The notes under the pieces: generated by a model
The model's database searches: none
The model's input: only the letters and a program-made list of their open reading frames with translations
What the model was told of the DNA's origin: nothing
Shown here: piece by piece, positions 1 through 64,000 of the stretch
How positions within the stretch are numbered: position 1 is the stretch's first letter
Layout: each line of letters starts with the position of its first letter
Assembly: GCF_004114375.1 (NCBI RefSeq)
Contig: NZ_CP034692.1
Coordinates: 2,232,001-2,296,000 of the forward strand
Length of the DNA: 64,000 bases
Source of the DNA: Halorubrum sp. BOL3-1
GTDB taxonomy: Archaea; Halobacteriota; Halobacteria; Halobacteriales; Haloferacaceae
Reading direction: 5' to 3'
Made by a program: the position numbers and the translations under genes

Positions 1-648
1 GTCGACCCCAACGAACTCACCGACTACCAGCGCGACGCGTGGACGGCCGTCGCGGAGTTCGCCGCGGTCCGACCGATCCCGGTCGCGCTCGCGGACGTGT
101 ACGACGTGCTCGGCGCGACGACGACGGTCGCCGCCCGCCACCGGGCCGGCGCGGAGGACGGCGACCGCCTCTTCGGAAACGTCTCGACTGGCCCGCGGGT
201 CGCCGCGGTCGGCGTCGCGATGGCGTGTATGATCGTCGGGGCGCGCCCCTACAGCGTCGAGCCGGAGCGCCACCGCCACGACCCCCGCGAGGAGCCCCTC
301 ACCGAGGGCGTCGAGCGCACCGCCGACCTGCCAATTTACCCGATGGACGCCCCGACGAGCGATCAGGTCGCGATTCTCGGTCGGCTCCACGACCGCACCG
401 AGGGGAACCTGACCACGGACAAGTGGAACCTGATCGAGTGGGCGCGCGAGCGCGAGTTGTCGTTCCTCCGCGAGGCGGGCGAGAGCCGGACGGCGAAGTA
501 CCGCGCGCTGGAGACCCACGTGCTCTCGCCGCTGCGCGAGCGCGGCTACGTCGAACTGGAGGACGTCGGCCGCTCCGACACCGTCCGGATCACGGAGACC
601 GGTCGCCGCGTCTTCTTCGCGTTCAAACACAAACTCGACGAGCGATAG
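1..648 (+). CDS. C-terminal part of a winged-helix-like haloarchaeal protein
   Basis: The reading frame is open from the first base of the window to the TAG at 646-648, so the start lies upstream. About 215 residues are visible. The last 75 or so have a winged-helix look: a helix-rich stretch, then 'YVELEDVGRSDTVRITETG', which is typical of the wing and final strand of archaeal DNA-binding domains, and a basic C-terminus. The region before it is Ala/Val-rich and was not recognised. A transcription regulator is the most likely role, but this rests on fold impression only and the target is unknown. Nothing follows it closely on the same strand. Confidence 0.55.
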   Translation, partial: VDPNELTDYQRDAWTAVAEFAAVRPIPVALADVYDVLGATTTVAARHRAGAEDGDRLFGNVSTGPRVAAVGVAMACMIVGARPYSVEPERHRHDPREEPLTEGVERTADLPIYPMDAPTSDQVAILGRLHDRTEGNLTTDKWNLIEWARERELSFLREAGESRTAKYRALETHVLSPLRERGYVELEDVGRSDTVRITETGRRVFFAFKHKLDER

Positions 649-682
649 CGAGGCCGGTGACGGTAGCGAGACCGACGAACCT

Positions 683-736
683 GAACCGGAGGGGGTCGAC
701 GAACCGGAGGGGGTCGACAAACCGGTGGGAGTCGAC
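683..736 (+). repeat. Three tandem 18-bp units after the first gene
   Basis: Units at 683-700, 701-718 and 719-736 share GAACCGGAGGGGGTCGAC; the third differs at a few positions. They lie just past the first gene's stop codon. No function can be assigned. Confidence 0.7.
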
Positions 737-1111
737 GAACGGGAACGGAACCGACCGACCGTGACCGGTCGACACGCAAGGCGCGACCCGTGCGACCGGA
801 ACGTATTGTTCGGTCTATCCGGATTATCAACACTTAACGTAGAATTATCCCCCGCACGTGGCTTTAGATGCGTGACGCCCGCCGGGCGGTCGGGGTTCCC
901 TCCCTGCCCTCCACACCGCCTGCTCGCTATCGATCACCGGTCGTGGCCGGTCTGTCCGGTTGCGACCGACCGCCGCCGGTTCCCCGCCGGTGGCGGTCCC
1001 CGCTGACGCCGCCGCGTCCGCCCGACGGATCGTCACGGAACGACGGCCCCACCGTCGTTTTCTTCTCTTTTTCGACGGTGACCCGCAGTCTTAGCATCCC
1101 ACAGTCCGGTA

Positions 1112-1258
1112 CAGACCGGCTCCATCGCCCTCGCCATCGCGGTCGTCGCGTTTCCCGACGGGCCGCTGATCCCGCTGGCGCTCGTGATCGGCCCGCTGCT
1201 CGAACCCCCGCTCCCGGGCATTGTCTCGCGGGGACACCTCGCGGTCAGAGAGCGGTGA
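1112..1258 (+). pseudogene. Relic of an ACR3/bile-acid-symporter-like permease C-terminus
   Basis: One frame ending at the TGA at 1256-1258 encodes 'SIALAIAVVAFPDGPLIPLA' followed by 'LVIGPLLEPPLPGIV'. This resembles the last two membrane helices of ACR3-type arsenite permeases (family pattern 'RNSPLALAIAVAAFP ... ALVIGPLIELPVL'). No start codon or upstream permease sequence is present, so it looks like the degraded 3' end of a lost gene. It sits in the otherwise gene-free interval 649-1325. The rest of that interval holds the 18-bp repeats and a T-rich run near 1057-1074, and nothing else recognisable. The call is from memory of the family pattern. Confidence 0.45.
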
Positions 1259-1325
1259 ATGGCCCGACCCGATGGGGCGTGACGGAGCCTTCCTCGGTGC
1301 TGCTCACCCGGCCTCCCGCGGTGAC

Positions 1326-2357
1326 TCACTCGTCCGTCAGGTCGACGTACGTCCGGCGGACGGTCACCGGCGTCACATCTGCGACGTCGGCGGCCTCCTG
1401 CTGGGTACACTCAGCGTCCAACTCGCGGGCCGCGGTGTAGAGGCAGGCGGCCGCGACCCCGACCGGGTTGCGGCCGTTCGCGATCCCCTCCTCGACGGCG
1501 CGCTCGGCCAGTTCGCCGGCGCGGCGCTCGACGGTGGGGTCGCAGTCGAGGTCACTGGCGAACCGCGGGAGGTACTCCGCGGGACCGCTCGGTGCGATCG
1601 GCAGGCCGAGTTCGCGGTTCATCGCGTCGAAGGCGGCCCGGTGTTCGGCCTCCGTCGCCTTCGCCTCGGCGCACACCTCACCGACGGTGCGGGCCACGTC
1701 GGCGGTCCGGCAGGCGACGTAGACGCAGGCGGCCGCGAACCCCTCCAGCGAGCGCCCGCGGAGCAGGCTCTCCTCCTGCGCGGAGTCGAAGAGCGTACAG
1801 GCCGCGTCGCGCACGCTGTCCGGAAGCTCCAAGACGCCGGTGAGCCGCCTGATCTCGGTGTACGCGTACACCTTGTTGCGGTCGCGCTTCGTCGAGATCT
1901 GCGCGCGGTTGTGCTGGGTCCGCATCCGGGCGAGCCGCCGGCGCTTGCGCCCCTTCACCTTCGTCGACCGACCGATCTCCGTCGAGAGACCGCGGTCGTG
2001 CCGCGAGCGCGTCAGCGGCGCGCCGGTCCGCTTTGGATTCGTGTCGTCGTCGTCGAACGACCGCCACTCGGGACCGTGGTCGATCCGGTCGGCCTCGACG
2101 ACGAGCCCGCAGTCGGCGCAGACGCGCTCCGCGCCCTCGACGCGCGTGCGACCGCCGCACTCCGGACACGTCTCGCGGTCGCCGGTCTCGTCGGCCGTCG
2201 CGGTCTCGCGGTTCCCGGTCTCGCGGTTCCCGGTCTCGCGGTCGCCGGTCTCGTCCGTCGTCGCGGCGCGGTCCGCGGTCGCGGCGCGGTCGGCGGTCGC
2301 GACGTCGTCGGTCTCGGTGCGGGGCGTGCGGGTTCGGGTCGAGCGTGCCTCACTCAT
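1326..2357 (-). CDS. tfb: Transcription initiation factor TFB (TFIIB homolog)
   Basis: General transcription factor that bridges TBP-bound promoter DNA and RNA polymerase. The 343-residue protein has a zinc ribbon (CPECGG, then CADCG, about residues 64-85), the 'EWRSFDDDD' B-finger region, the linker with 'HNRAQISTKRDRNKVYAYTEI', and two cyclin-like repeats to the C-terminus. The N-terminus before the ribbon is a long Thr/Arg/Glu/Asp-rich tail with near-repeats of GDRET and GNRET. The ATG at 2357 fits a TATA-like box 26-34 nt upstream; a GTG one codon earlier is possible. Haloarchaea carry several TFB paralogs, and which one this is cannot be told from here. Confidence 0.95.
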   Translation of the reverse strand: MSEARSTRTRTPRTETDDVATADRAATADRAATTDETGDRETGNRETGNRETATADETGDRETCPECGGRTRVEGAERVCADCGLVVEADRIDHGPEWRSFDDDDTNPKRTGAPLTRSRHDRGLSTEIGRSTKVKGRKRRRLARMRTQHNRAQISTKRDRNKVYAYTEIRRLTGVLELPDSVRDAACTLFDSAQEESLLRGRSLEGFAAACVYVACRTADVARTVGEVCAEAKATEAEHRAAFDAMNRELGLPIAPSGPAEYLPRFASDLDCDPTVERRAGELAERAVEEGIANGRNPVGVAAACLYTAARELDAECTQQEAADVADVTPVTVRRTYVDLTDE

Positions 2358-2383
2358 CACACGTCGAACTCCGGCCCGATCCC

Positions 2384-2392
2384 TTACTTAAA
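2384..2392 (-). promoter_or_regulatory. TATA-like box for tfb
   Basis: On the minus strand it reads TTTAAGTAA, centred about 31 nt upstream of the tfb ATG. This predicts a leaderless or near-leaderless transcript. Confidence 0.6.
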
Positions 2393-2490
2393 CCCGGGTG
2401 GATCGGCGGTCGATCGCCCCGACCGCGACGCTCGAACCGACCGGTTACCGGTCGGTGGTTCGTCGAGGAACCTCGCCGCAGTACGGTGGT

Positions 2491-2499
2491 TTTAACATT
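2491..2499 (+). promoter_or_regulatory. TATA-like box for the gene at 2521
   Basis: TTTAACATT, centred 26 nt before the ATG at 2521, the usual spacing for a leaderless haloarchaeal mRNA. It supports that ATG over upstream in-frame starts. Confidence 0.6.
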
Positions 2500-2520
2500 C
2501 CGTGCGGACCATCGGTTCGC

Positions 2521-3042
2521 ATGACGCTGTCGGAGATCGCGGCTGGCGTTGAGGTGACGTCGCGCCAGCGCGACCGCGGAGTCGCGCTCGCGGACGACAC
2601 GGAGACGCCGCTCGTCGATCGCCTGTCGGCCCACGCCGAGTCGCTCCCGTGTACGCCCGAAGCGACTGCCACGCTCGTCGACGCCTACACCGCCGGACGG
2701 AGCGTCGGCGACGCGGCCCGCGAGGCGGGCGTCACCCCGATGACGGCCGCGAAGACGCTCCACCGGTGCGGCGTCGCGGGTGTCTGCCCGCTCTCCCCGA
2801 CCGGTCGCGAGGTCGTCCGCGACTGGCTCGCCGGGCGGACCTCGCGCAGTGAGGCCGTCGAACTTGCCGGCGGCGACGAGACTGACTTCGCGCTGGCGAC
2901 GTACGTCGAGACGCACGACCCGGTCGACGCTGTCGCAGAAGCGGTCGACTCGCAGGTCGCCGGCTCGGCGCCGCTCGGAGACGGACTCGGGGACGGCGGC
3001 CCACTCGGTGACGCGCTCGGTTCCGCTGAGGGACTCCGCTGA
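2521..3042 (+). CDS. Haloarchaeal hypothetical protein with helix-turn-helix character
   Basis: 173 residues, divergent from tfb. Residues about 45-85 ('PEATATLVDAYTAGRSVGDA', then 'AREAGVTPMTAAKTLHRCGV') look like a helix-turn-helix of the resolvase/sigma-70 region 4 kind. A second helical repeat follows ('VVRDWLAGRTSRSEAVELAG'), and the C-terminus is a Gly/Leu-rich low-complexity tail. A DNA-binding role is plausible but no target is visible. I do not recognise a named family. The start at 2521 is set by the TATA box. Confidence 0.7.
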   Translation: MTLSEIAAGVEVTSRQRDRGVALADDTETPLVDRLSAHAESLPCTPEATATLVDAYTAGRSVGDAAREAGVTPMTAAKTLHRCGVAGVCPLSPTGREVVRDWLAGRTSRSEAVELAGGDETDFALATYVETHDPVDAVAEAVDSQVAGSAPLGDGLGDGGPLGDALGSAEGLR

Positions 3043-3097
3043 CCCCGACGCGGCTTTCCGACTCCTCTCAGGCTCCGAAACGGCCTTCTGACTCCTC

Positions 3098-3958
3098 TCA
3101 GGGCGTGAACCGTTCTATCACCCCCGGATCCGAGAACTCCACGCCCAGCGACGCGTCGAACGCGGTCTCGTAGGCGCTCGCGATCGCACGCGCATACGCG
3201 CTGTCTCCCGCCGCCGCGGTCGGCGCGGCCGCCACCTCGGGATCGGTCGCCGGAACGCGAACGATTCCGGCGTCGCTGTCCTCCGTCTCGTCGCCGTCGA
3301 CCCCGGCGTCAGATCCTCGAGACCCGGGTCGCTCGACCGCGAGCGTCGCGTCGAGGCTCCCGCCGACGTCCGCGATTCGACCGCGGAGCCGCTGTGTCGC
3401 GTCGCGGCCGTGCGCCGTCGCCGGCCTGACCGCGACCGCCCGGTCGACGCTCGTCGCGGCCGCGACCGCCTCGTTCGACCCAACCGGCGCGGCGTCGACG
3501 ACCACCGCGTCGTACGTCGTCGCCGCCTCGTCGATCCGCCGCTCCAGCTTCCGGGCGGCCTCCGCGGTCTTCGCTCGCGCGATGCGCTCGAAGGGCGCCC
3601 GCGCCGGGACCGCGTCGACGCGTCCCGGGAGGTCCGGGGGGTCGTTCCCGTCATCGCTCTCGATCCCGCCGCGCTCGCGGCGCTCGCCACCGGATCCGGA
3701 ACGCTCGGCGTTGCGCGTCCCGGCGACCGGGTACGCCGCCGCCGACAGCGCCGCGTCCGGCCCGTCGGTGAGCAGCGCGGTGAGGTCCGGGTCGATCCGC
3801 CCGGCCACGTACTCGGAGAGCCCCTGCGTCGTGAACGCGGCGTCGACGACCGCGACGTCGTCGCCGTCGCGGGCGCCCATCGCCGCCAACTCGACCGCGG
3901 TCCGGGTCGTCCCCGCGCCGCCGGTCGCCCCGACCAGCGCGAGCGTCGTCGCCTGCAT
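3098..3958 (-). CDS. MinD/ParA-like ATPase with a degenerate P-loop
   Basis: 286 residues with a ParA/MinD layout: an N-terminal P-loop position 'GATGGAGTTRT' (residues 10-20), a Walker A' region 'VAVVDAAFTTQGLSEY', and a Walker B-like strand 'YDAVVVDAAPVGSNEAVAA'. The deviant Walker A of true ParA/MinD (KGGxGKT) has two lysines; both are absent here. ATP hydrolysis in the usual way is therefore doubtful, and a scaffold or nucleotide-sensing role is possible. Two acidic low-complexity insertions occur near residues 85-110 and 205-225. It is preceded by a good TATA-like box and is monocistronic. Confidence 0.7.
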   Translation of the reverse strand: MQATTLALVGATGGAGTTRTAVELAAMGARDGDDVAVVDAAFTTQGLSEYVAGRIDPDLTALLTDGPDAALSAAAYPVAGTRNAERSGSGGERRERGGIESDDGNDPPDLPGRVDAVPARAPFERIARAKTAEAARKLERRIDEAATTYDAVVVDAAPVGSNEAVAAATSVDRAVAVRPATAHGRDATQRLRGRIADVGGSLDATLAVERPGSRGSDAGVDGDETEDSDAGIVRVPATDPEVAAAPTAAAGDSAYARAIASAYETAFDASLGVEFSDPGVIERFTP

Positions 3959-3981
3959 GTTCCGGCGTCGCCGGAGCCGAC

Positions 3982-3990
3982 TCTTAAAAA
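3982..3990 (-). promoter_or_regulatory. TATA-like box for the ParA-like gene
   Basis: The minus strand reads TTTTTAAGA, centred about 28 nt before the ATG at 3958. Confidence 0.55.
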
Positions 3991-4014
3991 GAGCGAAGCG
4001 GAGCGGCGGTCCGA

Positions 4015-4446
4015 TCAGCCGTCGATCGCGGTCGCGACCTCGTCGGCGACCACGTCGAGTTCCTCGTCCGAGAGGTCCGGCCGCTCGCCGGCGACCGCGT
4101 GGATCGGCGCGCCGCCGTCGCCGTCGAACCGCGGGACGACGTGGACGTGGACGTGGGGGACCTCCTGGCCCGCCGCCTCGCCGTCGTTGACGCCGACGTT
4201 GGCGCCGTCGGCGTCGACCGCGTCTTGGAGCTGTGGCGTGAGCGACGCGACCGTGTCGAACAGGTCGCTCGCGAGACCGGCGTTGAGGTCGCTGACGTGC
4301 CGGGCGTGCGGCTTGGGGATAACCAGCGTGTGCCCGCGCGCGAGCGGGTTCGCGTCGAGGAACGCCAGCACCGAGTCGGTCTCGTACACGGTTCGGGCCG
4401 AGATGTCGCCGGCCACGATCGAACAGAAGACGCAGTCGTCGGACAT
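4015..4446 (-). CDS. HIT-family nucleotide hydrolase/transferase
   Basis: 143 residues. The histidine triad 'VPHVHVHVVPRF' near residue 100 is the catalytic signature of the HIT superfamily (AMP-lysine or dinucleoside polyphosphate hydrolases). The N-terminus 'DDCVFCSIVAGDISARTVYE' is the classic HIT start, with a Cys pair that may help bind zinc. The ATG at 4446 gives a full-length family member; in-frame starts further upstream would add sequence foreign to the family. It is probably cytosolic. The substrate cannot be told from sequence. Confidence 0.9.
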   Translation of the reverse strand: MSDDCVFCSIVAGDISARTVYETDSVLAFLDANPLARGHTLVIPKPHARHVSDLNAGLASDLFDTVASLTPQLQDAVDADGANVGVNDGEAAGQEVPHVHVHVVPRFDGDGGAPIHAVAGERPDLSDEELDVVADEVATAIDG

Positions 4447-4587
4447 ACCCGAGCGATCGCTCGGGCGTCCCATCAAGGTTTCCCGGTGTGCCGGGGCGAC
4501 GACGTTCCTCGCGTCACCGCGCGTTTCGCCAGTCGCCCTGCTCCGTCCCGCCAACGGACCTATATCCGGCGCGCCGAAACGGGCAGT

Positions 4588-4890
4588 ATGGACGACCGGC
4601 TCGAACGTGTCATCCGCCAAAAGCTCCGGAAGGCGGGCAAGCAGTTCGAGGAGGCCAGACGCGCCTACGCCGAGGGGCGCGACGACCCCGACGGCGACGC
4701 GACCGGCGCGGCGCGGTTCGACCTCCCGACCGGCGAGTCCGGGCGCGCCCGCATCGTCTGCCGCCGCCACGCGGAGCGGCGGACCGTACCGGTCGACGCC
4801 GAGGGACGCCCCGCCTGCTTCGCGTCCGGGCACCCCGACTGCGAGGGCTGCGCCGAGGATGTCCGTGACGGCGTCGTCGAGACGTGGTGA
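4588..4890 (+). CDS. Small haloarchaeal cysteine-containing protein (probably DUF7091)
   Basis: 100 residues, highly charged. A helical N-terminus ('RLERVIRQKLRKAGKQFEEA') leads to a conserved-looking core with 'RARIVCRRHAERRTVPVD' and a Cys-rich end ('CFASGHPDCEGCAEDV'). The His/Cys pattern could bind a metal. I associate this pattern with haloarchaeal DUF7091, from memory. A TATA-like CCTATATC at 4559-4566 sits about 26 nt before the ATG. Function unknown. Confidence 0.75.
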   Translation: MDDRLERVIRQKLRKAGKQFEEARRAYAEGRDDPDGDATGAARFDLPTGESGRARIVCRRHAERRTVPVDAEGRPACFASGHPDCEGCAEDVRDGVVETW

Positions 4891-4975
4891 CTCCCGGGGG
4901 CCGCCGGAAGGTCCTCCCGCCGTAGCGCGTCGGCCCACTCGAAGGCGTTTGTGTCACGCGCTTATCGTGGCCCGC

Positions 4976-6001
4976 ATGAAGCTGGTTCGCGTCGTCTTCG
5001 CCCTCCTCGTCGCCGTCGCGGTCGGTCTCGTTCTCTCCGGATTCTTTGCCGGGGCGGGCGAGGAGCCGGCCGTCGACGACGTCGCGGACGACCGCCCCAT
5101 CGCGGTCGACGGCGACTACCGGCTCTGGCCGTACACGAGCCGGAGCCGGAGCGTCGAGGGGCGGACGCTCGCGGTCAACGTGGTGTTCCACGCCGACGCC
5201 CAGACGACGCGGGCCGCGATCGAGGGCGATCCGGAGGCGAACTGGGAGGGAACGGAGCCGGGGGAGGCGGCGACGGCGGCGGACTCCGAGGACGCCGAGG
5301 CGTTCGTCGGCCGCGACTGGCGGGACGCCCACAGCTCGCTCCACTACTCGTACGTCGAGGGACCGACCGGCGGTACGTGGCTCACCGAGACGCTCGAACT
5401 CCACGACGGGGCGTACCTCTGGGTCCGCGACCACCTCCGCGCCTACGAGTCCCCGGACGGCGAGTACACCGCGATCCAGGCTCACGAGGAGTACTACGAC
5501 TGGTTCCGGCTCCGCCACACCGTGCCCGGCATCGACGCGCCCGCGCTCCGGCTCGAATCCGAGTTCGTCGAGTCGGACCGCGCGACCGACGTCCGCCGCG
5601 AGTACCGCGGCATCGACGGCGGGCGCAGCGACGGCTGGCTCTCCGTGATCGAGCCGGCGGCGACCGCGGCGCTCGTCGGGGCGGTGCTCCGCTGGCGGAC
5701 GCGCGAGGCGGCGACCGACCTCGTCCGTCGGCTCCGTACCGACGCGGGACGGCACGCCGCGGCGGCGACGCTGGGACTCGCGCCCGGCGCCGTCCCGGTC
5801 AGCGTTCGCGTCGCTGGCGTGACGCTGGAGACGGTGCTGCCGGCCGTGTCACCGAAGGCCATCGCGGCGCCGCTGTACCTCGTCCTCGCGGCGCTCGGCG
5901 TCGTCGCCATCGGTCGCGCAACCGCCGACCGGCCCGTCGCCGTCGTCGGGCTGGCCGCGTGGGCCGTCGGGCTAGCGCTCCCGCTGGCGGACGTGATCTG
6001 A
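4976..6001 (+). CDS. Membrane-anchored hypothetical protein with an extracytoplasmic domain
   Basis: 341 residues. Residues 3-27 form a hydrophobic N-terminal helix ('VVFALLVAVAVGLVLSGFFA'). A soluble acidic domain of about 220 residues follows, with aromatic motifs 'DYRLWPYTSRS' and 'HEEYYDWFRLRHTVPG'. At least two hydrophobic helices are at the C-terminus (about 285-341). The layout suggests a protein held at both ends in the membrane with the middle outside the cell. No catalytic motif was recognised. It lies about 90 nt before the lipoprotein gene at 6091, on the same strand, and could be co-expressed with it. Confidence 0.7.
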   Translation: MKLVRVVFALLVAVAVGLVLSGFFAGAGEEPAVDDVADDRPIAVDGDYRLWPYTSRSRSVEGRTLAVNVVFHADAQTTRAAIEGDPEANWEGTEPGEAATAADSEDAEAFVGRDWRDAHSSLHYSYVEGPTGGTWLTETLELHDGAYLWVRDHLRAYESPDGEYTAIQAHEEYYDWFRLRHTVPGIDAPALRLESEFVESDRATDVRREYRGIDGGRSDGWLSVIEPAATAALVGAVLRWRTREAATDLVRRLRTDAGRHAAAATLGLAPGAVPVSVRVAGVTLETVLPAVSPKAIAAPLYLVLAALGVVAIGRATADRPVAVVGLAAWAVGLALPLADVI

Positions 6002-6090
6002 GTCGGTCGATCGCACCGGTGCGCCGTCTCCGAGCGGAGACAGCACAGAAGAGATATACCGGATGGCTGAAAACAAGGGGAAACGAACGG

Positions 6091-7995
6091 ATGACACGAC
6101 CGATCGGTCGACGCGCGGCGCTCGCCGGACTCGGCTTCGCGGCCGCCAGCGCCGGCTGTCTCGGTCGAACGGAGAACATCGCGGGACGCGACCCCCACTC
6201 GCAGCTGACCCTGGAGATCAACACCACTCCGGCCGACGCCGACCCCAACGGGATCCGCATCGCGAGACAGCTCGAAGAGCACCTGACCGCGGTCGGCGTC
6301 GACGTCCGACTCAACACCGTCGGCCAGACCGACCTCTGGCGCAAGGTGCTCGTCAACCAGAACTTCGACATCTACGTCGGGCAGTTCGTGGAGACGGAGC
6401 CGTTCGACGCCGACGCGCTGTACGGCTTGACTCACTCGAAGTTCGTCGCGGAGTCCGGGTGGCAGAACCCCTCCGGTCTCACGGAGATCGCGGTCGACGA
6501 CCTGCTGGAGCGACAGCGCCGAACGTCCGGAGACGAACGGGCCGACGCCGTCGACGCGCTCCAGGAGACGGTGTGCGAACTCCAGCCCTTCTCCGTCGTC
6601 GCGTTCCCGGACGCGCTCACCGCCGTCCAGGAGAACCGGTTCGAGGGATGGACCGAGGACCGCCGGGCGGTCTCGGTCACCGGTCTCCTCGAACTCGACG
6701 GCGTCGCCTCCGACGGCGGCTCGGGGAATAGCGGATCGGAAGACGGCGGCTCCGGCGCCGACGGATCGACGGACGGCAACGCGACGACGACCGACGCGGG
6801 TGACGGGGACGGTGGTACCCTCCGGCTCGTGACGACCGACGACCGCATTACCGAGAACTGGAACCCGATCGCCGCGGAGTACCGGAAGTACGGCACGTTC
6901 ACCGGGCTGCTGTACGACCCGCTCGTCCGCCCGGACGGCGAGTCCGTCGTCCCGTGGCTGGCGGCCGGCTGGGAGCGGGTCGACGACGACGCCGTCGAGG
7001 TCTCGCTCCGCGACGCCCGGTGGCACGACGGCGAACCCGTGACGGCGACCGACGTCGCGTTCACCTACGAGTTCCTCCGGGACACGTCGCTGGGGAGCGT
7101 CGAGACGCCGGTGCCGACCCCGCGGTTCCGCGGCCGGAGCTCCCTCGTCGAAGGCGAGCGCGTTCTCGACGACGCGACGGTCCGCCTCACCGTGCCCGAC
7201 ATCAACCAAACGGTCGCGGCGCGGGCGCTTCAGGTGCCGATCCTCCCGAAACACGTCTGGTCGGACCGGACCGACGCGGCGACGATCGCCGGCTTCGAGT
7301 TCGACTTCGAGACGACGGAGGCGGTCGTCTCGAACAACGCCGACCCCGTCGGAAGCGGTCCGCTGCGCTTCGTCGAGGCGTCCACGGGGGAGTCGGTCGT
7401 CTTCGAACGGAACCCCGACCACTTCCTCGTCCGCCCGACCTCGGACAGCGATTCGACTGAGTCCGGCGAGACGACGGATCCGCGAGCCGGCATTCCGTCC
7501 CGATACCACGGGAAGCCCGCGTTCGACCGGCTCCGGATCGAGGTGTCACCGTCGGACATCCCGGCCGTCGAGTCGGTCGCAGAGGGACTTGCGGACGCGA
7601 CCGTCTCGAACCTCGGTCCGGCGTCCGTCCCGGAGATCGGCCGCTCGGACGATGTCAGACTCGTGAGCGGCCGGTCGGCGGCGTTCTACCACGTCGGGTA
7701 CAACGTGCGCCGAAGCCCGCTGTCGAACCCACGGTTCCGGGCGTTCATCGCGCGGCTGATCGACAAGGCCGCGCTCGTCGACGACGCCTTCGACGGGTAC
7801 GCGCGGGCGGCGACGTCCCCGCTCGCGGCGTCGCCGGACGCGGTCCCGGAGTCGGTCGCGTGGGCCGACGGGAGCGACCCGGTCAACCCGTTCTTCGACG
7901 ACGCGGGATCGCTCGATGTCGAGGCCGCTCGGGCGGCGCTTCGCGACGTCGGGTATCGCTTCGACGACCAGGATCGGCTGCTCTCGCGCACGTAA
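6091..7995 (+). CDS. Tat lipoprotein, family-5 solute-binding protein with permuted domain order
   Basis: 634 residues. The N-terminus 'TRPIGRRAALAGLGFAAASA' is a Tat signal, with lipobox AGC and Cys23 as the lipid anchor. Segment 37-205 resembles what is normally the C-terminal part of peptide-binding proteins ('LTLEINTTPADADPN', 'EEHLTAVGVDVRL', 'NFDIYVGQF'). A Gly/Ser/Asp linker follows (about 206-240). Then comes the normal N-terminal part ('GGTLRLVTTDD', 'DARWHDGEPVTATDVAFTYE', 'GSGPLRF') through 'DVEAARAALRDVGYRFDDQD', where it stops exactly where the missing C-part would begin. This is a circular permutation relative to the canonical protein at 17814. The stop codon overlaps the next gene's ATG. 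No permease lies beside it, so the partner transporter and ligand are unknown. Confidence 0.85.
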   Translation: MTRPIGRRAALAGLGFAAASAGCLGRTENIAGRDPHSQLTLEINTTPADADPNGIRIARQLEEHLTAVGVDVRLNTVGQTDLWRKVLVNQNFDIYVGQFVETEPFDADALYGLTHSKFVAESGWQNPSGLTEIAVDDLLERQRRTSGDERADAVDALQETVCELQPFSVVAFPDALTAVQENRFEGWTEDRRAVSVTGLLELDGVASDGGSGNSGSEDGGSGADGSTDGNATTTDAGDGDGGTLRLVTTDDRITENWNPIAAEYRKYGTFTGLLYDPLVRPDGESVVPWLAAGWERVDDDAVEVSLRDARWHDGEPVTATDVAFTYEFLRDTSLGSVETPVPTPRFRGRSSLVEGERVLDDATVRLTVPDINQTVAARALQVPILPKHVWSDRTDAATIAGFEFDFETTEAVVSNNADPVGSGPLRFVEASTGESVVFERNPDHFLVRPTSDSDSTESGETTDPRAGIPSRYHGKPAFDRLRIEVSPSDIPAVESVAEGLADATVSNLGPASVPEIGRSDDVRLVSGRSAAFYHVGYNVRRSPLSNPRFRAFIARLIDKAALVDDAFDGYARAATSPLAASPDAVPESVAWADGSDPVNPFFDDAGSLDVEAARAALRDVGYRFDDQDRLLSRT

Positions 7996-8876
7996 TGACG
8001 CCGTTCCTGTCGGTCCTCACGTCGGTCGTGGGGTGGGTCGGAGCGATGCTGGCGGTCGCGAGCGCGGCGGTGATTGGTCCCGCCCGGCTCCGTGAGGCAT
8101 CGAACGGCCTGCGCTCGCGGTTGTGGGACGCGCGCTGGGCCGGGGCGGTCCTGTGTGCGGTGTTGCTCGCCAGCGCGGTCGGTCGGAGTTCGCTTCAGGC
8201 GGTCTCGGAGCTGTTCGGGGTTCAAGGGACGGCGCTCATCTACAGGCTGGAGGGCGGGTTCGTCGCGTGGGTCCAGGCCACGTTCGCCACGGCGGAGCTG
8301 ACCGCGTACTTCTCGTGGGTGTACGTGTACGGCTACGCATTCCTGCTCGCGTTCCCGGTGGTCGCGTGCCTCGCGCTCCCCCGAACGGCGACGCTCAGGC
8401 GACTGCTCGTCGCGTACGCGATCAACTACGCAATCGGGTTAGCGCTGTACACGCTGGTGTTCGCGTACGGGCCGCGGAACGTGATGCCCGACATGGTGGC
8501 GCCGCTGCTCTTCGCCAACCAGCCGGACATCATGCTGCTGGCCGACGAGGTGAACGTGAACACGAACGTCTTCCCGTCGCTTCACACCTCGCTGGCGGTC
8601 ACCGTCGGGACGTTCGCGGTGTTGACCCGCGAGGAGTACCCGCGGTGGACACCGATCGGGGTCCCGCTCGCGCTGTCGGTCGTCATTGCGACCATGTACC
8701 TCGGGATCCACTGGCTCACGGACGTGGTCGCGGGGTTCGCGCTCGCGTTCGGCTCCGTTTCGCTCGCGTACCGCCTCGTGGACCCTCGCGACGCCGCCGA
8801 ACCGATCGATGCCGCCGAACCGAGCGGCGACGCGAACGAGGAGCCGCCCGGCTCTGGAACCGGCGCGCACGACTGA
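7995..8876 (+). CDS. PAP2-superfamily membrane phosphatase
   Basis: 293 residues with about six membrane helices. The PAP2 signature is partly visible: 'FPSLHTSLAVTVGTFA' (phosphatase motif 2, PSxHT) and 'GIHWLTDVVAGFALAFG' (motif 3, with its His and Asp). The C-terminal 30 residues are a hydrophilic acidic tail. It likely removes phosphate from a lipid phosphate, isoprenyl diphosphate or similar membrane-bound substrate on the outer face. Its ATG overlaps the stop of the binding-protein gene (TAATG), so the two are translationally coupled. That suggests a shared envelope role, but no specific link can be named. Confidence 0.85.
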   Translation: MTPFLSVLTSVVGWVGAMLAVASAAVIGPARLREASNGLRSRLWDARWAGAVLCAVLLASAVGRSSLQAVSELFGVQGTALIYRLEGGFVAWVQATFATAELTAYFSWVYVYGYAFLLAFPVVACLALPRTATLRRLLVAYAINYAIGLALYTLVFAYGPRNVMPDMVAPLLFANQPDIMLLADEVNVNTNVFPSLHTSLAVTVGTFAVLTREEYPRWTPIGVPLALSVVIATMYLGIHWLTDVVAGFALAFGSVSLAYRLVDPRDAAEPIDAAEPSGDANEEPPGSGTGAHD

Positions 8877-8900
8877 CCGAACCTCGCGACACCGTCGCGG

Positions 8901-9482
8901 TCAGACCCCTTCGACGAGCCGTTCGAGCTGCTCCGGCGGGACCGCCCCGCGGGCGGCGTGGCCGTCGTACGCGAACGTCGGGACGCCGGTGACGCCCTGT
9001 CGCCTCGCGGCGTCGAACATGTCGGTCACGCGCTCGCGCAGGTCGTCGTCCGCAAGCGCCTCGTCGACGACGGCGGGATCGAGACCGTCGATCTCGGCCG
9101 CGACCTCGGCCAGCACGTCGCGGTCACCGATATCGCGCCCGTCGAGCCAGAGCGCGTCGAAGACGGCCTCGTCGAACGCGAGCCACGCGTCGGGGGCGGT
9201 CTCGCGCACGCGGACCGAGACGATCTGCGCGGGCAGCGAGTCGACGTCGGCCCGCAGTTCCTGTGCCATCTCGACGTCGTACTCCGCCTGGAGGCGGCGG
9301 ACGTTCTCCCTCGCCTGCTCGTAGTAGTCGTCGCCTTTCCCGTCGTCGGCGTCGTGGTCGATCTCGCCGTCCGGCCCGCGCTTGCCCGCGCGGAGGTCGA
9401 ACGGGTGCCAGTCGATCGCAAGCGGCTCCTCGCACGCCTCCTGATACCGCGCGAGCGACCGTCGCCCGAGGAAACAGAAGGG
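8901..9482 (-). pseudogene. Truncated frnE/DsbA-like gene lacking its N-terminus
   Basis: The frame encodes a FrnE-type thioredoxin-fold protein from 'FCFLGRRSLARYQEACEE' to 'RGAVPPEQLERLVEGV' with no internal stop, but it lacks a start codon and the first Cys of the CPFC active site. Homology ends at 9480-9482, where lower-GC DNA begins. The missing first 30 or so codons are present 3.8 kb away, at the head of the intact copy (13358-13262). Their GC-rich composition matches this remnant, not the body of that copy. This is therefore the displaced native 3' part of frnE. Confidence 0.85.
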
Positions 9483-9649
9483 TAGAGATCTACAATCAAG
9501 ATGTAATTGTTGCCGGAGTATTGAGCAACATCGAAAACCAACTTCAAATACTTGGCTCTGTGAGAGTCCTCTTCTTCAGACATATCTGTACCCGGCACGT
9601 AGTCTCTAATTATCGCTTCTTCCGGGGGTTTAAGATCCAAGATCGTCAC
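9480..9649 (-). pseudogene. Short reading frame cut at the left integration boundary
   Basis: From a GTG at 9649 the minus strand encodes about 57 residues ('TILDLKPPEEAIIRDYVPG' through 'SGNNYILIVDLYP') before running out of the element into host frnE sequence in the wrong frame. If the element is re-circularised, the frame would end about seven codons later at a TAA in the frnE-derived segment, giving about 65 residues. No family was recognised and it may not be expressed. Confidence 0.35.
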
Positions 9650-9825
9650 TGCTGATATGGAGTTAGGTAGGCTCCATGGGTTTCTGGTTGAATCCGGGGT
9701 AGTGTCCCGGGCACATTTTCAGTATAGTTCAGGTTCATCTCACAACGATTCTCCAAGGTTGTGGGGAAAACCACAGCAGCGTTAACAGTATCTCGTAGCA
9801 CGTCGCTTATCAGCATCAGAAGACA

Positions 9826-9864
9826 AGCCAGTGACTGCGGAGTATCTTGTTGTAGTCACTGGCT
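9826..9864. repeat. Perfect 11-bp palindrome upstream of rep
   Basis: AGCCAGTGACT (9826-9836) and AGTCACTGGCT (9854-9864) are exact reverse complements with a 17-nt spacer. It lies in the 278-nt gene-free leader before the Rep gene. This is where rolling-circle replicons often carry a double-strand origin or Rep-binding site, so an origin is a reasonable guess. No known nick motif was identified. Confidence 0.45.
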
Positions 9865-9927
9865 GTACGTATCGTCCAGGTCACGGTTTAAATTCAACCG
9901 CACCATGCGGGATGGGTAGACTCATAG

Positions 9928-11232
9928 ATGATTCGCGCCTCCGACAATGACTCCGTAGATAATCCTTACACAGATGAAGACCCCAGACCTTGGAGCGAAG
10001 ATCCCCGGGCCGAAGACAAGGATCGACTCGCGAAATTCGTCGTACTTGCGGGTGGGGTTACAACAGCGGGTGCAGCTGCTGAAGCTCTCTCTCATACTCA
10101 GCAGGATTTTGAAACTGAGCAGGACTTTGTAAATAGATTCTTTAACGACAACAAGGGTATTGTAGCGGTTGTAAAGTCCATACAAGCGAACGATCGGTTG
10201 TATGCTCACCCGACTCCGCTCCTGGTTCATTTAGTACTCAACGAGATCGGCATTTCTGGGGATGAGTTCAGTCGAATATACCATCCTAAGGGTGATGTAC
10301 GCGACGAATCATTCCTGTTTGAATGGGTCCCGCCGAGAAGTATTCGGGCACCTCCGCGCGTACTTGACGTCGGTAAGGGAATTTCCGAACTCCGGGATAC
10401 GGAGTGGTTCAGAGCCAGATACCCCGAAAAAGAATTTTATGATGAGTGTCGTGATTGGGTCCGTCCCAAAGACGAACTGAAGAGAATGGCGGGAAAGGTT
10501 CTCGAAATTGAGTCTGATTCGGTTCGCAAGGGGTACGCTAGGATGTTGGACAAAGACATTGAGTGGAAAAAGAAGCAGATGAACGATGGAGATGGTCAAT
10601 TTAGAAGTAAGTATACTGATGCGCGACAGGCTGGTAAGCCATACGCGAAAATCAGTGAGGGGATTGAAAATGCAACACGGCTCGGGTTTCGAGTGGGTAC
10701 TGTAGTGACTCTGACTACGGCACCAAAACACTTCAGTTCGTTTGTCGATGCGTTTCAGAATCTGCGTTCCTCGCATCAGAAATTGATCGACAGTATGAGG
10801 AGGAAACCGATGTTTGACGGCGCACCAGACCGTGTTGGGGTACTACAGCTCACGGACTCTGGCTTGCCGCACTTACATATCTTCTTTCCGGGTATTTCAC
10901 CCACAGACTTTCCTGGTGACTGGGTAGAGAACTATTGGGCCTCTACGGTAGAACAGGGCGACCAAGTTGAGATTCAGCGGGCATGGTGGTGTCCTGACCG
11001 GGGACCTCGCGATGAGGCTGGTACGTGGGTTTTCGGTGAGAATAAGACTCCGATTCGCGAGTACTTCATGGAGGTACCGCGATTGCTTTTGGATGTTGGA
11101 CAGGACAATGAGAGCGTTTTGACTGCCACAAGAAGAGGAGGTGATCATTGGAAGCTATCTCTGTTGTGGGTCGTTGAAACGCAGATCCATTTCCTATCAC
11201 AGTCTCAGTACTTCACAAAGCCGCTTAGTTAG
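9928..11232 (+). CDS. HUH-type plasmid replication initiator, 3' end interrupted by an IS
   Basis: As it stands, 434 residues are encoded. The motif order fits haloarchaeal plasmid/pleolipovirus Rep proteins: 'VGTVVTLTTAPKHFSSFVDA', then the HUH-like 'GLPHLHIFFPG' (about residue 312), then a Tyr-containing segment 'REYFMEVPRLLL' (about 378) and 'WKLSLLWVVETQIHFLSQS'. The Tyr lacks the usual downstream Lys, so nicking activity is uncertain. The last nine or so residues come from an ISH3-type insertion after codon TCT (11203-11205). Joining across the element restores about 19 further codons to a TAA at 12667-12669. GC is well below the chromosome's. Probable role: rolling-circle initiation for the integrated replicon. 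Confidence 0.65.
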   Translation: MIRASDNDSVDNPYTDEDPRPWSEDPRAEDKDRLAKFVVLAGGVTTAGAAAEALSHTQQDFETEQDFVNRFFNDNKGIVAVVKSIQANDRLYAHPTPLLVHLVLNEIGISGDEFSRIYHPKGDVRDESFLFEWVPPRSIRAPPRVLDVGKGISELRDTEWFRARYPEKEFYDECRDWVRPKDELKRMAGKVLEIESDSVRKGYARMLDKDIEWKKKQMNDGDGQFRSKYTDARQAGKPYAKISEGIENATRLGFRVGTVVTLTTAPKHFSSFVDAFQNLRSSHQKLIDSMRRKPMFDGAPDRVGVLQLTDSGLPHLHIFFPGISPTDFPGDWVENYWASTVEQGDQVEIQRAWWCPDRGPRDEAGTWVFGENKTPIREYFMEVPRLLLDVGQDNESVLTATRRGGDHWKLSLLWVVETQIHFLSQSQYFTKPLS

Positions 11233-12604
11233 AACGTCTGCTTGCTGAAGGTGTGTCTACGACCAAGCAAGCAGACGGTGAGATCCACGAGGACCAGCTT
11301 CTTAACTTTCTCGTCAACCGCCTTGACGAGGAAGTTCCGCTCTCCTTAGCCAATAACGCTGAGATCACTGCTGAAGACATCTATGAGGTCCTCGTCGGCG
11401 CTTGCGCCGACGGGACCTCTGTCTCTACGCTCTGCGCGTCGAGCCAGAACTCACCCGCTGCAAACACGGTCCTCTACCATCTCCGGACGAAGTTCGAGCC
11501 CAATCGGCTCGAACGAGTCGCTAACACGCTCCTGCGGAAGAACCTTGATGAACTGCTCCCCGAGCAGGTGGAGGTCTGCGCAGACCTCCACCTGCGGCCC
11601 TACTACGGTGACGAAGACGATACAGACGACCTCTATCACTCGGTAGCGAAGCGTGGAACCACTGCGTTCTATGCCTACGCCACACTCTACGCGCGTGTGA
11701 AAAACAAACGCTACACGCTGGCGGTACGCCGTCTCAAAGACGGCGATACCGCCAGCAGTGTCCTCGCTGAGTTCTTCGGTGTCCTCGACGGCCTTGACAC
11801 CGGGGTCAAGGCCGTCTACCTTGATCGCGGATTCTACGACAGCAAGTGTCTCACGCTGCTTCAGGCGCACAATTACGCGTACGTGATCCCGATCATCCGG
11901 TGGGGTGAGACGATTCAGCAGGAGCTCTCGGAAGGATGGAGCCGCGTCATTCAGCACAATCTGACAGGGAAGCTCGACGGTCACAGCTGGACCGTCGAGT
12001 TTCCCGTCTACATCGACTGTACGTACCTAAACGGGAAGTATGACGAGAACGGGGTGGCGCGTCACGGCTACGCCGCTGACGCGCCGTTCATCGACTCACC
12101 ACGCGACGCTCGATACCACTACAGCAAGCGGTTTGGTATCGAGTCGAGCTATCGCTTGTTTGAGCAAGCGATAGCGACGACAACGACACGAGATCCAACG
12201 GTACGGCTGCTGTACGTCGTGGTGAGTCTCCTCTTACAGAACGTCTGGCGGTACCTTCACTACGAGTATGTGGCGACGCCCCGCCAAGGCGGGCGTCGCC
12301 TCTGGTGGTGGCCGTACAAGGAGTTCATCAATATGGTTCGACGAGCTGCGTGGACGGCCCTCGCGGTGCGTCGGGCCGTCCCCGCGAATAGGCCACCTGA
12401 CGACCGATTCTACCGCTAACCACCGACCGAGCAAGCCAGTAGAGTAAGTGGCAACGCTGTCGCGTCGGCGGCTGATCGCCGCCGACAGCGACAGCTCTCC
12501 GTCGATCCGTCCGTAATCCTCTCATCGAGATCCTCAGCACAACCGCTTCGACACAGAAATCAGACCGCAGAAACAGCTAACCGAGGATGCTTTGTGAGGT
12601 ACTG
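11206..12604 (+). mobile_element. ISH3-family insertion sequence
   Basis: About 1.4 kb bounded by imperfect terminal inverted repeats: left CAGTACTTCACAAAGC from 11206, right end (reverse complement) CAGTACCTCACAAAGC from 12604. Similarity continues inward for about 10 more bases. It encodes one full-length transposase. The flanking pentamers AGTCT (11201-11205) and AATCT (12605-12609) fit the 5-bp target duplication expected of this family, with one mismatch. It has landed in the 3' end of rep. Confidence 0.8.
11253..12419 (+). CDS. ISH3-family transposase
   Basis: 388 residues, the size I associate with ISH3-family enzymes. A DDE-type layout is visible: 'VCADLHLRPYYGD' (first Asp), 'KAVYLDRGFYDSKC' (second Asp), and 'KRFGIESSYRLFEQA' (Glu within the Y-(2)-R-type motif). 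The start is a GTG 47 bp inside the left end. No frameshift or stop interrupts it, so the element may be active. It catalyses cut-and-paste movement of its own element. Confidence 0.85.
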   Translation: MSTTKQADGEIHEDQLLNFLVNRLDEEVPLSLANNAEITAEDIYEVLVGACADGTSVSTLCASSQNSPAANTVLYHLRTKFEPNRLERVANTLLRKNLDELLPEQVEVCADLHLRPYYGDEDDTDDLYHSVAKRGTTAFYAYATLYARVKNKRYTLAVRRLKDGDTASSVLAEFFGVLDGLDTGVKAVYLDRGFYDSKCLTLLQAHNYAYVIPIIRWGETIQQELSEGWSRVIQHNLTGKLDGHSWTVEFPVYIDCTYLNGKYDENGVARHGYAADAPFIDSPRDARYHYSKRFGIESSYRLFEQAIATTTTRDPTVRLLYVVVSLLLQNVWRYLHYEYVATPRQGGRRLWWWPYKEFINMVRRAAWTALAVRRAVPANRPPDDRFYR

Positions 12605-12695
12605 AATCTCGGTTCGTACCACATTCGCGCTCTGTGTTGAGTATGACCACTAAATCTCCCCTCCAATAAGAGATTCCACTAAGATCGCCTGAAAA

Positions 12696-13358
12696 TTATT
12701 GGCCTTCAACCAGTCTTTGGAGGTGTTCCGGCGGTACTGCCCCACGAGCTGCTTGGCCATCGTAAACGAAGGTTGGAACGCCTGTGATCCCTATCTGACT
12801 CGCTTCCTGATGTACAGATTCGAGGTGGGTTTCCCATTCTTCATCTTCCAGAGCATCACGGATCTCCTCTGGGTGAAGGCCTATGTCACTCGCGAGATCG
12901 GCAAGCACGTCAGGGCTTCCGATGTCACGTGCGTCTGTCCAGAGTGCCTCAAAGATTGCATCGTCGAACGCTTCCCACTTTTCTGGATGCTCCTCTCGCA
13001 CGTATAGAGAGGCCTGCTGGGCGTCCCACGAGTCAACATCTCGGCGGATCTCTTGGGCCATCTCAACGTCATATTTTTCCTGGAGGCGGCGGACGTTCTC
13101 GCGGGCCTGGCTGTAATAATCCTCGTCCTTGCCGTCGTCAATGTCGGTGTTGATGCTTCCGTCAGGTTGCCGCTTTCCTGACCGGAGGTCAAATGGATGC
13201 CACTCAACATTGAGCGGTTTTTTGCGTTGATCTCGATACTGTGCCATTACACTTCTGCCCAGGAAGCAGAACGGACAGACGTAGTCGGAGTAGACGGTGA
13301 TCGCCTCGGGTTCGTCGGCGTCACCGCTCGCGCCGGCGGCGTTCGGATCGGTTGTCAT
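12696..13358 (-). CDS. frnE: FrnE/DsbA-family oxidoreductase, chimeric by integration
   Basis: 220 residues. Thioredoxin-fold protein with active site CPFC near residues 33-36 ('YSDYVCPFCFLGRSVMAQY'), the helical insertion of the 2-hydroxychromene/FrnE group, and the cis-Pro loop 'ITGVPTFVYDGQAARG'. The first 30 or so codons are GC-rich like the chromosome. The remainder is lower GC and matches a different homolog than the displaced 3' part at 8901-9482. The gene is therefore a fusion of the host 5' end with an incoming 3' segment, joined at the CxxC codons. Likely role: disulfide exchange or redox stress defence; the substrate is unknown. Confidence 0.9.
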   Translation of the reverse strand: MTTDPNAAGASGDADEPEAITVYSDYVCPFCFLGRSVMAQYRDQRKKPLNVEWHPFDLRSGKRQPDGSINTDIDDGKDEDYYSQARENVRRLQEKYDVEMAQEIRRDVDSWDAQQASLYVREEHPEKWEAFDDAIFEALWTDARDIGSPDVLADLASDIGLHPEEIRDALEDEEWETHLESVHQEASQIGITGVPTFVYDGQAARGAVPPEHLQRLVEGQ

Positions 13359-13506
13359 ACTCTCGTCTACGCCGCGGAGCCGAAAAGGTTGTTCGACGAC
13401 GGCAGCGCGGACGCGACGCGGGCGGTGCGCTCCTCGGCCCGGTTATCCGTCCCGCGTCGATTCATAAACCACCATCAATTAATACAACTAAATTGTACCA
13501 CCGTGT

Positions 13507-14355
13507 ATGTCGGAGTACGACCCGGTCGATCCGCCCGTCGCGCTGACGATCGCCGGCAGCGACAGCGGCGGCGGGGCGGGAATTCAGGCCGACCTGACCG
13601 CGATGACCGCGCACGGCGTCTTCGGGACCGCAGTGGTGACCGCGACGACCGCGCAGCACACCCGCGGCGTCGAGGGCGTTCACTCGGTCCCCGCCGACCA
13701 CGTCGCGAGCCAGTACGCGGCGGTCGCTGGCGACTTCGCGGTCGCGGCGATCAAGACGGGGATGCTGGCGACCGCTGAGATCGTCGAGACCGTGACCGAC
13801 TCGGTTGCGGACGCGGACGCCCCGCTCGTCGTCGACCCCGTGATGGTCGCGGCGACCGGCGACCGGCTGCTCTCGCCCGCCGCTGAGGACGCCTACGAGG
13901 ACCTGATCGCGGCCGCGACGCTCGTCACGCCGAACGCCGACGAGGCCGAAGTCCTGACCGGCGAGCCGGTCGAGACGCCCGCCGACGCGGAGCGCGCGGC
14001 CCGCGAGCTGGTCGCGCTCGGCGCGGACGCCGCGCTGGTCAAGGGCGGCCACCTCGCGGGGACGACGGACTCGACGGGGAATAACGTCGTCGTCGACACG
14101 CTGGTCCGGGGCACAGACCCCGACGGTGGCGTCGATATCGGCCGCTTCGAGTCGCCGCGGATTGACACCGACGCGACGCACGGCTCCGGCTGCGCGCTGT
14201 CGAGCGCGATCGCCGCGCGGCTGGCGCGGGGAGAACTGCTCCACGAGGCCGTTGAGGCCGCGGTCGCCGAGATGAGTGAGGCGGTCCGGCGCGGCTACGA
14301 CGTGGGAGAGGGGCCGGGTGCGGTGAATCCGGCGGCGCTCGATCACGGCGGATGA
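13507..14355 (+). CDS. thiD: Hydroxymethylpyrimidine/phosphomethylpyrimidine kinase ThiD
   Basis: 282 residues. It phosphorylates HMP and HMP-P for thiamine pyrophosphate synthesis. Ribokinase-fold motifs are clear: 'LTIAGSDSGGGAGIQADL' at the N-terminus, 'VVDPVMVAATGDRL', 'TPNADEAEVLTGEPV', and the catalytic 'DATHGSGCALSSAIAA' with its anion hole and base Asp. It ends after the kinase domain, so it lacks the fused ThiN domain seen in some archaea. No TPP-riboswitch-like structure was noticed upstream; the 13450-13506 leader is AT-rich and likely holds the promoter. Confidence 0.95.
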   Translation: MSEYDPVDPPVALTIAGSDSGGGAGIQADLTAMTAHGVFGTAVVTATTAQHTRGVEGVHSVPADHVASQYAAVAGDFAVAAIKTGMLATAEIVETVTDSVADADAPLVVDPVMVAATGDRLLSPAAEDAYEDLIAAATLVTPNADEAEVLTGEPVETPADAERAARELVALGADAALVKGGHLAGTTDSTGNNVVVDTLVRGTDPDGGVDIGRFESPRIDTDATHGSGCALSSAIAARLARGELLHEAVEAAVAEMSEAVRRGYDVGEGPGAVNPAALDHGG

Positions 14356-14409
14356 GACGATCTACGGAGTTCGACGCCGCTTCCGAACCCCGATAGCGAG
14401 GCGCCGCGT

Positions 14410-14913
14410 TCAGCGCGGAGACGAGTCGGACCCGGAGGACTCGGGCAAGAACGGTGCCGGATCATCGTGAACGAATCGCACGGCCTCGTCGTTCAACCGC
14501 CGACAGAAGAGTTGTACCGTTCCCGCTTCCCGGATCGCCTCGACCGTCTCCGCGGACCCGTTCGGGTCGTAGTACGCAGGGACGAACGCGGCCGTCTCGC
14601 TCTCGGGGTCGCTTTCGATGACGAGCAGGTAGACGAGTCCATCTCCCTCGGCGCGGAACACCTCGACGTCGCGGAACGACCGGTCCGCGACGAGCGATTC
14701 GAGCGCCTCGAACTCCGGACCCGGAAGGACGATGTCGAGGCCCGTCCGACGGTCAGAGTCGACGAGCACCGAGTCACCGGGGTGGAGTTCGAGCGTCCGC
14801 CACCCTCGGTCCCGGTACTCAACGGCAGTCGCCTCCATGTCCTCGATGACCGCGGGCCAGCCGTCGCTGGCCTGTACGTTGGGGGGAATGTCAGCTCCCG
14901 ACGGGTCGTTCAT
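14410..14913 (-). CDS. Haloarchaeal hypothetical protein (probably DUF7529)
   Basis: 167 residues. Recognisable pattern: 'VIEDMEATAVEYRDRGWRTL', 'ELHPGDSVLVDSDRRTGLDI', 'LPGPEFEALESLV', and near the end 'VRFVHDDPAPFLPE'. I associate this with the haloarchaeal DUF7529 family, from memory; its function is unknown. It is probably cytosolic. The ATG at 14913 was chosen because a TATA-like box lies 26 nt upstream; an in-frame ATG 13 codons further up would fall before that promoter. It is divergent from the transporter operon that starts at 14994. Confidence 0.75.
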   Translation of the reverse strand: MNDPSGADIPPNVQASDGWPAVIEDMEATAVEYRDRGWRTLELHPGDSVLVDSDRRTGLDIVLPGPEFEALESLVADRSFRDVEVFRAEGDGLVYLLVIESDPESETAAFVPAYYDPNGSAETVEAIREAGTVQLFCRRLNDEAVRFVHDDPAPFLPESSGSDSSPR

Positions 14914-14932
14914 ACTGGGAGGCACCTCGGAA

Positions 14933-14942
14933 GGGTAATAAA
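14933..14942 (-). promoter_or_regulatory. TATA-like box for the gene ending at 14410
   Basis: The minus strand reads TTTATTACCC, centred about 26 nt before the ATG at 14913. Confidence 0.55.
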
Positions 14943-14960
14943 TGGTTCCCACCTCCCAAA

Positions 14961-14970
14961 GATACTTTTT
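14961..14970 (+). promoter_or_regulatory. TATA-like box for the peptide transporter operon
   Basis: GATACTTTTT, centred about 28 nt before the GTG at 14994. It lies roughly 20 bp from the divergent TATA box, so one regulator could act on both genes. Confidence 0.5.
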
Positions 14971-14993
14971 CGTGAGGAGTGCTATCGCCGATA

Positions 14994-17714
14994 GTGACTG
15001 ACCTCCTCTCGCTTTCGACTCTCCGAACCCAGTTTCGCACGGAACGAGGCGCCGTGAAGGCGGTCGACGGTATCGACCTCACGGTGCCAGAGGGAGAGAC
15101 TATCGGGCTCGTCGGCGAGTCGGGCTCCGGCAAGAGCGTCACCGCCCTCTCCGCGATGGATCTCGTCGACGAGCCCGGCGAAGTCGTCGGCGGACGCGTC
15201 ACCCTCGCCGACGCTGCGCTCGCCGCCTCCCTCCTCGACGAGTTCGACGACGCGTACGTCCCGTACCCGTCCGAACTGATCGACGCGGTCGCGGCCGTCG
15301 CCAGCGACCTCCGCGCGGGACGACGAGTCGCGGACACGCCGACGGAACTCCGCGGGATCGCCGCGGACCTCGCGGGCGAGGCAGACCCGGCCGACCTCGC
15401 GGGCGACCTCCGAACGACAGCCGACCGCCTCGCGAACCGCACCGATCCGACGGATGCGGGCGAGGACCTCGCCGCGGCACTTGCCGACGCGGCCGACGGG
15501 TTCGTCTACGTCGACGCCGCCGCCCGAGGACGGATCCGTGACGGGGTGGACCCGAGCGACGTCGACGTCGACGAGGGGATCGTCGACGTCACGGCCGCCC
15601 CCGAGGCTGCCGTCCGTCGCGTCCGCGGGGGCGCGATGGGAATGATCTTCCAGGACCCGATGACTTCGCTGAACCCCGCGATCACCATCGGCGAGCAGAT
15701 CGCCGAATCGCTGCGACTCCACCGATACGGCGGTCGAAAGACGGACTCGTGGCTCAACGGGATCCGCGAGATCCTGCCGAAAGCCGGGGGACGAGACGGC
15801 GATACAGAGGTGATGGACGAGGTCGTCAGAATGCTCCAAGCGGTCGGCATTCCGGAGGCGAAACAGCGCGTGAACGACTACCCGCACGAGTTCTCCGGCG
15901 GGATGCGCCAGCGGGTGCTCGTCGCGATCGCGCTCGCCTGCCGGCCGAGTCTTCTCATCGCGGACGAGCCGACGACGGCTCTTGACGTGACGATCCAGGC
16001 GCAGATCCTCGACCTCATAGACGACCTCCAGACGGAGTTCGGTATGTCGGTCCTGCTCATCACCCACGACCTCGGCGTCATCGCCGAGACGTGTGACCGC
16101 GTGGCCGTGATGTACGCGGGCGAGATCGTCGAGGAGGGGCCGGTCGAAGAGATCTTCGCGAATCCCAGTCATCCCTACACCTACACGCTGCTGGAGTCGA
16201 TCCCGACGGAGGACAAGGACCGACTCACACCCATCGGGGGGAACGTCCCCGACCTGATAGACATGCCCGACGGCTGTCACTTCGCACCGCGCTGTCCGTG
16301 GGCGGAAGATCGGTGTCGTGAGGGTGAGATTCCGTTCCTCCAACACGGCCCGGCAGACGTCGAACACCGGTCGAAGTGCGTCCACGACGAGTTCGACAGG
16401 TCCGTGTACGGGGGCGACGGTGTCGCGGCTGAAACGGGGTCCGACGTCGGCGACCCGCTCGTCGAGGTCCGCGAGATGCGGAAGTACTACCAGCAGGAGA
16501 GCGGTACGCTCGACCGCGTCTTCGGTACCCGCGACCCGAGCGTCAAGGCAGTCGACGGCATCGACCTCGACGTGCGAGAGCGGGAGACGCTCGGACTCGT
16601 CGGGGAGTCCGGCTGCGGGAAGTCCACGGCGGGGCGTGCGATCCTTCACCTGGACCCCCCGACCGACGGGACCGTCGTGTTCGCCGGCGAGGAACTCGGA
16701 TCGCTCTCGAAGTCGGAACTCCGCAAGCGACGGAAGGACATGCAGATGGTGTTTCAAGACCCCATGTCGAGTCTGGATCCGCGGATGACCGCGGGACAGA
16801 CGATCATGGAACCGCTGAAGATCCACGACCTCGCGGAGGGACGTCGCCGCGAGCGGGTCTTCGAGCTGATGGAGGCCGTCGGACTCGAACCCGGTCAGTT
16901 CGGCCGGTATCCACACGAGCTCTCGGGCGGTCAGCGTCAGCGGGTCGGCATCGCGCGGGCGCTCGCGGTCGACCCCGACTTCATCGTCGCCGACGAGCCC
17001 GTGTCGGCGCTCGACGTCTCCGTCCAAGCGCAGATCATCAACCTCCTGGAGGACCTACAAGAAGAGTTCGGGCTCACGTTCCTGTTCATCGCGCACGACC
17101 TGAGCGTCGTCCGGCACATCTCCGACCGGGTGGCCGTAATGTACCTCGGCGAGATCGTCGAGGTCGCCGAGACGGACACGCTGTTCGAGTCGCCGAAACA
17201 CCCTTACACCAGGGCGCTTCTGTCCGCGATCCCGGAGCCCGACCCGCTGGCCGACACGGGCGACCGGACGATCCTCAGGGGGGACGTCCCCTCGCCGATC
17301 GACCCGCCATCGGGCTGTCGGTTCCGAACCCGCTGCCCCTCGGTCATCCCGCCGGCCGACCTGGACGTCGATCAAGAGCGCTACCGAGAGGTGATGTTCT
17401 ACCGACAGCGACTCGAATCAGACGACATCGATCTCGACGCCATCGAGTCGGAGGTCCGCATCGAAGACGAGTCGGCGACGAGCGCCGTCGCCGACGGCGG
17501 CGAGCATCGGATTCTCTTCGAGTACTTCTTCGACGGGCCGCTCTCGGGGGAGGCTCGTGCGGCCGTCGCCGAGTCCTTCGAACACCTCAAAAACGATCGG
17601 CGTGGGAAAGCCGAGGCGGTCCTCCGAGACGCCTTCGAAAGCGTCTGCGAACGGCGGAACCCGACGCTCGACGGGAGCGATCACCCCGCCGCCTGTCACC
17701 TCCACGACGACTGA
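14994..17714 (+). CDS. Fused dipeptide/oligopeptide ABC transporter ATPase (OppD-OppF type)
   Basis: 906 residues with two ABC ATPase domains in one chain. Domain 1: Walker A GESGSGKS (about 40-47), Q-loop '[12 protein letters not shown]' (about 218), signature 'FSGGMRQR' (about 300), Walker B 'LLIADEP' (about 320). Domain 2: Walker [10 protein letters not shown] (about 538), signature 'LSGGQRQR' (about 643), Walker B 'FIVADEP' (about 663). Each is followed by the oligopeptide-type C-terminal element ('HPYT' then 'RCP'). An Ala/Asp-rich helical stretch of about 140 residues (about 67-205) is inserted between Walker A and the Q-loop of domain 1, which is unusual. The GTG start fits a leaderless promoter. 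It powers the permease pair at 19565-21492. Confidence 0.92.
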
Positions 17715-17782
17715 ACGCTCCGGCGAACGAGGAAACACGCGGACGGGATCCATCTCGTACACCGACCTCTCTGTCCACCAGA

Positions 17783-17789
17783 ATTATTT
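17783..17789 (+). promoter_or_regulatory. TATA-like box for the solute-binding protein gene
   Basis: ATTATTT, centred 28 nt before the ATG at 17814. It indicates a separate promoter for the binding protein inside the transporter cluster. Confidence 0.5.
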
Positions 17790-17813
17790 GGGTTGCCGAT
17801 AGTATTTATATGT

Positions 17814-19514
17814 ATGTCTCCTGATACCACAGGAACGACACGACGTAGTTTCCTCCAACGAGCCGGCGGAGCGACCGTTGCGACGGCGTCTGCCGTCTCC
17901 CTCGCCGGGTGCGGCGGTGACGGCGGTGACGGCGGCGACGGCGGTGACGGCGGCGACGGTGGCGACGGTGGCGACGGCGGCGACGGCGGCGACACCACCA
18001 CCCTTCGGTACGGCCGCGGCGCCCACTCCAGTACCCTTGACCCGCAGAACACGACCAGCGGTGAGGTCGCGAAGGTCACCAACCAGGCGTACGAGGGGCT
18101 GATCAGCTTCCAGCCGGGCGAGGCGTCGCTCACGGAATCGCTCGCCACCGACTGGTCGCTTGACGGAGACTCGGTGACGCTCACGCTCCGCGAGGGCGTG
18201 AGCTTCCACGACGGGTCGGAGTTCACCGCCGACGACTTCATCGCCACGTATCGGCGGTTCGTCGACGACGACTACGACTACCACTTCGAGGACTCATCGG
18301 TGTACGGTCCGTTCACGCTTGGCAACTGGATCGACACCGTCGAGGCACCGAGCGACTACGAGCTCTCGATCACCCTGACACAGACGTACGCGCCGTTCCT
18401 CCGCAACCTCGCGATGTTCGCGGCCGTCGTCATCTCCCGAGAGGCGATCGAGAGCGACACCAATCTCGACGAGGAGATGGTCGGCACCGGACCGTTCCAG
18501 CTGGAGACGCTCGACAACGCCAACAACCGCATCCAGCTCTCCGTGTTCGACGACTACTGGGGCGAGAGCCCGAACGTCGACGAGGTCCTGTTCCTCACCC
18601 GCGGGCAGAACTCCACTCGCGCGCAGTCGCTCGTCGAGGAGGAACTCGACATTATCGACGGACTCGACCCCGACAGCATGCAGATCATCGAGGGGTCCGA
18701 CACCGCGGAGAACCGGACGGCGACGGGGATCAACATCGGGTACATGGCGTTCAACCTCTCGCGCGTTGAGGCGTTCCACGACCGCCGGGTCCGCCGCGCG
18801 ATCAGCTACGCTATCGACACCCAGGCGATCGTCGAGAACATCTACTCGGGGATCGCCACGCAGGCCGACCAGCCAATCCCGCCCGCGCTGTTCGGCCACA
18901 ACGACGACGTCAGCCCCTACGAGTACGACCTCGAACAGGCCCAGAGCCTGCTCGACGAGGCGGGCTACGGCGACGGCTTCTCGTTCACGCTGACCACGTT
19001 CCAGAACCCCCGCGGGTACAACCCGGCGCCGCTGCCGACCGCGGAGACGATCCGGTCGAACCTCTCCGAGGTCGGGATCGAGGTGTCGATCGACGACCGG
19101 CAGTTCTCCGACTACCTCACGTACACCAGCCAGGGGAACCACGACGCGACGCTCGCCGGCTGGTACACGGACAACGCCGACCCCGACAACTTCTGTTACG
19201 TGCTCCTCCACCCGCAGGTAGAGGTGCCGGAGGGGCAGGACTGGGTCGACTGGGACACGGAGGGCTTCAACACCTCGAACAACGCCGCGTGGGCCAACAG
19301 CGAGTACATGAGCGTCGTCGAAGAGGCCCAGCAGACCACGAACCAGGAGAACCGCGCCGAGCTGTACCGCGAGGCTGCGCAGATAGCCCACGACGAGGCG
19401 CCGTGGGTGTTCATCGATTACGCCGACGAGGTCCGCGGCGTGTCCAACAGCGTGGGCAACTACACCGTCGCCGCGATCGGCGGGCCGTACCTCGAAGTCG
19501 TCGAAATCGAGTGA
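17814..19514 (+). CDS. Tat lipoprotein, peptide-type (family 5) solute-binding protein
   Basis: 566 residues with a Tat motif ('TTRRSFLQRAGGATVAT') and lipobox LAGC. A run of Gly-Gly-Asp repeats (nine-base units, about 17913-17990) spaces the domain from the lipid anchor. The canonical order follows: 'LDPQNTTSGE', 'LREGVSFHDGSEFTADDF', 'VGTGPFQLETL', 'HDRRVRRAISYAIDT', 'LLDEAGYGDGFSFTLTTF', 'HDEAPWVFIDYADEV'. It captures the substrate (peptides or related solutes) outside the cell for the permeases that follow. It is a useful local reference for the permuted homolog at 6091. Confidence 0.93.
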   Translation: MSPDTTGTTRRSFLQRAGGATVATASAVSLAGCGGDGGDGGDGGDGGDGGDGGDGGDGGDTTTLRYGRGAHSSTLDPQNTTSGEVAKVTNQAYEGLISFQPGEASLTESLATDWSLDGDSVTLTLREGVSFHDGSEFTADDFIATYRRFVDDDYDYHFEDSSVYGPFTLGNWIDTVEAPSDYELSITLTQTYAPFLRNLAMFAAVVISREAIESDTNLDEEMVGTGPFQLETLDNANNRIQLSVFDDYWGESPNVDEVLFLTRGQNSTRAQSLVEEELDIIDGLDPDSMQIIEGSDTAENRTATGINIGYMAFNLSRVEAFHDRRVRRAISYAIDTQAIVENIYSGIATQADQPIPPALFGHNDDVSPYEYDLEQAQSLLDEAGYGDGFSFTLTTFQNPRGYNPAPLPTAETIRSNLSEVGIEVSIDDRQFSDYLTYTSQGNHDATLAGWYTDNADPDNFCYVLLHPQVEVPEGQDWVDWDTEGFNTSNNAAWANSEYMSVVEEAQQTTNQENRAELYREAAQIAHDEAPWVFIDYADEVRGVSNSVGNYTVAAIGGPYLEVVEIE

Positions 19515-19530
19515 GGAGCGACGAGCACAG

Positions 19531-19537
19531 TTTTTTT
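19531..19537 (+). terminator. Oligo-T terminator after the binding-protein gene
   Basis: Seven consecutive T residues, 17 nt after the stop codon at 19514. Archaeal transcription stops at such U-rich tracts. Partial stopping here would keep the binding protein in excess over the permeases. Confidence 0.55.
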
Positions 19538-19564
19538 CACCGTCGGGCGTGCGCGTCTTCGTGA

Positions 19565-20578
19565 ATGGTCTCCAAGCGCTTCGTCGCGAAGCGGTTACTC
19601 ATGCTGTTTCCTGTGCTATTCGGGGTCGCGACAGTCGTGTTCGCGATCCTCCAGCTCTCTCCGGGGGATCCGGCAGTGACAATCGCCGGTGACCGAGCGA
19701 GCCAGGAATTCGTCAATCAGGTCCGCTCCGATCTGGGGCTCGACGACCCTCTCTGGCAGCAGTACGTCCGATTCCTCGGCGAGGTCGCGACGTTCGACTT
19801 CGGACAGTCCTACCAGGTGAATCGCGGGGCCTCGGTGAGACAGATCCTCATCAATCGGCTCCCGATTACGATCGAACTCGCGCTGCTCGGCCAGTTCGCG
19901 GGGATCCTGTTTGGGATCCCGCTGGGGATCCTCAGCGCGGTCAAACAGGACACCTGGACCGATCACCTCACCCGCGTCGGCGCGTTGAGCGGGATCAGCA
20001 TTCCGATCTACTGGAGCGGTCCGCTGCTCATCCTGCTTTTCGCACAGTTCCTCGGACTCCTCCCGACCAGCGGCCGGATCGGATCGGAGTTCTTCATCGA
20101 ACCGGTCACGGGAATCATCCTCGTCGACACGCTGTTGGCGGGGAACTTCGCCGCGTTCCAGTCCGCCGTTATCCACCTGCTCTTACCCGTGATCGTACTC
20201 GGGATCTACCAGATGGCGCTGCTCTCTCGGATGATGCGCTCGTCGATGGTTGAGGTCATTCGCCAAGACTACATGCGGACTGCTCGGGCGAAGGGGCAGG
20301 GCTCGAAGATCACCGTGACGAAACACGGCCTCCGTAACGCGTTCATCCCCGTCATCACGGTCATCGGTATCCAGTTCGGATCGCTGCTCGGCGGTGCGGT
20401 CCTCACCGAGACCGTCTTCGAGATCAACGGTATCGGAACGCTGCTCGTCGACGCCATCAACCGCAGTGACTACCCCGTCGTTCAGGGAACTGTCCTGGTG
20501 TTCGCCGTGTTGTACACGTTGGTCAACCTCGCGGTCGACCTCACCTACTCGATCCTCGACCCCCGTATCGAACAATGA
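19565..20578 (+). CDS. Peptide-type ABC transporter permease (DppB/OppB)
   Basis: 337 residues with about six membrane helices. The N-terminus 'KRLLMLFPVLFGVATVVFAI' and the following 'SPGDPA' segment are typical of the OppB class. The EAA-like loop that contacts the ATPase is 'VEVIRQDYMRTARAKGQGSK' then 'HGLRNAFIPVIT'. The C-terminus ends with 'VDLTYSILDPRI', the standard OppB ending. Its stop overlaps the next permease by four bases (ATGA), indicating co-translation. Confidence 0.95.
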   Translation: MVSKRFVAKRLLMLFPVLFGVATVVFAILQLSPGDPAVTIAGDRASQEFVNQVRSDLGLDDPLWQQYVRFLGEVATFDFGQSYQVNRGASVRQILINRLPITIELALLGQFAGILFGIPLGILSAVKQDTWTDHLTRVGALSGISIPIYWSGPLLILLFAQFLGLLPTSGRIGSEFFIEPVTGIILVDTLLAGNFAAFQSAVIHLLLPVIVLGIYQMALLSRMMRSSMVEVIRQDYMRTARAKGQGSKITVTKHGLRNAFIPVITVIGIQFGSLLGGAVLTETVFEINGIGTLLVDAINRSDYPVVQGTVLVFAVLYTLVNLAVDLTYSILDPRIEQ

Positions 20579-21492
20579 GCACGGAAATACGGACCGAAAC
20601 CGTCGACCGAAGCATCGTCGAGCGACTGCGCGCGAGCCCGTTCCTCTCGCAGCTCCTCTCGAACCGACTCGCGATCACCGGGATAACCATCATCGTCGGC
20701 GTCGTCGTCCTCGCGGTCTACGCGCGGCTCGCCTACGACATCAGTGACCTCATGGCGACGCAGTTCGGCACCAACCCTTCGGAGGCCCCGCCCAGTCTGG
20801 CGTATCCGTTCGGCACGGACGGACAGGCCCGCGACATCTTCCCTCGCGTGATGTACGGCGCCTGGTACGCCATCCTCTACGGGACCGTCACGGTCGCGGC
20901 GTCCACGTTCCTCGGGGTCAGTCTCGGGATCGTCGCGGCGTACTACGGCGACCTCGCGGACAACGTCATCATGCGGACCATGGACGTCCTGTTGTCGTTC
21001 CCGTCGCTGTTGTTGGCGCTCGCGCTCGTGACGATCTTCCCGGAGGAACTGGGGCTGTGGCGAGCTGTCGGAGCGCTGACGCTCGTGTACACGCCGCGGT
21101 TCGCACGCGTCGTTCGCGGTGCGGCATTAAAAGTGCTCGAAGACGAATACACCGAGGCCACCAAGGCGCTCGGAGCCACGGACCCGCGCCTGCTCATCCG
21201 ACACATCCTCCCGAACTGCCTCGCGCCGATCACCGTCCAGTCGACGCTCAACTACGGGCTCGCGATCATCGACATCGCCGCACTGTCATTCCTCGGCTTC
21301 GGCGCCAGTCCGGGGGAGCCGACGTGGGGAATGATGCTCTCGAACGGCGTGGAGTTTGGGCTGTTCTCCGGGGCGTGGTGGTGGTCCTTTTTCCCCGGCC
21401 TGCTCCTCGCCCTGACGGTGCTCGGGTTCAACCTCCTCGGAGACGGGATGCGCGACGCGCTCGACCCGCGGATGCGGGAGACCGTTGACTGA
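20575..21492 (+). CDS. Peptide-type ABC transporter permease (DppC/OppC)
   Basis: 305 residues. OppC features: 'YPFGTDGQARDIFPRVMYGA' before the membrane core, the ATPase-contact loop 'YTEATKALGATDPRLLIRHI' then 'LPNCLAPITVQ', and the ending 'GFNLLGDGMRDALDPRM'. It has about six membrane helices. It pairs with the upstream permease and the fused ATPase at 14994. The ligand cannot be told from the sequence; peptides are the family default, but nickel, sugars and other solutes are known in the same superfamily. Confidence 0.95.
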   Translation: MSTEIRTETVDRSIVERLRASPFLSQLLSNRLAITGITIIVGVVVLAVYARLAYDISDLMATQFGTNPSEAPPSLAYPFGTDGQARDIFPRVMYGAWYAILYGTVTVAASTFLGVSLGIVAAYYGDLADNVIMRTMDVLLSFPSLLLALALVTIFPEELGLWRAVGALTLVYTPRFARVVRGAALKVLEDEYTEATKALGATDPRLLIRHILPNCLAPITVQSTLNYGLAIIDIAALSFLGFGASPGEPTWGMMLSNGVEFGLFSGAWWWSFFPGLLLALTVLGFNLLGDGMRDALDPRMRETVD

Positions 21493-21832
21493 GTCCGACC
21501 GTCGGCCTACCGGTCGGACGGTCGCTCGGTGGGTCGGGTCGGGCGCCCTCCTCGGATGTGTCGCCGCGGCCGCGCTTCTCCCGGTTCTCGGACCGCGAGG
21601 CGCGACCGACACGTCGTTCGCGCTCGGCGTGCTCGTGTTCGGGTTCGGCGTGGCGACGTGGGGCGGGACGGTCGGTTTCGGCGACTCGATGGCGGCGGTC
21701 CAAGACCATCTCGGCGGCGAATCCGGCTGGAATCCCGAGGGAGCGCGACAGGCGTTCGCCGTGTTGACGTGGGTCGGCGCCGGCTGGTCGGCGGCTGCGG
21801 TCAGTGCGTCGATCGCGCTCGTCGGGCTGTGA
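21485..21832 (+). CDS. Small membrane protein at the end of the transporter operon
   Basis: 115 residues from a TTG start that overlaps the permease stop. Three hydrophobic helices: 'GSGALLGCVAAAALLPVLG', 'TSFALGVLVFGFGVATWGG' and 'WVGAGWSAAAVSASIALVG', with a short hydrophilic loop carrying 'DSMAAVQDHLGGESGWNPEG'. The eight-base overlap with the permease gene suggests translational coupling. No family was recognised; a transporter accessory role is only an inference from position. Confidence 0.6.
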   Translation: MTESDRRPTGRTVARWVGSGALLGCVAAAALLPVLGPRGATDTSFALGVLVFGFGVATWGGTVGFGDSMAAVQDHLGGESGWNPEGARQAFAVLTWVGAGWSAAAVSASIALVGL

Positions 21833-21939
21833 GCCTCGATCTCACTGCCGTCAAGGAGAGACGGAACAGTTCGAGCGTCGGGTACGCGGGGCCCCGCGGT
21901 CGTCCGCCGTGCTCGAACGAGTACCACCGGCGTGAGCGT

Positions 21940-22737
21940 TCACAGGTACGCCAGCGGGACCATCAGCGCGACGCCGAGCGCGATCCCGCCGACGAGGATC
22001 GGTTTGCCGCCGCGCGGGAGGTCGGCACCGGTTTCCAGCGCCTCTGGGACGAACTCCGAGAGGACGAGGTAGATCATCGCGCCCGCCGCGAAGCCGAAGC
22101 CATACGGGAGGAACGCGCGGGCGTACCGGACGAACGCGAACGCGGCGACGGCCCCGATCGGCTGCGGCAGGCTGGAGAAGACGGCCCACCACACCATCTT
22201 CTGCTTCGAGACGCCCATCGCACGGAGCGGGATGGAGATTGCGGTCCCCTCGGGGACGTTGTGGATCGAGATGGCGAGGGTCATGAACACCGCCAGAAGC
22301 GGGACGGTGAAGCCGAACAGCGCGGTCCCACCCTCCAGCCCGAGGTCCGCGAAGGAGACACCGACCGCGATCCCCTCCGGAAAGCTGTGGACCGTCAGGA
22401 CGCCGAGGATCAGGATCAGATTCTTGAAATCCGCCTCCTCGTACTCCCGCGGGTCGATATCGGCGTCGGTCAGCACCTCGTGCGCGACGACGACGAGGAC
22501 GGCGCCCGCGAGGGCCCCGACGCCGATCTCGACCGGCGTCCCCTCCGCGAGTCCCTCCTGAACGAGACCGAAAAGCGAGGCCGCGAGCATGACCCCCGAC
22601 GCGAACCCCCACAGCGCCACGTTGCCGCGGTCGCTGATCGAATCGAAAAAGAGGAACGGGAGCGCCCCGATACCGGTCGCCAGCGCCGTGATCACCCCGG
22701 CGACGAAGACGAATACGTAGGCGTCGAGGGCGACCAT
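21940..22737 (-). CDS. ZIP-family metal transporter
   Basis: 265 residues with about eight membrane helices. The metal-path motifs are clear: 'LTVHSFPEGIAVGVSFADL' and 'AISIHNVPEGTAISIPL', the paired HSFPEG/HNVPEG signatures of the ZIP (GufA-like) group that import zinc and related divalent metals. The C-terminal helices include 'YLVLSEFVPEAL'. The ATG at 22737 gives the usual family N-terminus; a GTG ten codons upstream (22767) is also possible. It stands alone, convergent with the preceding operon. Confidence 0.92.
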   Translation of the reverse strand: MVALDAYVFVFVAGVITALATGIGALPFLFFDSISDRGNVALWGFASGVMLAASLFGLVQEGLAEGTPVEIGVGALAGAVLVVVAHEVLTDADIDPREYEEADFKNLILILGVLTVHSFPEGIAVGVSFADLGLEGGTALFGFTVPLLAVFMTLAISIHNVPEGTAISIPLRAMGVSKQKMVWWAVFSSLPQPIGAVAAFAFVRYARAFLPYGFGFAAGAMIYLVLSEFVPEALETGADLPRGGKPILVGGIALGVALMVPLAYL

Positions 22738-22807
22738 CCGTTGGGCGACGATACGACGGATGACCACTTAGCGACGGCGGGGATCCCCATCACGTGACAC
22801 CCGCAGG

Positions 22808-22815
22808 GTTTTAGC
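22808..22815 (+). promoter_or_regulatory. TATA-like box for mutS
   Basis: GTTTTAGC, centred about 28 nt before the ATG at 22840. Confidence 0.45.
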
Positions 22816-22839
22816 CGCGCACGGCGGGAGTACGGACAT

Positions 22840-25686
22840 ATGGCAACGGGGATCGTCGGGGAGTTCCTCGATCTCAAGGCGGAGACGGACGCGGACGTCC
22901 TCGCGATGCAGTGCGGCGACTTCTACGAGTTCTTCGCGGACGACGCCGAGCTGGTCGCGGACGAGCTGGACCTCTCGATCTCGCAGAAGTCCTCTCACGG
23001 CTCGTCGTACCCGATGGCGGGCGTGCCGCTCTCGGAGCTGACGCCGTACGTGAACGCCCTTGTCGAGCGCGGCTACCGGGTCGCGGTCGCGGACCAGTAC
23101 GAGACCGACGACGGCGGTCACGCCCGCGAAATCGTCCGCGTCGTCACCCCCGGGACCGTCCTCGAAACGAGCGACGACGACGCCCGATACCTCGCGGCGG
23201 TAGTGCGCGAGGAGGGCGCGGCGAGCGCGGCCGGCGCGACGGGCGACACCGCGGACGCCGACGGTCCCTACGGACTCGCGTTCGCGGACGTCACCACGGG
23301 GCGGTTCCTCGCCACGACGGTCGACGACGGAGGCGACCTGCGCGCCGAGCTGTACCGGTTCGACCCCGCGGAGGTGCTGCCCGGCCCGCGGGTCCGCAAC
23401 GACGACGACCTGCTCGCCGCGGTCCGCGAGGACCTCTCCGGGCGCGTGACGGCCTTCGACGCGGAGGCGTTCGCGACCGGTCGCGCCGAGCACGCTGTCC
23501 GCGAACAGTTCGGCCGCGAGACGGCCGACAGCGTCGGTCTCGACTCGACGCTCGCGGTCCGCGCCGCGGGCGCGGTCCTCTCGTACGTCGAGGAGACGGG
23601 CGCGGGCGTGTCGGCCTCGATGACCCGCCTGACCGCCTACGGCGCCGACGACCGCGTCGACGTGGACGCGACGACCCAGCGCAACCTCGAGATCACCGAG
23701 ACCATGCGGGGCGACGCGGACGGCTCGCTGTTCGACACCCTCGACCACACCGTCGCGGCCGCGGGCGGCCGGCTGCTCCGCGAGTGGCTCACCCGGCCGC
23801 GGCGCGACCGCGAGACCCTCGAACGGCGGCTCGACGCGGTCGAGGCGTTGTCGGCCGCGGCGCTCGCCCGCGACCGGGTCCGCGAAGTCCTCGGCGACGC
23901 GTACGACCTCGAACGGCTCGCGGCGCGGACGACGAGCGGGAGCGCGGGCGCCCGGGAACTCATCTCGGTCCGCGACACGCTCGCGCTGCTCCCGGCGCTC
24001 GCGGACGCCGTCGACGGGACCCCGCTCGCGGACTCGCCCGCGGCCGCCGTCCTCGACCGGGTCGACCGCGAGCCGGCCGCCGGACTCCGCGAGGAGCTCG
24101 CGGCGGCGCTCGCGGAGGACCCGCCGAAGGCGAAGACCGGCGGCGGGCTGCTCAGGGAGGGATACGACGACGAGCTGGACGAGCTGATCGAGCGCCACGA
24201 GGCGGCGAAGTCGTGGCTCGACGGGCTCGCGGAGCGCGAGAAGCGGGACCACGACCTCAGCCACGTCACCGTCGACCGCAACAAGACGGACGGGTACTAC
24301 ATCCAGGTCGGCAAGTCGGTCGCGGACCAGGTCCCCGAGGGCTACCGCGAGATCAAGACGCTGAAGAACTCGAAGCGGTTCGTCACCGACGAGCTATCGG
24401 AGAAGGAGCGGGAAGTCCTGCGGTTGGAGGAGGCCCGCGGCGAGCTGGAGTACGAGCTGTTCGAGGCGCTCCGCGAGCGCGTCGCCGAGCGCGCCGAACT
24501 GCTTCAGGACGCCGGGCGGACGATTGCCGAGCTCGACGCGCTCGCCTCGCTCGCGACCCACGCCGCCCGTCGGGACTGGACGCGACCCGACCTGACCGAG
24601 GAGCGTCGGCTCGACGTCGAGGACGGTCGGCACCCGGTCGTCGAGGGGACGACCGACTTCGTGCCGAACGACCTCCGGCTCGACGCGGAGCGCGAGTTCC
24701 TGATCGTCACCGGGCCGAACATGAGCGGGAAGTCGACGTACATGCGGCAGGCCGCGCTGATCCAGCTGCTCGCGCAGGCCGGCTCGTTCGTCCCCGCCCG
24801 GGCCGCCGAGGTCGGGCTCGTCGACGGCATCTACACCCGCGTCGGGGCGCTCGACGAGCTGGCGCAGGGCCGGTCGACGTTCATGGTCGAGATGCAGGAG
24901 CTGTCGAACATCCTCCACTCGGCGACGGCGGACTCGCTCGTTATCCTCGACGAGGTCGGCCGCGGTACCGCCACCTACGACGGCATCTCCATCGCGTGGG
25001 CGGCGACCGAGTACCTCCACAACGAGGTGCGCGCCCGCACCCTCTTTGCCACTCACTATCACGAGCTGACGACGCTCGCGGACCTCCTCCCGCGCGTCGC
25101 GAACGTCCACGTCGCCGTCGACGAGCGCGACGGCGAGGTGACGTTCCTCCGGACCGTCCGCGACGGGCCGACGAACCGGTCGTACGGAGTCCACGTCGCG
25201 GACCTCGCGGGCGTCCCCGGCCCTGTGGTCTCCCGCGCCGACGAGGTCCTCGACCGGCTCCGCGAGGAGAAGGCGATCGAGGCCCGCGGCGGGTCGCGCG
25301 GGGGCGGGACCGGCGACGGCGAGGCTTCGGGCGGTGACGCCGGAGGCGACACGCGACAGGTCGTCTTCGACCTCTCGTCGGGATCGTTCGCGGGCGGCGA
25401 CGACGCCGGAGCGCCGGATGCCGGAGCGACAGACGCCGACGCCCCGGTCCCGGAAGGCGGTCGAGACGGGACGGCTTCGGAGTCGGCGGCGGACGGTACT
25501 GGCGGGGTTACCGAGGTCCCTGAGGCCGAAGAGCCCGCGGAGTCCGCCGACGCTCCGGAGGCGACAGAGCAGCTCGACCCCGAGACCGCGGCCGTGATCG
25601 AGGAGCTGAGCGAGGTCGATGTCGCGGCGACCGCGCCGGTGGAGTTGCTCGCGCGGGTCCAAGAGTGGCAAGAGCAGCTGGAGTGA
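22840..25686 (+). CDS. mutS: DNA mismatch repair protein MutS
   Basis: 948 residues. It recognises mismatches and small loops. Domain I carries the mismatch-wedge motif 'MQCGDFYEFFADDAE' (FYEF near residues 31-34). The C-terminal ATPase has Walker A 'GPNMSGKST' (about residue 625), Walker B 'VILDEVGRGT' (about 703) and 'FATHYHEL'. Between the ATPase core and the end is a long Gly/Asp/Ala-rich tract (about 815-915), then a helical end 'VELLARVQEWQEQL' that likely supports dimerisation. No mutL follows it here. Length fits haloarchaeal MutS1. Confidence 0.96.
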   Translation: MATGIVGEFLDLKAETDADVLAMQCGDFYEFFADDAELVADELDLSISQKSSHGSSYPMAGVPLSELTPYVNALVERGYRVAVADQYETDDGGHAREIVRVVTPGTVLETSDDDARYLAAVVREEGAASAAGATGDTADADGPYGLAFADVTTGRFLATTVDDGGDLRAELYRFDPAEVLPGPRVRNDDDLLAAVREDLSGRVTAFDAEAFATGRAEHAVREQFGRETADSVGLDSTLAVRAAGAVLSYVEETGAGVSASMTRLTAYGADDRVDVDATTQRNLEITETMRGDADGSLFDTLDHTVAAAGGRLLREWLTRPRRDRETLERRLDAVEALSAAALARDRVREVLGDAYDLERLAARTTSGSAGARELISVRDTLALLPALADAVDGTPLADSPAAAVLDRVDREPAAGLREELAAALAEDPPKAKTGGGLLREGYDDELDELIERHEAAKSWLDGLAEREKRDHDLSHVTVDRNKTDGYYIQVGKSVADQVPEGYREIKTLKNSKRFVTDELSEKEREVLRLEEARGELEYELFEALRERVAERAELLQDAGRTIAELDALASLATHAARRDWTRPDLTEERRLDVEDGRHPVVEGTTDFVPNDLRLDAEREFLIVTGPNMSGKSTYMRQAALIQLLAQAGSFVPARAAEVGLVDGIYTRVGALDELAQGRSTFMVEMQELSNILHSATADSLVILDEVGRGTATYDGISIAWAATEYLHNEVRARTLFATHYHELTTLADLLPRVANVHVAVDERDGEVTFLRTVRDGPTNRSYGVHVADLAGVPGPVVSRADEVLDRLREEKAIEARGGSRGGGTGDGEASGGDAGGDTRQVVFDLSSGSFAGGDDAGAPDAGATDADAPVPEGGRDGTASESAADGTGGVTEVPEAEEPAESADAPEATEQLDPETAAVIEELSEVDVAATAPVELLARVQEWQEQLE

Positions 25687-25762
25687 GTCTACGGTCACGA
25701 ACGGCGGACCGAGCGGTGCGTCTGACGTAAGAACTAATGTCTGACCTCGTCGTGTGGTGTGT

Positions 25763-26113
25763 ATGGGCATCATGAGCAAGATCCTCGGCGGGGGTGGGAG
25801 CCGCTCCGTCGACGACTACGTCGAGCTCGACACGGACGACTTCGCCGACGCGCACGCGGAGACGGGTACACAGGTACACTTCGCGGAGATCGGTGACCAG
25901 AGCGATATCATCCCGATCAAAGACGCGGTCTACGACGGCGACTTCGTCATCGCCGACATCACGCGTCACTCCACGTCGGACCGAACGATAGAACACATCT
26001 ACGACGAGCTTCGGCAGGTGGTCCAGGAGGTCGACGGCGACATCGTCCAGAAGGGCGACGACCAGATCATCGTCGCTCCCACCGGCGTCAAGGTCTCGCG
26101 ACAGAAACTGTAG
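25763..26113 (+). CDS. sepF: SepF-like cell division protein
   Basis: 116 residues. The N-terminus 'MGIMSKILGGGGSRSVDDYV' is an amphipathic membrane-binding helix of SepF type, followed by a flexible linker. The C-terminal SepF fold has 'SDIIPIKDAVYDGDFVIADI' and 'GDIVQKGDDQIIVAPTGVKV'. In archaea SepF anchors FtsZ to the membrane at mid-cell. The ATG at 25763 preserves the membrane-binding helix. It appears monocistronic. Confidence 0.9.
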   Translation: MGIMSKILGGGGSRSVDDYVELDTDDFADAHAETGTQVHFAEIGDQSDIIPIKDAVYDGDFVIADITRHSTSDRTIEHIYDELRQVVQEVDGDIVQKGDDQIIVAPTGVKVSRQKL

Positions 26114-26200
26114 GGGCGCATTCCGGCTGCCTCGCCCGTTTCTCCTCCCGGAATCCCGTCTCTGTGGCTCGGATTCGGGCGTACGCGGCTGAACCGTGTC

Positions 26201-26208
26201 ATATATGC
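26201..26208 (+). promoter_or_regulatory. TATA-like box for azf
   Basis: ATATATGC, about 30 nt before the ATG at 26234. Confidence 0.5.
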
Positions 26209-26233
26209 CGTTCTCCCCCTCACGTAGAGTCGA

Positions 26234-27124
26234 ATGGACGAGCCGGTCCTGCTGACGGGCGCCGGCGGACGGGTGGGACAGGCCATCCTCCGCGGCATCG
26301 GCGACGACTACGACTGGCGGCTCCTCGACCGGGAGCCGCTGCCGGCGGCCAAGGTGCCCGCTCGCGTCACCGACGCCGACCTGTACGTCGCGGACATCAC
26401 CGACGAGGACGCCGTCCGCGACGCGATGACGGGGGTCGGTGCCGTGATCCACCTCGCCGGCGACCCGCGGAAGACGGCGCCGTGGGACTCCGTCCTCCGG
26501 AACAACATCGACGGGACGCAGGTCGTGATGCGCGCCGCCGCGGAGGCCGGCGTCGAGAAGTTCGCGTTCGCCTCTTCGAACCACGCCGTCGGCGGCTACG
26601 AGACCGACGATCGCACACCGGATCTGTACCGCGAGGACGACGACTACCGGCTCGACGGCACCGAACTCCCCCGCCCCGGCAACCTCTACGGCGTCTCGAA
26701 GGCGACCGGCGAGGCGCTCGGCCGCCTCTACCACGACGAGCGCGACATGAGCGTCGTCTGCGTCCGTATCGGCAACCTCACCAGGGACCACCCGCCCCGC
26801 GAGTACGAGCGCGGCCAGGCGATGTGGCTCTCGCACCGCGACTGCGCGCACCTGTTCGATCGCTGCCTCCGGGCCGAGTACGGCTACGAGGTCGTGTACG
26901 GTATCTCCGACAACGACCGTCGCTACTACTCGATCGAAGGCGCCCGCGAGGCGCTCGGCTACGACCCGGCCGATAACTCTGCGGACTACACGTTCGAGGG
27001 CGAACCCAAGCCGGACCGCGACACCGACGAGAAGTACGTCGACGACCCTGACGTGACGACGGAGGACGCGCCCGCGGAACCCAACTTTCCCGCCGACCCC
27101 GACGCGCCGAGCGACGACGCCTGA
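26234..27124 (+). CDS. azf: SDR-family NAD-dependent dehydrogenase, glucose-6-phosphate dehydrogenase (Azf) candidate
   Basis: 296 residues. Extended short-chain dehydrogenase: nucleotide-binding 'LLTGAGGRVGQAI' (residues 6-18), 'GVGAVIHLAGDPR', catalytic Tyr152-xxx-Lys156 in 'NLYGVSKATGEALG', and the substrate-side 'CVRIGNLTRDHPP'. It strongly resembles my memory of the Haloferax volcanii enzyme Azf, which starts an archaeal oxidative pentose phosphate pathway using NAD; uronate dehydrogenase is the nearest alternative. Residues after about 262 form an acidic Asp/Glu/Pro tail. Neighbouring rpa2-like, histone and HDAC genes are, as I recall, also near azf in Haloferax, which supports orthology. 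Confidence 0.75.
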   Translation: MDEPVLLTGAGGRVGQAILRGIGDDYDWRLLDREPLPAAKVPARVTDADLYVADITDEDAVRDAMTGVGAVIHLAGDPRKTAPWDSVLRNNIDGTQVVMRAAAEAGVEKFAFASSNHAVGGYETDDRTPDLYREDDDYRLDGTELPRPGNLYGVSKATGEALGRLYHDERDMSVVCVRIGNLTRDHPPREYERGQAMWLSHRDCAHLFDRCLRAEYGYEVVYGISDNDRRYYSIEGAREALGYDPADNSADYTFEGEPKPDRDTDEKYVDDPDVTTEDAPAEPNFPADPDAPSDDA

Positions 27125-27195
27125 CCGCCTCGGTCGGTCGTCGCCCGCGCTCCCGCCCCATCCGCGGGCCGTCGCCTGTCCTCCCACCGACGCCG

Positions 27196-27879
27196 CTAAA
27201 ACAGGCCGTCGACGTCCCGTCGCTTCCGCTCTTCGATGGCCACGTGATCGCTCAGCCGCGCCGCCACCTGCGGCCGCGCGTCGGGCGTGCGGAGGTACGC
27301 GAACAGCAGCTCCGCAAAGCGGGTTCGGCCCGTGCCGCGCTCCTCGCCCGCCAGGTCGGCCGCGGTCGCGAGCGCCTCCGCGTCGCCCGGCTCCCCCGCC
27401 CTCGCCAGCGCCGGCGCCGCGAACCGGACCACGGCCAGCGACAGTCCGTCGAAGCTCGGCGTCCCGCCGTCGACACGGATCCGCGGCGCGACCCTCGACC
27501 CCGCGCGATTCGGATCGACATCCTCCGCTCCCGCCGGCTCCGGGTCTGAAACGTCGGGGTCGACGGCGAGCCGCTCCGCCTGCTCCCGGACGGGGGGCAG
27601 CGCGACCCCTCGGGAGTCGGGAACGCCCTCCAGCGTCGCGACGGCGGTTTCCGCGCTCTCGACCGCTCCGGACTCGTCGCCGTCGGCCGCGCGGTGCGTG
27701 GCGGACGCGGTCGCGGCCAACCCCCGGAGCAGTCCCTCGTCGCCGCCCGTACCGCCGTCGTCAGGCGGTCGCCGCCCCGCCTCCCAGACGTCGCGCGCCG
27801 CGAGGAGATGCCCCTCGTTGAACAGCGCGGCGCCGGCGACGATGCGATCGTCGCGGTCGTCGGAGTCGCGGTCGGTCAC
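27196..27879 (-). CDS. DUF309-type protein
   Basis: 227 residues from a GTG that lies about 27 nt after a TATA-like TTTATAC (27902-27908, minus strand). The N-terminal 'AGAALFNEGHLLAARDVWEA' is the DUF309 signature (helical, His-containing), followed by Ala-rich helices and an acidic Pro-rich segment. A second helical part near the end ('FAELLFAYLRTPDARPQVAA') completes the protein. DUF309 proteins have no established activity. It converges with azf. Confidence 0.75.
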   Translation of the reverse strand: MTDRDSDDRDDRIVAGAALFNEGHLLAARDVWEAGRRPPDDGGTGGDEGLLRGLAATASATHRAADGDESGAVESAETAVATLEGVPDSRGVALPPVREQAERLAVDPDVSDPEPAGAEDVDPNRAGSRVAPRIRVDGGTPSFDGLSLAVVRFAAPALARAGEPGDAEALATAADLAGEERGTGRTRFAELLFAYLRTPDARPQVAARLSDHVAIEERKRRDVDGLF

Positions 27880-28048
27880 GCTTGTCGGTCGGCGACGACG
27901 ACGTATAAACACCGAGTTCCACGGCCGCAGTGCGGCCTCACGCACCTTCACCGGTGAAACGCCGGTCTTCGCGGGACGGCGCTCCACGGATAGCCGCCCC
28001 CGGCCCACCAGTACACTAAGGGGGACGGAGGATATACCGTCGGTAGCT

Positions 28049-29905
28049 GTGTCCAGTAGCCTGTTGCCAGTGATCGCGGTGATTCTCGTGTTGGGGCTCG
28101 CAGTACAGCTGCTCGCTCACCGGCTGCGGGTGCCGAGCGTCATCTTCTACCTCGCGGTCGGGGTGGTGCTGGGTCCGGAGGTGTTGGGACTCGTTACGCT
28201 GGAGACGTTCGGTGACGGGTTGGAGATCATCGTCGGACTCAGCGTCGCGATCATCGTCTTCGAGGGGGCGTTCGCCCTCCGGGTCGACCGGATCCGGCGC
28301 GCGTCGACGGTGTCGCTCCGCTTGGTGACGATAAGCGCGCTCGTGATGTTCCTCGGCACCGCGGCCGCGGTCCGCGTCTTCGCCGGCGGCACGTGGGAGA
28401 TCGCGCTGCTCATCGGCGCGCTGCTGGTGGCGACCGGACCGACGGTCATCACGCCGATCCTCGACGTGGTCCGGGTCCGGGACCACGTCGCGACCGCGTT
28501 AGAGACCGAGGGGATCGTCAACGACGTGACCGCCGCGATCGTCGCGGTCGTGATCTTCGAGACGCTGCTGCTCGACGATCTCGGCGTCCCCGCGACGGTG
28601 CTTTCCTTCCTCCGACGGTTCGGCGTCGGGATCGCCGCGGGACTGCTCGCGACCGTCGTCATTTACCTGCTCTTGGACAGCGACCTCGTCCCCGAACGCG
28701 ACGTCCAAGCGTCGCAGTTCCTCGTGTTGGCGGCCGCGATCGGGTCGTTCGCGGCCGCCGAGACCGTCGCCGCGGAGGCGGGCATCGCGGCGGCGGCGAC
28801 GAGCGGAATCCTCCTCGGGAACCTCGGGCTGGACAACCGCGAGGAGATAGAGAGCTTCGCGCAGAACACGACCACGATCGTCCTCTCGTTCGTGTTCATT
28901 TCGCTGGCCGCGCTGATCGACGTTGAGGCGATCGCCGGGCTCGGCGTCGGTGTGATCGCGATCGCGGCCGTCATCATGCTCGTCCTCCGGCCGCTGGGCG
29001 CGTTCCTCGCGACGGTCGGCGTCGAGCGGTTCACCAGGCCCGAGCGGCTGTTCATCGCGAGCGTCGGGCCGCGGGGGATCATCCCGGCAAGCGTGGCGAC
29101 GCTGTTCGCCATCGAGCTCGAGCTCGCGGGCAGCGTCGCGGCCGGCGAGCTGCTCGTCGGCACGGTGTTCGCGGTCATCTTTGCGACGGTCCTGATCGAG
29201 GCAGGGCTCGCGCGGCAGATCGGAGAGTTCCTCGGAGTGTCACCAATGCGCACGATAATCATCGGCGGGGGTCGGGTCGGCCAGGCGCTCGCCACGCGAC
29301 TGGAGAACAGGGGCGAGTACGTCGTCGTCGTCGAGTCGGACCCGGAGGTCGTCGAGCGCGCGCGCTCGGAGGGGTTCACCGTCTGCGAGGGCGACGGCAG
29401 CGACACGGAGACGCTCCGCGGCGCCGACATCGAGGACGCGAAGCGGCTCATCTCCACGACCGGCGACGACGACATCAACCTCCTCGCGTGCCAGCTCGCT
29501 ATCACCAAGTTCGATGTCGCGTCGGTATACTCCCGGGTGAACGACCCGGACAACGTCGACGCCTTCGACAGCATCGGGGTGAAGGGCATCGACGCGTCCA
29601 CGGCGACCGCGGTGGCCATCGACGACGAGATCGAGCGGCCGGCGATCACTCACTGGATGAACGAACTCGGCGACAACCACGACGTCCAGGAGGTCGAGGT
29701 GACCTCCGAGAAGCTCGCGGGGCAGACCATCCGCGACCTCAACGCGCAGATCCCCGACGGAACGTTTGTCGCCGTCGTGAGCCGTGACGGGGAGAACCAC
29801 GTTCCCTCGGCTGACAGCGTGCTCGAAGTCGGTGACCACGTGACGTTCATCGGTGACACCGGCGGGGTCCGCCGCGCGATGGACCGGTTCCACCCGCACG
29901 ACTAA
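28049..29905 (+). CDS. Cation/proton antiporter with RCK (TrkA-N/TrkA-C) domains
   Basis: 618 residues. About twelve membrane helices fill residues 1-395 (CPA-type exchanger: 'VIFYLAVGVVLGPEVLG', 'GTAAAVRVFAGG', 'VATGPTVITPILDV', 'EGIVNDVTAAIVAVVIFE'). A cytoplasmic RCK module follows: TrkA-N from 'RTIIIGGGRVGQALATRLEN' (about residue 401, Rossmann GGGRVG) and TrkA-C to the end ('VLEVGDHVTFIGDTGG'). It likely exchanges Na+ or K+ for H+ under control of a bound nucleotide, a key task in a salt-in cell. The GTG start gives the complete first helix; the RCK fusion is normal for haloarchaea. Confidence 0.9.
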   Translation: MSSSLLPVIAVILVLGLAVQLLAHRLRVPSVIFYLAVGVVLGPEVLGLVTLETFGDGLEIIVGLSVAIIVFEGAFALRVDRIRRASTVSLRLVTISALVMFLGTAAAVRVFAGGTWEIALLIGALLVATGPTVITPILDVVRVRDHVATALETEGIVNDVTAAIVAVVIFETLLLDDLGVPATVLSFLRRFGVGIAAGLLATVVIYLLLDSDLVPERDVQASQFLVLAAAIGSFAAAETVAAEAGIAAAATSGILLGNLGLDNREEIESFAQNTTTIVLSFVFISLAALIDVEAIAGLGVGVIAIAAVIMLVLRPLGAFLATVGVERFTRPERLFIASVGPRGIIPASVATLFAIELELAGSVAAGELLVGTVFAVIFATVLIEAGLARQIGEFLGVSPMRTIIIGGGRVGQALATRLENRGEYVVVVESDPEVVERARSEGFTVCEGDGSDTETLRGADIEDAKRLISTTGDDDINLLACQLAITKFDVASVYSRVNDPDNVDAFDSIGVKGIDASTATAVAIDDEIERPAITHWMNELGDNHDVQEVEVTSEKLAGQTIRDLNAQIPDGTFVAVVSRDGENHVPSADSVLEVGDHVTFIGDTGGVRRAMDRFHPHD

Positions 29906-29969
29906 GACGCATCGCGAGTGGGTTCGTCCGTCCGTTTATAAGCAGTTGCTGACGACGTAACGGCCGCCG

Positions 29970-30070
29970 AAGCCCCAGCCTCGTCGGTCGCCGTCGCTTC
30001 GCTTTGGCGACCGACTCCCTCGCGGGCGGTTCGCGGGTGCTGTCGCACCCGCTCATCGGCGCGCCACCGA
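29970..30070 (+). repeat. Dispersed palindromic element, type A copy
   Basis: Starts AGCCCCAGCCTCGTCGGT, contains CCGACTCCCTCGCG and ends GGCGCGCCACCG. Related copies lie at 44011 (reverse), 52766 and 54052. Internal hairpins are present, including a GGCGACCGAC/GTCGGTCGCC pair. The 200 bases that follow up to the tRNA show a small palindrome near 30190 but no gene. Confidence 0.65.
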
Positions 30071-30269
30071 TTTTAAATACTCATGTCTGTGCCCGTACCG
30101 GGGATCCGGCACCATTTCTTCCGATACTCTCACGACTCGTGCTCCTCAGAGCTTGGTGTGTCTGAAAACGTCCCGACGGAGTCCTGCGCGAGCGAAGCGA
30201 GCGCAGGGCACATCAGGACCGAACGCCGAAGCAGGTGCTCCGCGATGTAGAGCGCCTGCGAGAAGTGAG

Positions 30270-30342
30270 CGTCCTGACGGAGATTTGAACTCCGGTCCCT
30301 GGCTCCGCAAGCCAGGAGGATAGTCCACTACCCTACCAGGAC
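30270..30342 (-). tRNA. tRNA-Arg (anticodon GCG)
   Basis: 73 nt on the minus strand including the discriminator G. The acceptor stem GTCCTGG pairs with TCAGGAC, and the T-arm is CGGAG-TTCAAAT-CTCCG. The anticodon stem CTGGC/GCCAG closes the loop TTGCGGA, giving GCG (reads CGC, Arg). No intron. CCA is not encoded. Confidence 0.9.
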
Positions 30343-30590
30343 TCGCATCGATATATCGCGGTAGAACTTAAGACGGTTACGGTCCGGCGGCCGCGTGCCT
30401 GCGGTCCGCACGCATCCCGACCGCGGGATGAACACCTTTTGTATCGAGGGGACCCATGAACGCCCATGAGACGCCTTCGAGCCGCGACCGCGCCGCGAGC
30501 CGGTCGCCCCGCCGATGGGTCGGCTCCCGGCGCGACCCCCGGGCAACGGCAACGCTTATCCGCGAACTCGTCGACCACGGAGGTACGCGT

Positions 30591-32087
30591 ATGGGAGTCA
30601 TAGAGGAGGTGTACGAGGACCTCGACACCGATGTCGAGTTCGAAGAGTTCGAGGCCGCGGTCGAGGACAAAGTCGAGCAGATGGGCGGGCTCGCGGACGA
30701 GGAGACCGCCGCGATGCTCATCGCACACGAGCTGCGCGACGAGGAGGCGGACACCATCGCCGACATCGAGCCGGGGATGAACGATGTGAAGTTCCTCGGC
30801 AAGGTGACCGCGATCGGTGAAATCCGGACCTTCGAGCGCGACGACGAGGAGGCCGAAGAGGGTCGCGTCTGTAACGTCGACGTCGCGGACGCCTCCGGCT
30901 CCGTGCGAGTCGCGCTGTGGGACGACATGGCCGCCGCCGCCGAGGAGCAGTTGGAGGTCGGCCAGGTGCTCCGCGTCATGGGCCGACCCAAAGAGGGGTA
31001 CAGCGGTCTCGAAGTGAGCGCGGACAAGGTCGAACCCGACGAGGACGCCGAGGTCGACGTTCAGGTGCTCGACACCTACCGCGTCGAGGACCTCACGCTC
31101 GGCGCGTCCGACGTCGACCTCGTCGGGCAGGTGCTCGACACGGACTCGATCCGGACGTTCGACCGCGACGACGGCAGCGAGGGGCGGGTCGCCAACCTCA
31201 CCGTCGGCGACGAGACGGGGCGCGTGCGCGTCACGCTGTGGGACGACAAGGCCGACCTCGTCGAGGAGTTCGAGGCCGGCGAAGCCGTCGAAGTGGGCGA
31301 CGGCTACGTCCGCGAGCGCGACGGCGACCTGGAGCTTCACGTCGGTGACCGCGGAACCGTCGAGCGCGTCGACGAGGACGTCGAGTACGCCCCGGAGACG
31401 ACCGACATCGCGGACCTGGAGATCGGACAGACCGTCGACATCGGGGGTGGCATCATCGAGACCGACCCGAAGCGCACCTTCGACCGCGACGACGGTTCGG
31501 AGGGGCAGGTCCGGAACGTCCGGATCAAAGACGAGACGGGTGAGATCCGCGTCGCGCTGTGGGGCGACAAGGCCGACCGGGAGATCGACCTGGCCGACCG
31601 CGCCGCCTTCACCGACGTCGAGGTCCAGGACGGCTGGCAGGACGACCTGGAGGCGTCCGCCAACTGGCGCTCGACCGTCTCCGTCCTCGATGGTGAGAGC
31701 GAGGCGGCCGCCGGCGCGGCGAGCGCGGCGTCGGGATCCGGTGTCGACGGGAGCGGTGGCGCCGGGGGCGACGACCGCGGCCCGGACGAAACCGGACTCG
31801 GCGCCTTCGCTGAAGACGGACAGAAGGCGGCCGCCGAGGCCGTCGCCGGCGAGTCCGGCGACGACGGAAGCAGTGCGAGCGGCGGTGCGGCGGCCGCGAC
31901 GACGGAACAGTCGACCGGGGACGTCGAGTTCACCGGGACGGTGGTCCAGACGGGCGACCCGGTCGTGCTCGACGACGGACAGCGGACGAAGACCGTCGAC
32001 ACCGACGCGAGCCTCCGGCTCGGTGAGGAGATAACGGTCCGCGGCCCGGAGCGTGACGGCACCATCGACGCGGACGAGGTCTTCTGA
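30591..32087 (+). CDS. rpa2: RPA-type single-stranded DNA-binding protein (three OB folds)
   Basis: 498 residues. After a helical acidic N-terminus come three similar OB folds at about 65-165, 170-265 and 270-365. Each has 'GxVRVALWDD'-like strands ('GSVRVALWDDM', 'GRVRVTLWDDK', 'GEIRVALWGDK') and a preceding 'IRTFERDD/IRTFDRDD' turn. A Gly/Ser/Asp linker leads to a shorter OB-like end ('FTGTVVQTGDPVVLDDGQR'). It coats ssDNA during replication and repair. The gene name follows the Haloferax Rpa2 pattern and its closeness to the histone gene. The ATG at 30591 is preceded by a TATA-like CTTATC. Confidence 0.85.
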   Translation: MGVIEEVYEDLDTDVEFEEFEAAVEDKVEQMGGLADEETAAMLIAHELRDEEADTIADIEPGMNDVKFLGKVTAIGEIRTFERDDEEAEEGRVCNVDVADASGSVRVALWDDMAAAAEEQLEVGQVLRVMGRPKEGYSGLEVSADKVEPDEDAEVDVQVLDTYRVEDLTLGASDVDLVGQVLDTDSIRTFDRDDGSEGRVANLTVGDETGRVRVTLWDDKADLVEEFEAGEAVEVGDGYVRERDGDLELHVGDRGTVERVDEDVEYAPETTDIADLEIGQTVDIGGGIIETDPKRTFDRDDGSEGQVRNVRIKDETGEIRVALWGDKADREIDLADRAAFTDVEVQDGWQDDLEASANWRSTVSVLDGESEAAAGAASAASGSGVDGSGGAGGDDRGPDETGLGAFAEDGQKAAAEAVAGESGDDGSSASGGAAAATTEQSTGDVEFTGTVVQTGDPVVLDDGQRTKTVDTDASLRLGEEITVRGPERDGTIDADEVF

Positions 32088-32130
32088 CGCCGCCGGCCGC
32101 GCTCCCGGCGGGGATGCGACTAACGGAAAG

Positions 32131-32139
32131 CGTTATAGG
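32131..32139 (+). promoter_or_regulatory. TATA-like box for the histone-HDAC operon
   Basis: CGTTATAGG, centred about 27 nt before the histone ATG. Confidence 0.55.
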
Positions 32140-32161
32140 ATACACGGACCCGTCTGTGTGT

Positions 32162-32593
32162 ATGAGTGTCGAGTTGCCGTTCGCGCCGGTCGACGGTATA
32201 ATCCGGCGGAACGCGGGGGAACTCCGCGTCAGCGCGGACGCCGCCGAGGAGCTGGCCCGTCGAATCCAATCGCACGGTGCCGAACTGGCCGTCGACGCGG
32301 CCGAACAGGCGACCGCGGACGGCCGGAAAACGCTGATGGCGGCGGACTTCGGCGTCGAGCAGGTCGTCACCCGCGAGGACCTCACGCTGCCGGTCGCGCC
32401 AATCGACCGGATCGCTCGGCTTCGGATCGGCGACCGGTATCGCGTCGGCGTCGACGCGCGCATCGCGCTGGCCGACATCCTGGAAGACTACGCCAACAAC
32501 GTCGCGAGCGCGGCCGCGACGCTGGCCCGCCACGCGGACCGACGAACGGTACAGGCCGGGGACATCGAGACGTACTTCGCGCTGTTCGAATAG
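32162..32593 (+). CDS. hstA: Archaeal histone, doublet type
   Basis: 143 residues comprising two histone folds in tandem. Fold 1: 'PFAPVDGIIRRNAGELRVSA' to 'RKTLMAADFGVEQVV'. Fold 2: 'LPVAPIDRIARLRIGDRYRV' to 'RRTVQAGDIETYFALFE'. This end-to-end doublet is the haloarchaeal form. It is unusually acidic and lacks long tails, so DNA compaction in high salt may differ from that of eukaryotic histones. Its stop codon is immediately followed by the deacetylase ATG, forming a two-gene operon. Confidence 0.95.
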   Translation: MSVELPFAPVDGIIRRNAGELRVSADAAEELARRIQSHGAELAVDAAEQATADGRKTLMAADFGVEQVVTREDLTLPVAPIDRIARLRIGDRYRVGVDARIALADILEDYANNVASAAATLARHADRRTVQAGDIETYFALFE

Positions 32594-33598
32594 ATGCGCT
32601 TCGGCTACAGCGAGCGGTGTCTCGAACACGACACCGGCGAGCGACACCCGGAGAGCCCGGACCGACTCCGCGCGATCCGCCGCGGCCTCACGAAGCGACA
32701 CGGCGTCGAGTACCTCGAGGCGGATCCCGCCGAGAAGGCGGCCGTCACGGCGGTCCACGACCCCGCGTACGTCGACGAACTGGAATCGTTCGTGGCCGAC
32801 GGCGGCGGGGGCTGGGACCCCGACACCGTCGCCAGCGAGGGGACGTGGGACGCGGCGCTCACCTCCGCCGGACTCGCGCAGTGGGCGGCCCGCGAGGCGA
32901 TCGACGGATCGACCGGTCGGCAGACGCCGTTCGCGCTCGGCCGCCCGCCGGGTCACCACGCCGTCACCGGCGACGCGATGGGATTCTGCTTTTTCAACAA
33001 CGCCGCGGTCGCGGCCCAGACCGTCCTCGACGAGGGTCTCGCGGACCGCGTCGCGATCTTCGATTGGGACGTCCACCACGGGAACGGCACGCAGGACATC
33101 TTCTATGACCGCGGCGATGTCTTCTACGCCTCGATTCACGAAGACGGCCTGTACCCGGACACGGGCGCGCTCGACGAGACCGGCGACGGGGACGGAGCGG
33201 GAACGACGGAGAACCTCCCGCTGGCGGCCGGCGCCGGCGACGCCGACTACCTGTACGCCGTCGACGAGGCGATCGCGCCGGCGGTCGACCGGTTCGACCC
33301 CGACCTGTTGCTCGTCTCCGCGGGCTTCGACGCGCACCGCCACGACCCGATCTCGCGGATGCGCGTCTCCTCGGAGGGGTACGCGCTGCTGACCGACCGG
33401 ATCCGGACGCTCGCGAACGACATCGGCGCCGCCGCCGCGTACGTTCTCGAAGGCGGATACGGACTCGATACGCTCGCGGAAGGCGTCTCGATGGTCCACG
33501 AGACGTACGACGGCCGGACCCCGGTCGCTACCGACGAGGAACCGGACGAGAAGACGGAGGCGCTCGTCGACGACCTCCGGTCGGAGTTGGACCTGTAG
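32594..33598 (+). CDS. Histone deacetylase family protein
   Basis: 334 residues. Zn-dependent arginase/HDAC fold: 'ERHPESPDRLRAIRRGL' near the start, 'GRPPGHHAVTGDAMGFCFF' with the catalytic His pair, 'DWDVHHGNGTQ' with zinc ligands Asp/His, 'SAGFDAHRHDP' with the third ligand, and 'VLEGGYGLDTLA' with the transition-state Tyr. It probably removes acetyl groups from protein lysines. The start codon directly abuts the histone stop, so the two are co-expressed. A link to histone acetylation is suggestive only, because the histone has few tail lysines. Confidence 0.93.
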   Translation: MRFGYSERCLEHDTGERHPESPDRLRAIRRGLTKRHGVEYLEADPAEKAAVTAVHDPAYVDELESFVADGGGGWDPDTVASEGTWDAALTSAGLAQWAAREAIDGSTGRQTPFALGRPPGHHAVTGDAMGFCFFNNAAVAAQTVLDEGLADRVAIFDWDVHHGNGTQDIFYDRGDVFYASIHEDGLYPDTGALDETGDGDGAGTTENLPLAAGAGDADYLYAVDEAIAPAVDRFDPDLLLVSAGFDAHRHDPISRMRVSSEGYALLTDRIRTLANDIGAAAAYVLEGGYGLDTLAEGVSMVHETYDGRTPVATDEEPDEKTEALVDDLRSELDL

Positions 33599-33659
33599 AT
33601 CGCGAGGCGGACACCGCCTCTCGCTGACGCTCCTCGCTCGTAGCCGGCGTCGACAGGAA

Positions 33660-33682
33660 CGCCCGGAGCGGGATTTGAACCC
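33660..33682 (-). repeat. tRNA-Asp 3'-end fragment
   Basis: The first 23 bases of the tRNA-Asp genes in window orientation (their 3' end, CGCCCGGAGCGG onward through the T-arm) occur here, then the match ends. The body of a tRNA is absent. It looks like an attachment-site scar or partial duplication beside the two intact genes. Confidence 0.7.
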
Positions 33683-33739
33683 CCGTCGTTCCGCTCGCGA
33701 CGCTCGCTTCACTCCCTGGTTCAAATCCTCTAGCGTTTT

Positions 33740-33791
33740 GCTGTCGCAGAACTCACTCGTCGCTTCGCTCCTCGTTCGTTGTTGCGACAGC
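33740..33791. repeat. Palindrome before the tRNA-Asp genes
   Basis: GCTGTCGCA (33740-33748) and TGCGACAGC (33783-33791) are perfect inverted arms. The centre contains CTCGTCGCTTCGCTCCTCG, which resembles the centre of the type B palindromic elements at 44134 and 53928. Confidence 0.5.
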
Positions 33792-33797
33792 GAAAGA

Positions 33798-33870
33798 CGC
33801 CCGGAGCGGGATTTGAACCCGCGTCACGACCGTGACAGGGTCATATGATGGGCCACTACACCATCCGGGC
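33798..33870 (-). tRNA. tRNA-Asp (anticodon GTC), copy 1
   Basis: 73 nt including discriminator G. Acceptor GCCCGGA/TCCGGGC, T-arm GCGGG-TTCAAAT-CCCGC, anticodon loop CTGTCAC giving GTC. Sequence identical to copy 2 about 100 bases on. Confidence 0.93.
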
Positions 33871-33900
33871 AAACAGCGACAGCGCCCCGAAGCGCGGGGA

Positions 33901-33973
33901 CGCCCGGAGCGGGATTTGAACCCGCGTCACGACCGTGACAGGGTCATATGATGGGCCACTACACCATCCGGGC
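33901..33973 (-). tRNA. tRNA-Asp (anticodon GTC), copy 2
   Basis: Identical to the gene at 33798-33870 over all 73 nt. The 30 nt between them are unrelated to the tRNA. On the minus strand this is the upstream copy of the tandem pair. Confidence 0.93.
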
Positions 33974-34189
33974 TTGTCGCACCTGTTCGTATCCCTGTCT
34001 GGCAAATAAGGCTTATCATCCCCGGCGAGGGTGCGGGTCGGTGACAGGCGATTTCGCCTTGCGGGCGGCGGCGGTGACGGTAGTTGCGAGTCATTCCGCT
34101 TGTCTCGTCCGGTATCCTTTTGTGTGATATTCACGTGTGTGTAAGTGTCGAACGCCCCGACTCGTGAGCCGTGCGCGGCGTCTCTTGAT

Positions 34190-34201
34190 AAGTCTTATGT
34201 C
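34190..34201 (+). promoter_or_regulatory. Probable promoter of the RNA polymerase operon
   Basis: The AAGTCTTATGTC region has a TATA-like core (CTTATG) about 65 nt before the rpoH ATG, predicting a 5' leader of about 35-40 nt rather than a leaderless mRNA. The rest of 33974-34260 contains no gene. Confidence 0.35.
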
Positions 34202-34260
34202 GCTGGCGCCTGTACACATCTGTAGTATCTCGTGATAGCTTCTCCCCACCACCAGCACCC

Positions 34261-34491
34261 ATGGTAGACGTAAGCCAACACGAACTCGTCCCGGACCACG
34301 TGCTCCTCGACGACCCCGAGGAAATCGAGTCGGTCCTGGCGGAGTACGACGTGAAAAAGACCAACTTACCGAAGATCACACGGACCGATCCCGCGCTCTC
34401 CGACGAGGCCGAAGTCGGAGACGTGGTGAAGATCGTTCGAAACTCCCGCACGACCGACGAGGCGGTCGTGTACCGACTGGTCGTCTCATGA
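34261..34491 (+). CDS. rpoH: DNA-directed RNA polymerase subunit H (Rpb5-like)
   Basis: 76 residues, the full length for archaeal RpoH, which equals the C-terminal domain of eukaryotic Rpb5. Conserved features: '[20 protein letters not shown]', '[14 protein letters not shown]' and '[20 protein letters not shown]'. It contacts downstream DNA in the polymerase jaw. It opens the operon; its stop overlaps the start of rpoB'' by four bases. Confidence 0.97.
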
Positions 34492-36053
34492 ACAGACAAG
34501 ACCGACGCGTGGTTTCACGCGAGTACTTCTCGGACGAACGGCTCGCCGAACACCACTTCCGCTCGTTCAACAACTTCCTGGACCGCGGCATGCAGGAGGT
34601 CGTCGACGAGAAGGAGACGATAGAGACCGACATCGGCGACAAGGAGGGACAGGAGCCGGTGTACGTCGAGCTCGGTGACGTGCGGATGGCGACCCCCCGC
34701 GTCCGCGAGGCCGACGGCTCGGAGGAACTGCTGTACCCGCAGGAAGCCCGGCTGCGCAACATCACCTACTCCGCGCCGGTCTTCATGGAGATGTCCGTCA
34801 TTCGCGGCGGCGAGGACGAGCCGGAACACGTCGTCGACACGACCGAGACCAAGGTCGGCCGGATGCCGATCATGGTCGGCTCGAACAAGTGTAACATGGC
34901 CGGCTTCTCCGACGAGGAGCTCATCGATATCGGTGAGGACCCCGTCGACCCCGGCGGCTACTTCATCGTCAACGGCTCCGAGCGCGTGCTGATGACCTCG
35001 GAGGACCTCGCGCCGAACAAGATCCTCGCGGAGTACGACTCGAAGTACGGCGACGAGATCCAGGTCGCGAAGACGTTCTCCCAGCGCCGCGGATACCGCG
35101 CCTTGGTACTCTGCGAGCGCAACCGTGAGGGACTGCTCGAAGTGTCGTTCCCGTCCGTCTCGGGATCGATCGACTTCGTGACCCTCGTCCGCGCGCTCGG
35201 ACTGGAGTCGGACGAGGAGATCGTCCACCGCGTCTCGGACGACCCCGAGATCGTGAAGTTCATGCTCGAGAACTTGGAGGAGGCCTCGGTCCAGACAACC
35301 GAGGGGGCCATCGAGACCCTCGGTGAGCGGGTCGCCTCCGGTCAGGGGAAAAACTACCAGCTCAAGCGAGCGAACTACGTCATCGACCGCTACCTCCTCC
35401 CGCACCTCCACGAGGAGGGCGTCGACGAGGAGGACGTGCGGATCAACAAGGCGTACTACCTCTGCCGGATGGCCGAGGCGTGCTTTGAGCTCGCCTTGGA
35501 CCGCCGCGAGGCCGACGACAAGGACCACTACGCGAACAAGCGCCTGAAGGTCTCCGGCGACCTGATGCGCGACCTGTTCCGCACCGCGTTGAACAAGCTG
35601 GCGCGCGACGTGAAGTACCAGCTCGAACGGGCGAACATGCGGAACCGCGACCTGACGGTCAACACGGTCGTCCGCTCCGACGTGCTGACCGAGCGGCTCG
35701 AACACCCGATCGCGACGGGGAACTGGGTGGGGGGCCGCTCCGGCGTCTCTCAGCTCGTCGACCGGACGGACTACATGGGCGTGCTCTCGCACCTCCGGCG
35801 CCTGCGGTCGCCGCTGTCGCGGTCGCAGCCGCACTTCAAGGCGCGGGACCTCCACGCGACCCAGTGGGGTCGCATCTGCCCCTCCGAGACGCCGGAGGGT
35901 CCGAACTGCGGACTGGTGAAGAACTTCGCGCAGTCGATGGAGCTCTCTCAGAACGTCGAGGACGAACAGGGGCTGAAACGAGAACTGGCGTCGATGGGTG
36001 TCGAGGGGATCCCCGGCATCGAGGGCGTCGAACGACAGACGGCGGACGACTAA
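34488..36053 (+). CDS. rpoB2: DNA-directed RNA polymerase subunit B''
   Basis: 521 residues, the N-terminal half of the split beta-type subunit. Conserved segments: '[15 protein letters not shown]'-like '[20 protein letters not shown]', '[15 protein letters not shown]', '[20 protein letters not shown]', and the end '[18 protein letters not shown]', which corresponds to the conserved fork region. It forms the lobe and protrusion over the active-site cleft. It is followed after one base by rpoB'. Confidence 0.97.
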
Positions 36054-36054
36054 C

Positions 36055-37883
36055 ATGGCACAAGCAGAACGCGAAGCGAAGGTGTACGTCAACGGGAGCC
36101 TCGTGGGCACCCACGAGAACCCCGACGAGCTCGCCGAACAGATCCGCGAGGCGCGCCGCCGCGGTGATGTCTCGGAGATGGTGAACGTCTCGGTCAAAGA
36201 CCGGACCCGCGAGGTCATCGTTAACGCGGACGCGGGGCGGGCGCGACGCCCGCTCATCGTCGTCGAGAACGGCGAGCCGCTGCTGGGCGACGAGGAGATC
36301 GAGGCGCTCGAACGCGACGAGGTCGAGTTCGAGGACCTCGTCGACCGCGGCTACGTCGAGTTCATCGACGCCGAGGAGGAGGAGGACATCCTCGTCGCCG
36401 TCGACGAGGGGGACGTGACCGAGGACCACACGCACCTCGAGATCGACCCGCAGCTGGTGTTCGGCATCGGCGCGGGGATGATTCCCTACCCCGAACACAA
36501 CGCGAGTCCCCGGATTACGATGGGCGCGGGGATGATGAAGCAGTCGCTCGGGCTCCCGTCCGCGAACTACCGGATCCGGCCCGACACCCGCCAGCACCTC
36601 CTCCACTACCCGCAGCTGGCGATGGTGAAGACCCAGACCTCCGACCAGATCAGCTTCGACAAGCGGCCGGCGGCGCAGAACTTCGTCGTCGCCGTGATGT
36701 CCTACGAGGGGTTCAACATCGAGGACGCCCTCGTGATGAACCAGGGGTCGGTCGACCGCGCGCTGATGCGCTCGCACTTCTTCCGGACCTACGAGGGCGA
36801 GGAGCGCCGGTACCCCGGCGGTCAGGAAGACCGCTTCGAGCTTCCCGACCAGGACGTGCGCGGCGCCCGCGGCGAGGACGCCTACACGCACCTCGACGAG
36901 GACGGACTCGTCAACCCCGAGACGAAGGTGGACGAGTCCTCGGTGCTGCTCGGCAAGACCAGTCCGCCGCGCTTCCTTGAGGAGCCGGACGACATGGGTG
37001 GGCTCTCCCCGCAGAAGCGCCGCGAGACGAGCGTGACGATGCGCTCCGGCGAGTCGGGCGTCGTCGACACCGTGACGCTGATGGAGGGCGAGGACGGCTC
37101 GAAGCTCTCGAAGGTGAAGGTCCGCGACCAGCGGACGCCCGAACTGGGCGACAAGTTCGCGTCGCGACACGGACAGAAGGGCGTCATCGGTCACCTCGCA
37201 CCCCAGGAGGATATGCCGTTCACCGAGGAGGGGTCGTCCCCGACCTCGTGATGAACCCGCACGCGCTGCCGTCGCGGATGACGGTCGGCCACGTGCTGGA
37301 GATGCTCGGCGGTAAGGTCGGCTCGCTGCGCGGCGAGCGCGTCGACGGCACGCCGTTCCAAGGTGAAGACGAAGACGAGCTCCGGGGCAGCTTGGAGGAC
37401 CACGGCTTCAAATCCTCCGGCAAGGAGGTCATGTACTCCGGCGTCACCGGCGAGCGGATCGACGCCGAGATCTTCGTCGGGACGATCTTCTACCACAAGC
37501 TGTACCACATGGTGTCGAACAAGCTCCACGCCCGCTCGCGCGGGCCGGTCCAGGTGCTCACGCGCCAGCCGACCGAGGGGCGCGCTCGCGAGGGCGGGCT
37601 GCGCGTCGGGGAGATGGAACGCGACACGATCATCGGCCACGGGGCGTCGATGGTGCTCAACGAGCGACTCTTGGAGTCCTCGGACGCCGAGACGGTTCAC
37701 GTCTCCGCGGAGACCGGACTCGTCGCCGTCGAGGACCGCGAGCAGCGCCGCGTGTACGACCCGGTCACGGGCGACGAGGACGACATCCACGAGCTGGAGG
37801 TCAGCTACGCGTTCAAGCTCCTGCTTGACGAGATGATCGCCCTCGGAATCCGACCGAAACTCGAACTGGAGGACGCGATTTAG
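36055..37883 (+). CDS. rpoB1: DNA-directed RNA polymerase subunit B' (apparent frameshift)
   Basis: C-terminal half of the beta-type subunit, about 609 residues when the frame is corrected. Conserved parts: '[20 protein letters not shown]', '[20 protein letters not shown]', '[19 protein letters not shown]', '[20 protein letters not shown]' and '[16 protein letters not shown]'. As given, the frame stops with TGA at 37249-37251 after '[10 protein letters not shown]', and the rest continues in another frame from about 37234. One extra G in the run GGGG at 37230-37233 would restore the conserved '[11 protein letters not shown]'. The subunit is essential, so a base-calling deletion is likelier than a true split. 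The corrected gene abuts rpoA' directly. Confidence 0.9.
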
Positions 37884-40817
37884 ATGTCAATGCAAACACC
37901 GAAAGTGCTCGGCGGGATCGACTTCGGACTCATGGACCCGGAGACGTACCGGGACATGTCCGCGACGAAGGTGATCACGGCCGACACGTACGACGACGAC
38001 GGCTATCCGATCGACATGGGGCTGATGGACCCGCGACTGGGCGTCATCGACCCCGGCCTGGAGTGCCGGACCTGCGGGTCCCACTCCGGCTCCTGTAACG
38101 GCCACTTCGGTCACATCGAGCTGGCCGCGCCGGTCATCCACGTGGGCTTCACGAAGCTCATCCGGCGGCTGCTTCGCTCGACGTGCCGCGAGTGCGGGAA
38201 ACTGGCCTTGGACGAGGCGCAGCGCGACGAGTTCCGCGACCGCTACGAGCGGGCGAAAGAGCTTGGCGACGACGAACACGACGTGTTGAAGGCCGCCGTC
38301 CGGCAGGCCCGGAAGGCGTCCACCTGTCCGTTCTGCGGCGAGCCGCAGGCGGACATCAAACACGAGAAGCCGACCACCTACTACGAGGTCCAGGACGTGC
38401 TCTCGGGCGACTACTCCGAGCGCATCGCGGCCGCGATGCAGCCCGACGAGGAGGAGGACGACCCGGGTACCTCGCCGCAGGAGCTGGCCGAGGAGACCGA
38501 CATCGCCTTAGAACGAGTCAACGAGATCATGGCCGGCGAGTTCCGCCCGCGCAAGGAGGACCGCCGCGCCATCGAGAAGGCGATCGATGTCGACCTCACC
38601 GAAGAGGACATGAACAAGCTGATGCCCTCGGACGTCCGCGACTGGTTCGAGGACATCCCGGACGAGGACCTCGAAGTCCTCGGCGTCGACTCCGAGCACT
38701 CCCGCCCGGAGTGGATGATCCTGACGGTGCTTCCGGTACCGCCGGTCACCACGCGACCCTCCATCACGCTCGACAACGGTCAGCGCTCCGAGGACGACCT
38801 CACCCACAAGCTGGTCGACATCATCCGAATCAACCAGCGGTTCATGGAGAACCGCGAGGCGGGCGCCCCGCAGCTGATCATCGAGGACCTCTGGGAGCTG
38901 CTTCAGTACCACGTCACCACGTTCGTCGACAACGAGATCAGCGGGACGCCGCCGGCGCGCCACCGCTCCGGCCGTCCCCTCAAGACCCTCAGCCAGCGGC
39001 TGAAAGGGAAGGAGGGCCGCTTCCGCGGGTCGCTCTCGGGTAAACGCGTCAACTTCTCCGCCCGGACCGTCATCTCGCCGGACCCGACGCTCTCGCTGAA
39101 CGAGGTCGGCGTCCCGGACCGGGTCGCGATGGAGATGACCCAGACGCTCAACGTCACCGAGCGCAACGTCGACGAGGCGCGTCAGTACGTCCGGAACGGG
39201 CCGGAGGCCCACCCCGGCGCGAACTACGTGCGCCGCCCCGACGGACGTCGGCTGAAGGTGACCGAGAAGAACTGCGAGGAGCTCGCCGAGAAGGTCGAGC
39301 CGGACTGGGAGGTGAACCGACACCTCGTGGACGGCGACATCGTGGTCTTCAACCGGCAGCCCTCGCTCCACCGGATGTCCATCATGGCCCACGAGGTCGT
39401 GGTGATGCCGTACAAGACCTTCCGGCTCAACACGACGGTCTGTCCGCCGTACAACGCCGACTTCGACGGCGACGAGATGAACATGCACGCGCTACAAAAC
39501 GAAGAGGCCCGCGCCGAGGCGCGCGTCCTCATGCGCGTCCAAGAGCAGATCCTCTCGCCGCGGTTCGGTGGGAACATCATCGGCGCGATTCAGGACCACA
39601 TCTCCGGGACCTACCTGCTCACTCACTCGAATCCAGAGTTCTCCGAGACGCAGGCGCTGGACCTGCTGCGCGCGACCCGCGTCGACGAGCTGCCAGAGGC
39701 GGACGGCGTCGACGACGACGGCAGCGAGTACTGGACCGGCCGGACGCTGTTCTCGGAGCTGCTTCCGGACGATCTCGACTTGGATTTCACCTCCTCGGCC
39801 GGCGACGACGTCGTCATCGAGGGCGGCCAGCTGATCGAGGGGACCATCGACGAGGACGCGGTCGGCGCGTTCGGCGGCGAGGTCGTCGACACGCTCACGA
39901 AGGAGTACGGCGAGACGCGCTCGCGCGTGTTCGTCAACGAGATCGCGTCGCTGGCGATGCGCGCGATCATGAACTTCGGGTTCTCGATCGGGATCGACGA
40001 CGAGTCGGTCCCGCCGGAGGCCGAAGAGCAGGTCGACGACGCGATCGAGAGCGCCTACGACCGCGTTCAGGAGCTGATCGCGACGTACGATGCCGGCGAG
40101 TTGGAGTCGCTGCCGGGGCGCGGCGTCGACGAGACCCTGGAGATGAAGATCATGCAGACGCTCGGGAAGGCGCGCGACTCGGCCGGCGAGATCGCAGACC
40201 AGCACTTCAGCGACGACAACCCGGCGGTCGTGATGGCCCGGTCGGGCGCCCGCGGGTCGATGCTGAACCTGACGCAGATGGCCGGTTCCGTCGGCCAGCA
40301 GGCGGTTCGGGGCGAGCGGATCAACCGCGGCTACGAGGACCGAACGCTCTCCCACTACCGCCCGAACGACCTCTCCGCGGAGGCGCACGGCTTCGTGGAG
40401 AACTCCTACCGCGGCGGGCTCACCCCCCAGGAGTTCTTTTTCCACGCGATGGGCGGTCGCGAGGGGCTGGTCGACACGGCGGTCCGGACGTCGAAGTCCG
40501 GCTACCTCCAGCGCCGGCTCATCAACGCGCTCTCCGAGTTGGAGGCGCAGTACGACGGAACGGTCCGGGACACCTCGGGTCGGATCGTCCAGTTCGAGTT
40601 CGGTGAGGACGGCACCTCGCCGGTGAAGGTCTCCTCCGGCGAGGAGGCCGGCATCGACGTCGACGACATCGTCGACCGCGTCGTCGACGCCGAGTTCGAG
40701 TCCAGCGAGGAGAAAGAGCGGTTCCTCGGTGAGCGCGAGCCGCCGACGAACCTCTCGGAGCACGCCGGTCCGGGGCTGAACAAGGCCGCCGAACTGGAGG
40801 TGGAGTCCGATGACTGA
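37884..40817 (+). CDS. rpoA1: DNA-directed RNA polymerase subunit A'
   Basis: 977 residues, the larger part of the split largest subunit. The N-terminal clamp has zinc motifs ([17 protein letters not shown] and CRECGK ... CPFCGEP). The catalytic Mg2+-binding loop is '[12 protein letters not shown]', the rudder/lid region includes '[20 protein letters not shown]', and the bridge-helix region has '[20 protein letters not shown]'. It ends at the usual archaeal A'/A'' split point after the bridge helix. The next gene begins within its last codons (eight-base overlap). Confidence 0.97.
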
Positions 40818-42024
40818 GTACGACGGCGTCACCGACGACATGGAGGCGGTCGTGGAGGCCACCGAGCTTCCCCGCCGGCTCAAGACGAAGGTGTACGAGG
40901 CGATCGACCGCAAGGCCGAGGAGGCCGGTGCGGTCACCATCGAGCAGGCGACCGACGTCGTCGAGGGCGTCGAGAACCGCTACGAGGAGACGCGGGTTGA
41001 TCCTTTGGATCCTGTTGGGACTGTTTCTGCCCAATCGATCGGTGAGCCCGGAACTCAGATGACAATGAACACGTTCCACTACGCCGGCGTCGCAGAAATC
41101 GACGTCACCCAGGGGCTGCCCCGGCTCATCGAGCTGGTGGACGCCCGGAAGACGCCGGACACGCCGATGATGACGGTGTACCTCGACGGTGAGCACGCGA
41201 CCGACCGCGAGAAGGCCCACGAGGTCGTCTGGTCCATCGAGGCGACGCGCATCCTCGCGCTCGGCGACGTCTCGACGAACGTCGCTGATATGCTGGTCCG
41301 GATCGACTTGAACGACGACACGCTCTTAGAGCGGTGGCCCACGCACTCCGATCCCACGGAGGTCGCCGCGATCATCGCCGAGACGATCGAGGACTCGCTC
41401 GGCGTCGACGCCCGGCAGTCGGGAACCGTCGTGGAGTTCGGGCCGAACGAGCCGAGCTACCGCGAGCTGCTCCAGCTCGTCGAGCAGCTTCGGGAGATAG
41501 TTTTCAAAGGCATCGAGGAGGTCGAACGCGTCGTCATCCGGAAAGAGGAAATCGACGGCGACGAGGAGTTCGTCCTCTACACCGAGGGGTCGGCGTTCGG
41601 CGACACCCTCGACATCGAGGGCGTCGACGCCTCGCGCACGACGTGTAACAACATCCACGAGATTTACCGCAACCTTGGCGTCGAAGCGGCCCGCGAGACG
41701 ATCATCGACGAGACGAAGAACACGCTCGAAGAGCAGGGACTCGGCGACGTGAACGTCCGCCACCTCATGCTCGTGGCCGACATCATGACGAACAACGGCG
41801 AGATCGAGTCGATCGGCCGGCACGGTATCTCCGGCAACAAGGACTCGGTGCTCGCGCGGGCGGCGTTCGAGGTGACGGTCAACCACCTCCTCGACGCCGC
41901 GATCCACGGCGAGTACGACGAGCTCGACGGCGTCATCGAGAACGTCATCGCCGGCAAGCCCATCTCGATGGGGACCGGCGACGTCGACCTCCGGATGGGG
42001 TCGCGCGTCGTGAGTGACGACTAA
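40810..42024 (+). CDS. rpoA2: DNA-directed RNA polymerase subunit A''
   Basis: 404 residues, the C-terminal part of the largest subunit. Typical motifs: '[20 protein letters not shown]', '[20 protein letters not shown]', and near the end '[20 protein letters not shown]'. It forms the trigger loop region and jaw. Overlap with rpoA' suggests coupled translation so that the split halves are made in equal amounts. It shares one base with the nusA start. Confidence 0.97.
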
Positions 42025-42443
42025 TGTACGTCGAGCTCTCCGACGAGGCGCGGCGCTACATCGGTCGGTTCGGCGAGCTGACCGGCGTCACACCGACCGA
42101 CTGCCTCGTGGAGGGCGACCGACTCGTGTTCGTGGTCCCGGCCGGCGAGATGGCGGCCGCGATCGGGCAGGGCGGCGAGACCGTCGCGGAGGCCGAGCGC
42201 AGGCTCGCGAAGTCGATCGAACTGGTCGAGGACGCCGACACCGCAGAGGCGTTCGTCGCGAGTACGCTCGCGCCGGCTGCCGTCAACGCCGTCACCATCT
42301 CGGAGCAGAACGACCGCGTGGCGTACGTCGAGGTCCCCGAGGCGGACCGCGGCGTCGCCATCGGCGCGGACGGCGCGAATATCGAGACCGCCCGCCTGCT
42401 CGCGGAGCGTCACTACGACGTCGACGACGTTCAGCTGACCTGA
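42024..42443 (+). CDS. nusA: NusA-like transcription factor
   Basis: 139 residues, the short archaeal NusA that consists of two KH RNA-binding domains only. KH1 has 'FVVPAGEMAAAIGQGGETVA' and KH2 'VPEADRGVAIGADGANIETA', both with GxxG loops. It is thought to act in elongation or termination and in RNA binding. It closes the rpo operon, as in other Euryarchaeota; a 269-nt gap with a long inverted repeat follows. Confidence 0.93.
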   Translation: MYVELSDEARRYIGRFGELTGVTPTDCLVEGDRLVFVVPAGEMAAAIGQGGETVAEAERRLAKSIELVEDADTAEAFVASTLAPAAVNAVTISEQNDRVAYVEVPEADRGVAIGADGANIETARLLAERHYDVDDVQLT

Positions 42444-42591
42444 CGAGCGGGTGTCTCCCGTTCGCCCGCGAGGGCGACGAGCGCTCCGGGGCCGGTTCGC
42501 CGGTAACCGTTCCGGGGATCGATTCGTCGGTACAGACCGTCCGAACGACGACATCTCGTGCCGGCTTATCGGCTCAACGTTGTTTTGCGCC

Positions 42592-42677
42592 CGTCTTTCT
42601 CTGCCGAGAAACGCCCTCAGATCCCCCAAGCGGTACCTCTCGACGGATCTGAGGGCGTTTCTCGGCAGAGAAAGACG
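42592..42677. repeat. 33-bp perfect inverted repeat between nusA and rpsL
   Basis: Arms 42592-42624 and 42645-42677 are exact reverse complements, starting CGTCTTTCTCTGCCGAGAAA, with a 20-nt loop. It ends three bases before the rpsL TATA box. It could form a very stable RNA hairpin at the end of the rpo operon transcript or a cruciform beside the ribosomal promoter. No comparable arm sequence was seen elsewhere in the window. Confidence 0.85.
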
Positions 42678-42680
42678 ACG

Positions 42681-42689
42681 CTTAAGTAG
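42681..42689 (+). promoter_or_regulatory. TATA-like box for rpsL-rpsG
   Basis: CTTAAGTAG, centred 28 nt before the rpsL ATG, so the ribosomal genes have their own leaderless promoter downstream of the hairpin. Confidence 0.65.
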
Positions 42690-42712
42690 CTCCGTTCGGA
42701 AGTAGACGTACG

Positions 42713-43141
42713 ATGGCGAACGGCAAGTACGCGGCCCGTAAGCTCAAAAAGGACCGGCAGAAGCGTCGCTGGTCCGACTCCGAGTACGCTCGGCGCGAGC
42801 GCGGGCTCAAAAAGAAGTCCGACCCGTTGGAGGGTGCCCCGCAGGCGCGCGGCATCGTCCTGGAAAAGGTCGGCATCGAGGCAAAGCAGCCGAACTCGGC
42901 GATTCGAAAGTGCGTCCGGGTTCAGCTTATCAAAAACGGGAAGCAGGTCACCGCCTTCTGTCCCGGCGACGGCGCGATCTCCTTCATCGACGAGCACGAC
43001 GAGGTCACGATCGCCGGGATCGGCGGCGCGAAGGGTCGCGCGATGGGCGACCTCTCCGGCGTCAACTACAAAGTCGAGAAGGTCAACGGCGTCTCCATGA
43101 TCGAACTGGTTCGCGGAAACGCGGAGAAGCCCGTCAGATGA
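42713..43141 (+). CDS. rpsL: Small ribosomal subunit protein uS12
   Basis: 142 residues, the archaeal/eukaryotic length. Motifs: '[20 protein letters not shown]' at the N-terminus, '[20 protein letters not shown]' (the PNSA loop near the decoding centre) and '[17 protein letters not shown]'. It supports decoding accuracy in the 30S subunit. It overlaps rpsG by four bases. Confidence 0.97.
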
Positions 43142-43791
43142 GCGGGGAAGAGACCGAGGCGCCGTCCGAGGAGGACGTCGCCGCCGACGAACCGGATCCG
43201 GACGCGCCCGCGTCCAGCGAGGCCGCGGACGAGAACGCCAAGCTGTTCGACGTCTGGGACGTCACCGAGATCGCCTACGAGGATCCCTCGACGAAGCGGT
43301 ACATGACCGTGACGCCCATCGCGCACACGATGGGTCGCCACGCGTCGAAGCAGTTCAAAAAGAGCGAGATCTCTCTCGTCGAGCGGCTCATCAACCGCCT
43401 GATGCAGACCGATGAGAACACGGGGAAGAAACAGCAGGCGACGCGGATCGTCCGCGACGCCTTCGATATCGTCCACGAGCGGACCGAAGGGAACCCGGTC
43501 CAGATCCTCGTGACGGCCGTCGAAAACGCCGCGCCCCGCGAGGAGACCGTCCGCCTGAAGTACGGCGGGATTTCGGTCCCGAAGGCCGTCGATGTCGCGC
43601 CCCAGCGCCGCGTCGACCAGGCGCTGCTGTTCATCTCCGACGGCGTCGCCAACGCGACGTACAAGTCAACGACATCCGCCGCGGAGGCGCTCGCGGACGA
43701 GCTCGTCACGGCCGCGGACTACGACGCCGAGCGCTCCTACTCCATCGCGCAGAAGGAGGAACGCGAGCGCGTCGCCGCCGCGGCCCGCTAA
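43138..43791 (+). CDS. rpsG: Small ribosomal subunit protein uS7
   Basis: 217 residues. An acidic N-terminal extension of about 38 residues, common in haloarchaeal uS7, precedes the conserved body: '[20 protein letters not shown]', '[20 protein letters not shown]' and '[20 protein letters not shown]'. It organises the head of the 30S subunit around the 3' domain of 16S rRNA. It is co-transcribed with rpsL. No elongation factor gene follows directly, unlike the bacterial str operon. Confidence 0.97.
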
Positions 43792-44010
43792 CGACGGACT
43801 CCGTTCCTCTCCAACCCGAACTGACGGGTCACGTTTCGCGGTTCTTTCGCTTTCCGACACGCGGAGCGACGGCGCCCGTCCGCGTCGAGAGGCGTGTTTC
43901 ACTCAGTGAGAGCCACGACAGACAGCGGGAGTAGATACATCTGATCGGTGGGAATGAGACCGTATTTAAACGGATTGTGAGCGACTGTGACGGGTATTTA
44001 TAAAAGCGGT

Positions 44011-44107
44011 GCGGTGGCGCGCGCCTCCGGCGGCCGCGAGGGGCGCGTGCGAGGGAGTCGCCGGCGGCGATAGCCGCCAGCGACGAGGCCGGGGAGGTGT
44101 GAGGCTG
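44011..44107 (-). repeat. Dispersed palindromic element, type A copy (minus orientation)
   Basis: On the minus strand it carries CCTCACACCTCCCCGGCC, then TCGTCGCT, a GGCGGCTATCGCCGCC hairpin, GACTCCCTCGC, and ends GGCGCGCGCCACCG. It lies in the 730-nt gene-free interval between rpsG and aconitase, next to a type B copy. The rest of that interval (43792-44010 and 44231-44520) shows no gene. Confidence 0.7.
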
Positions 44108-44133
44108 CGGTCGCGGGGCGGGATTCAAAATGG

Positions 44134-44230
44134 CAGCCATGAGGCCGGCGTACGCTCGCTGCGCTCCTCGCTCGGTCGCTTTCGCTCCCTCGTTGCGGTG
44201 CTTGCCTCGCCTACGCCGGCCTCATGGCTG
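44134..44230. repeat. Type B palindromic element with 19-bp perfect arms
   Basis: Arms CAGCCATGAGGCCGGCGTA (44134-44152) and its exact reverse complement (44212-44230). The centre contains CTCGCTGCGCTCCTCG and CGGTGCTT, both shared with the copy at 53928. It is paired with the type A element at 44011; read on the minus strand, B precedes A as it does at 53928-54168. Confidence 0.75.
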
Positions 44231-44521
44231 GGGCTTTGGAGGCGTTCGTCACCGATCAGTAGTCAACGATTTATAGGTAAGCGACCGGGGTTTTGTAGGC
44301 CGTTACCGCAGAGCCGCCGGTCGCTTATAAACTGCCGACAGCAACACCGCCCGATCACGTATAAACAACCACTCCACAACCGTGTGATACCCACTCTCGC
44401 CCTCTATCACGCCCGTAGCGGCGCCGATCCGTCGATCCGTACAGCCACCGCTGAAAGGTGAGACGCCGAAAAATCGGAAAGACGGGTGTCCGAACTGCGC
44501 GTCGCTCGCGGGACAGCGCGC

Positions 44522-46507
44522 TCAGTCGTCGGCCGGCGCCGCGCCGGAACCGTCGTCGGCGTGCTGCTGTTTGACCCACGAGAGCTTGCCGCCCGCCGAG
44601 AGGATCTCGCGTTCGCGCTCGGACGCGTCGAGGTCGGCGGTGAACTCCCACTCGTCGTTGACGCTCACGGTGAACTCCTCCTGTCCGGAGGTGACGCCCG
44701 CGGGCACATCGTCGACGATCTGGAGGTCGTCGCCCTGGTCGATCTTCTCGTACGTCTCCGCGTCGATCGCCAGCGGGACGATGCCGAAGTTGAACAGGTT
44801 CGCCTTGTGGATGCGGGCGAAGCTCTGCGCGAAGACCGCCTCGATGCCGAGGAACATCGGACAGAGAGCGGCGTGTTCGCGCGAGGAGCCCTGACCGTAG
44901 TTCTCGCCGGCCACGAGGACGCCGCCGTCGCCCTCCAGCGCGCGCTCAGCGAACGTGTCGTCGACGCGCGCGAGCGTGAACTCGGAGAGCTTCTCGATGT
45001 TCGAGCGGAACTTCAGGATGTCCGCCGTCGCCGGGATGATGTGGTCGGTGGTGATGTTGTCCTTCATCTTGAGGAGCGCCTCGCCGCCGTCCACGTCGAT
45101 CCCGTTTTTGATCGGCACGTCCCCGATGTTCGGTCCCTTGACGAGACCGTCGTCGATCGCCTCGTCGGGCGAGATGATGTCGTTGTCGTCTCTCCCCATA
45201 CCGGGACCGTACTTCGTCCCCATCTCCAGGCCGGGCGCCTCGAGGTCACCAAGTTCGTCGGCCAGGTCGCGTGGGTCGACGATCTCGCCGGTGATGGCCG
45301 CCGCGGTGGCGACTTCGGGCGAGCAGAGGAAGACGGAGTCGTCCTCGATGCCGGAGCGACCCTCGAAGTTGCGGTTGAAGGTGCGTAGCGAGACGGAGTC
45401 GGAGGCAGGCACGTGGCCGATACCGATGCACGCGCCGCAGGTCGCCTCGGAGAAGTTGACGCCGGCCGCCATCATCTCCGCGGTCCAGCCCTCGCGGGCC
45501 AGCATCTCGGAGGCCTGCTTGGAGCCGGGCGCGACGATCATCTCGGTGCCTTTGTTGACCTCGCGGCCCTCCAGCATCTTCGCGCTGGGGAGGACGTCCT
45601 CGTAGGCGCCGTTGGTACAGGATCCGACGATGACCTGCTCGACCTCGGTGCCCTCGTACTCGCTGACGGGAGCGACGTTGTCGGGCATCGACGGTGCGGC
45701 CACGAGCGGTTCCATCTCCGAGAGGTCGACCTCGACCGTTTCCGCGTACTCGGCGTCGTCGTCGGATTCGAGCTCGACGAACTCCGCCTCGCGGTCCTGG
45801 CGAGCGAGCCAGTCTCTGGTCTTCTCGTCGGTGCCGAAGATAGAGGAGGTGGCGCCGAGCTCGGTGCCCATGTTGGTGATCGTCGTCCGCTCGGGGACGG
45901 ACAGGGCGTCGGCGCCCGGGCCGGTGTACTCTAACACCTTGCCGACGCCGCCCTTGACGGTGAGCTCGCGGAGCAGGTGGAGGATCACGTCCTTGGCGGT
46001 CGCCCACTCGGGGAGCTCCCCGTCGAGGTGGACGTTGACGACCTCGGGCATCTCGACGTAGTAGGGGCCGCCGCCCATCGCGACGGCGATGTCGAGCCCG
46101 CCGGCGCCGATCGCGAGCTCGCCGAGCCCACCGGGGGTCGGCGAGTGCGAGTCGGAGCCGAGCAGGGTCTTGCCGGGCGCCGCGAAGTTCTCCTTGTGGA
46201 CCTGGTGGCAGATCCCGTTGCCGGGCCGGGAGAAGTACGCGCCGTACGTGCCGGCCGCAGAGCGGAGGAAGCGGTGGTCGTCGGTGTTCTTGAAGTCGAA
46301 CTGGTACGTCTGGTGGTCGCAGTACTGCGCCGCGAGTTCCGTCTGGATCTCGTCCAGCTCCAGCGCCTCGAACTGGAGCCACACCATCGTCCCCGTGGTG
46401 TCCTGTGTCAGCACCTGGTCGATCTCGATACCGATCTCCTCGCCGGGCGTCAGCTCGCCCTCGACGAGATGGTTACCGAGGATCTTCTCCGTAATCGTTT
46501 GTCCCAT
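44522..46507 (-). CDS. acn: Aconitate hydratase
   Basis: 661 residues. Interconverts citrate and isocitrate in the TCA cycle. Iron-sulfur cluster ligands lie in 'VGSCTNGAYEDV' (about residue 295) and 'CGACIGIGHVPA' (about 355). Substrate and swivel-domain motifs include 'LLGSDSHSPTPGGLGELAIG', 'DHIIPA' and 'AGENYGQGSSREHAAL'. Length and order match the archaeal mitochondrial-type aconitase with the swivel domain at the C-terminus. Monocistronic with a strong TATA box. Confidence 0.96.
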   Translation of the reverse strand: MGQTITEKILGNHLVEGELTPGEEIGIEIDQVLTQDTTGTMVWLQFEALELDEIQTELAAQYCDHQTYQFDFKNTDDHRFLRSAAGTYGAYFSRPGNGICHQVHKENFAAPGKTLLGSDSHSPTPGGLGELAIGAGGLDIAVAMGGGPYYVEMPEVVNVHLDGELPEWATAKDVILHLLRELTVKGGVGKVLEYTGPGADALSVPERTTITNMGTELGATSSIFGTDEKTRDWLARQDREAEFVELESDDDAEYAETVEVDLSEMEPLVAAPSMPDNVAPVSEYEGTEVEQVIVGSCTNGAYEDVLPSAKMLEGREVNKGTEMIVAPGSKQASEMLAREGWTAEMMAAGVNFSEATCGACIGIGHVPASDSVSLRTFNRNFEGRSGIEDDSVFLCSPEVATAAAITGEIVDPRDLADELGDLEAPGLEMGTKYGPGMGRDDNDIISPDEAIDDGLVKGPNIGDVPIKNGIDVDGGEALLKMKDNITTDHIIPATADILKFRSNIEKLSEFTLARVDDTFAERALEGDGGVLVAGENYGQGSSREHAALCPMFLGIEAVFAQSFARIHKANLFNFGIVPLAIDAETYEKIDQGDDLQIVDDVPAGVTSGQEEFTVSVNDEWEFTADLDASEREREILSAGGKLSWVKQQHADDGSGAAPADD

Positions 46508-46530
46508 ATCACGCGGAGATGACTCTCCCG

Positions 46531-46540
46531 TGGATATAAA
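46531..46540 (-). promoter_or_regulatory. TATA-like box for acn
   Basis: The minus strand reads TTTATATCCA, centred about 29 nt before the ATG at 46507. It is a strong leaderless promoter candidate. Confidence 0.7.
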
Positions 46541-46782
46541 ACCCGCGAGTTTCCCGAAGATCGACCGTGTTAGACCCCGCGATGCGGCAACCTTCGCTTC
46601 GATCTTCGCGTGCTACCGCCCATCATGAAATACGTAGCCGTGCCGAGTATTTTAGGTCATTAAACGTCTGAAACGAGCGAAATCGGGCGTCTCGGCGGTT
46701 CCAGAGAGGCCCGCCGCTTCGACCGCGATCCTCCCGGTGCGCGGGCGACACCGTTTAGGCTCGCCCGCGGTTCCGAACGCGC

Positions 46783-47256
46783 ATGTTCGACTCGGGAGCC
46801 GCGGTCGCGGCGGCGCTGGCGACGGCGGGCGCCGACCTCGACGACGCGCAACGACAGCCGAACGGCGTCGACCTCACCGTCGACGCGGTGTTCGAGCCGA
46901 CGGAGCCGGGATTTATCGGGCGTGACGGGAAACGCGTGGCCGAGCGGCGCGAACTGGAACCGGCGGACGGTCGCTATCGACTCGATCGGGGAACCTACAT
47001 CGTCCGATACGGCGAGCCGGTGCGGATCCCGGAGGAGCGTATCGGGTTCGTCCTCCCGCGCTCGACGCTGCTCCGGAACGGCTGTACCCTCGACACCGCC
47101 GTCTGGGACGCGGGTTACGAGGGCGTCGGTGAGGGACGGCTCGACGCCGGCCACCCGATCGAGATCGAGCCGGGCTCGCGGATCGCCCAACTCGTCCTCG
47201 CCAACGCCGACCACGAGGGGACCTACGACGGCGACTATCAGGGCGAACGGCTCTGA
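46783..47256 (+). CDS. dut: dUTPase/dCTP deaminase-family nucleotidohydrolase
   Basis: 157 residues. The trimeric dUTPase/DCD fold shows 'QPNGVDLTVDAVFEP', 'RIGFVLPRSTLLRNGCTLDT' (phosphate-binding PRSTLLRNG), 'AVWDAGYEGVGEGRLD' (the uracil-pocket hairpin with Asp and Tyr) and 'GSRIAQLVLANAD' (motif 4). It likely hydrolyses dUTP to dUMP to keep uracil out of DNA. dCTP deaminase activity is not excluded, but the PRSTLLR and DAGYEG pattern favours a dUTPase of the archaeal DCD-like type. Confidence 0.88.
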   Translation: MFDSGAAVAAALATAGADLDDAQRQPNGVDLTVDAVFEPTEPGFIGRDGKRVAERRELEPADGRYRLDRGTYIVRYGEPVRIPEERIGFVLPRSTLLRNGCTLDTAVWDAGYEGVGEGRLDAGHPIEIEPGSRIAQLVLANADHEGTYDGDYQGERL

Positions 47257-47331
47257 GTCGTCGACGCGGCCGGAGCTCCGCCGGTCGATCGGACGGGAGA
47301 TTCATGCCTCGTACACCGCCCGCCGAGGCCG

Positions 47332-47712
47332 TCACTCCTCGGACGCGGACCAGTCGCCGCCCACGCGGTCGATCCCCATCATGTCCTCGCCGGCGTGTTC
47401 GGTGAACACGACCTTACAGTTCGGCTCGTGGACGCCGAACGCCTCCACCGCGTGTTCCATGACCGCCAGCGCGAACGCGCGCTTGTACGCGAACGGTCGC
47501 CCCTCGCGGACCTCGGCGTCGAGGAACAGCAGCGGTCCCTCCACCTCGCGCCCGATCGCTATTGCCGAGGGCTCGCGTTCCGCGATCGTCACGGCGACGT
47601 GCCCCGTCGTCGTCTCCATCTCGTCGGCGTACCGGTCGGTGACGAAGTCGACGAACGACTCGCGCTCCGCGGGCGACAGCGACAGCGTCGTCGCGAACTG
47701 TAACAGCGGCAT
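47332..47712 (-). CDS. Tautomerase-superfamily protein
   Basis: 126 residues. It begins Met-Pro, placing the catalytic N-terminal proline of the tautomerase superfamily at the mature N-terminus. The fold is MIF/5-carboxymethyl-2-hydroxymuconate isomerase-like: 'PLLQFATTLSLSPAERESFV', 'GHVAVTIAEREPSAIAIGRE' and 'KRAFALAVMEHAVEAFGVHE'. The natural substrate is unknown; many relatives have only promiscuous keto-enol tautomerase activity. It is probably monocistronic. Confidence 0.75.
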   Translation of the reverse strand: MPLLQFATTLSLSPAERESFVDFVTDRYADEMETTTGHVAVTIAEREPSAIAIGREVEGPLLFLDAEVREGRPFAYKRAFALAVMEHAVEAFGVHEPNCKVVFTEHAGEDMMGIDRVGGDWSASEE

Positions 47713-47805
47713 ACCTCACGCTCGACGGGATCGGACTTCGTCCTGTCGGTGGGTAGTTCGGCGTCGACGGACGACCTGCCGCGGTCGCTCGGTAGCTAAA
47801 GGAAC

Positions 47806-47851
47806 GAACGGCACGCCCGTGCCGGGAAAAGGTGGCACGGGCGTGTCGTTC
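47806..47851. repeat. 18-bp hairpin with one G-T pair
   Basis: GAACGGCACGCCCGTGCC (47806-47823) faces GGCACGGGCGTGTCGTTC (47834-47851) across a 10-nt loop. The single mismatch is compatible with G-U pairing in RNA. It lies in the 329-nt gap between the tautomerase and the flavin oxidoreductase; no gene is seen there. Confidence 0.7.
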
Positions 47852-47864
47852 TGTAGGTCCCCGC

Positions 47865-47894
47865 TGACGCTTCGGCCCTCCAAGCGAAGCGTCA
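47865..47894. repeat. Second, 10-bp hairpin beside the first
   Basis: TGACGCTTCG (47865-47874) and CGAAGCGTCA (47885-47894) are exact inverted arms with a 10-nt loop, 13 nt after the preceding hairpin. The two could form a structured RNA or a terminator pair. Confidence 0.6.
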
Positions 47895-48041
47895 CATGAA
47901 GGGCGCAGCGGTAGACACTTAAGGATGCCGGGGGCGGCAGCGCTTTCGTACTAGACAGCGGAGATCCGTTCACAACAGCTCGCTAACAGGGACGGGGAAA
48001 ACCCGACTGCGGTCTCGGCGGATGAGCCTCTCGCGCTCGCG

Positions 48042-49412
48042 CTACTGCCGCGCGGGATGGTCCGCGCGGAGCCGCGACTGCCCCTCGCCGAGGAGCCGCT
48101 CGCGCAGCGTCCCGCCCGCGGGCCCGGCGCCCGCCTCTGGAACGAGTCCCCGCTCGCGGAGCTCCGGGACGACGAGGTCGACGAAGTCGACGAGCGAGTC
48201 GGGCCGGACGATCTCCTTGACGTTGAACCCGTGGACGCCCACCTCCTCGTGCCAGTGTTGGAGCCCGTCGGCGACCTGCTCCGGGGTACCGACGAGTTTC
48301 GGTGAGGTGGTGCCGAGCCCGCAGAACTCCGCGACCTCGCGGACCGTCCACGCGCGGTCGGGCTGGGCCTTCGTGAACGCGTTCATCGTCCCCTGGATCG
48401 CGTCCGTCTCGATGTGTTCGACCTTCTGGTCGGGGTCGAGCTCGGAGAGGTCCATGTCGAGGAACCCGGACAGCAGCGCGAGCGTCGCCTCGACGTCGAC
48501 GTGGCGCTTGTACTCCTCGTACTTCGCCTCCGCGAGCGCCCGCGTCTCCCCGACGACCGGAACCACGCCGACAAAAAAGCGGAGGCTCTCCGGGTCGCGG
48601 CCGGCGTCGGCCGCGCGCGACTTCACGTCCTCCATGTACTCGACGACGCCCTCCTCGGTCGGCTGGCTGGCGAAGACGGCCTCGGCGTTGCGCGCGGCGA
48701 AGTCGCGGCCGTAGTCCGAAGAGCCGGCCTGGTACACGACGGGAGTGCGCTGGGGCGACGGCTCGCAGCCGTGCGGCCCCGGCACCGAGAAGTGGTCGCC
48801 TTCGTGGTCGATCGCCGAGACCTTCTCCGGGTCGCTGTACCGCCCGGTCTCGCGGTCGACCTCGACCGCGTCGTCCTCCCAGGAGTCCTCCCACAGCTTG
48901 TAACAGACGTCGAGGAACTCGTCGGCGCGGTCGTAGCGCGTCCCCTTGTCCATCCGCTCCGAGAGCCCGAGGTTCGTCGCGGCCGACTCCAGGTAGGAGG
49001 TGACCACGTTGAGCGCGATCCGCCCGTCGGTGAGGTGATCGAGCGTCGAGAACTCCCGCGCGAGTTGGTAGGGGTGGGTGTACGTCGTCGAGCGCGTCAC
49101 CGCGAAGCCGAGCTCGTCGGTGACCTCCGCCATCGCGGGCACGACGAGCTGCGGGTCGTTCGCGGGCGTCTGGACCGCCCTCTCAACGGCGACCTCGCGG
49201 TCGTCGCCGTACACGTCGTAGACCCCGCGGACGTCCGCGAAAAACACGGCGTCGAAGCCGCCGCGCTCGGCGGTGCGTGCCACCTCGGTCCAGTACTCGC
49301 GGTCGGCGTAGTCCGCCGACCGGTCGCCGGGGTACCGCCACGACCCGGGCGAGACGTGCTCGACCGAGGACATGGTGAAGAGGTTGAGATGCAGGTGATC
49401 GGACACGGACAC
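48042..49412 (-). CDS. LLM-class flavin-dependent monooxygenase (NtaA/DszA type)
   Basis: 456 residues, the length of the nitrilotriacetate/dibenzothiophene-sulfone monooxygenase group rather than shorter luciferase-like proteins. Motifs: 'HLHLNLFTMSSVEHVSPGSW', 'ARTAERGGFDAVFFADVRGV', 'FAVTRSTTYTHPYQLAREFS', 'LTDGRIALNVVTS', and 'PVVYQAGSSDYGRDFAARNA' (flavin phosphate binding). It uses reduced FMN from a separate reductase, not seen nearby, to oxidise a small organic, possibly organosulfur, substrate. A TATA-like box (GTATAACCC) lies about 25 nt before the ATG. Confidence 0.85.
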   Translation of the reverse strand: MSVSDHLHLNLFTMSSVEHVSPGSWRYPGDRSADYADREYWTEVARTAERGGFDAVFFADVRGVYDVYGDDREVAVERAVQTPANDPQLVVPAMAEVTDELGFAVTRSTTYTHPYQLAREFSTLDHLTDGRIALNVVTSYLESAATNLGLSERMDKGTRYDRADEFLDVCYKLWEDSWEDDAVEVDRETGRYSDPEKVSAIDHEGDHFSVPGPHGCEPSPQRTPVVYQAGSSDYGRDFAARNAEAVFASQPTEEGVVEYMEDVKSRAADAGRDPESLRFFVGVVPVVGETRALAEAKYEEYKRHVDVEATLALLSGFLDMDLSELDPDQKVEHIETDAIQGTMNAFTKAQPDRAWTVREVAEFCGLGTTSPKLVGTPEQVADGLQHWHEEVGVHGFNVKEIVRPDSLVDFVDLVVPELRERGLVPEAGAGPAGGTLRERLLGEGQSRLRADHPARQ

Positions 49413-49505
49413 CCGTACGCGCTCCCGGGTTATACGGACACAGGAAGTGGCGTCACTTGTCGCGGTCGCGGACGGTCCGTCCGCGGGGGTGTGGGAGCGA
49501 GCGCG

Positions 49506-49916
49506 CTACGCCGAGGCCGGCTCCGGCGAGGAGACGTACGCGGCGAAATCGGAGGTGGTGATGATGCCGATGGGAACGTCGCCGTCGACGACCGGCACGT
49601 GGTGGAAACCGTGTTCGAGCATCGTCGCGGCGACCGTCGACACGTCGTCCTGCGCGCCCGTAGTGACCGGGTCCGACGTCATGTACCGCTCGACGGTCGT
49701 CTCGGCCTTCGGCTGGCTCTTCGCGACGATGTCGACGAAGTCCGTGGAAGTGAGGATCCCGACGAGCGCCCCGTCGGCCTCGTCGACGACGAGGACGGAG
49801 CTGATATCGTTCTCGAGCAGCACGGCGGCCGCGTCCTCGACCAGCGTGCCCGGCGTCACCGTGTGGAGGTCCGTCGACATCAGTCGCGCCACGAAGACGT
49901 CTTCGATCTCGTCCAT
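49506..49916 (-). CDS. Two-CBS-domain protein
   Basis: 136 residues made up of a Bateman pair. CBS1: 'LMSTDLHTVTPGTLVEDAAA' and 'GILTSTDFVDIVAK'. CBS2: 'YMTSDPVTTGAQDDVSTVAA' and 'IGIITTSDFAAYV'. Such stand-alone pairs bind adenine nucleotides and regulate partner proteins. Which partner is not indicated by the context. It follows the DUF5787 gene on the same strand with a 34-nt gap and may be co-transcribed. Confidence 0.92.
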   Translation of the reverse strand: MDEIEDVFVARLMSTDLHTVTPGTLVEDAAAVLLENDISSVLVVDEADGALVGILTSTDFVDIVAKSQPKAETTVERYMTSDPVTTGAQDDVSTVAATMLEHGFHHVPVVDGDVPIGIITTSDFAAYVSSPEPASA

Positions 49917-49950
49917 ACCGGGGAAACCCGCCGTCGCCGTATAAGCGTTC

Positions 49951-50907
49951 TCACAGATACCGCGAGAGTCCCGACTGCCGGCGCGGGCCGCCTCCGTCGG
50001 GAGCGGCGACCCACGCGGTTCGCTCGTCCCGGAGGCGCTCTCCCTCCGCGTCCGGCGGGTCGGCGGGCTCGAAGGCGGGACAGCCCCCCCCGCACTCGCG
50101 GCCGGGGTCGACCACGCGGTCGAAGTGGGCACAGCGCGGCCGCCCGTCGTCGGTCGGCTCGCCGTGCGCGCACGGCGGCGGGTCGGGGCGCCACCCCTTC
50201 CCGTACGCCCGCTCCGCGACCCGGCGGCGCTTGCGGGCCTTCGCGTCGGGGTCGACGAGCGCGACGTCGGTGCGGGAGGGGCGCTCGTCCCGTATCTCGA
50301 CTCCCGGGGCGACCGGGTCGAGCGGCGTCGCCTCGCGGACCACCTCGCGCTCGCCCGTCTCGGGGTCGAACCGCCAGACGCCGACCGCCTCCGGAATACG
50401 GTTGAGGTGCGCGCGGGTCACGTAGGAAGCGGTCGTGAGGACGACCTCGTCGAACAGGCCGATGGCGACGTCGTACCGCAGCTGAGCCTCGAGGTCGCCG
50501 GGCGTTCCGAGGTCGGGCTTGTTCTCGACGGCGACCAGGTCCTCGACCCAGTCGTCCGGGTAGCGCGCGGTCGCGCGTACGACCGGTCGCCCGTCCCGTC
50601 GCTCGCGTTCGAGGTAGCCGACTTCGACCGCGCGGTCGACGACGTCGTTGACTCGCTCCGGAGAGAGGTCGAAGGCGTCGGTAACGGGCACGGCCTCGCC
50701 CGGGCCGACGGCGGCTTCGACGGCCGGATCGGGGATCCGGTCTGCGGCGATCGCGGCGCGCTCGTCGAAGGTCGGTCCGGGTCGCAGGAGGCAGACGTCG
50801 ACGATCCGGGTCCCGGGCGTGGCGACGCCCGCGCCGAGCTGCCGGGCGACGACGCGGTCCGGAGATTCGAGCGCGGCGCAAAGCGCCAGCTCGAACCGAT
50901 ACTCCAT
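49951..50907 (-). CDS. Haloarchaeal DUF5787-type protein
   Basis: 318 residues. The N-terminus 'EYRFELALCAALESPDRVVA' fits my memory of haloarchaeal DUF5787. The middle has a wHTH-like stretch ('LSPERVNDVVDRAVEVGYLE') and 'DLVAVENKPDLGTPGDLEAQ', which resembles a restriction-endonuclease-like core (E-x-K with preceding acidic residue). The C-terminal part is Cys-rich (CAHGEPTDDGRPRCAHFD, then CGGGCPAF) and may bind zinc. A nuclease or nucleic-acid role is possible but unproven. Confidence 0.65.
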   Translation of the reverse strand: MEYRFELALCAALESPDRVVARQLGAGVATPGTRIVDVCLLRPGPTFDERAAIAADRIPDPAVEAAVGPGEAVPVTDAFDLSPERVNDVVDRAVEVGYLERERRDGRPVVRATARYPDDWVEDLVAVENKPDLGTPGDLEAQLRYDVAIGLFDEVVLTTASYVTRAHLNRIPEAVGVWRFDPETGEREVVREATPLDPVAPGVEIRDERPSRTDVALVDPDAKARKRRRVAERAYGKGWRPDPPPCAHGEPTDDGRPRCAHFDRVVDPGRECGGGCPAFEPADPPDAEGERLRDERTAWVAAPDGGGPRRQSGLSRYL

Positions 50908-51036
50908 GTCGGGCAATGGGACGCAGCGGGCTAAAGCGCGTCGGCGTCCCCCGTCGACTCCCGTTCCCGCTCGTTTCTGGGTCACCTCTCTCCCCCCGGT
51001 CGAAACCGGTATTCCCCGGCGGTCCCTACGGCGACC

Positions 51037-51420
51037 ATGCGCCGGGTCACCCGGAATCTCTTCGTCGCCATCGCCTTGGTCGTCGTCGCGCTGCTCGCGC
51101 TCGGCGCGCTGCCGAGCTACCTCGGGAGCGGCGACCCCTACTACCTCACCGTCGAGCCGATCGAGACGAACGACACCGCCGCCGACGTGAACAACGTCTC
51201 CGACCGGCGGTACCCGTTCCTGATCGGCGCGATCGCGAGCGACGACGGTCGCTCCGAGGGGTATCAGACCGGTCCCTTCGGAATGAAGGAGTGGTTCACG
51301 CACACGCCGTTCGACGAGGTCGACGCCCTCACGCAGCAGGTTCCCGACGCCGCGACCGAGAGCGGCGTGCGGGTGCGTCGCGACGGCCAGGTCTACCGCG
51401 CGGAGGTGATCCGCCCGTGA
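51037..51420 (+). CDS. Small membrane-anchored haloarchaeal protein
   Basis: 127 residues. Residues 8-26 form a single hydrophobic helix ('LFVAIALVVVALLALGALPS') that acts as signal anchor, and the rest is a small soluble domain ('GDPYYLTVEPIETNDTAADV', 'YPFLIGAIASDDGRSEGYQT'). No family was recognised. Its stop overlaps the NUDIX gene's GTG start by four bases, so the two are co-translated. Confidence 0.65.
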   Translation: MRRVTRNLFVAIALVVVALLALGALPSYLGSGDPYYLTVEPIETNDTAADVNNVSDRRYPFLIGAIASDDGRSEGYQTGPFGMKEWFTHTPFDEVDALTQQVPDAATESGVRVRRDGQVYRAEVIRP

Positions 51421-52097
51421 CGAATCGCGGAATCGACGACACGGCGGACGAGAGCAACGCGACCGGCAATGCGCCGGCCGGCGACGCTCGCGCGGACCGC
51501 CGCCGCGCCGCCGCCGACCTCCGCGACCTCTCCGCCTTCTCCGACGGTCGGAGCCACTCGCTGCCGGGCGAGCCGGAGTGGCCTGTCCGCGAGGTCGTCG
51601 TCGAGTACGACGAGGGCTGGTTCGTCGGCGGCTACGACCGCGTCGAGCAGCCCGACGGAACGGAGAAGAAGTACTACTGGGCCGAGCTGTCGCCCGCGAC
51701 GGTGATCGTCGCGGTCGCTGACGGCCAGGTGCTGTTCGTCGAGCAGTACCGACCCACCGTGCGGAACACGCAGCTGGAGCTGCCGGCGGGCATCGTCGAG
51801 CGCGGCGAGTCGTACACCGAGGCGGGCGCGCGCGAACTCGCGGAGGAGACGGGCTTCGCGCCGGATTCGACCGCGCTGTTACAGGAGGTGTGGTGTTCGA
51901 CCGGCGTTCTGCGCCACACGCGCGGCTACGTGTTCGCGGAGGGGTTAGAGCCGGTCGACGTCGACCACGACAGCAACGAGTTCCTCACGCCCCGGACGGT
52001 CCCGGTCGAGGAGGCGTTGGAGACCGCTCGGGAGCCGCCCACGAACGACGCGACGCTGGAGGGCCTGCTGTTGGCCGAGCGCGAGGGAGTCTTATAA
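51417..52097 (+). CDS. NUDIX hydrolase, ADP-ribose pyrophosphatase-like
   Basis: 226 residues from a GTG that overlaps the upstream stop. The Nudix box is complete: 'GIVERGESYTEAGARELAEE' then TGF, matching GX5EX7REUXEEXGU with its metal-binding glutamates. The preceding 'QYRPTVRNTQLELPAG' is typical of ADP-ribose/nucleoside-diphosphate-sugar pyrophosphatases. The first 45 or so residues are Asp/Ala/Arg-rich and not part of the fold. It likely clears ADP-ribose or related compounds. Confidence 0.85.
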   Translation: MTNRGIDDTADESNATGNAPAGDARADRRRAAADLRDLSAFSDGRSHSLPGEPEWPVREVVVEYDEGWFVGGYDRVEQPDGTEKKYYWAELSPATVIVAVADGQVLFVEQYRPTVRNTQLELPAGIVERGESYTEAGARELAEETGFAPDSTALLQEVWCSTGVLRHTRGYVFAEGLEPVDVDHDSNEFLTPRTVPVEEALETAREPPTNDATLEGLLLAEREGVL

Positions 52098-52293
52098 TCG
52101 GCCGGCGCCCGCGGGGGCGTCGTTGAGCGCCCGTTGCTCGGCTACCCGTTTGCGTTTGAGGGCGTCATAGGAGTGTTCTCACACCCGGATCAAGACCGCT
52201 CAATACAGGTGAGGCTGTTACCGGAAATAAGCGAGTTCTTGGTGAATTTCGGCCCCGTACTATATCACCTGTCGTGTCGACACTCAAGCGCGG

Positions 52294-52713
52294 ATGCTCC
52301 AGAGAACGTGGACGGCGTTCACGAGCGGGTCGTGGTGGGTGTCTTGGAAGTTACTCGTCAGCTTGACCGCAGTCTATACCGTCGGGTCGGTTGCTGTCGC
52401 CGTCGTCGGGATCGCGGGCGCCAGCCGGATCGGATCTAATCAGGGCGATGCCGCTGGGTTCGCAGCTCTTGCGTTCACACTGTTCGCGTTCGTCGCCATC
52501 GTCGCTCTCGCTGCTGCAGTACTGTTTGCGCTGCTCCTGTACTACGGAGTCGGCAAGCCGGTTGTCGCTGTGGTACTGATCGGGATTGGGTTGTACGTGT
52601 ATCGTGCGTCGGGCTGGTTCGAGGGATTCCTGCCGCTGTTTATGATCGCGGCACTCAGCGGTTGTGTTGCACTGTATGAGTGGGGAGGTACTGGCGACCT
52701 CATCAGGCAGTGA
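52294..52713 (+). CDS. Small four-helix membrane protein
   Basis: 139 residues with four hydrophobic helices ('SLTAVYTVGSVAVAVVGIAG', 'AALAFTLFAFVAIVALAAAV', 'VVAVVLIGIGLYVY' and 'LFMIAALSGCVALYEW'). A TATA-like CTATATC about 30 nt upstream supports the ATG. GC appears lower than in neighbouring genes, which hints at separate ancestry. No family or function was recognised. Confidence 0.6.
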   Translation: MLQRTWTAFTSGSWWVSWKLLVSLTAVYTVGSVAVAVVGIAGASRIGSNQGDAAGFAALAFTLFAFVAIVALAAAVLFALLLYYGVGKPVVAVVLIGIGLYVYRASGWFEGFLPLFMIAALSGCVALYEWGGTGDLIRQ

Positions 52714-52765
52714 ACTGAGTGTCCAGAACAGCAACTATGCCACTTCTCGCAAGGAATCGTATAAG

Positions 52766-52880
52766 CCTCACGCCTCCCCGGCCTCGTCGCTCGCTCCAGG
52801 CTCCCTTCGGTCCCTCGCGGCTCGTGGGCCGATGGCCCGCCCGCAGGCACGCAGGGAGGCGCGACGCGCCTCTTGTAGCC
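52766..52880 (+). repeat. Dispersed palindromic element, type A copy
   Basis: Begins CCTCACGCCTCCCCGGCC, then TCGTCGCT, shared with the copies at 44011 (reverse) and 54052. Its later half is more divergent (GGTCCCTCGCGG, then a GAGGCGCGACGCGCCTC hairpin). It fills much of the 292-nt gap before nadE. Confidence 0.6.
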
Positions 52881-53005
52881 GGCGGCAGAGCCGCCGGCGA
52901 TGCCACCGGAGTCGGTCGGTCTCAGCCCGACCGAGAAACCCGACGCGCGTCCAGTTCATGGGGCTGACAGGGAGGTATTAGTCGCTCCAGCCCCTCTGAA
53001 GACGT

Positions 53006-53842
53006 ATGAGCCAGACCCCGGAGCAGTCGGTGTTGCTGTCTGACGACTCCCCGCTCGACCTCCGCCTGTCGGAAGACGAGTTGGAGGCGACCCGTGAGCG
53101 CGTCGTCTCGTTCATCTCGGATCTCGTCGACGACGCGGGCGCCGGGGGGGCGGTGCTGGGTCTCTCGGGGGGCATCGACTCCACGCTGACCGCGCACCTC
53201 GCCGTCGAGGCGCTCGGTGAGGACGGTCTCCACGGACTCACGATGCCCTCGGCGGTGAACGACCCGGACGTGATGAGCGACGCGGAGCGCGTCGCGGCCG
53301 ACCTCGGCATCGAGTACGACGTCGTCGAGATCCAGCCGATCGCGGAGGCCGTCTTCGACGCGTTCCCGGAGGCGGCCGACGACCGCACGGCCGCGGGCAA
53401 CGTCTACGTTCGCACGCGGGCGGTGTTGAACTACTTCGTCGCCAACGCCGAGAATCGGGTCGTCCTCGGGACGGGGAACCGCGCCGAGGCGATGACGGGC
53501 TACTACACGAAGTACGGCGACCAGGCGGTCGACTGTAATCCCATCGGGAACCTCTACAAACAACAGGTGCGTCAGCTGGCCGCCCACGTCGGCGTCCCGC
53601 GCGAACTGGTGATGCAGGAGCCGACCGCGGGCATGTGGGAGGGACAGACCGATGCCGAGGAGATGGGTCTCGACTACGACACCGTCGACGCGATCCTCGC
53701 GGTACACGTCGACGGCGGCCTCTCGCGGGCGGCGACGGTCCGCGAGCTCGACGTCCCCGAGGAGGCGGTCGACCGCGTCGTCGACCTCCACGAGCGCAGC
53801 GCCCACAAGCGCGCGATGCCGCCCGCGCCCGAGCGGGAGTAG
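53006..53842 (+). CDS. nadE: NAD+ synthase
   Basis: 278 residues. Final step of NAD synthesis, amidation of deamido-NAD. The ATP pyrophosphatase P-loop 'GLSGGIDSTLTAHLA' is near residues 50-64, with 'VVLGTGNRAEAMTGYYTKYG' and 'CNPIGNLYKQQVRQLAAHVG' further on. There is no N-terminal glutaminase domain, so ammonia is the expected nitrogen donor. A TATA-like AGGTATTAG about 28 nt upstream suggests a leaderless mRNA. Confidence 0.96.
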   Translation: MSQTPEQSVLLSDDSPLDLRLSEDELEATRERVVSFISDLVDDAGAGGAVLGLSGGIDSTLTAHLAVEALGEDGLHGLTMPSAVNDPDVMSDAERVAADLGIEYDVVEIQPIAEAVFDAFPEAADDRTAAGNVYVRTRAVLNYFVANAENRVVLGTGNRAEAMTGYYTKYGDQAVDCNPIGNLYKQQVRQLAAHVGVPRELVMQEPTAGMWEGQTDAEEMGLDYDTVDAILAVHVDGGLSRAATVRELDVPEEAVDRVVDLHERSAHKRAMPPAPERE

Positions 53843-53927
53843 TGCGGCTTCCGGTCCGGAGCGGCCGGCTTCGAGGTCCCGGTCGCTCGGCTGTACGTTG
53901 TCACGATCGAGAACACCGCCGAAGCCC

Positions 53928-54021
53928 CAGCCGCGAGGCAGTCGGACACTCGCTGCGCTCCTCGTCGCTCACTCCGTTCGCTCCCGCGGTGCTTACGTCG
54001 TCTCCGACTGCCTCGCGGCTG
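53928..54021. repeat. Type B palindromic element with 19-bp perfect arms
   Basis: Arms CAGCCGCGAGGCAGTCGGA (53928-53946) and its exact reverse complement (54003-54021). The centre shares CTCGCTGCGCTCCTCG, TTCGCTCCC and CGGTGCTT with the copy at 44134, although the arms differ at several paired positions. A type A element follows 30 nt later. Confidence 0.75.
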
Positions 54022-54051
54022 CCCCTTCGAGTCCCGCCCGACCGCCCCGCA

Positions 54052-54168
54052 CCTCACGCCTCCCCAGCCTCGTCGGTGGGCCTCCGCTTCGCTCCGGACC
54101 ACCGACTCCCTCGCGCGTGCCGTCTCGCGGTCGCCGAGGGTGACCGCTCGCGGGCACGCGCCACCGCC
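54052..54168 (+). repeat. Dispersed palindromic element, type A copy
   Basis: Starts CCTCACGCCTCCCCAGCC then TCGTCGGT, contains CCGACTCCCTCGCG, and ends CGCGCCACCG. With the type B palindrome before it, this makes a composite of about 240 bp. It fills the 420-nt interval between nadE and the TrpD paralog, where no gene is seen. Confidence 0.7.
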
Positions 54169-54262
54169 AAAACCCCTCGTTTCGTCTCCGGCGGCTGATC
54201 GGTGACGATTCGTTAAAATCCCGACCTGCGTTCGACGTTCAGTCCGACCGAGCGCGTCCGTC

Positions 54263-55363
54263 TCAGAACTCGCGGAGGTCGTCGAGCACCGCCGCGGCGG
54301 AGCCGTCGTCGATCGCCTCGCGGGCGACCTCCAGCCCGTCCTCGATGGAGTCGGCGTCCTCGCCGGCGTAGATCCGGAGCGCGGCGTTGACCGCGACCGC
54401 GTCCGCGAAGGCGCCGTCGCGCTCGCCGGACAGCACCTCCTCCGTAATCTTCGCGGAGTCGGCGGCGACATCGTCGACCGCGAGATCCTCCTCTTCGAGG
54501 TCCATCCCGTACTCGGCGGTCTCGATCTCGAAGTCGGTGAAGCTCGCGCTCTCGGACCCGTCCTCGTCGTCCGCGTCCCCGCCCGCCGCGTCCCACTCGG
54601 CGACCTTCGTGTAGCCGGGGCGGACGTCGTCGTACCCCTCCATGCCCTGGAACATCAGGACGCGGTCGAGGTCGTGGAACTCGCTTTCCACGAAGGTGTC
54701 GACGACCTTCTTCGCGAACGCGAGGTGGTAGAAGGAGCCGAGGTGGACCGAGGCGCCGGCGGGGTTCGCCAGCGTCTCGACCGTGTTGACGAACGATCGG
54801 ACGCCCACCATGTCGCGGCGCTCGAACAGGTCGTCGATCGCGGGGTTGAACGCGGGCTGGTAGTAGAAGCCGAAGCCGGTCTCGTCGACCATGTCGGCGG
54901 AGTCGGACGGCGTCAGCTCGGTGTGGACGCCGAGTTCGTCTAAGACGTGTTTGTACGCGTCCTGCTTCTGCGTGGGGACGCGGTCGCCGGAGTGGACGAC
55001 GACCGGGGTGCCCGCGGCGGCCGCGACCGCGCCGGCCGCGACGCCGAAGATTGCGGTCCGACCCTTCCCGTCGTAGTTGGCGCCGCAGTCGACGGGGTCG
55101 GCGTCGGGTTCGGCGTACTCGACGCGCTCGCACATCACGTCGACGTACGCGCCCAGCTCCTCCGCCGTGTTCCGCTTCCAGCGGTTCGCGAGCCAGAACG
55201 CCCCGAGCGTCGTCGGGTCCGGCTCGCCCCCGAGGATGCGTTCGAACGCCTCGGTCGCCTGCGCCCGAGTCAGGTCATCCGCGGACTTGTGCCCGGAGCC
55301 GCAGACCTCGGTCATCAACCGCTTGAGGGGCCAGTCACCGAACTCCTGTGTCGCCTGAGCCAT
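54263..55363 (-). CDS. TrpD-like phosphoribosyltransferase paralog (divergent)
   Basis: 366 residues with the anthranilate phosphoribosyltransferase fold: helical N-domain ('[20 protein letters not shown]'), then the PRPP-binding region. The canonical GTGGD loop is replaced by '[20 protein letters not shown]', and the usual KHGNRS by '[19 protein letters not shown]', so tryptophan synthesis is unlikely. '[20 protein letters not shown]' is well preserved. An acidic insertion of about 45 residues ('[16 protein letters not shown]' and onward) interrupts the C-domain. No trp genes are nearby. It resembles the TrpD2/YbiB-type group, whose role in archaea is not established. Confidence 0.75.
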
Positions 55364-55531
55364 ACGCATCGTTCGGCCTACCGGACGAAAAGTCCCCCGC
55401 TCGACTCTCGCGCGACGGGAACGAGACGCGGCCCCGATTCACAAACGAACGAACCGCGAGGCTCGCAGACACGAACGGCCACCTCGTATCGCCGCGCCGC
55501 TCAAGTGTCTCGCCGCCCAACGACGCGTATC

Positions 55532-57586
55532 GTGAGCGACGCCGACTCCCCCCTCTCGGAGGACCGACCGACCGTTGACCGCCCCCTCCGCGTCGACGCC
55601 CCGTTCGAGCCCGCGGGCGACCAGCCCGGGGCCATCGAGGGGCTGGTCGAGGGGTTCGAGTCGGGCGCGAAAAAACAGACCCTGCTCGGCGTCACCGGCT
55701 CCGGGAAGACCAACACCGTCTCGTGGGTCGCGGAAGAACTCGACCAACCCACCCTCGTACTCGCCCACAACAAGACGCTCGCGGCCCAGCTGTACGAAGA
55801 GTTCCGCGAGCTGTACCCGGACAACACCGTCGAGTACTTCGTGTCGTACTACGACTACTACCAGCCGGAGGCGTACGTCGAGCAGACGGACACGTTCATC
55901 GACAAGGAGATGTCGATAAACGAGGAGATCGACCGCCTCCGCCACTCCGCGACGCGCTCGCTCCTCACCAGAGACGACGTGATCGTGGTCGCCTCGGTCT
56001 CGGCTATCTACGGCCTCGGAGACCCGGGGAACTACCGGGACATGGCGCTCCGCCTCGAAGTCGGGGAAGAGGTCGGCCGCGAGGCGCTGCTCGCGGACCT
56101 GGTCGACCTGAACTACGAGCGCAACGACGTGGACTTCACGCAGGGCACCTTCCGCGTGCGCGGCGACACCGTCGAGATCTACCCGATGTACGGGCGGCAC
56201 GCGGTGCGCGTCGAGCTGTGGGGCGAGGAGATCGACCGGATGCTCAAGGTCGACCCGATGAAAGGCGAGGTCGTCTCCGAGGAGCCGGCGGTGATGCTCC
56301 ACCCGGCGGAACACTACTCGATCCCGGACGACAAGCTGGAGCAGGCGGTGACCGAGATCGAGGACCTGATGGAGAAACGGGTGCGCTACTTCGAGCGACA
56401 GGGCGACCTCGTGGCGGCCCAGCGGGTCGAGGAGCGCACCACCTTCGACCTGGAGATGCTCCGGGAGGCGGGCTACTGCTCGGGGATCGAGAACTACTCG
56501 GTTCACATGGACGACCGCGAGTCGGGCGACGCGCCGTACACCCTGCTCGACTACTTCCCGGACGACTTCCTCACCGTGATCGACGAGTCCCACCAGACGA
56601 TCCCCCAGATCAAAGGCCAGTACGAGGGCGACAAGTCGCGGAAGGACTCGTTGGTCGAGAACGGGTTCCGGCTCCCGACCGCCTACGACAACCGCCCGCT
56701 CACCTTCGAGGAGTTCGAGGAGAAGACCGACCGCACGCTCTACGTCTCCGCGACGCCGAGCGACTACGAGCGCGAGACCTCCGAGAACGTCGTCGAGCAG
56801 ATCGTCCGGCCGACCCACCTCGTGGACCCGAACGTCGAGGTGACGGGGGCGACCGGGCAGGTCGAGGACCTCCTAGAGCGGGTCGACGAGCGGATCGAGC
56901 GCGACGAGCGCGTCCTCGTCACCACGCTCACCAAGCGGATGGCCGAAGACCTCACGGAGTACTTCGAGGAGGCCGGGATCGACGTGGCGTACATGCACGA
57001 CGAGACCGACACCCTCGAACGCCACGAGATCATCCGCGACCTCCGGCTGGGCAACATCGACGTGCTCGTCGGAATCAACCTGCTCCGGGAGGGACTCGAC
57101 ATTCCGGAGGTGAGCCTCGTCGCGATCCTCGACGCCGACCAGGAGGGGTTCCTCCGCTCGACGACGACGCTCGTCCAGACGATGGGACGGGCCGCGCGCA
57201 ACGTCAACGGCGAGGTCGTCCTCTACGCCGACCGGGTGACCGACTCGATGGAGGAAGCCATCGAGGAGACCCAGCGCCGGCGCGAAATTCAGCTGGAGTA
57301 CAACGCCGAACACGGCTACGAGGCCAAGACAATCGACAAGCCGGTGGGCGAGACCAACCTCCCGGGGTCGAAGACGGACACTTCGTCGGTCAGCGTCGGC
57401 GACGTCGAAAGTGAGGACGAGGCGGAAGCGCGGATCGGGGCGCTCGACGACCGGATGGACGAGGCCGCGAGCAACCTGGAGTTCGAGCTGGCGGCCGACC
57501 TCCGCGACCGGATCGCAGAGCTGCGGCGCGCCTTCGAGATCGGCGCGGGCGACGAGGGCGTCCCGGCGCCCGCGATCGACGAGTAG
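55532..57586 (+). CDS. uvrB: Excinuclease ABC subunit UvrB
   Basis: 684 residues. Damage-verifying helicase of nucleotide excision repair. Walker A 'GVTGSGKT' lies about residues 53-60. The beta-hairpin that probes DNA is '[20 protein letters not shown]', helicase motifs include 'VIDESHQT' and '[15 protein letters not shown]', and the C-terminal UVR domain ('[20 protein letters not shown]') binds UvrC. The GTG start gives the normal family N-terminus ('[20 protein letters not shown]'). uvrA and uvrC are not in the window. Confidence 0.97.
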
Positions 57587-57674
57587 GCGCGTGAATCCCG
57601 CGATCTGCCGCCGATTCTCAGCCCGCGTCACCGTAACGGCGGGGTTTTTACCTCGCTGTGTCGCAGTCGGGCAC

Positions 57675-58205
57675 GTGTACCGTCGCGGAGTCGTCGCCGT
57701 CGCGCTCGCGCTCGCCACCGCCGGGTGCGTCGACCGCCTCCACGACGTCGTCGCCTCGACTCCCCGCGACCTCGGCGTCCGGAGCCGGTACGTCGACGGG
57801 AACCCGATGGTCGACGACCGAAGCGTCCTCACCCGACCCGAGGAGCTGTCGACGCACGCCGCGTCCTTCCGCTCGGCCGCGGCGGCTCGGGGCGCGCTCA
57901 AGTCCGCCGCGACCGCCTCCCGGGAGTTCGTCGAGCGGACGGAGTTCGTCGACGACGGCGGCGACGCGGTCCTCGTGATCGCCCAGCGACTAACGGTCCC
58001 CAAAGTCCGGCTCCGCCTCGGCGGGATCAGCCGCACCGGCGACCACTCGCTCCGGATCGCCGTCGACCAGGGCGGGGTCCGCGGCGAGGTCGAGACCGAC
58101 GAGCCGGTCGTCAAGACGCTCCTGTTACGCCTCACCGACGAGCGGGGCCCGCCGGAGCGGGTCATCGTGGTGATCGGTGACGGGCGGGCCGGAATCACGG
58201 TGTGA
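57675..58205 (+). CDS. Small predicted lipoprotein
   Basis: 176 residues from a GTG about 28 nt after a TATA-like GGTTTTTA. The N-terminus 'YRRGVVAVALALATAGCVDR' has an Arg-Arg pair, hydrophobic core and lipobox TAGC, consistent with a Tat-type lipoprotein. The mature part is a single domain with 'EFVDDGGDAVLVIAQRLTVP' and 'RVIVVIGDGRAGITV'; no family was recognised. An in-frame start further upstream would bury the signal peptide and was rejected. Confidence 0.65.
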   Translation: MYRRGVVAVALALATAGCVDRLHDVVASTPRDLGVRSRYVDGNPMVDDRSVLTRPEELSTHAASFRSAAAARGALKSAATASREFVERTEFVDDGGDAVLVIAQRLTVPKVRLRLGGISRTGDHSLRIAVDQGGVRGEVETDEPVVKTLLLRLTDERGPPERVIVVIGDGRAGITV

Positions 58206-58282
58206 GAGTCGACCCGATCGATACCGATCGACCCCGACTCAGTCCCGCGACCGTTTTGTGGCCGGACCGCGTTCGACCGTCC

Positions 58283-58876
58283 ATGTCACTCCCCCGTCGG
58301 CTCCTCGGATCGGCCCTCCTCGTCGCCGCCGTGGCCGCGTTCGCCGCTACGGTTTCCATCGCGCCCACGATCCCGCCCGAATCCGCGGCCGACTCCGTGC
58401 CGGGCGTCATCGCGCCCACACCGTACTCGTTCGTCGCCGCGCCGCCACTCCTCGCGGTCGGGTCGGTGCTTCTGGTCGGCGGCACGGCCGCGTTCGCGGG
58501 CGCCGGCCCCTCGGCGCGCGCGACCCTTCTCGCGCCGGCCCTCGGTGGGATCGCCGCGTCCGGGGTCGTCGCCGGCGTCGTCGCCGCGCCCGCGGCGATC
58601 CTCCCGGCGCTCGTCGAGACGGACGCGCTCGCGTCCGTTTTCACCGGTCCGCCCGGTGAAATCGCCGCCGGCGCCGTCGTCGGCGGCGCCGTCGCGCCGG
58701 TGGTCCAGGCGACGGTCACGGAGGACACGCCCGCCCTCCTCGCCGGATCGGTCCTGATCCTCGCCGCGCTCGCGGCGGGGGCGTCCGACCCCCTCTCGCT
58801 GGTCGCCGGCGGGGTCGGCGGCGCGGCCGCAGTCGGCGCCCTCTGGGCGGTCGACCCCGACCGCTGGCGGCCCTGA
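58283..58876 (+). CDS. Hypothetical multi-helix membrane protein
   Basis: 197 residues, very rich in Ala, Val and Gly, with about five or six membrane helices ('LLGSALLVAAVAAFAATVSI', 'PPLLAVGSVLLVGGTAAFAG', 'ALGGIAASGVVAGVVAAPAA', 'AGSVLILAALAAGASDPL'). It ends with a short basic tail 'VDPDRWRP'. No conserved functional motif was identified. The ATG at 58283 opens the first helix. Confidence 0.65.
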   Translation: MSLPRRLLGSALLVAAVAAFAATVSIAPTIPPESAADSVPGVIAPTPYSFVAAPPLLAVGSVLLVGGTAAFAGAGPSARATLLAPALGGIAASGVVAGVVAAPAAILPALVETDALASVFTGPPGEIAAGAVVGGAVAPVVQATVTEDTPALLAGSVLILAALAAGASDPLSLVAGGVGGAAAVGALWAVDPDRWRP

Positions 58877-58925
58877 CCCGTCTCCGCTCTGCTCTCCAGT
58901 ATCGGCTCGAAACCGTCGCTCCCGG

Positions 58926-60155
58926 TCAGTCTCCGGGCTGCTCGCTTTCTGACTCGAGTTCGATGTCGCGGTCGGCCTCGCGGGTCTCCTCCTCCTGACG
59001 GGTGATGTCGACGTCGCCGGCGGCGTCCGCGTCCCGGGTCTCGTCGGTCCGGAGGTCGCTGTCGGCCACGGTGTCGAGCTGTTCGAGGGCGCTCTCGATG
59101 TCCTCTAAGCCGAGCAGCTTCTCCGTCTCCTCGTCGAACTCCTTCCCCTCTAACCCCTCCATCTCCTGAACGTCGGAGCCGGAGAGCGCCTTGCCGTAGC
59201 GGCCGACCAGACTCGTCAGCTCCTGGGGGAGGACGAAGGTGGTGGACTCGCCTTTCCCGATCTCCTCTAAGGTCTCCATACCGCGCTCGATGATGGCGCG
59301 TTCGCCCATCGACTCGGCCGAGCGGGCGCGGAGGACCGTCGAGATCGCGTCCCCCTGCGCTTCGAGGATCTGGGACTGCTTTTCGCCCTGCGCGCGGATG
59401 ATGTTCGACTGCTTGTCACCCTCCGCCTGCTCGACCGCGGAGCGGCGTTCCCCCTGCGCTTCGAGGATCATCGCGCGCCGGCGGCGCTCGGCGCCGGTCT
59501 GTTGCTCCATCGCGCGCTGGACCTCTTGGGAGGGGCTCACCTCCCGTACTTCGACGGCCTCGACGCGGATCCCCCACTCGTCGGTCGGCTCGTCTAACTC
59601 CTCGTTGATCCGGTCGTTGATCAGGTCTCGCTGCGAGAGGGTGTCGTCGAGCTCCATGTCACCGATGACGGCGCGGAGCGTGGTCTGTGCGAGGTTCGAG
59701 ACGGCCTTCTTGTAGTCGTCGACCTCAAGAAACGCCTTCTTCGCGTCCATCACCTTGATGTAGACGACCGCGTCCGCCGTCACCGGGGAGTTGTCCCGCG
59801 TGATGGCAGACTGGCTCGGTACGTCGATCGTCTGGGTCCGCATGTCGAACGCGTACGCCCGCGAGACGAACGGCGGGATGAGGTGGACCCCCGGTTCGAG
59901 CAGCTCCCGGTACTCGCCGAAGACGGTGAGCGCCTCCTTGTCGTAGGCGTCGACGATCTCGACGGCGCTGACGACCGTAACGGCCGCCAGCAACACCGCC
60001 AGGGCGCCGACCCCGTACACGAGGCTCTGACTGAGGAGGGCGAAGCCGACGAGCAGGGCGACCCCGAGCGCGAGGTACTGCCAGACCCCGTCCGGGATCT
60101 CGTCCATGGCATCCGCCATCTCGGCGGACTCGCCGCGCGGACCTTGTGTTCCCAT
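58926..60155 (-). CDS. SPFH/band-7 (stomatin-like) membrane protein
   Basis: 409 residues. Two adjoining hydrophobic stretches (about 30-72) anchor the protein. The SPFH domain follows: 'GEYRELLEPGVHLIPPFVSR', 'TQTIDVPSQSAITRDNSPVT' and 'QTTLRAVIGDMELDDTLSQR'. A long Glu/Gln/Ala-rich coiled coil ('AERRRRAMILEAQGERRSAV' and onward, about 225-285) drives ring assembly. The last 100 residues are acidic and disordered-looking. Such proteins form large membrane microdomain cages and often accompany NfeD-like proteases, none seen here. The 60155 start fits a promoter-like TTAACAG about 25 nt upstream. Confidence 0.9.
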   Translation of the reverse strand: MGTQGPRGESAEMADAMDEIPDGVWQYLALGVALLVGFALLSQSLVYGVGALAVLLAAVTVVSAVEIVDAYDKEALTVFGEYRELLEPGVHLIPPFVSRAYAFDMRTQTIDVPSQSAITRDNSPVTADAVVYIKVMDAKKAFLEVDDYKKAVSNLAQTTLRAVIGDMELDDTLSQRDLINDRINEELDEPTDEWGIRVEAVEVREVSPSQEVQRAMEQQTGAERRRRAMILEAQGERRSAVEQAEGDKQSNIIRAQGEKQSQILEAQGDAISTVLRARSAESMGERAIIERGMETLEEIGKGESTTFVLPQELTSLVGRYGKALSGSDVQEMEGLEGKEFDEETEKLLGLEDIESALEQLDTVADSDLRTDETRDADAAGDVDITRQEEETREADRDIELESESEQPGD

Positions 60156-60280
60156 AACCGACGTTACGCCCCGACGCTGTTAACGGTTGGCACGTGTTCG
60201 CGCGCCGAGTCTGCGCCGTCCCGGATCCCGATGACGTCGCCCGTCTCCGAGATACCGGTAAAGCCGGTACGAATCGTCCG

Positions 60281-60290
60281 AATTTAATTG
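60281..60290 (+). promoter_or_regulatory. TATA-like box for metY
   Basis: AATTTAATTG, centred about 28 nt before the ATG at 60313. Confidence 0.6.
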
Positions 60291-60312
60291 CGCAGCGACC
60301 GAACTCCGGTCT

Positions 60313-61617
60313 ATGCCATCCGACGAAGGGGACGACGGCCGCCGGTTCAGCACCCGAAGCGTTCACGCAGGCTCCGACCCCGACCCGACCACGGGCGCCC
60401 GCGCGACGCCCATCTACCAGACGACGGCCTACGAGTTCGAGGACGCCGACCACGCGGCGGACCTCTTCGCCTTAGAGGAGGCCGGAAACGTCTACTCGCG
60501 GCTGATGAACCCGACCAACGCCGCCCTCGAAGAGCGGATCGCCTCGCTGGAGGGCGGCGTCGGCGCGGTCGCGACCGCCTCGGGGATGGCCGCGCTCGAC
60601 GTGACGACGTTCCTGCTCGCGTCCACGGGCGACAACCTCGTCTCGTCGTCGGCGCTGTACGGCGGCACCTACACCTACCTCACCCACTCCGTCGAGCGCC
60701 GCGGGGTCTCGACCCGGTTCGTCGACCCGCTCGACTACGAGGGGTACGCCGAGGCGATCGACGAGGACACCGCCTACGTCCACCTCGAAACGATCGGGAA
60801 CCCGGCGCTGGTCACGCCCGACATCGAGCGGATCGCGGAGATCGCCCACGACCGCGGCGTCCCGCTGTTCGTCGACAACACGTTCGCGACGCCGGCCCTC
60901 TGCCGACCGCTCGAACACGGCGCTGACCTCGTCTGGGAGTCGACGACCAAGTGGCTCACCGGCAACGGGACCACCGTCGGCGGCGTCGTCGTCGACGGCG
61001 GCTCGTTCCCGTGGGCCGACCACGCCGAGAAGTACCCGGAGATCGCACAGGACAACCCCGCCTACCACGGGATCAACTTCGCCGAGCGGTTCGGCGACGC
61101 GGCGTTCACCTTCGCGGCGATCACTCGCGGCCTGCGCGACCTGGGGGACCAGCAGTCGCCGTTCGACGCGTGGAACACGCTCCAGCAGACGGAGTCGCTC
61201 CCGCTGCGGATGGACCGCCACTGCGAGAACGCCGGCGTCGTCGCGGAGTACCTCGACGACCACGACGAGGTCGCGTGGGTGAACTACCCCGGCTTAGAGA
61301 GCCACGAGACCCACGAGGAGGCGACTGAGTACCTGGAGGGCGGCTACGGCGGGATGCTCACCTTCGGGCTGGAGGCCGGCTACGAGGCCGCGCGGGCGAC
61401 GGTCGAGGAGGCCGACCTCGCCTCCCTCGTCGCGAACGTGGGCGACTCGAAGACGCTCGTCATCCACCCGGGCTCGACGACCCACCAGCAGCTGACGGAC
61501 GAGGAGAAGGAGACCGCCGGCGTCACCGACGACATGATCCGGCTCTCGGTCGGCATCGAGGACCCCGCCGACATCGTCGCGGACCTGGAGGCCGCCATCG
61601 AGGCGGCGACGAACTGA
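60313..61617 (+). CDS. metY: O-acetylhomoserine sulfhydrylase-type PLP enzyme
   Basis: 434 residues, the length of O-acetylhomoserine aminocarboxypropyltransferase rather than shorter cystathionine synthases. PLP motifs: 'RFSTRSVHAGSDPDPTTGAR', 'YSRLMNPTNAALEERIASLE', 'VDNTFATPALCRPLEHGAD', and the Schiff-base lysine Lys213 in 'ESTTKWLTGNGTTVGG'. The end 'DMIRLSVGIEDPADIVADLE' is typical. It makes homocysteine from O-acetylhomoserine and sulfide for methionine synthesis. The acyltransferase metX, a common neighbour in haloarchaea, is not adjacent here. Confidence 0.93.
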   Translation: MPSDEGDDGRRFSTRSVHAGSDPDPTTGARATPIYQTTAYEFEDADHAADLFALEEAGNVYSRLMNPTNAALEERIASLEGGVGAVATASGMAALDVTTFLLASTGDNLVSSSALYGGTYTYLTHSVERRGVSTRFVDPLDYEGYAEAIDEDTAYVHLETIGNPALVTPDIERIAEIAHDRGVPLFVDNTFATPALCRPLEHGADLVWESTTKWLTGNGTTVGGVVVDGGSFPWADHAEKYPEIAQDNPAYHGINFAERFGDAAFTFAAITRGLRDLGDQQSPFDAWNTLQQTESLPLRMDRHCENAGVVAEYLDDHDEVAWVNYPGLESHETHEEATEYLEGGYGGMLTFGLEAGYEAARATVEEADLASLVANVGDSKTLVIHPGSTTHQQLTDEEKETAGVTDDMIRLSVGIEDPADIVADLEAAIEAATN

Positions 61618-61630
61618 CCGGCCGACGCGG

Positions 61631-62803
61631 TCACTCCGCTTCCGCCGCGAACCCCTCTTCCCACCGGAACGTCCCGTTCCGCTGGACAACCTCGCCGTCG
61701 ACAGCCATCCGGGAGTCTCCGCTCACGTCGGTGATCATGTCGACGTGGACCGCGCTGTCGTTGCCGGACTCGCCCTCGGGCAGGCAGGCGTCGTAGGCGC
61801 GGCCGACCGCGAGGTGGACGGTGTCGCCCATCTTCTCGTCGAAGAGGATCGAGTCGGTAAAGCGGTCGATACCGCGGTTCATCCCGATACCGAGCTCGCC
61901 CAGCCGCCGGGCGCCCGGGTCGGTGTCGAGGACGTCCGCGAGCGCGTCCTCGCCCGCCTCCGCGGAGAAGTCGACGACCTCGCCTCCCTCGAACGCGAGG
62001 CGAACGTTCCGGACGCGTGTCGCGTCGATCGTCATCGGCACGTCGAAGAAGACCTCGCCCTCGGTGTCGTACGGCGCGGAGAACACCTCGCCCGAGGGGA
62101 GGTTGTGGGAGTCGTACGCGACGGAGGCGGCGGAGTTGACCGCGGTGCGGCCCGCGATCGACATCGTAACGTCGGTGTCGGGCGCGTCGTCGCGCTCGGT
62201 GACGACCCGGACTTCCTCGCCGGAATCGAGGATATCCTTCATCCGCGCCATCTCGTCGGCCAGCGCCTCCCAGTCGCGCAGGACGGCGTCGTAGACGAAC
62301 TCCCGATACTCCTCGTAGGCCATCCCCGCCTGCTGGGCGAGGCTCCGCGTCGGGTGGACCGTCGACACCCAGTCGGTGTCCATCCGCGCCTCGCGGGCGC
62401 CCTTCCGGGCCGTGGCGTACGCGCGGCGCGTGTCGCCATCGACGCCCGCGGTCGCGGTCGTGTTGCGGCCGCCGCCGATCCGGAGGTAGGCGTCGGCCGC
62501 CTCGAAGATCGCGCGGTCGACGGCGGGGTCCGAATCGAAGTCGTCCGCGTCGACCGCGTCGGTCTCTCCCTCGCCGGTCTCCTCTTCGACCCTCGTCTCG
62601 ACGCCCTTCAGGTAGGCCCGCGAGACCTCGCTCGACCCGTACAGCGTGGTCACGTTCGCCCCGCGCTCGCCGAGCGCCTCGGCGACCGCGACCCCCAGTT
62701 CGTGGGCGTCTTCCGCGACGCTGACGACCACGTCGTCGCCGGCCTCGACCCGCGCGCTCCAGTCGACGAGCACCTCGGCGTGCTCGCGTACGCGTCCGTC
62801 CAT
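61631..62803 (-). CDS. M29-family aminopeptidase
   Basis: 390 residues. M29 (aminopeptidase T/AmpS) motifs: 'YLRIGGGRNTTATAGVD' in the N-domain, 'FEGGEVVDFSAEAGEDALAD' with its metal-ligand Glu, 'RLGELGIGMNRGI' with ligand Glu, 'DEKMGDTVHLAVGRAYDACL' and the closing 'SAVHVDMITDVSGD'. Two divalent metals bind between the domains. It likely trims N-terminal residues from peptides. It converges with metY with a 13-nt gap. Confidence 0.9.
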   Translation of the reverse strand: MDGRVREHAEVLVDWSARVEAGDDVVVSVAEDAHELGVAVAEALGERGANVTTLYGSSEVSRAYLKGVETRVEEETGEGETDAVDADDFDSDPAVDRAIFEAADAYLRIGGGRNTTATAGVDGDTRRAYATARKGAREARMDTDWVSTVHPTRSLAQQAGMAYEEYREFVYDAVLRDWEALADEMARMKDILDSGEEVRVVTERDDAPDTDVTMSIAGRTAVNSAASVAYDSHNLPSGEVFSAPYDTEGEVFFDVPMTIDATRVRNVRLAFEGGEVVDFSAEAGEDALADVLDTDPGARRLGELGIGMNRGIDRFTDSILFDEKMGDTVHLAVGRAYDACLPEGESGNDSAVHVDMITDVSGDSRMAVDGEVVQRNGTFRWEEGFAAEAE

Positions 62804-62906
62804 ACCCCGTGCGTCGCGCCCGCCAGGTTAAAATCGGTCGACCCGTCGCTCGCGGGTCGGCGCAACCGGGGCGAAAAAGCGATCTGCGTCGAGGCGGCTG
62901 GCGGCT

Positions 62907-63073
62907 CTACGACGATCCCTCGGGGAGCGCGAACCCAGTGCCGCCCGCGATGATCGACGCGGCGATGTCCACGACGAAGGCGGTGACGAACAGGCTCAGT
63001 ATCACGGACGCGAGCATCACGAACCCCGCGTCAGCGCACCGGCCAGTGAGCCGAACGCGCCAAGAATTTCCAT
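62907..63073 (-). pseudogene. Small membrane protein gene with apparent one-base frameshift
   Basis: From the ATG at 63073 the frame gives 'MEILGAFGSLAGALTRGS' and stops. The adjacent frame continues as 'VMLASVILSLFVTAFVVDIA' and 'ASIIAGGTGFALPEGSS' to the stop at 62907. Adding one G to the run of four (CCCC at 63024-63027 on the plus strand) joins them into about 55 residues with one clear membrane helix. The lesion resembles that in rpoB', so a base-calling error is likely. The family is unknown. Confidence 0.55.
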
Positions 63074-63078
63074 GCGTC

Positions 63079-63606
63079 TCAACGGCCTGCGGCTACTCCG
63101 AAATATCTCATCGATCCTAGCGGTCCACGCTCGGTCGGTGTCCACCCACTGATCCCCGAGAGTTCCGCTCCTACGGGGTCTTCTCGGAATCTGCGGACAT
63201 CGACGTCTACCGCCAACTCGTCGAAGTCGTCGTCCGCCCCGACGACCAGCGTCGCGTCGCGCTCGGCGGCGAGCGCGACCGCGTACGCGTCGGCGAGCGA
63301 AATGTCCCCGTCGGCTTTCGCCTCGGCCGCGAGCCGCCAGTCGGCGGGTTCGATCCCCAGCCCCCGCCGTTCGAGCGCGCGGAGGTCACGGTCGGCCGCC
63401 CGGAGCGAGGCGTCCGTCGGAGCGTCGTCGACGCCCTCGAACCGGGACACGAGGTAGAACACCTCGCTCGCGTTGGTCTCCGCGAGCGCGCCGTCGACGT
63501 CGCCCGCAAAGACGTCCCCGAGGAGGTCCGCAACCGTGTCGTGACCCGGTTCGCCGTAGAGGAACGCGACGATCGCCTCGGTGTCGAAGACGTACTCGTC
63601 GCTCAT
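63079..63606 (-). CDS. vapC: PIN-domain ribonuclease toxin (VapC-like)
   Basis: 175 residues. PIN fold with acidic active site: 'YVFDTEAIVAFLYGE' (first Asp), 'ALAETNASEVFYLV' (Glu), 'DISLADAYAVALAAERDATL' (Asp) and 'VVGADDDFDEL' (last Asp). It probably cleaves RNA when released from its antitoxin. About 20-25 residues after 'VRRFREDPV' extend past the usual VapC end and look unstructured. Its start overlaps the antitoxin stop by four bases, the standard arrangement for co-translation. Confidence 0.88.
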   Translation of the reverse strand: MSDEYVFDTEAIVAFLYGEPGHDTVADLLGDVFAGDVDGALAETNASEVFYLVSRFEGVDDAPTDASLRAADRDLRALERRGLGIEPADWRLAAEAKADGDISLADAYAVALAAERDATLVVGADDDFDELAVDVDVRRFREDPVGAELSGISGWTPTERGPLGSMRYFGVAAGR

Positions 63607-63899
63607 GCGTCCTCGGACGGGCGGAACCGCTCGGCTCGTGTGTCCTCCCGACGCCGCTCCTCGTCTCTCAGCTCACGCACCCGTTCCATTACCTCGCCCC
63701 GCTCGTGTTCGCCGGCGTGGATACCGTGGAGATCGTCGAGAGAGGGCACCGGCTCGACGACGATTCGGCCCGCCTCCTCGTAGACGAACACCTCGCCGGG
63801 CGCCTCGATCCCGAACTTCTCCCGCAGCCGCTTCGGGATCGTGGCCTGTCCCTTCTGGGACACGCGTACTACCCGCGGACCTCTCGTACTACTCGCCAT
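63603..63899 (-). CDS. vapB: AbrB/SpoVT-type antitoxin (VapB-like)
   Basis: 98 residues. The N-terminal swapped-hairpin DNA-binding domain is clear: 'RVSQKGQATIPKRLREKFGI' and 'APGEVFVYEEAGRIVVEPVP'. A charged C-terminal helix ('VMERVRELRDEERRREDTRA') would wrap the toxin. It likely neutralises the PIN toxin and represses the shared promoter, where an inverted repeat overlaps the TATA box. Confidence 0.9.
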   Translation of the reverse strand: MASSTRGPRVVRVSQKGQATIPKRLREKFGIEAPGEVFVYEEAGRIVVEPVPSLDDLHGIHAGEHERGEVMERVRELRDEERRREDTRAERFRPSEDA

Positions 63900-63903
63900 C
63901 TTC

Positions 63904-63929
63904 AGTAATACTTCAGCACCCGTATTACT
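63904..63929. promoter_or_regulatory. Operator-like palindrome over the vapBC promoter
   Basis: AGTAATAC (63904-63911) and GTATTACT (63922-63929) are exact inverted arms. The right arm overlaps the TATA-like sequence about 27 nt before the vapB ATG, so a bound AbrB-type dimer would block transcription. Confidence 0.6.
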
Positions 63930-63965
63930 AAAGCTATCGCAGCGAAACGAAGCGCTTCCAGACGT

Positions 63966-63999
63966 CCTCGGAACGCGGACGCCCTCGGAACGCGGACGC
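63966..63999 (+). repeat. Two tandem 17-bp units at the window edge
   Basis: CCTCGGAACGCGGACGC occurs twice back to back and may continue past the window. Confidence 0.7.
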
Positions 64000-64000
64000 C

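Follow-up and report, generated by a model that had tools for sequence, protein, structure and literature searches.

One gene of the 64,000-nucleotide window analysed here, a stretch of the Halorubrum sp. BOL3-1 genome, encodes a family-5 solute-binding lipoprotein (SBP) whose chain is circularly permuted, and the stop codon of this gene overlaps the start codon of a gene for a predicted PAP2-superfamily membrane enzyme (Table 1). The reading we favour, at a probability of roughly 0.55, is that the permuted SBP comes from an ABC-importer lineage and now acts, coupled to the PAP2 protein, as an outer-face partner in envelope lipid or glycan chemistry. What makes the pair worth attention is that it is an all-or-none feature of about two thirds of the sampled haloarchaeal genomes, and that its permuted member belongs to a large and ancient permuted branch of family 5, spread over haloarchaea and Alphaproteobacteria and hidden under the name 'ABC transporter substrate-binding protein'.

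Table 1. Features of the SBP-PAP2 locus and the comparator gene (positions in the window).
Feature	Position	Strand	Details
Uncharacterised protein, apparent membrane segments, LWPYTSRSRS motif	4976..6001	+	just upstream of the SBP gene
Circularly permuted family-5 solute-binding lipoprotein	6091..7995	+	634 aa; ATG 6091, TAA 7993-7995
Tat signal with lipobox	6091..6159	+	residues 1-23; RR 7-8; G22 and C23 invariant
Counterpart of canonical C-terminal third	6199..6702	+	residues ~37-204; Pfam and HHalign
Gly/Ser/Asp/Thr-rich variable linker, old C- to old N-terminus	6703..6813	+	residues ~205-241; low model confidence
Counterpart of canonical N-terminal two thirds	6814..7974	+	residues ~242-628; ends at old internal AGY loop
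TAATG stop/start overlap of SBP and PAP2 genes	7993..7997	+	
Predicted PAP2-superfamily membrane lipid phosphatase/phosphotransferase	7995..8876	+	293 aa; Pfam PAP2_3/PAP2
Canonical-order family-5 SBP, comparator in a Dpp-type operon outside the SBP-PAP2 system	start about 17793-17814, end 19514	+	Pfam 4-364 continuous

By profile, the protein is a member of its family, scoring 156.3 bits against SBP_bac_5 of Pfam (cut-off 32.4) in two stretches, and these do not follow the canonical N-to-C order. Namely, in a Pfam model search of the whole genome, positions 287-363 of the PF00496 profile match the window at 6196-6438 (21.8 bits), and positions 2-284 match downstream of them, at 6946-7974 (137 bits). 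HHalign places the first (C) segment on canonical columns 413-570 (E 1e-7) and the second (NM) segment on columns 87-410 (E 2e-36). With a canonical haloarchaeal protein (L207) as the subject, BLASTP aligns query residues 221-623 with subject residues 52-401 (4e-25) and query residues 53-185 with subject residues 426-553 (4e-8). Against a permuted bacterial protein (L216), BLASTP gives a single colinear match, 21-579 on 29-510. The original prediction, made from the letters of the window, had placed the C-terminal third before the N-terminal two thirds, and this order is borne out by Pfam, HHalign and BLASTP. The features it had described around that order are also found: the lipobox SAGC follows the twin-arginine motif, its glycine and cysteine being invariant in 61 homologs; the Gly/Ser linker, in fact rich in Asp and Thr as well, varies among homologs between a few residues and about 70; and the protein proposed as an unpermuted comparator matches its Pfam profile in one piece. 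The family-5 motifs WHDGE and PxGSGP are kept in the permuted SBP, whose new chain ends fall within the loop that follows the AGY helix.

Could such an order be the product of an assembly rearrangement, or of a non-functional fusion of gene fragments? Nothing more than the odd order of the segments speaks for this explanation, which is refuted by the homologs and which we consider extremely improbable. A homolog of the permuted SBP is present in 263 of 391 sampled Halobacteria genomes (E <= 1e-30). Two overlapping samples, which include some near-duplicates, yielded 130 copies, 127 of which have a plausible length; thinning at 72% identity left 67. In all relatives with both parts located (34-90% identity), the C part stands ahead of the N part, and since this order is common to them all it is no artefact. 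The same order recurs in all independently assembled genomes examined, so that assembly rearrangement was rejected as its cause; with a canonical relative at hand for comparison, the permutation is genuine and conserved. What is more, an AlphaFold2 model calculated with 61 homologs is a single compact fold of high confidence (pLDDT 88.2, pTM 0.85), poorly defined in just two places, the signal region and the linker. Judging from this model, whose lobe geometry is a predicted one, the swapped chain would still be able to form a single binding protein, because the flexible linker joins the old termini and the new ends fall in the post-AGY loop. The top Foldseek matches of the model are NikZ, AppA and TM1223, along with agrocinopine- and chitin-binding proteins (cluster C); these are partial matches of about 270-450 alignment columns at TM near 0.3-0.5, values to be expected when a sequential aligner is applied to a permuted chain. 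No solved permuted family-5 chain appears among the PDB matches listed, every listed chain having aligned in canonical parts. In other words, the protein resembles the SBP_bac_5/cluster C proteins (DppA, OppA, NikA) in its Pfam match, its motifs and its closest folds, but differs from them in having the C-terminal third first, in its chain ends and in belonging to a clade with PAP2 in place of a permease.

The permuted SBP gene is, as a rule, coupled to a PAP2 gene. A PAP2 gene lies directly downstream of the SBP gene in 123 of the 127 copies (in the remaining 4 it is not adjacent), so that the segment order and the neighbour noted in the window are both found class-wide; the spacing is -4 in 73 copies and -1 in 27, and the overlap of stop and start first noted in the window is present in 102 copies in all. 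Searching the same 391 genomes for the PAP2 protein gave 263 strong matches, in exactly the genomes with the SBP, a further 23 matches (E 1e-10 to 1e-18) being weak paralogs. Both genes are thus present in 263 genomes and both absent from 128, a co-occurrence for which the Fisher test ignores relatedness. At least nine genera contain genomes with both genes as well as genomes with neither, tandem SBP-PAP2-SBP-PAP2 duplications occur in Natrialbaceae, and no canonical-order ortholog adjoining PAP2 was seen. On a plasmid of Salinigranum rubrum (L226:12595-13708), the permuted SBP is annotated in two pieces and the PAP2 gene as one. The all-or-none co-occurrence and the start/stop overlap point to the PAP2 protein as the partner of the permuted SBP, and an ancient link between the two is supported. 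Moreover, the fact that the swapped SBP is always found with PAP2 in the sampled genomes suggests that a part of a transporter has been put to another use on the cell surface. As for the partner itself, the catalytic residues H197, H239, D243 and R161 are invariant in 60 sequences, with the motifs F-P-S-L-H197 and G-P-R161-N. The nearest solved folds to its model (pLDDT 92.5) are those of Aur1-Kei1 and IPC synthase (9ivc, 9vj4; E about 1e-4), which rank ahead of LpxE and PgpB at a similarity that is moderate (TM about 0.5).

Would our reading be different if the protein still served a transporter? No permease is encoded beside the permuted SBP in the window, as had been claimed from the start, and none lies within reach at the other loci of the PAP2-linked clade, whereas other permuted clades do have an Opp/Dpp permease encoded alongside. 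That said, a binding protein is able to serve a distant permease, and therefore a missing neighbour is no proof of a non-transport role. The main rival to our reading is precisely this, namely that the SBP is an orphan importer receptor that feeds a remote Dpp/Opp permease, the PAP2 gene being co-transcribed for an indirect reason, e.g. because its product processes a phosphorylated nutrient lipid. Such a role would agree with the retention of the fold and of the residues conserved in family 5, with the service of permuted relatives to ABC importers, and with the presence of several Dpp operons in the Halorubrum sp. BOL3-1 genome. However, these operons have SBPs of their own, the nearest of them, about 10 kb to either side, each with a canonical one, and neither the permease-free loci of the clade nor the all-or-none, overlapping association with PAP2 would be expected of a receptor of this kind, which we therefore judge rather unlikely.

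The permutation itself extends beyond the pairing with PAP2. In the same genome, another permuted SBP (G000:C3:791607-793298; L139:6108-7802) heads a complete Dpp operon of an SBP, two permeases and two ATPases, and permuted SBPs accompany importer genes in many haloarchaea. Alphaproteobacterial plasmids also encode permuted SBPs (L215, L216, L217, L219 and L220), four of them with annotated ABC importer genes, in Ketogulonicigenium, Nitratireductor, Maritalea and Roseomonas; in Microvirga the permuted order is confirmed at a locus that has no annotation, and Neorhizobium gives colinear matches to the permuted SBP. Some of the alphaproteobacterial genes adjoin M28/M20 peptidase and hydantoinase/oxoprolinase genes. 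An invention of the permutation by haloarchaea only is ruled out by these bacterial relatives. In tying the permutation to the PAP2 partner and to the loss of a permease, the original prediction went too far, given that permuted relatives head complete Dpp/Opp operons both here and in other genomes, and its further suggestion that the lipid anchor had been moved to the other lobe is not needed. Namely, binding proteins of this kind are usually soluble in the periplasm of Gram-negative Alphaproteobacteria, and since permuted relatives occur with ABC importers, there as elsewhere, the permutation accounts neither for the loss of the permease nor for the anchor.

In the tree, the PAP2-linked SBPs form one clade (support 100/100). 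A well-marked split (99/92) divides most permuted proteins, the main set, from the canonical ones, but L180/L181 and L185 group with the latter. Their placement is a hint that permutation happened more than once, although separate origins are not required by the starred branches. The last of these (L185, G549:C2:98909-110357) is a permuted SBP with a Dpp operon, possibly permuted independently, from a non-haloarchaeal genome of the phylum, and it has a PGF-CTERM-like C-terminal anchor. In the negative controls, a Sphaerobacter genome (28 matches) and the sampled methanogen relatives, there was no full-length colinear match except in G549. The permutation may have arisen by duplication and trimming.

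The genes around the pair suggest envelope chemistry, without being universal. An uncharacterised protein of the type encoded just upstream in the window, which has no Pfam match, occurs within about 4 kb of the pair in about 30 of 64 loci and is a possible third member of the system. A PMT_2-like glycosyltransferase lies within about 4 kb in 27 of the 64, an arylsulfotransferase-like gene being present as well in 25 of these 27, and several plasmid copies are found near genes of amino-sugar or polysaccharide synthesis (glmM, GT2, flippase, aminotransferase). One could thus imagine that the PAP2 enzyme dephosphorylates or recycles a polyprenyl carrier such as dolichyl phosphate while the SBP binds the glycan, with the arylsulfotransferase-like, PMT-like and upstream proteins in the same pathway, and both the recurrence of these genes and the surroundings of the plasmid copies fit this picture. 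However, 23 of the 64 loci have none of the three genes within about 4 kb, glycan-type neighbours are missing within reach at many loci, and in the window, too, sugar genes are not beside the pair; with the PAP2 model being closer to phosphotransferases than to carrier phosphatases, recycling seems to us an improbable account. Further downstream, the window contains a region of low G+C content (8901-13358; 53% at 10-12 kb); it includes a transposase-like ORF (11253-12419) and is flanked by related DsbA/FrnE-like genes at 8901-9269, apparently truncated or frame-broken, and 12696-13358.

Returning to the reading of an outer-face partner in envelope chemistry, the most likely birthplace of the permutation is a lineage of ABC importers. 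One permuted clade would then have lost its permease and become coupled, at the level of translation, to a PAP2 enzyme that resembles Aur1/IPC synthase. PAP2 lipid enzymes usually have their active site on the outer face of the membrane, and the anchored SBP would sit on this face, beside that site. There it may bind the head group, the phosphorylated product or the glycan handled by the enzyme, and either present this ligand to the enzyme or gate it, in lipid- or polyprenol-linked envelope chemistry instead of uptake. Counting against this reading are the four copies with no PAP2 gene adjoining, the many loci, that of the window among them, with no glycan-type neighbour in reach, and the moderate degree of likeness to Aur1. 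An envelope function of the pair is likely, if putative, and the SBP is most likely the extracellular partner of a putative envelope lipid phosphotransferase or phosphatase. In a stronger and more tentative form, which we would not yet back over its negation, the permuted SBP has left transport altogether and serves solely as the extracellular subunit of a PAP2 lipid phosphotransferase of the Aur1 type, the two making up a novel envelope enzyme of most haloarchaea. The comparison with Aur1/IPC synthase has, of course, two sides. The PAP2 protein shares with it the PAP2_3 Pfam match and the nearest solved folds, and in yeast, too, the enzyme is accompanied by an accessory subunit, Kei1, but here the membrane is archaeal, no sphingolipids are expected, and the partner is an SBP. 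Phosphoryl transfer of head groups between lipids is a trait of Aur1/IPC synthase, to which the present PAP2 protein is likened by predicted fold only (TM about 0.5).

Circular permutation is rare in binding proteins, and the one natural case found in the literature, TpMglB-2 (Tp0684) of 'Type Ic/Cluster Bc', belongs to another cluster (PMC4990184). TpMglB-2 is a solute-binding lipoprotein of two lobes, its topology is shared by relatives, and it has been described as the receptor of an ABC transporter for sugar (PMC4990184). Unlike the family-5 protein described here, it is of the cluster B sugar-binding family, smaller and broken at another point (PMC4990184). A literature search, to which subscription papers were mostly out of reach, found no earlier report of a permuted family-5 SBP or of an SBP-PAP2 pair. 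With the PAP2-linked clade, for which a new function is possible, the idea that a receptor of transport has been drawn into the chemistry of membrane lipids or glycans can be put to the test.

Finally, a different type of circular permutation was seen in another family-5 SBP (L211:860-2503; G026:C1:1900859-1902502), in which the last ~50 canonical residues follow the N-terminal signal. To its canonical counterpart (L208) it shows 58-61% identity in each of the two pieces. Three genomes (G042, G013 and G043) have relatives that are colinear with it over the full length, and other genomes match it minus the N-terminal piece; this permutation is apparently recent.

Follow-up and report, generated by a model that had tools for sequence, protein, structure and literature searches.

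A palindromic composite repeated between genes of Halorubrum is probably the folded interior of a short non-autonomous transposable element

According to the description in PMC3119063, Haloquadratum carries MITEs, PATEs and SMRs, among them SMR-A of Haloquadratum walsbyi, which is approximately 110 bp long and has highly similar copies. PATEs, as far as PMC10544981 describes them, lack terminal inverted repeats and resemble the ends of IS605; one published PATE is transcribed, and the Halorubrum virus HRTV-DL1 carries a PATE of 489 bp. In bacteria, MITE/BIME-like repeats (REP, GTAG/CGTC-tagged), in the account of PMC3733652, are intergenic palindromes of composite, modular and mosaic build, present in tens to hundreds of copies.

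We analyzed a window of 64,000 nucleotides from Halorubrum sp. BOL3-1 (NZ_CP034692.1, positions 2,232,001 to 2,296,000), the window being this whole stretch of DNA, in which an earlier note had pointed out two copies of a composite of a palindrome (B) and a second palindromic block (A), joined by a common spacer. Both composites were confirmed in the window sequence in opposite orientations, each with the spacer TCCCGCCC. In relatives, the composite forms the interior of a 430–540 bp unit with terminal inverted repeats of approximately 18 bp, GATAGCGGGAGTGGGTAT. Like SMR-A as presented in PMC3119063, the unit has terminal inverted repeats which are not tied here to a known transposon, shows no target duplication and is too short to code; it may likewise be inserted among other palindromic repeats. 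Unlike SMR-A, it is four times longer, has a conserved multi-hairpin interior and reaches at least 150 diverged copies. PATEs share its non-coding, palindromic nature, its length range and its haloarchaeal hosts (PMC10544981), whereas the terminal inverted repeats of the unit depart from the PATE architecture of IS605-like near-terminal palindromes without such repeats. Since the first 5 kb of HRTV-DL1, which hold its PATE, do not match our element profile, that PATE is a different element. The element resembles the bacterial repeats of PMC3733652 in its composite, modular and mosaic build, its intergenic location and its copy number, but is longer, archaeal, built of GA-ladder hairpins and bounded by terminal inverted repeats, and it has no RAYT association: the flanks of the resident Y1 transposase gene, where this was checked, do not carry the repeat, and its modules measure approximately 100–125 bp rather than the 20–40 bp of short tagged palindromes. 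With respect to the definition of MITEs given in PMC3119063, terminal inverted repeats are present in relatives and around the 44-kb copy of the window, and at 2 of 99 places in this genome; unit lengths of 335–603 bp (one of 122 bp) are too short for a transposase gene; and the target duplication which often accompanies MITEs was not seen at three recent copies. It is most suitably classed as a MITE/SMR-like haloarchaeal element in which the conserved fold is unusual. No description of this family was found in the open-licence literature, subscription papers being outside the search.

A DNA profile from 60 own-genome copies matched the 54-kb composite at an E-value of 1.7e-60 and positions 44011–44249 at 4e-28. 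Two single A blocks, which the earlier note had listed as standing alone, scored far lower (4e-9 and 5e-5 for those at 29973 and 52763, respectively; Table 1). The block near 29970 is a composite which has lost B: the same site holds a full composite in the relatives G324 and G323, and its junction is consistent with a deletion between two CCCCAGCC repeats. Genome-wide, the A core GACTCCCTCGCGCG occurs 104 times with at most one mismatch, compared to one match for a reversed-pattern control, so that the similarity within the window is not due to chance. A covariance model of B found 107 copies, and the absence of further copies, named in the earlier note as grounds for abandoning the element, clearly does not apply. 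The composite occurs approximately 90–107 times and totals approximately 25 kb of this chromosome. Of the 104 core matches, 100 are listed, all on contig C3 (3.37 of 3.67 Mb); at equal density, approximately 9 would be expected on the remaining 0.29 Mb. A downstream terminus together with an A or B motif accompanies 92 of 101 examined cores, and all four motifs sought accompany 73 of 101; thus, the composite is the usual form. The 92 were taken as elements and the other nine cores were dropped.

Table 1. Positions of the element and its parts in the window (for the 54-kb composite and the 44-kb unit, the strand is the folding strand).
Feature	Position	Strand	Remarks
54-kb composite	53910–54166	−	both terminal inverted repeats looked for around it, not found
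B palindrome, 54-kb copy	53914–54032	−	outer helix CGAAG/CTTCG, internal loop GGG/GGG, long stem with covariation, apex with GA ladder
A block, 54-kb copy	54043–54166	−	hairpins A1 and A2
Hairpin A1, 54-kb copy			GGTGG..CCACC around GCGAAGC apex
Hairpin A2, 54-kb copy			GCGCGTGC..GCACGCGC
Whole inverted-repeat unit, 44-kb copy	43921–44404	+	484 bp; repeat matches at C3:2275921 (+) and C3:2276387 (−), at distances of 163 and 303 bp to the linker anchor
Left terminal inverted repeat, 44-kb copy	43921–43938	+	decayed, GACAGCGGGAGTAGATAC, 4 mismatches
Right terminal inverted repeat, 44-kb copy	44387–44404	−	decayed, GAGGGCGAGAGTGGGTAT, 3 mismatches
A block, 44-kb copy	44009–44096	+	two hairpins; edges by eye from sequence
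B palindrome, 44-kb copy	44116–44240	+	edges by eye from sequence
A block alone	29973–30069	−	B lost between CCCCAGCC repeats
Weak A-like block	52763–52852	−	second half replaced by other hairpins

Read on the strand that folds, which is opposite to the B-to-A reading of the earlier note in both window copies, the order is hairpin A2, hairpin A1, a G-rich linker, hairpin B, and then at least one unit of 51–69 bp ending in CTGGGGCTTYGG. Hairpin B combines its outer helix and internal loop with a long stem and a laddered apex. Several copies contain additional hairpins inside B or A, a B-type apex replaces A1 in some, and 3 of 60 aligned copies (L133, L250 and L223) carry the section of B between its stems in inverted orientation. 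No coding capacity was found in the element, in agreement with the earlier note.

The search with a covariance model which that note had proposed was conducted for B and gave matches across Halorubrum and the wider family. Under strict filters, with no more than 21 matches scored per genome, 50 of the 52 Halorubrum genomes had B, as did 68 of 118 genomes elsewhere in the family, in 21 of 28 genera. The copy number of B per genome extends from 2 (G309) and 10 (G052) up to at least 150. The exact A core in the form GACTCCCTCGCRCG matched at least three times in each of 19 sampled Halorubrum genomes; other genera had 0 to 4 matches per genome, except one with 14. When named genomes were scanned with the pattern, most of the records matched were from Halorubrum; scattered chance-like matches elsewhere were kept in the scans. 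Among 72,556 plasmid records, three matched the 54-kb copy, three the unit of the relative G318 and none the 44-kb copy, and 50,697 phage records gave no match. None of 29 viral contigs was among the B copies found, and the viral contigs had no exact match to the terminal inverted repeat.

In the relative G318, three copies are 99.1–99.6% identical across exactly the 440 bp spanned by the repeat pair. The edges are sharp and coincide with the inverted repeats GATAGCGGGAGTGRGTAT; outside of them, the three places are unrelated and have no consistent similarity, which shows that the unit is mobile. The 430–540 bp unit was, hence, recently copied to unrelated places within the genome of one relative, and the suggestion in the earlier note of a small non-autonomous mobile element is borne out by these copies and their terminal inverted repeats. 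Repeat pairs with matching spacing also enclose the composite in several further species and around the 44-kb copy of the window. At 30 distinct repeat-bounded places, the A/linker motif was present in 29 and B in 27, and the composite adjoins all 20 unpaired repeats examined. Repeat matches numbered 113 in G318, 82 in G302, 10 in G317 and 4 in this genome (reversed-pattern controls: 0, 0, 0 and 1). Here, the repeat accompanies just 2 of 99 anchored places, so that most copies in this genome are relics or have other ends. Both ends of the unit abut GANC-like bases, and the flanks of the three recent G318 copies contain no consistent direct repeat. Neither the 30 repeat-bounded places nor the 20 unpaired repeats sampled held an autonomous copy, and at the places sampled in G318 and G302 no transposase lay between such repeats. 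The sequence just outside the repeats (L388–L407) is itself repetitive, facing inward on both sides (GTTGAAATCC..GTCGCTGAAGACTGCTTCTTGATC); perhaps this is a second element serving as a target. In this genome, C3:602871 and C3:735174 share 349 bp at 99.1% identity; the left edge of this stretch is CAGTACAGA-like, its other end lies inside B, and both ends differ from those of the G318 unit; this pair is a recent duplication or conversion.

Orthologous sites were found to be occupied, empty, A-only or occupied in the opposite orientation. A comparison of G324 and G004 gave counterparts for five of six G324 elements, and each of the two genomes has one site which is empty in the other. At two aligned sites shared by these genomes, stems and close flanks differ and the genes are nearly identical. 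The 54-kb site is occupied, as judged by the profile, in 8 of 30 genomes, and the orientation in our genome is unique, the other seven carriers having the opposite one; in a ninth genome, G290, an A block with linker lies farther from the site. The same intergenic gap (53842–54263, orthologous L062–L090) contains a conserved open frame of approximately 49 codons, CxxC..CxxC and zinc-ribbon-like, in 15 of 30 Halorubrum genomes. The frame is missing from our genome, and none of the 30 genomes has both frame and element.

Conservation of the fold was assessed on 60 B sequences, in which 96.9% of the cells are paired compared to 88.1% in shuffles, and 113 cells have double changes compared to 42.7; neither value was reached in any of 500 shuffles, and sliding the partner destroyed the signal. 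Among 76 own copies, 65 have CGAAG/CTTCG as the outer helix, whereas the 113 copies from other genomes include 72 with CAAAG/CTTTG and 28 with CGAAG/CTTCG. The state of this genome is largely common to H. tebenquichense, G004 and G323; thus, the two sides of the helix change together and copies are alike within a species. The laddered apex (GA NN GA NN, loop, NN GA NN GA, with complementary NN) is present on the folding strand in 117 of 157 B copies, on the other strand in 3 of 157, and in none of the shuffles. Triloops are GNA in 74 of 98 cases; all 19 tetraloops are GNNA, and only four of these GNRA. On one strand, covarying stems, GA/GA ladders and GNA/GNNA loops are conserved in different copies and species alike.

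Folding energy was better on the strand opposite to that of the earlier reading in 60 of 60 cases, but as z-scores against shuffles were equal on both strands (−4.0 and −4.2, 20 elements), strand choice by energy was dropped and the strand was judged by pair types and loops. Counted over 13 pairs of B in 189 copies, G-U outnumbers A-C on the folding strand by 96 to 27; omitting the strongest single pair leaves 49 and 25, a modest excess (p = 0.007, relatedness ignored). The evidence for the strand is partly confounded, given the equal energy scores, the modest wobble excess and the inverted B interiors. GNRA is the typical RNA loop, while GNA loops of the d(GCGAAGC) type form unusually stable DNA mini-hairpins. 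Extraordinarily stable DNA mini-hairpins in general are described in PMC10527192. The apical loops would accordingly resemble single-stranded DNA (ssDNA) more than RNA, which favors ssDNA without amounting to proof; the apices of B and A1 carry this argument, as the G-N-A preference in A2 and nested hairpin loops is weak. For the structured RNA suggested in the earlier note, the covarying, one-strand fold speaks in favor and the more ssDNA-like loops against. In Rfam, no family was found at gathering score and one chance-like miRNA match had an E-value of 0.025.

These results have to be weighed for different kinds of repeat. A REP/BIME- or PATE-like repeat, whose ssDNA hairpin would be mobilized in trans by a Y1 (IS200-type) transposase in the manner of REP/RAYT systems or IS605-derived PATEs, would account for multi-copy intergenic palindromes with ssDNA-like hairpins on one strand; PATEs are described in haloarchaea (PMC3119063), and this genome has a single Y1 transposase gene. 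However, no composite is found within 1.5 kb of that gene, the ends of its Y1/IS605 element look unrelated to those of the unit, and the complete unit has the terminal inverted repeats which PATEs by definition lack. Further, a Y1 match is missing from 11 of the 52 Halorubrum genomes, including G004, G033, G044 and G298 with 120, 107, 106 and 75 B copies, respectively. Due to these counts and the unrelated ends, a Y1 transposase was rejected as a required partner, and such a repeat is very improbable. A structured RNA or a chromosomal DNA-structure module (e.g., for nucleoid or replication) under selection and passively spread agrees with the covarying stems, the species-wide co-change of the outer helix of B, the location of the listed matches on the main chromosome and a core conserved where the ends are not. 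It is nevertheless difficult to reconcile with copy numbers of B differing that widely among species of one genus, with the varied states of orthologous sites and with the lack of a consistent gene orientation and of an Rfam family, and we consider it quite improbable.

A further alternative is an intrinsic terminator or 3′ UTR module. Our own simple gene caller placed 26 of 92 copies between convergent genes, 50 between tandem genes and 16 between divergent ones. For this reading, 76 of 92 copies adjoin one gene 3′ end or more, and the flanks are weakly T/A-rich. Still, the 16 divergent cases do not fit, 31 of the tandem contexts have the folding strand antisense to the genes and 19 have it in sense, and 250 bp with two multi-hairpin blocks are unlike a terminator. 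The statement in the earlier note that the elements lie mostly beyond gene 3′ ends is therefore weak, its terminator module gains no support from the context of these copies, and this explanation is extremely improbable.

We conclude that a short, non-autonomous transposable element of the MITE/small-mobile-repeat type is probably present, with the composite as its folded interior, which codes for nothing. A mobile element with a conserved fold is well supported in the relatives, and for this genome the assignment is inherited by similarity. A transposase or recombinase would act in trans on the inverted repeats and place the unit beside GANC-like bases, with no duplication of the target. Old copies would shed their ends and retain the folded core, whose hairpins would be swapped, inverted or lost, and homogenized within each species; with less confidence, the folded form might be ssDNA, recognized in transposition or replication. 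As the composite is better kept than the repeats, something besides this transposition may maintain it. A more specific proposal, which we consider unlikely, is a conserved ssDNA fold, built of 2-bp steps that alternate with tandem G·A pairs under GNA/GNNA caps and of exchangeable hairpin cassettes, which a recombinase other than Y1 would read during movement. The element would in that case represent a chromosome-confined archaeal class with MITE-like inverted repeats and a dependence on folded ssDNA. The element recurs in most Halorubrum genomes. Should the fold act as ssDNA without a Y1 transposase, it would point to an unrecognized way of moving DNA in archaea; should it be selected as RNA, it would be an abundant uncharacterized RNA family. 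Either reading would explain conspicuous intergenic palindromes and offer a natural example of concerted evolution accompanied by compensatory changes.

Some smaller features were observed besides. Other small double-hairpin sequences are located inside A or B in our genome (L015, L018, L019, L027 and L028), with arms joined by TCTGGCA or TGATGA-like spacers, which suggests further families of tiny palindromic elements. The tandem units 3′ of B on the folding strand, each ending in CTGGGGCTTYGG, are spaced by 51, 54, 57, 63, 66 or 69 bp, multiples of three in most cases. A gene was considered for this 51–69 bp unit and rejected, as its frame is open in some species but interrupted by a stop in others, and a clear start is lacking. 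Elsewhere in the window, two neighboring tRNA genes (33798–33870 and 33901–33973) have identical Rfam scores and are likely a tandem duplicate.
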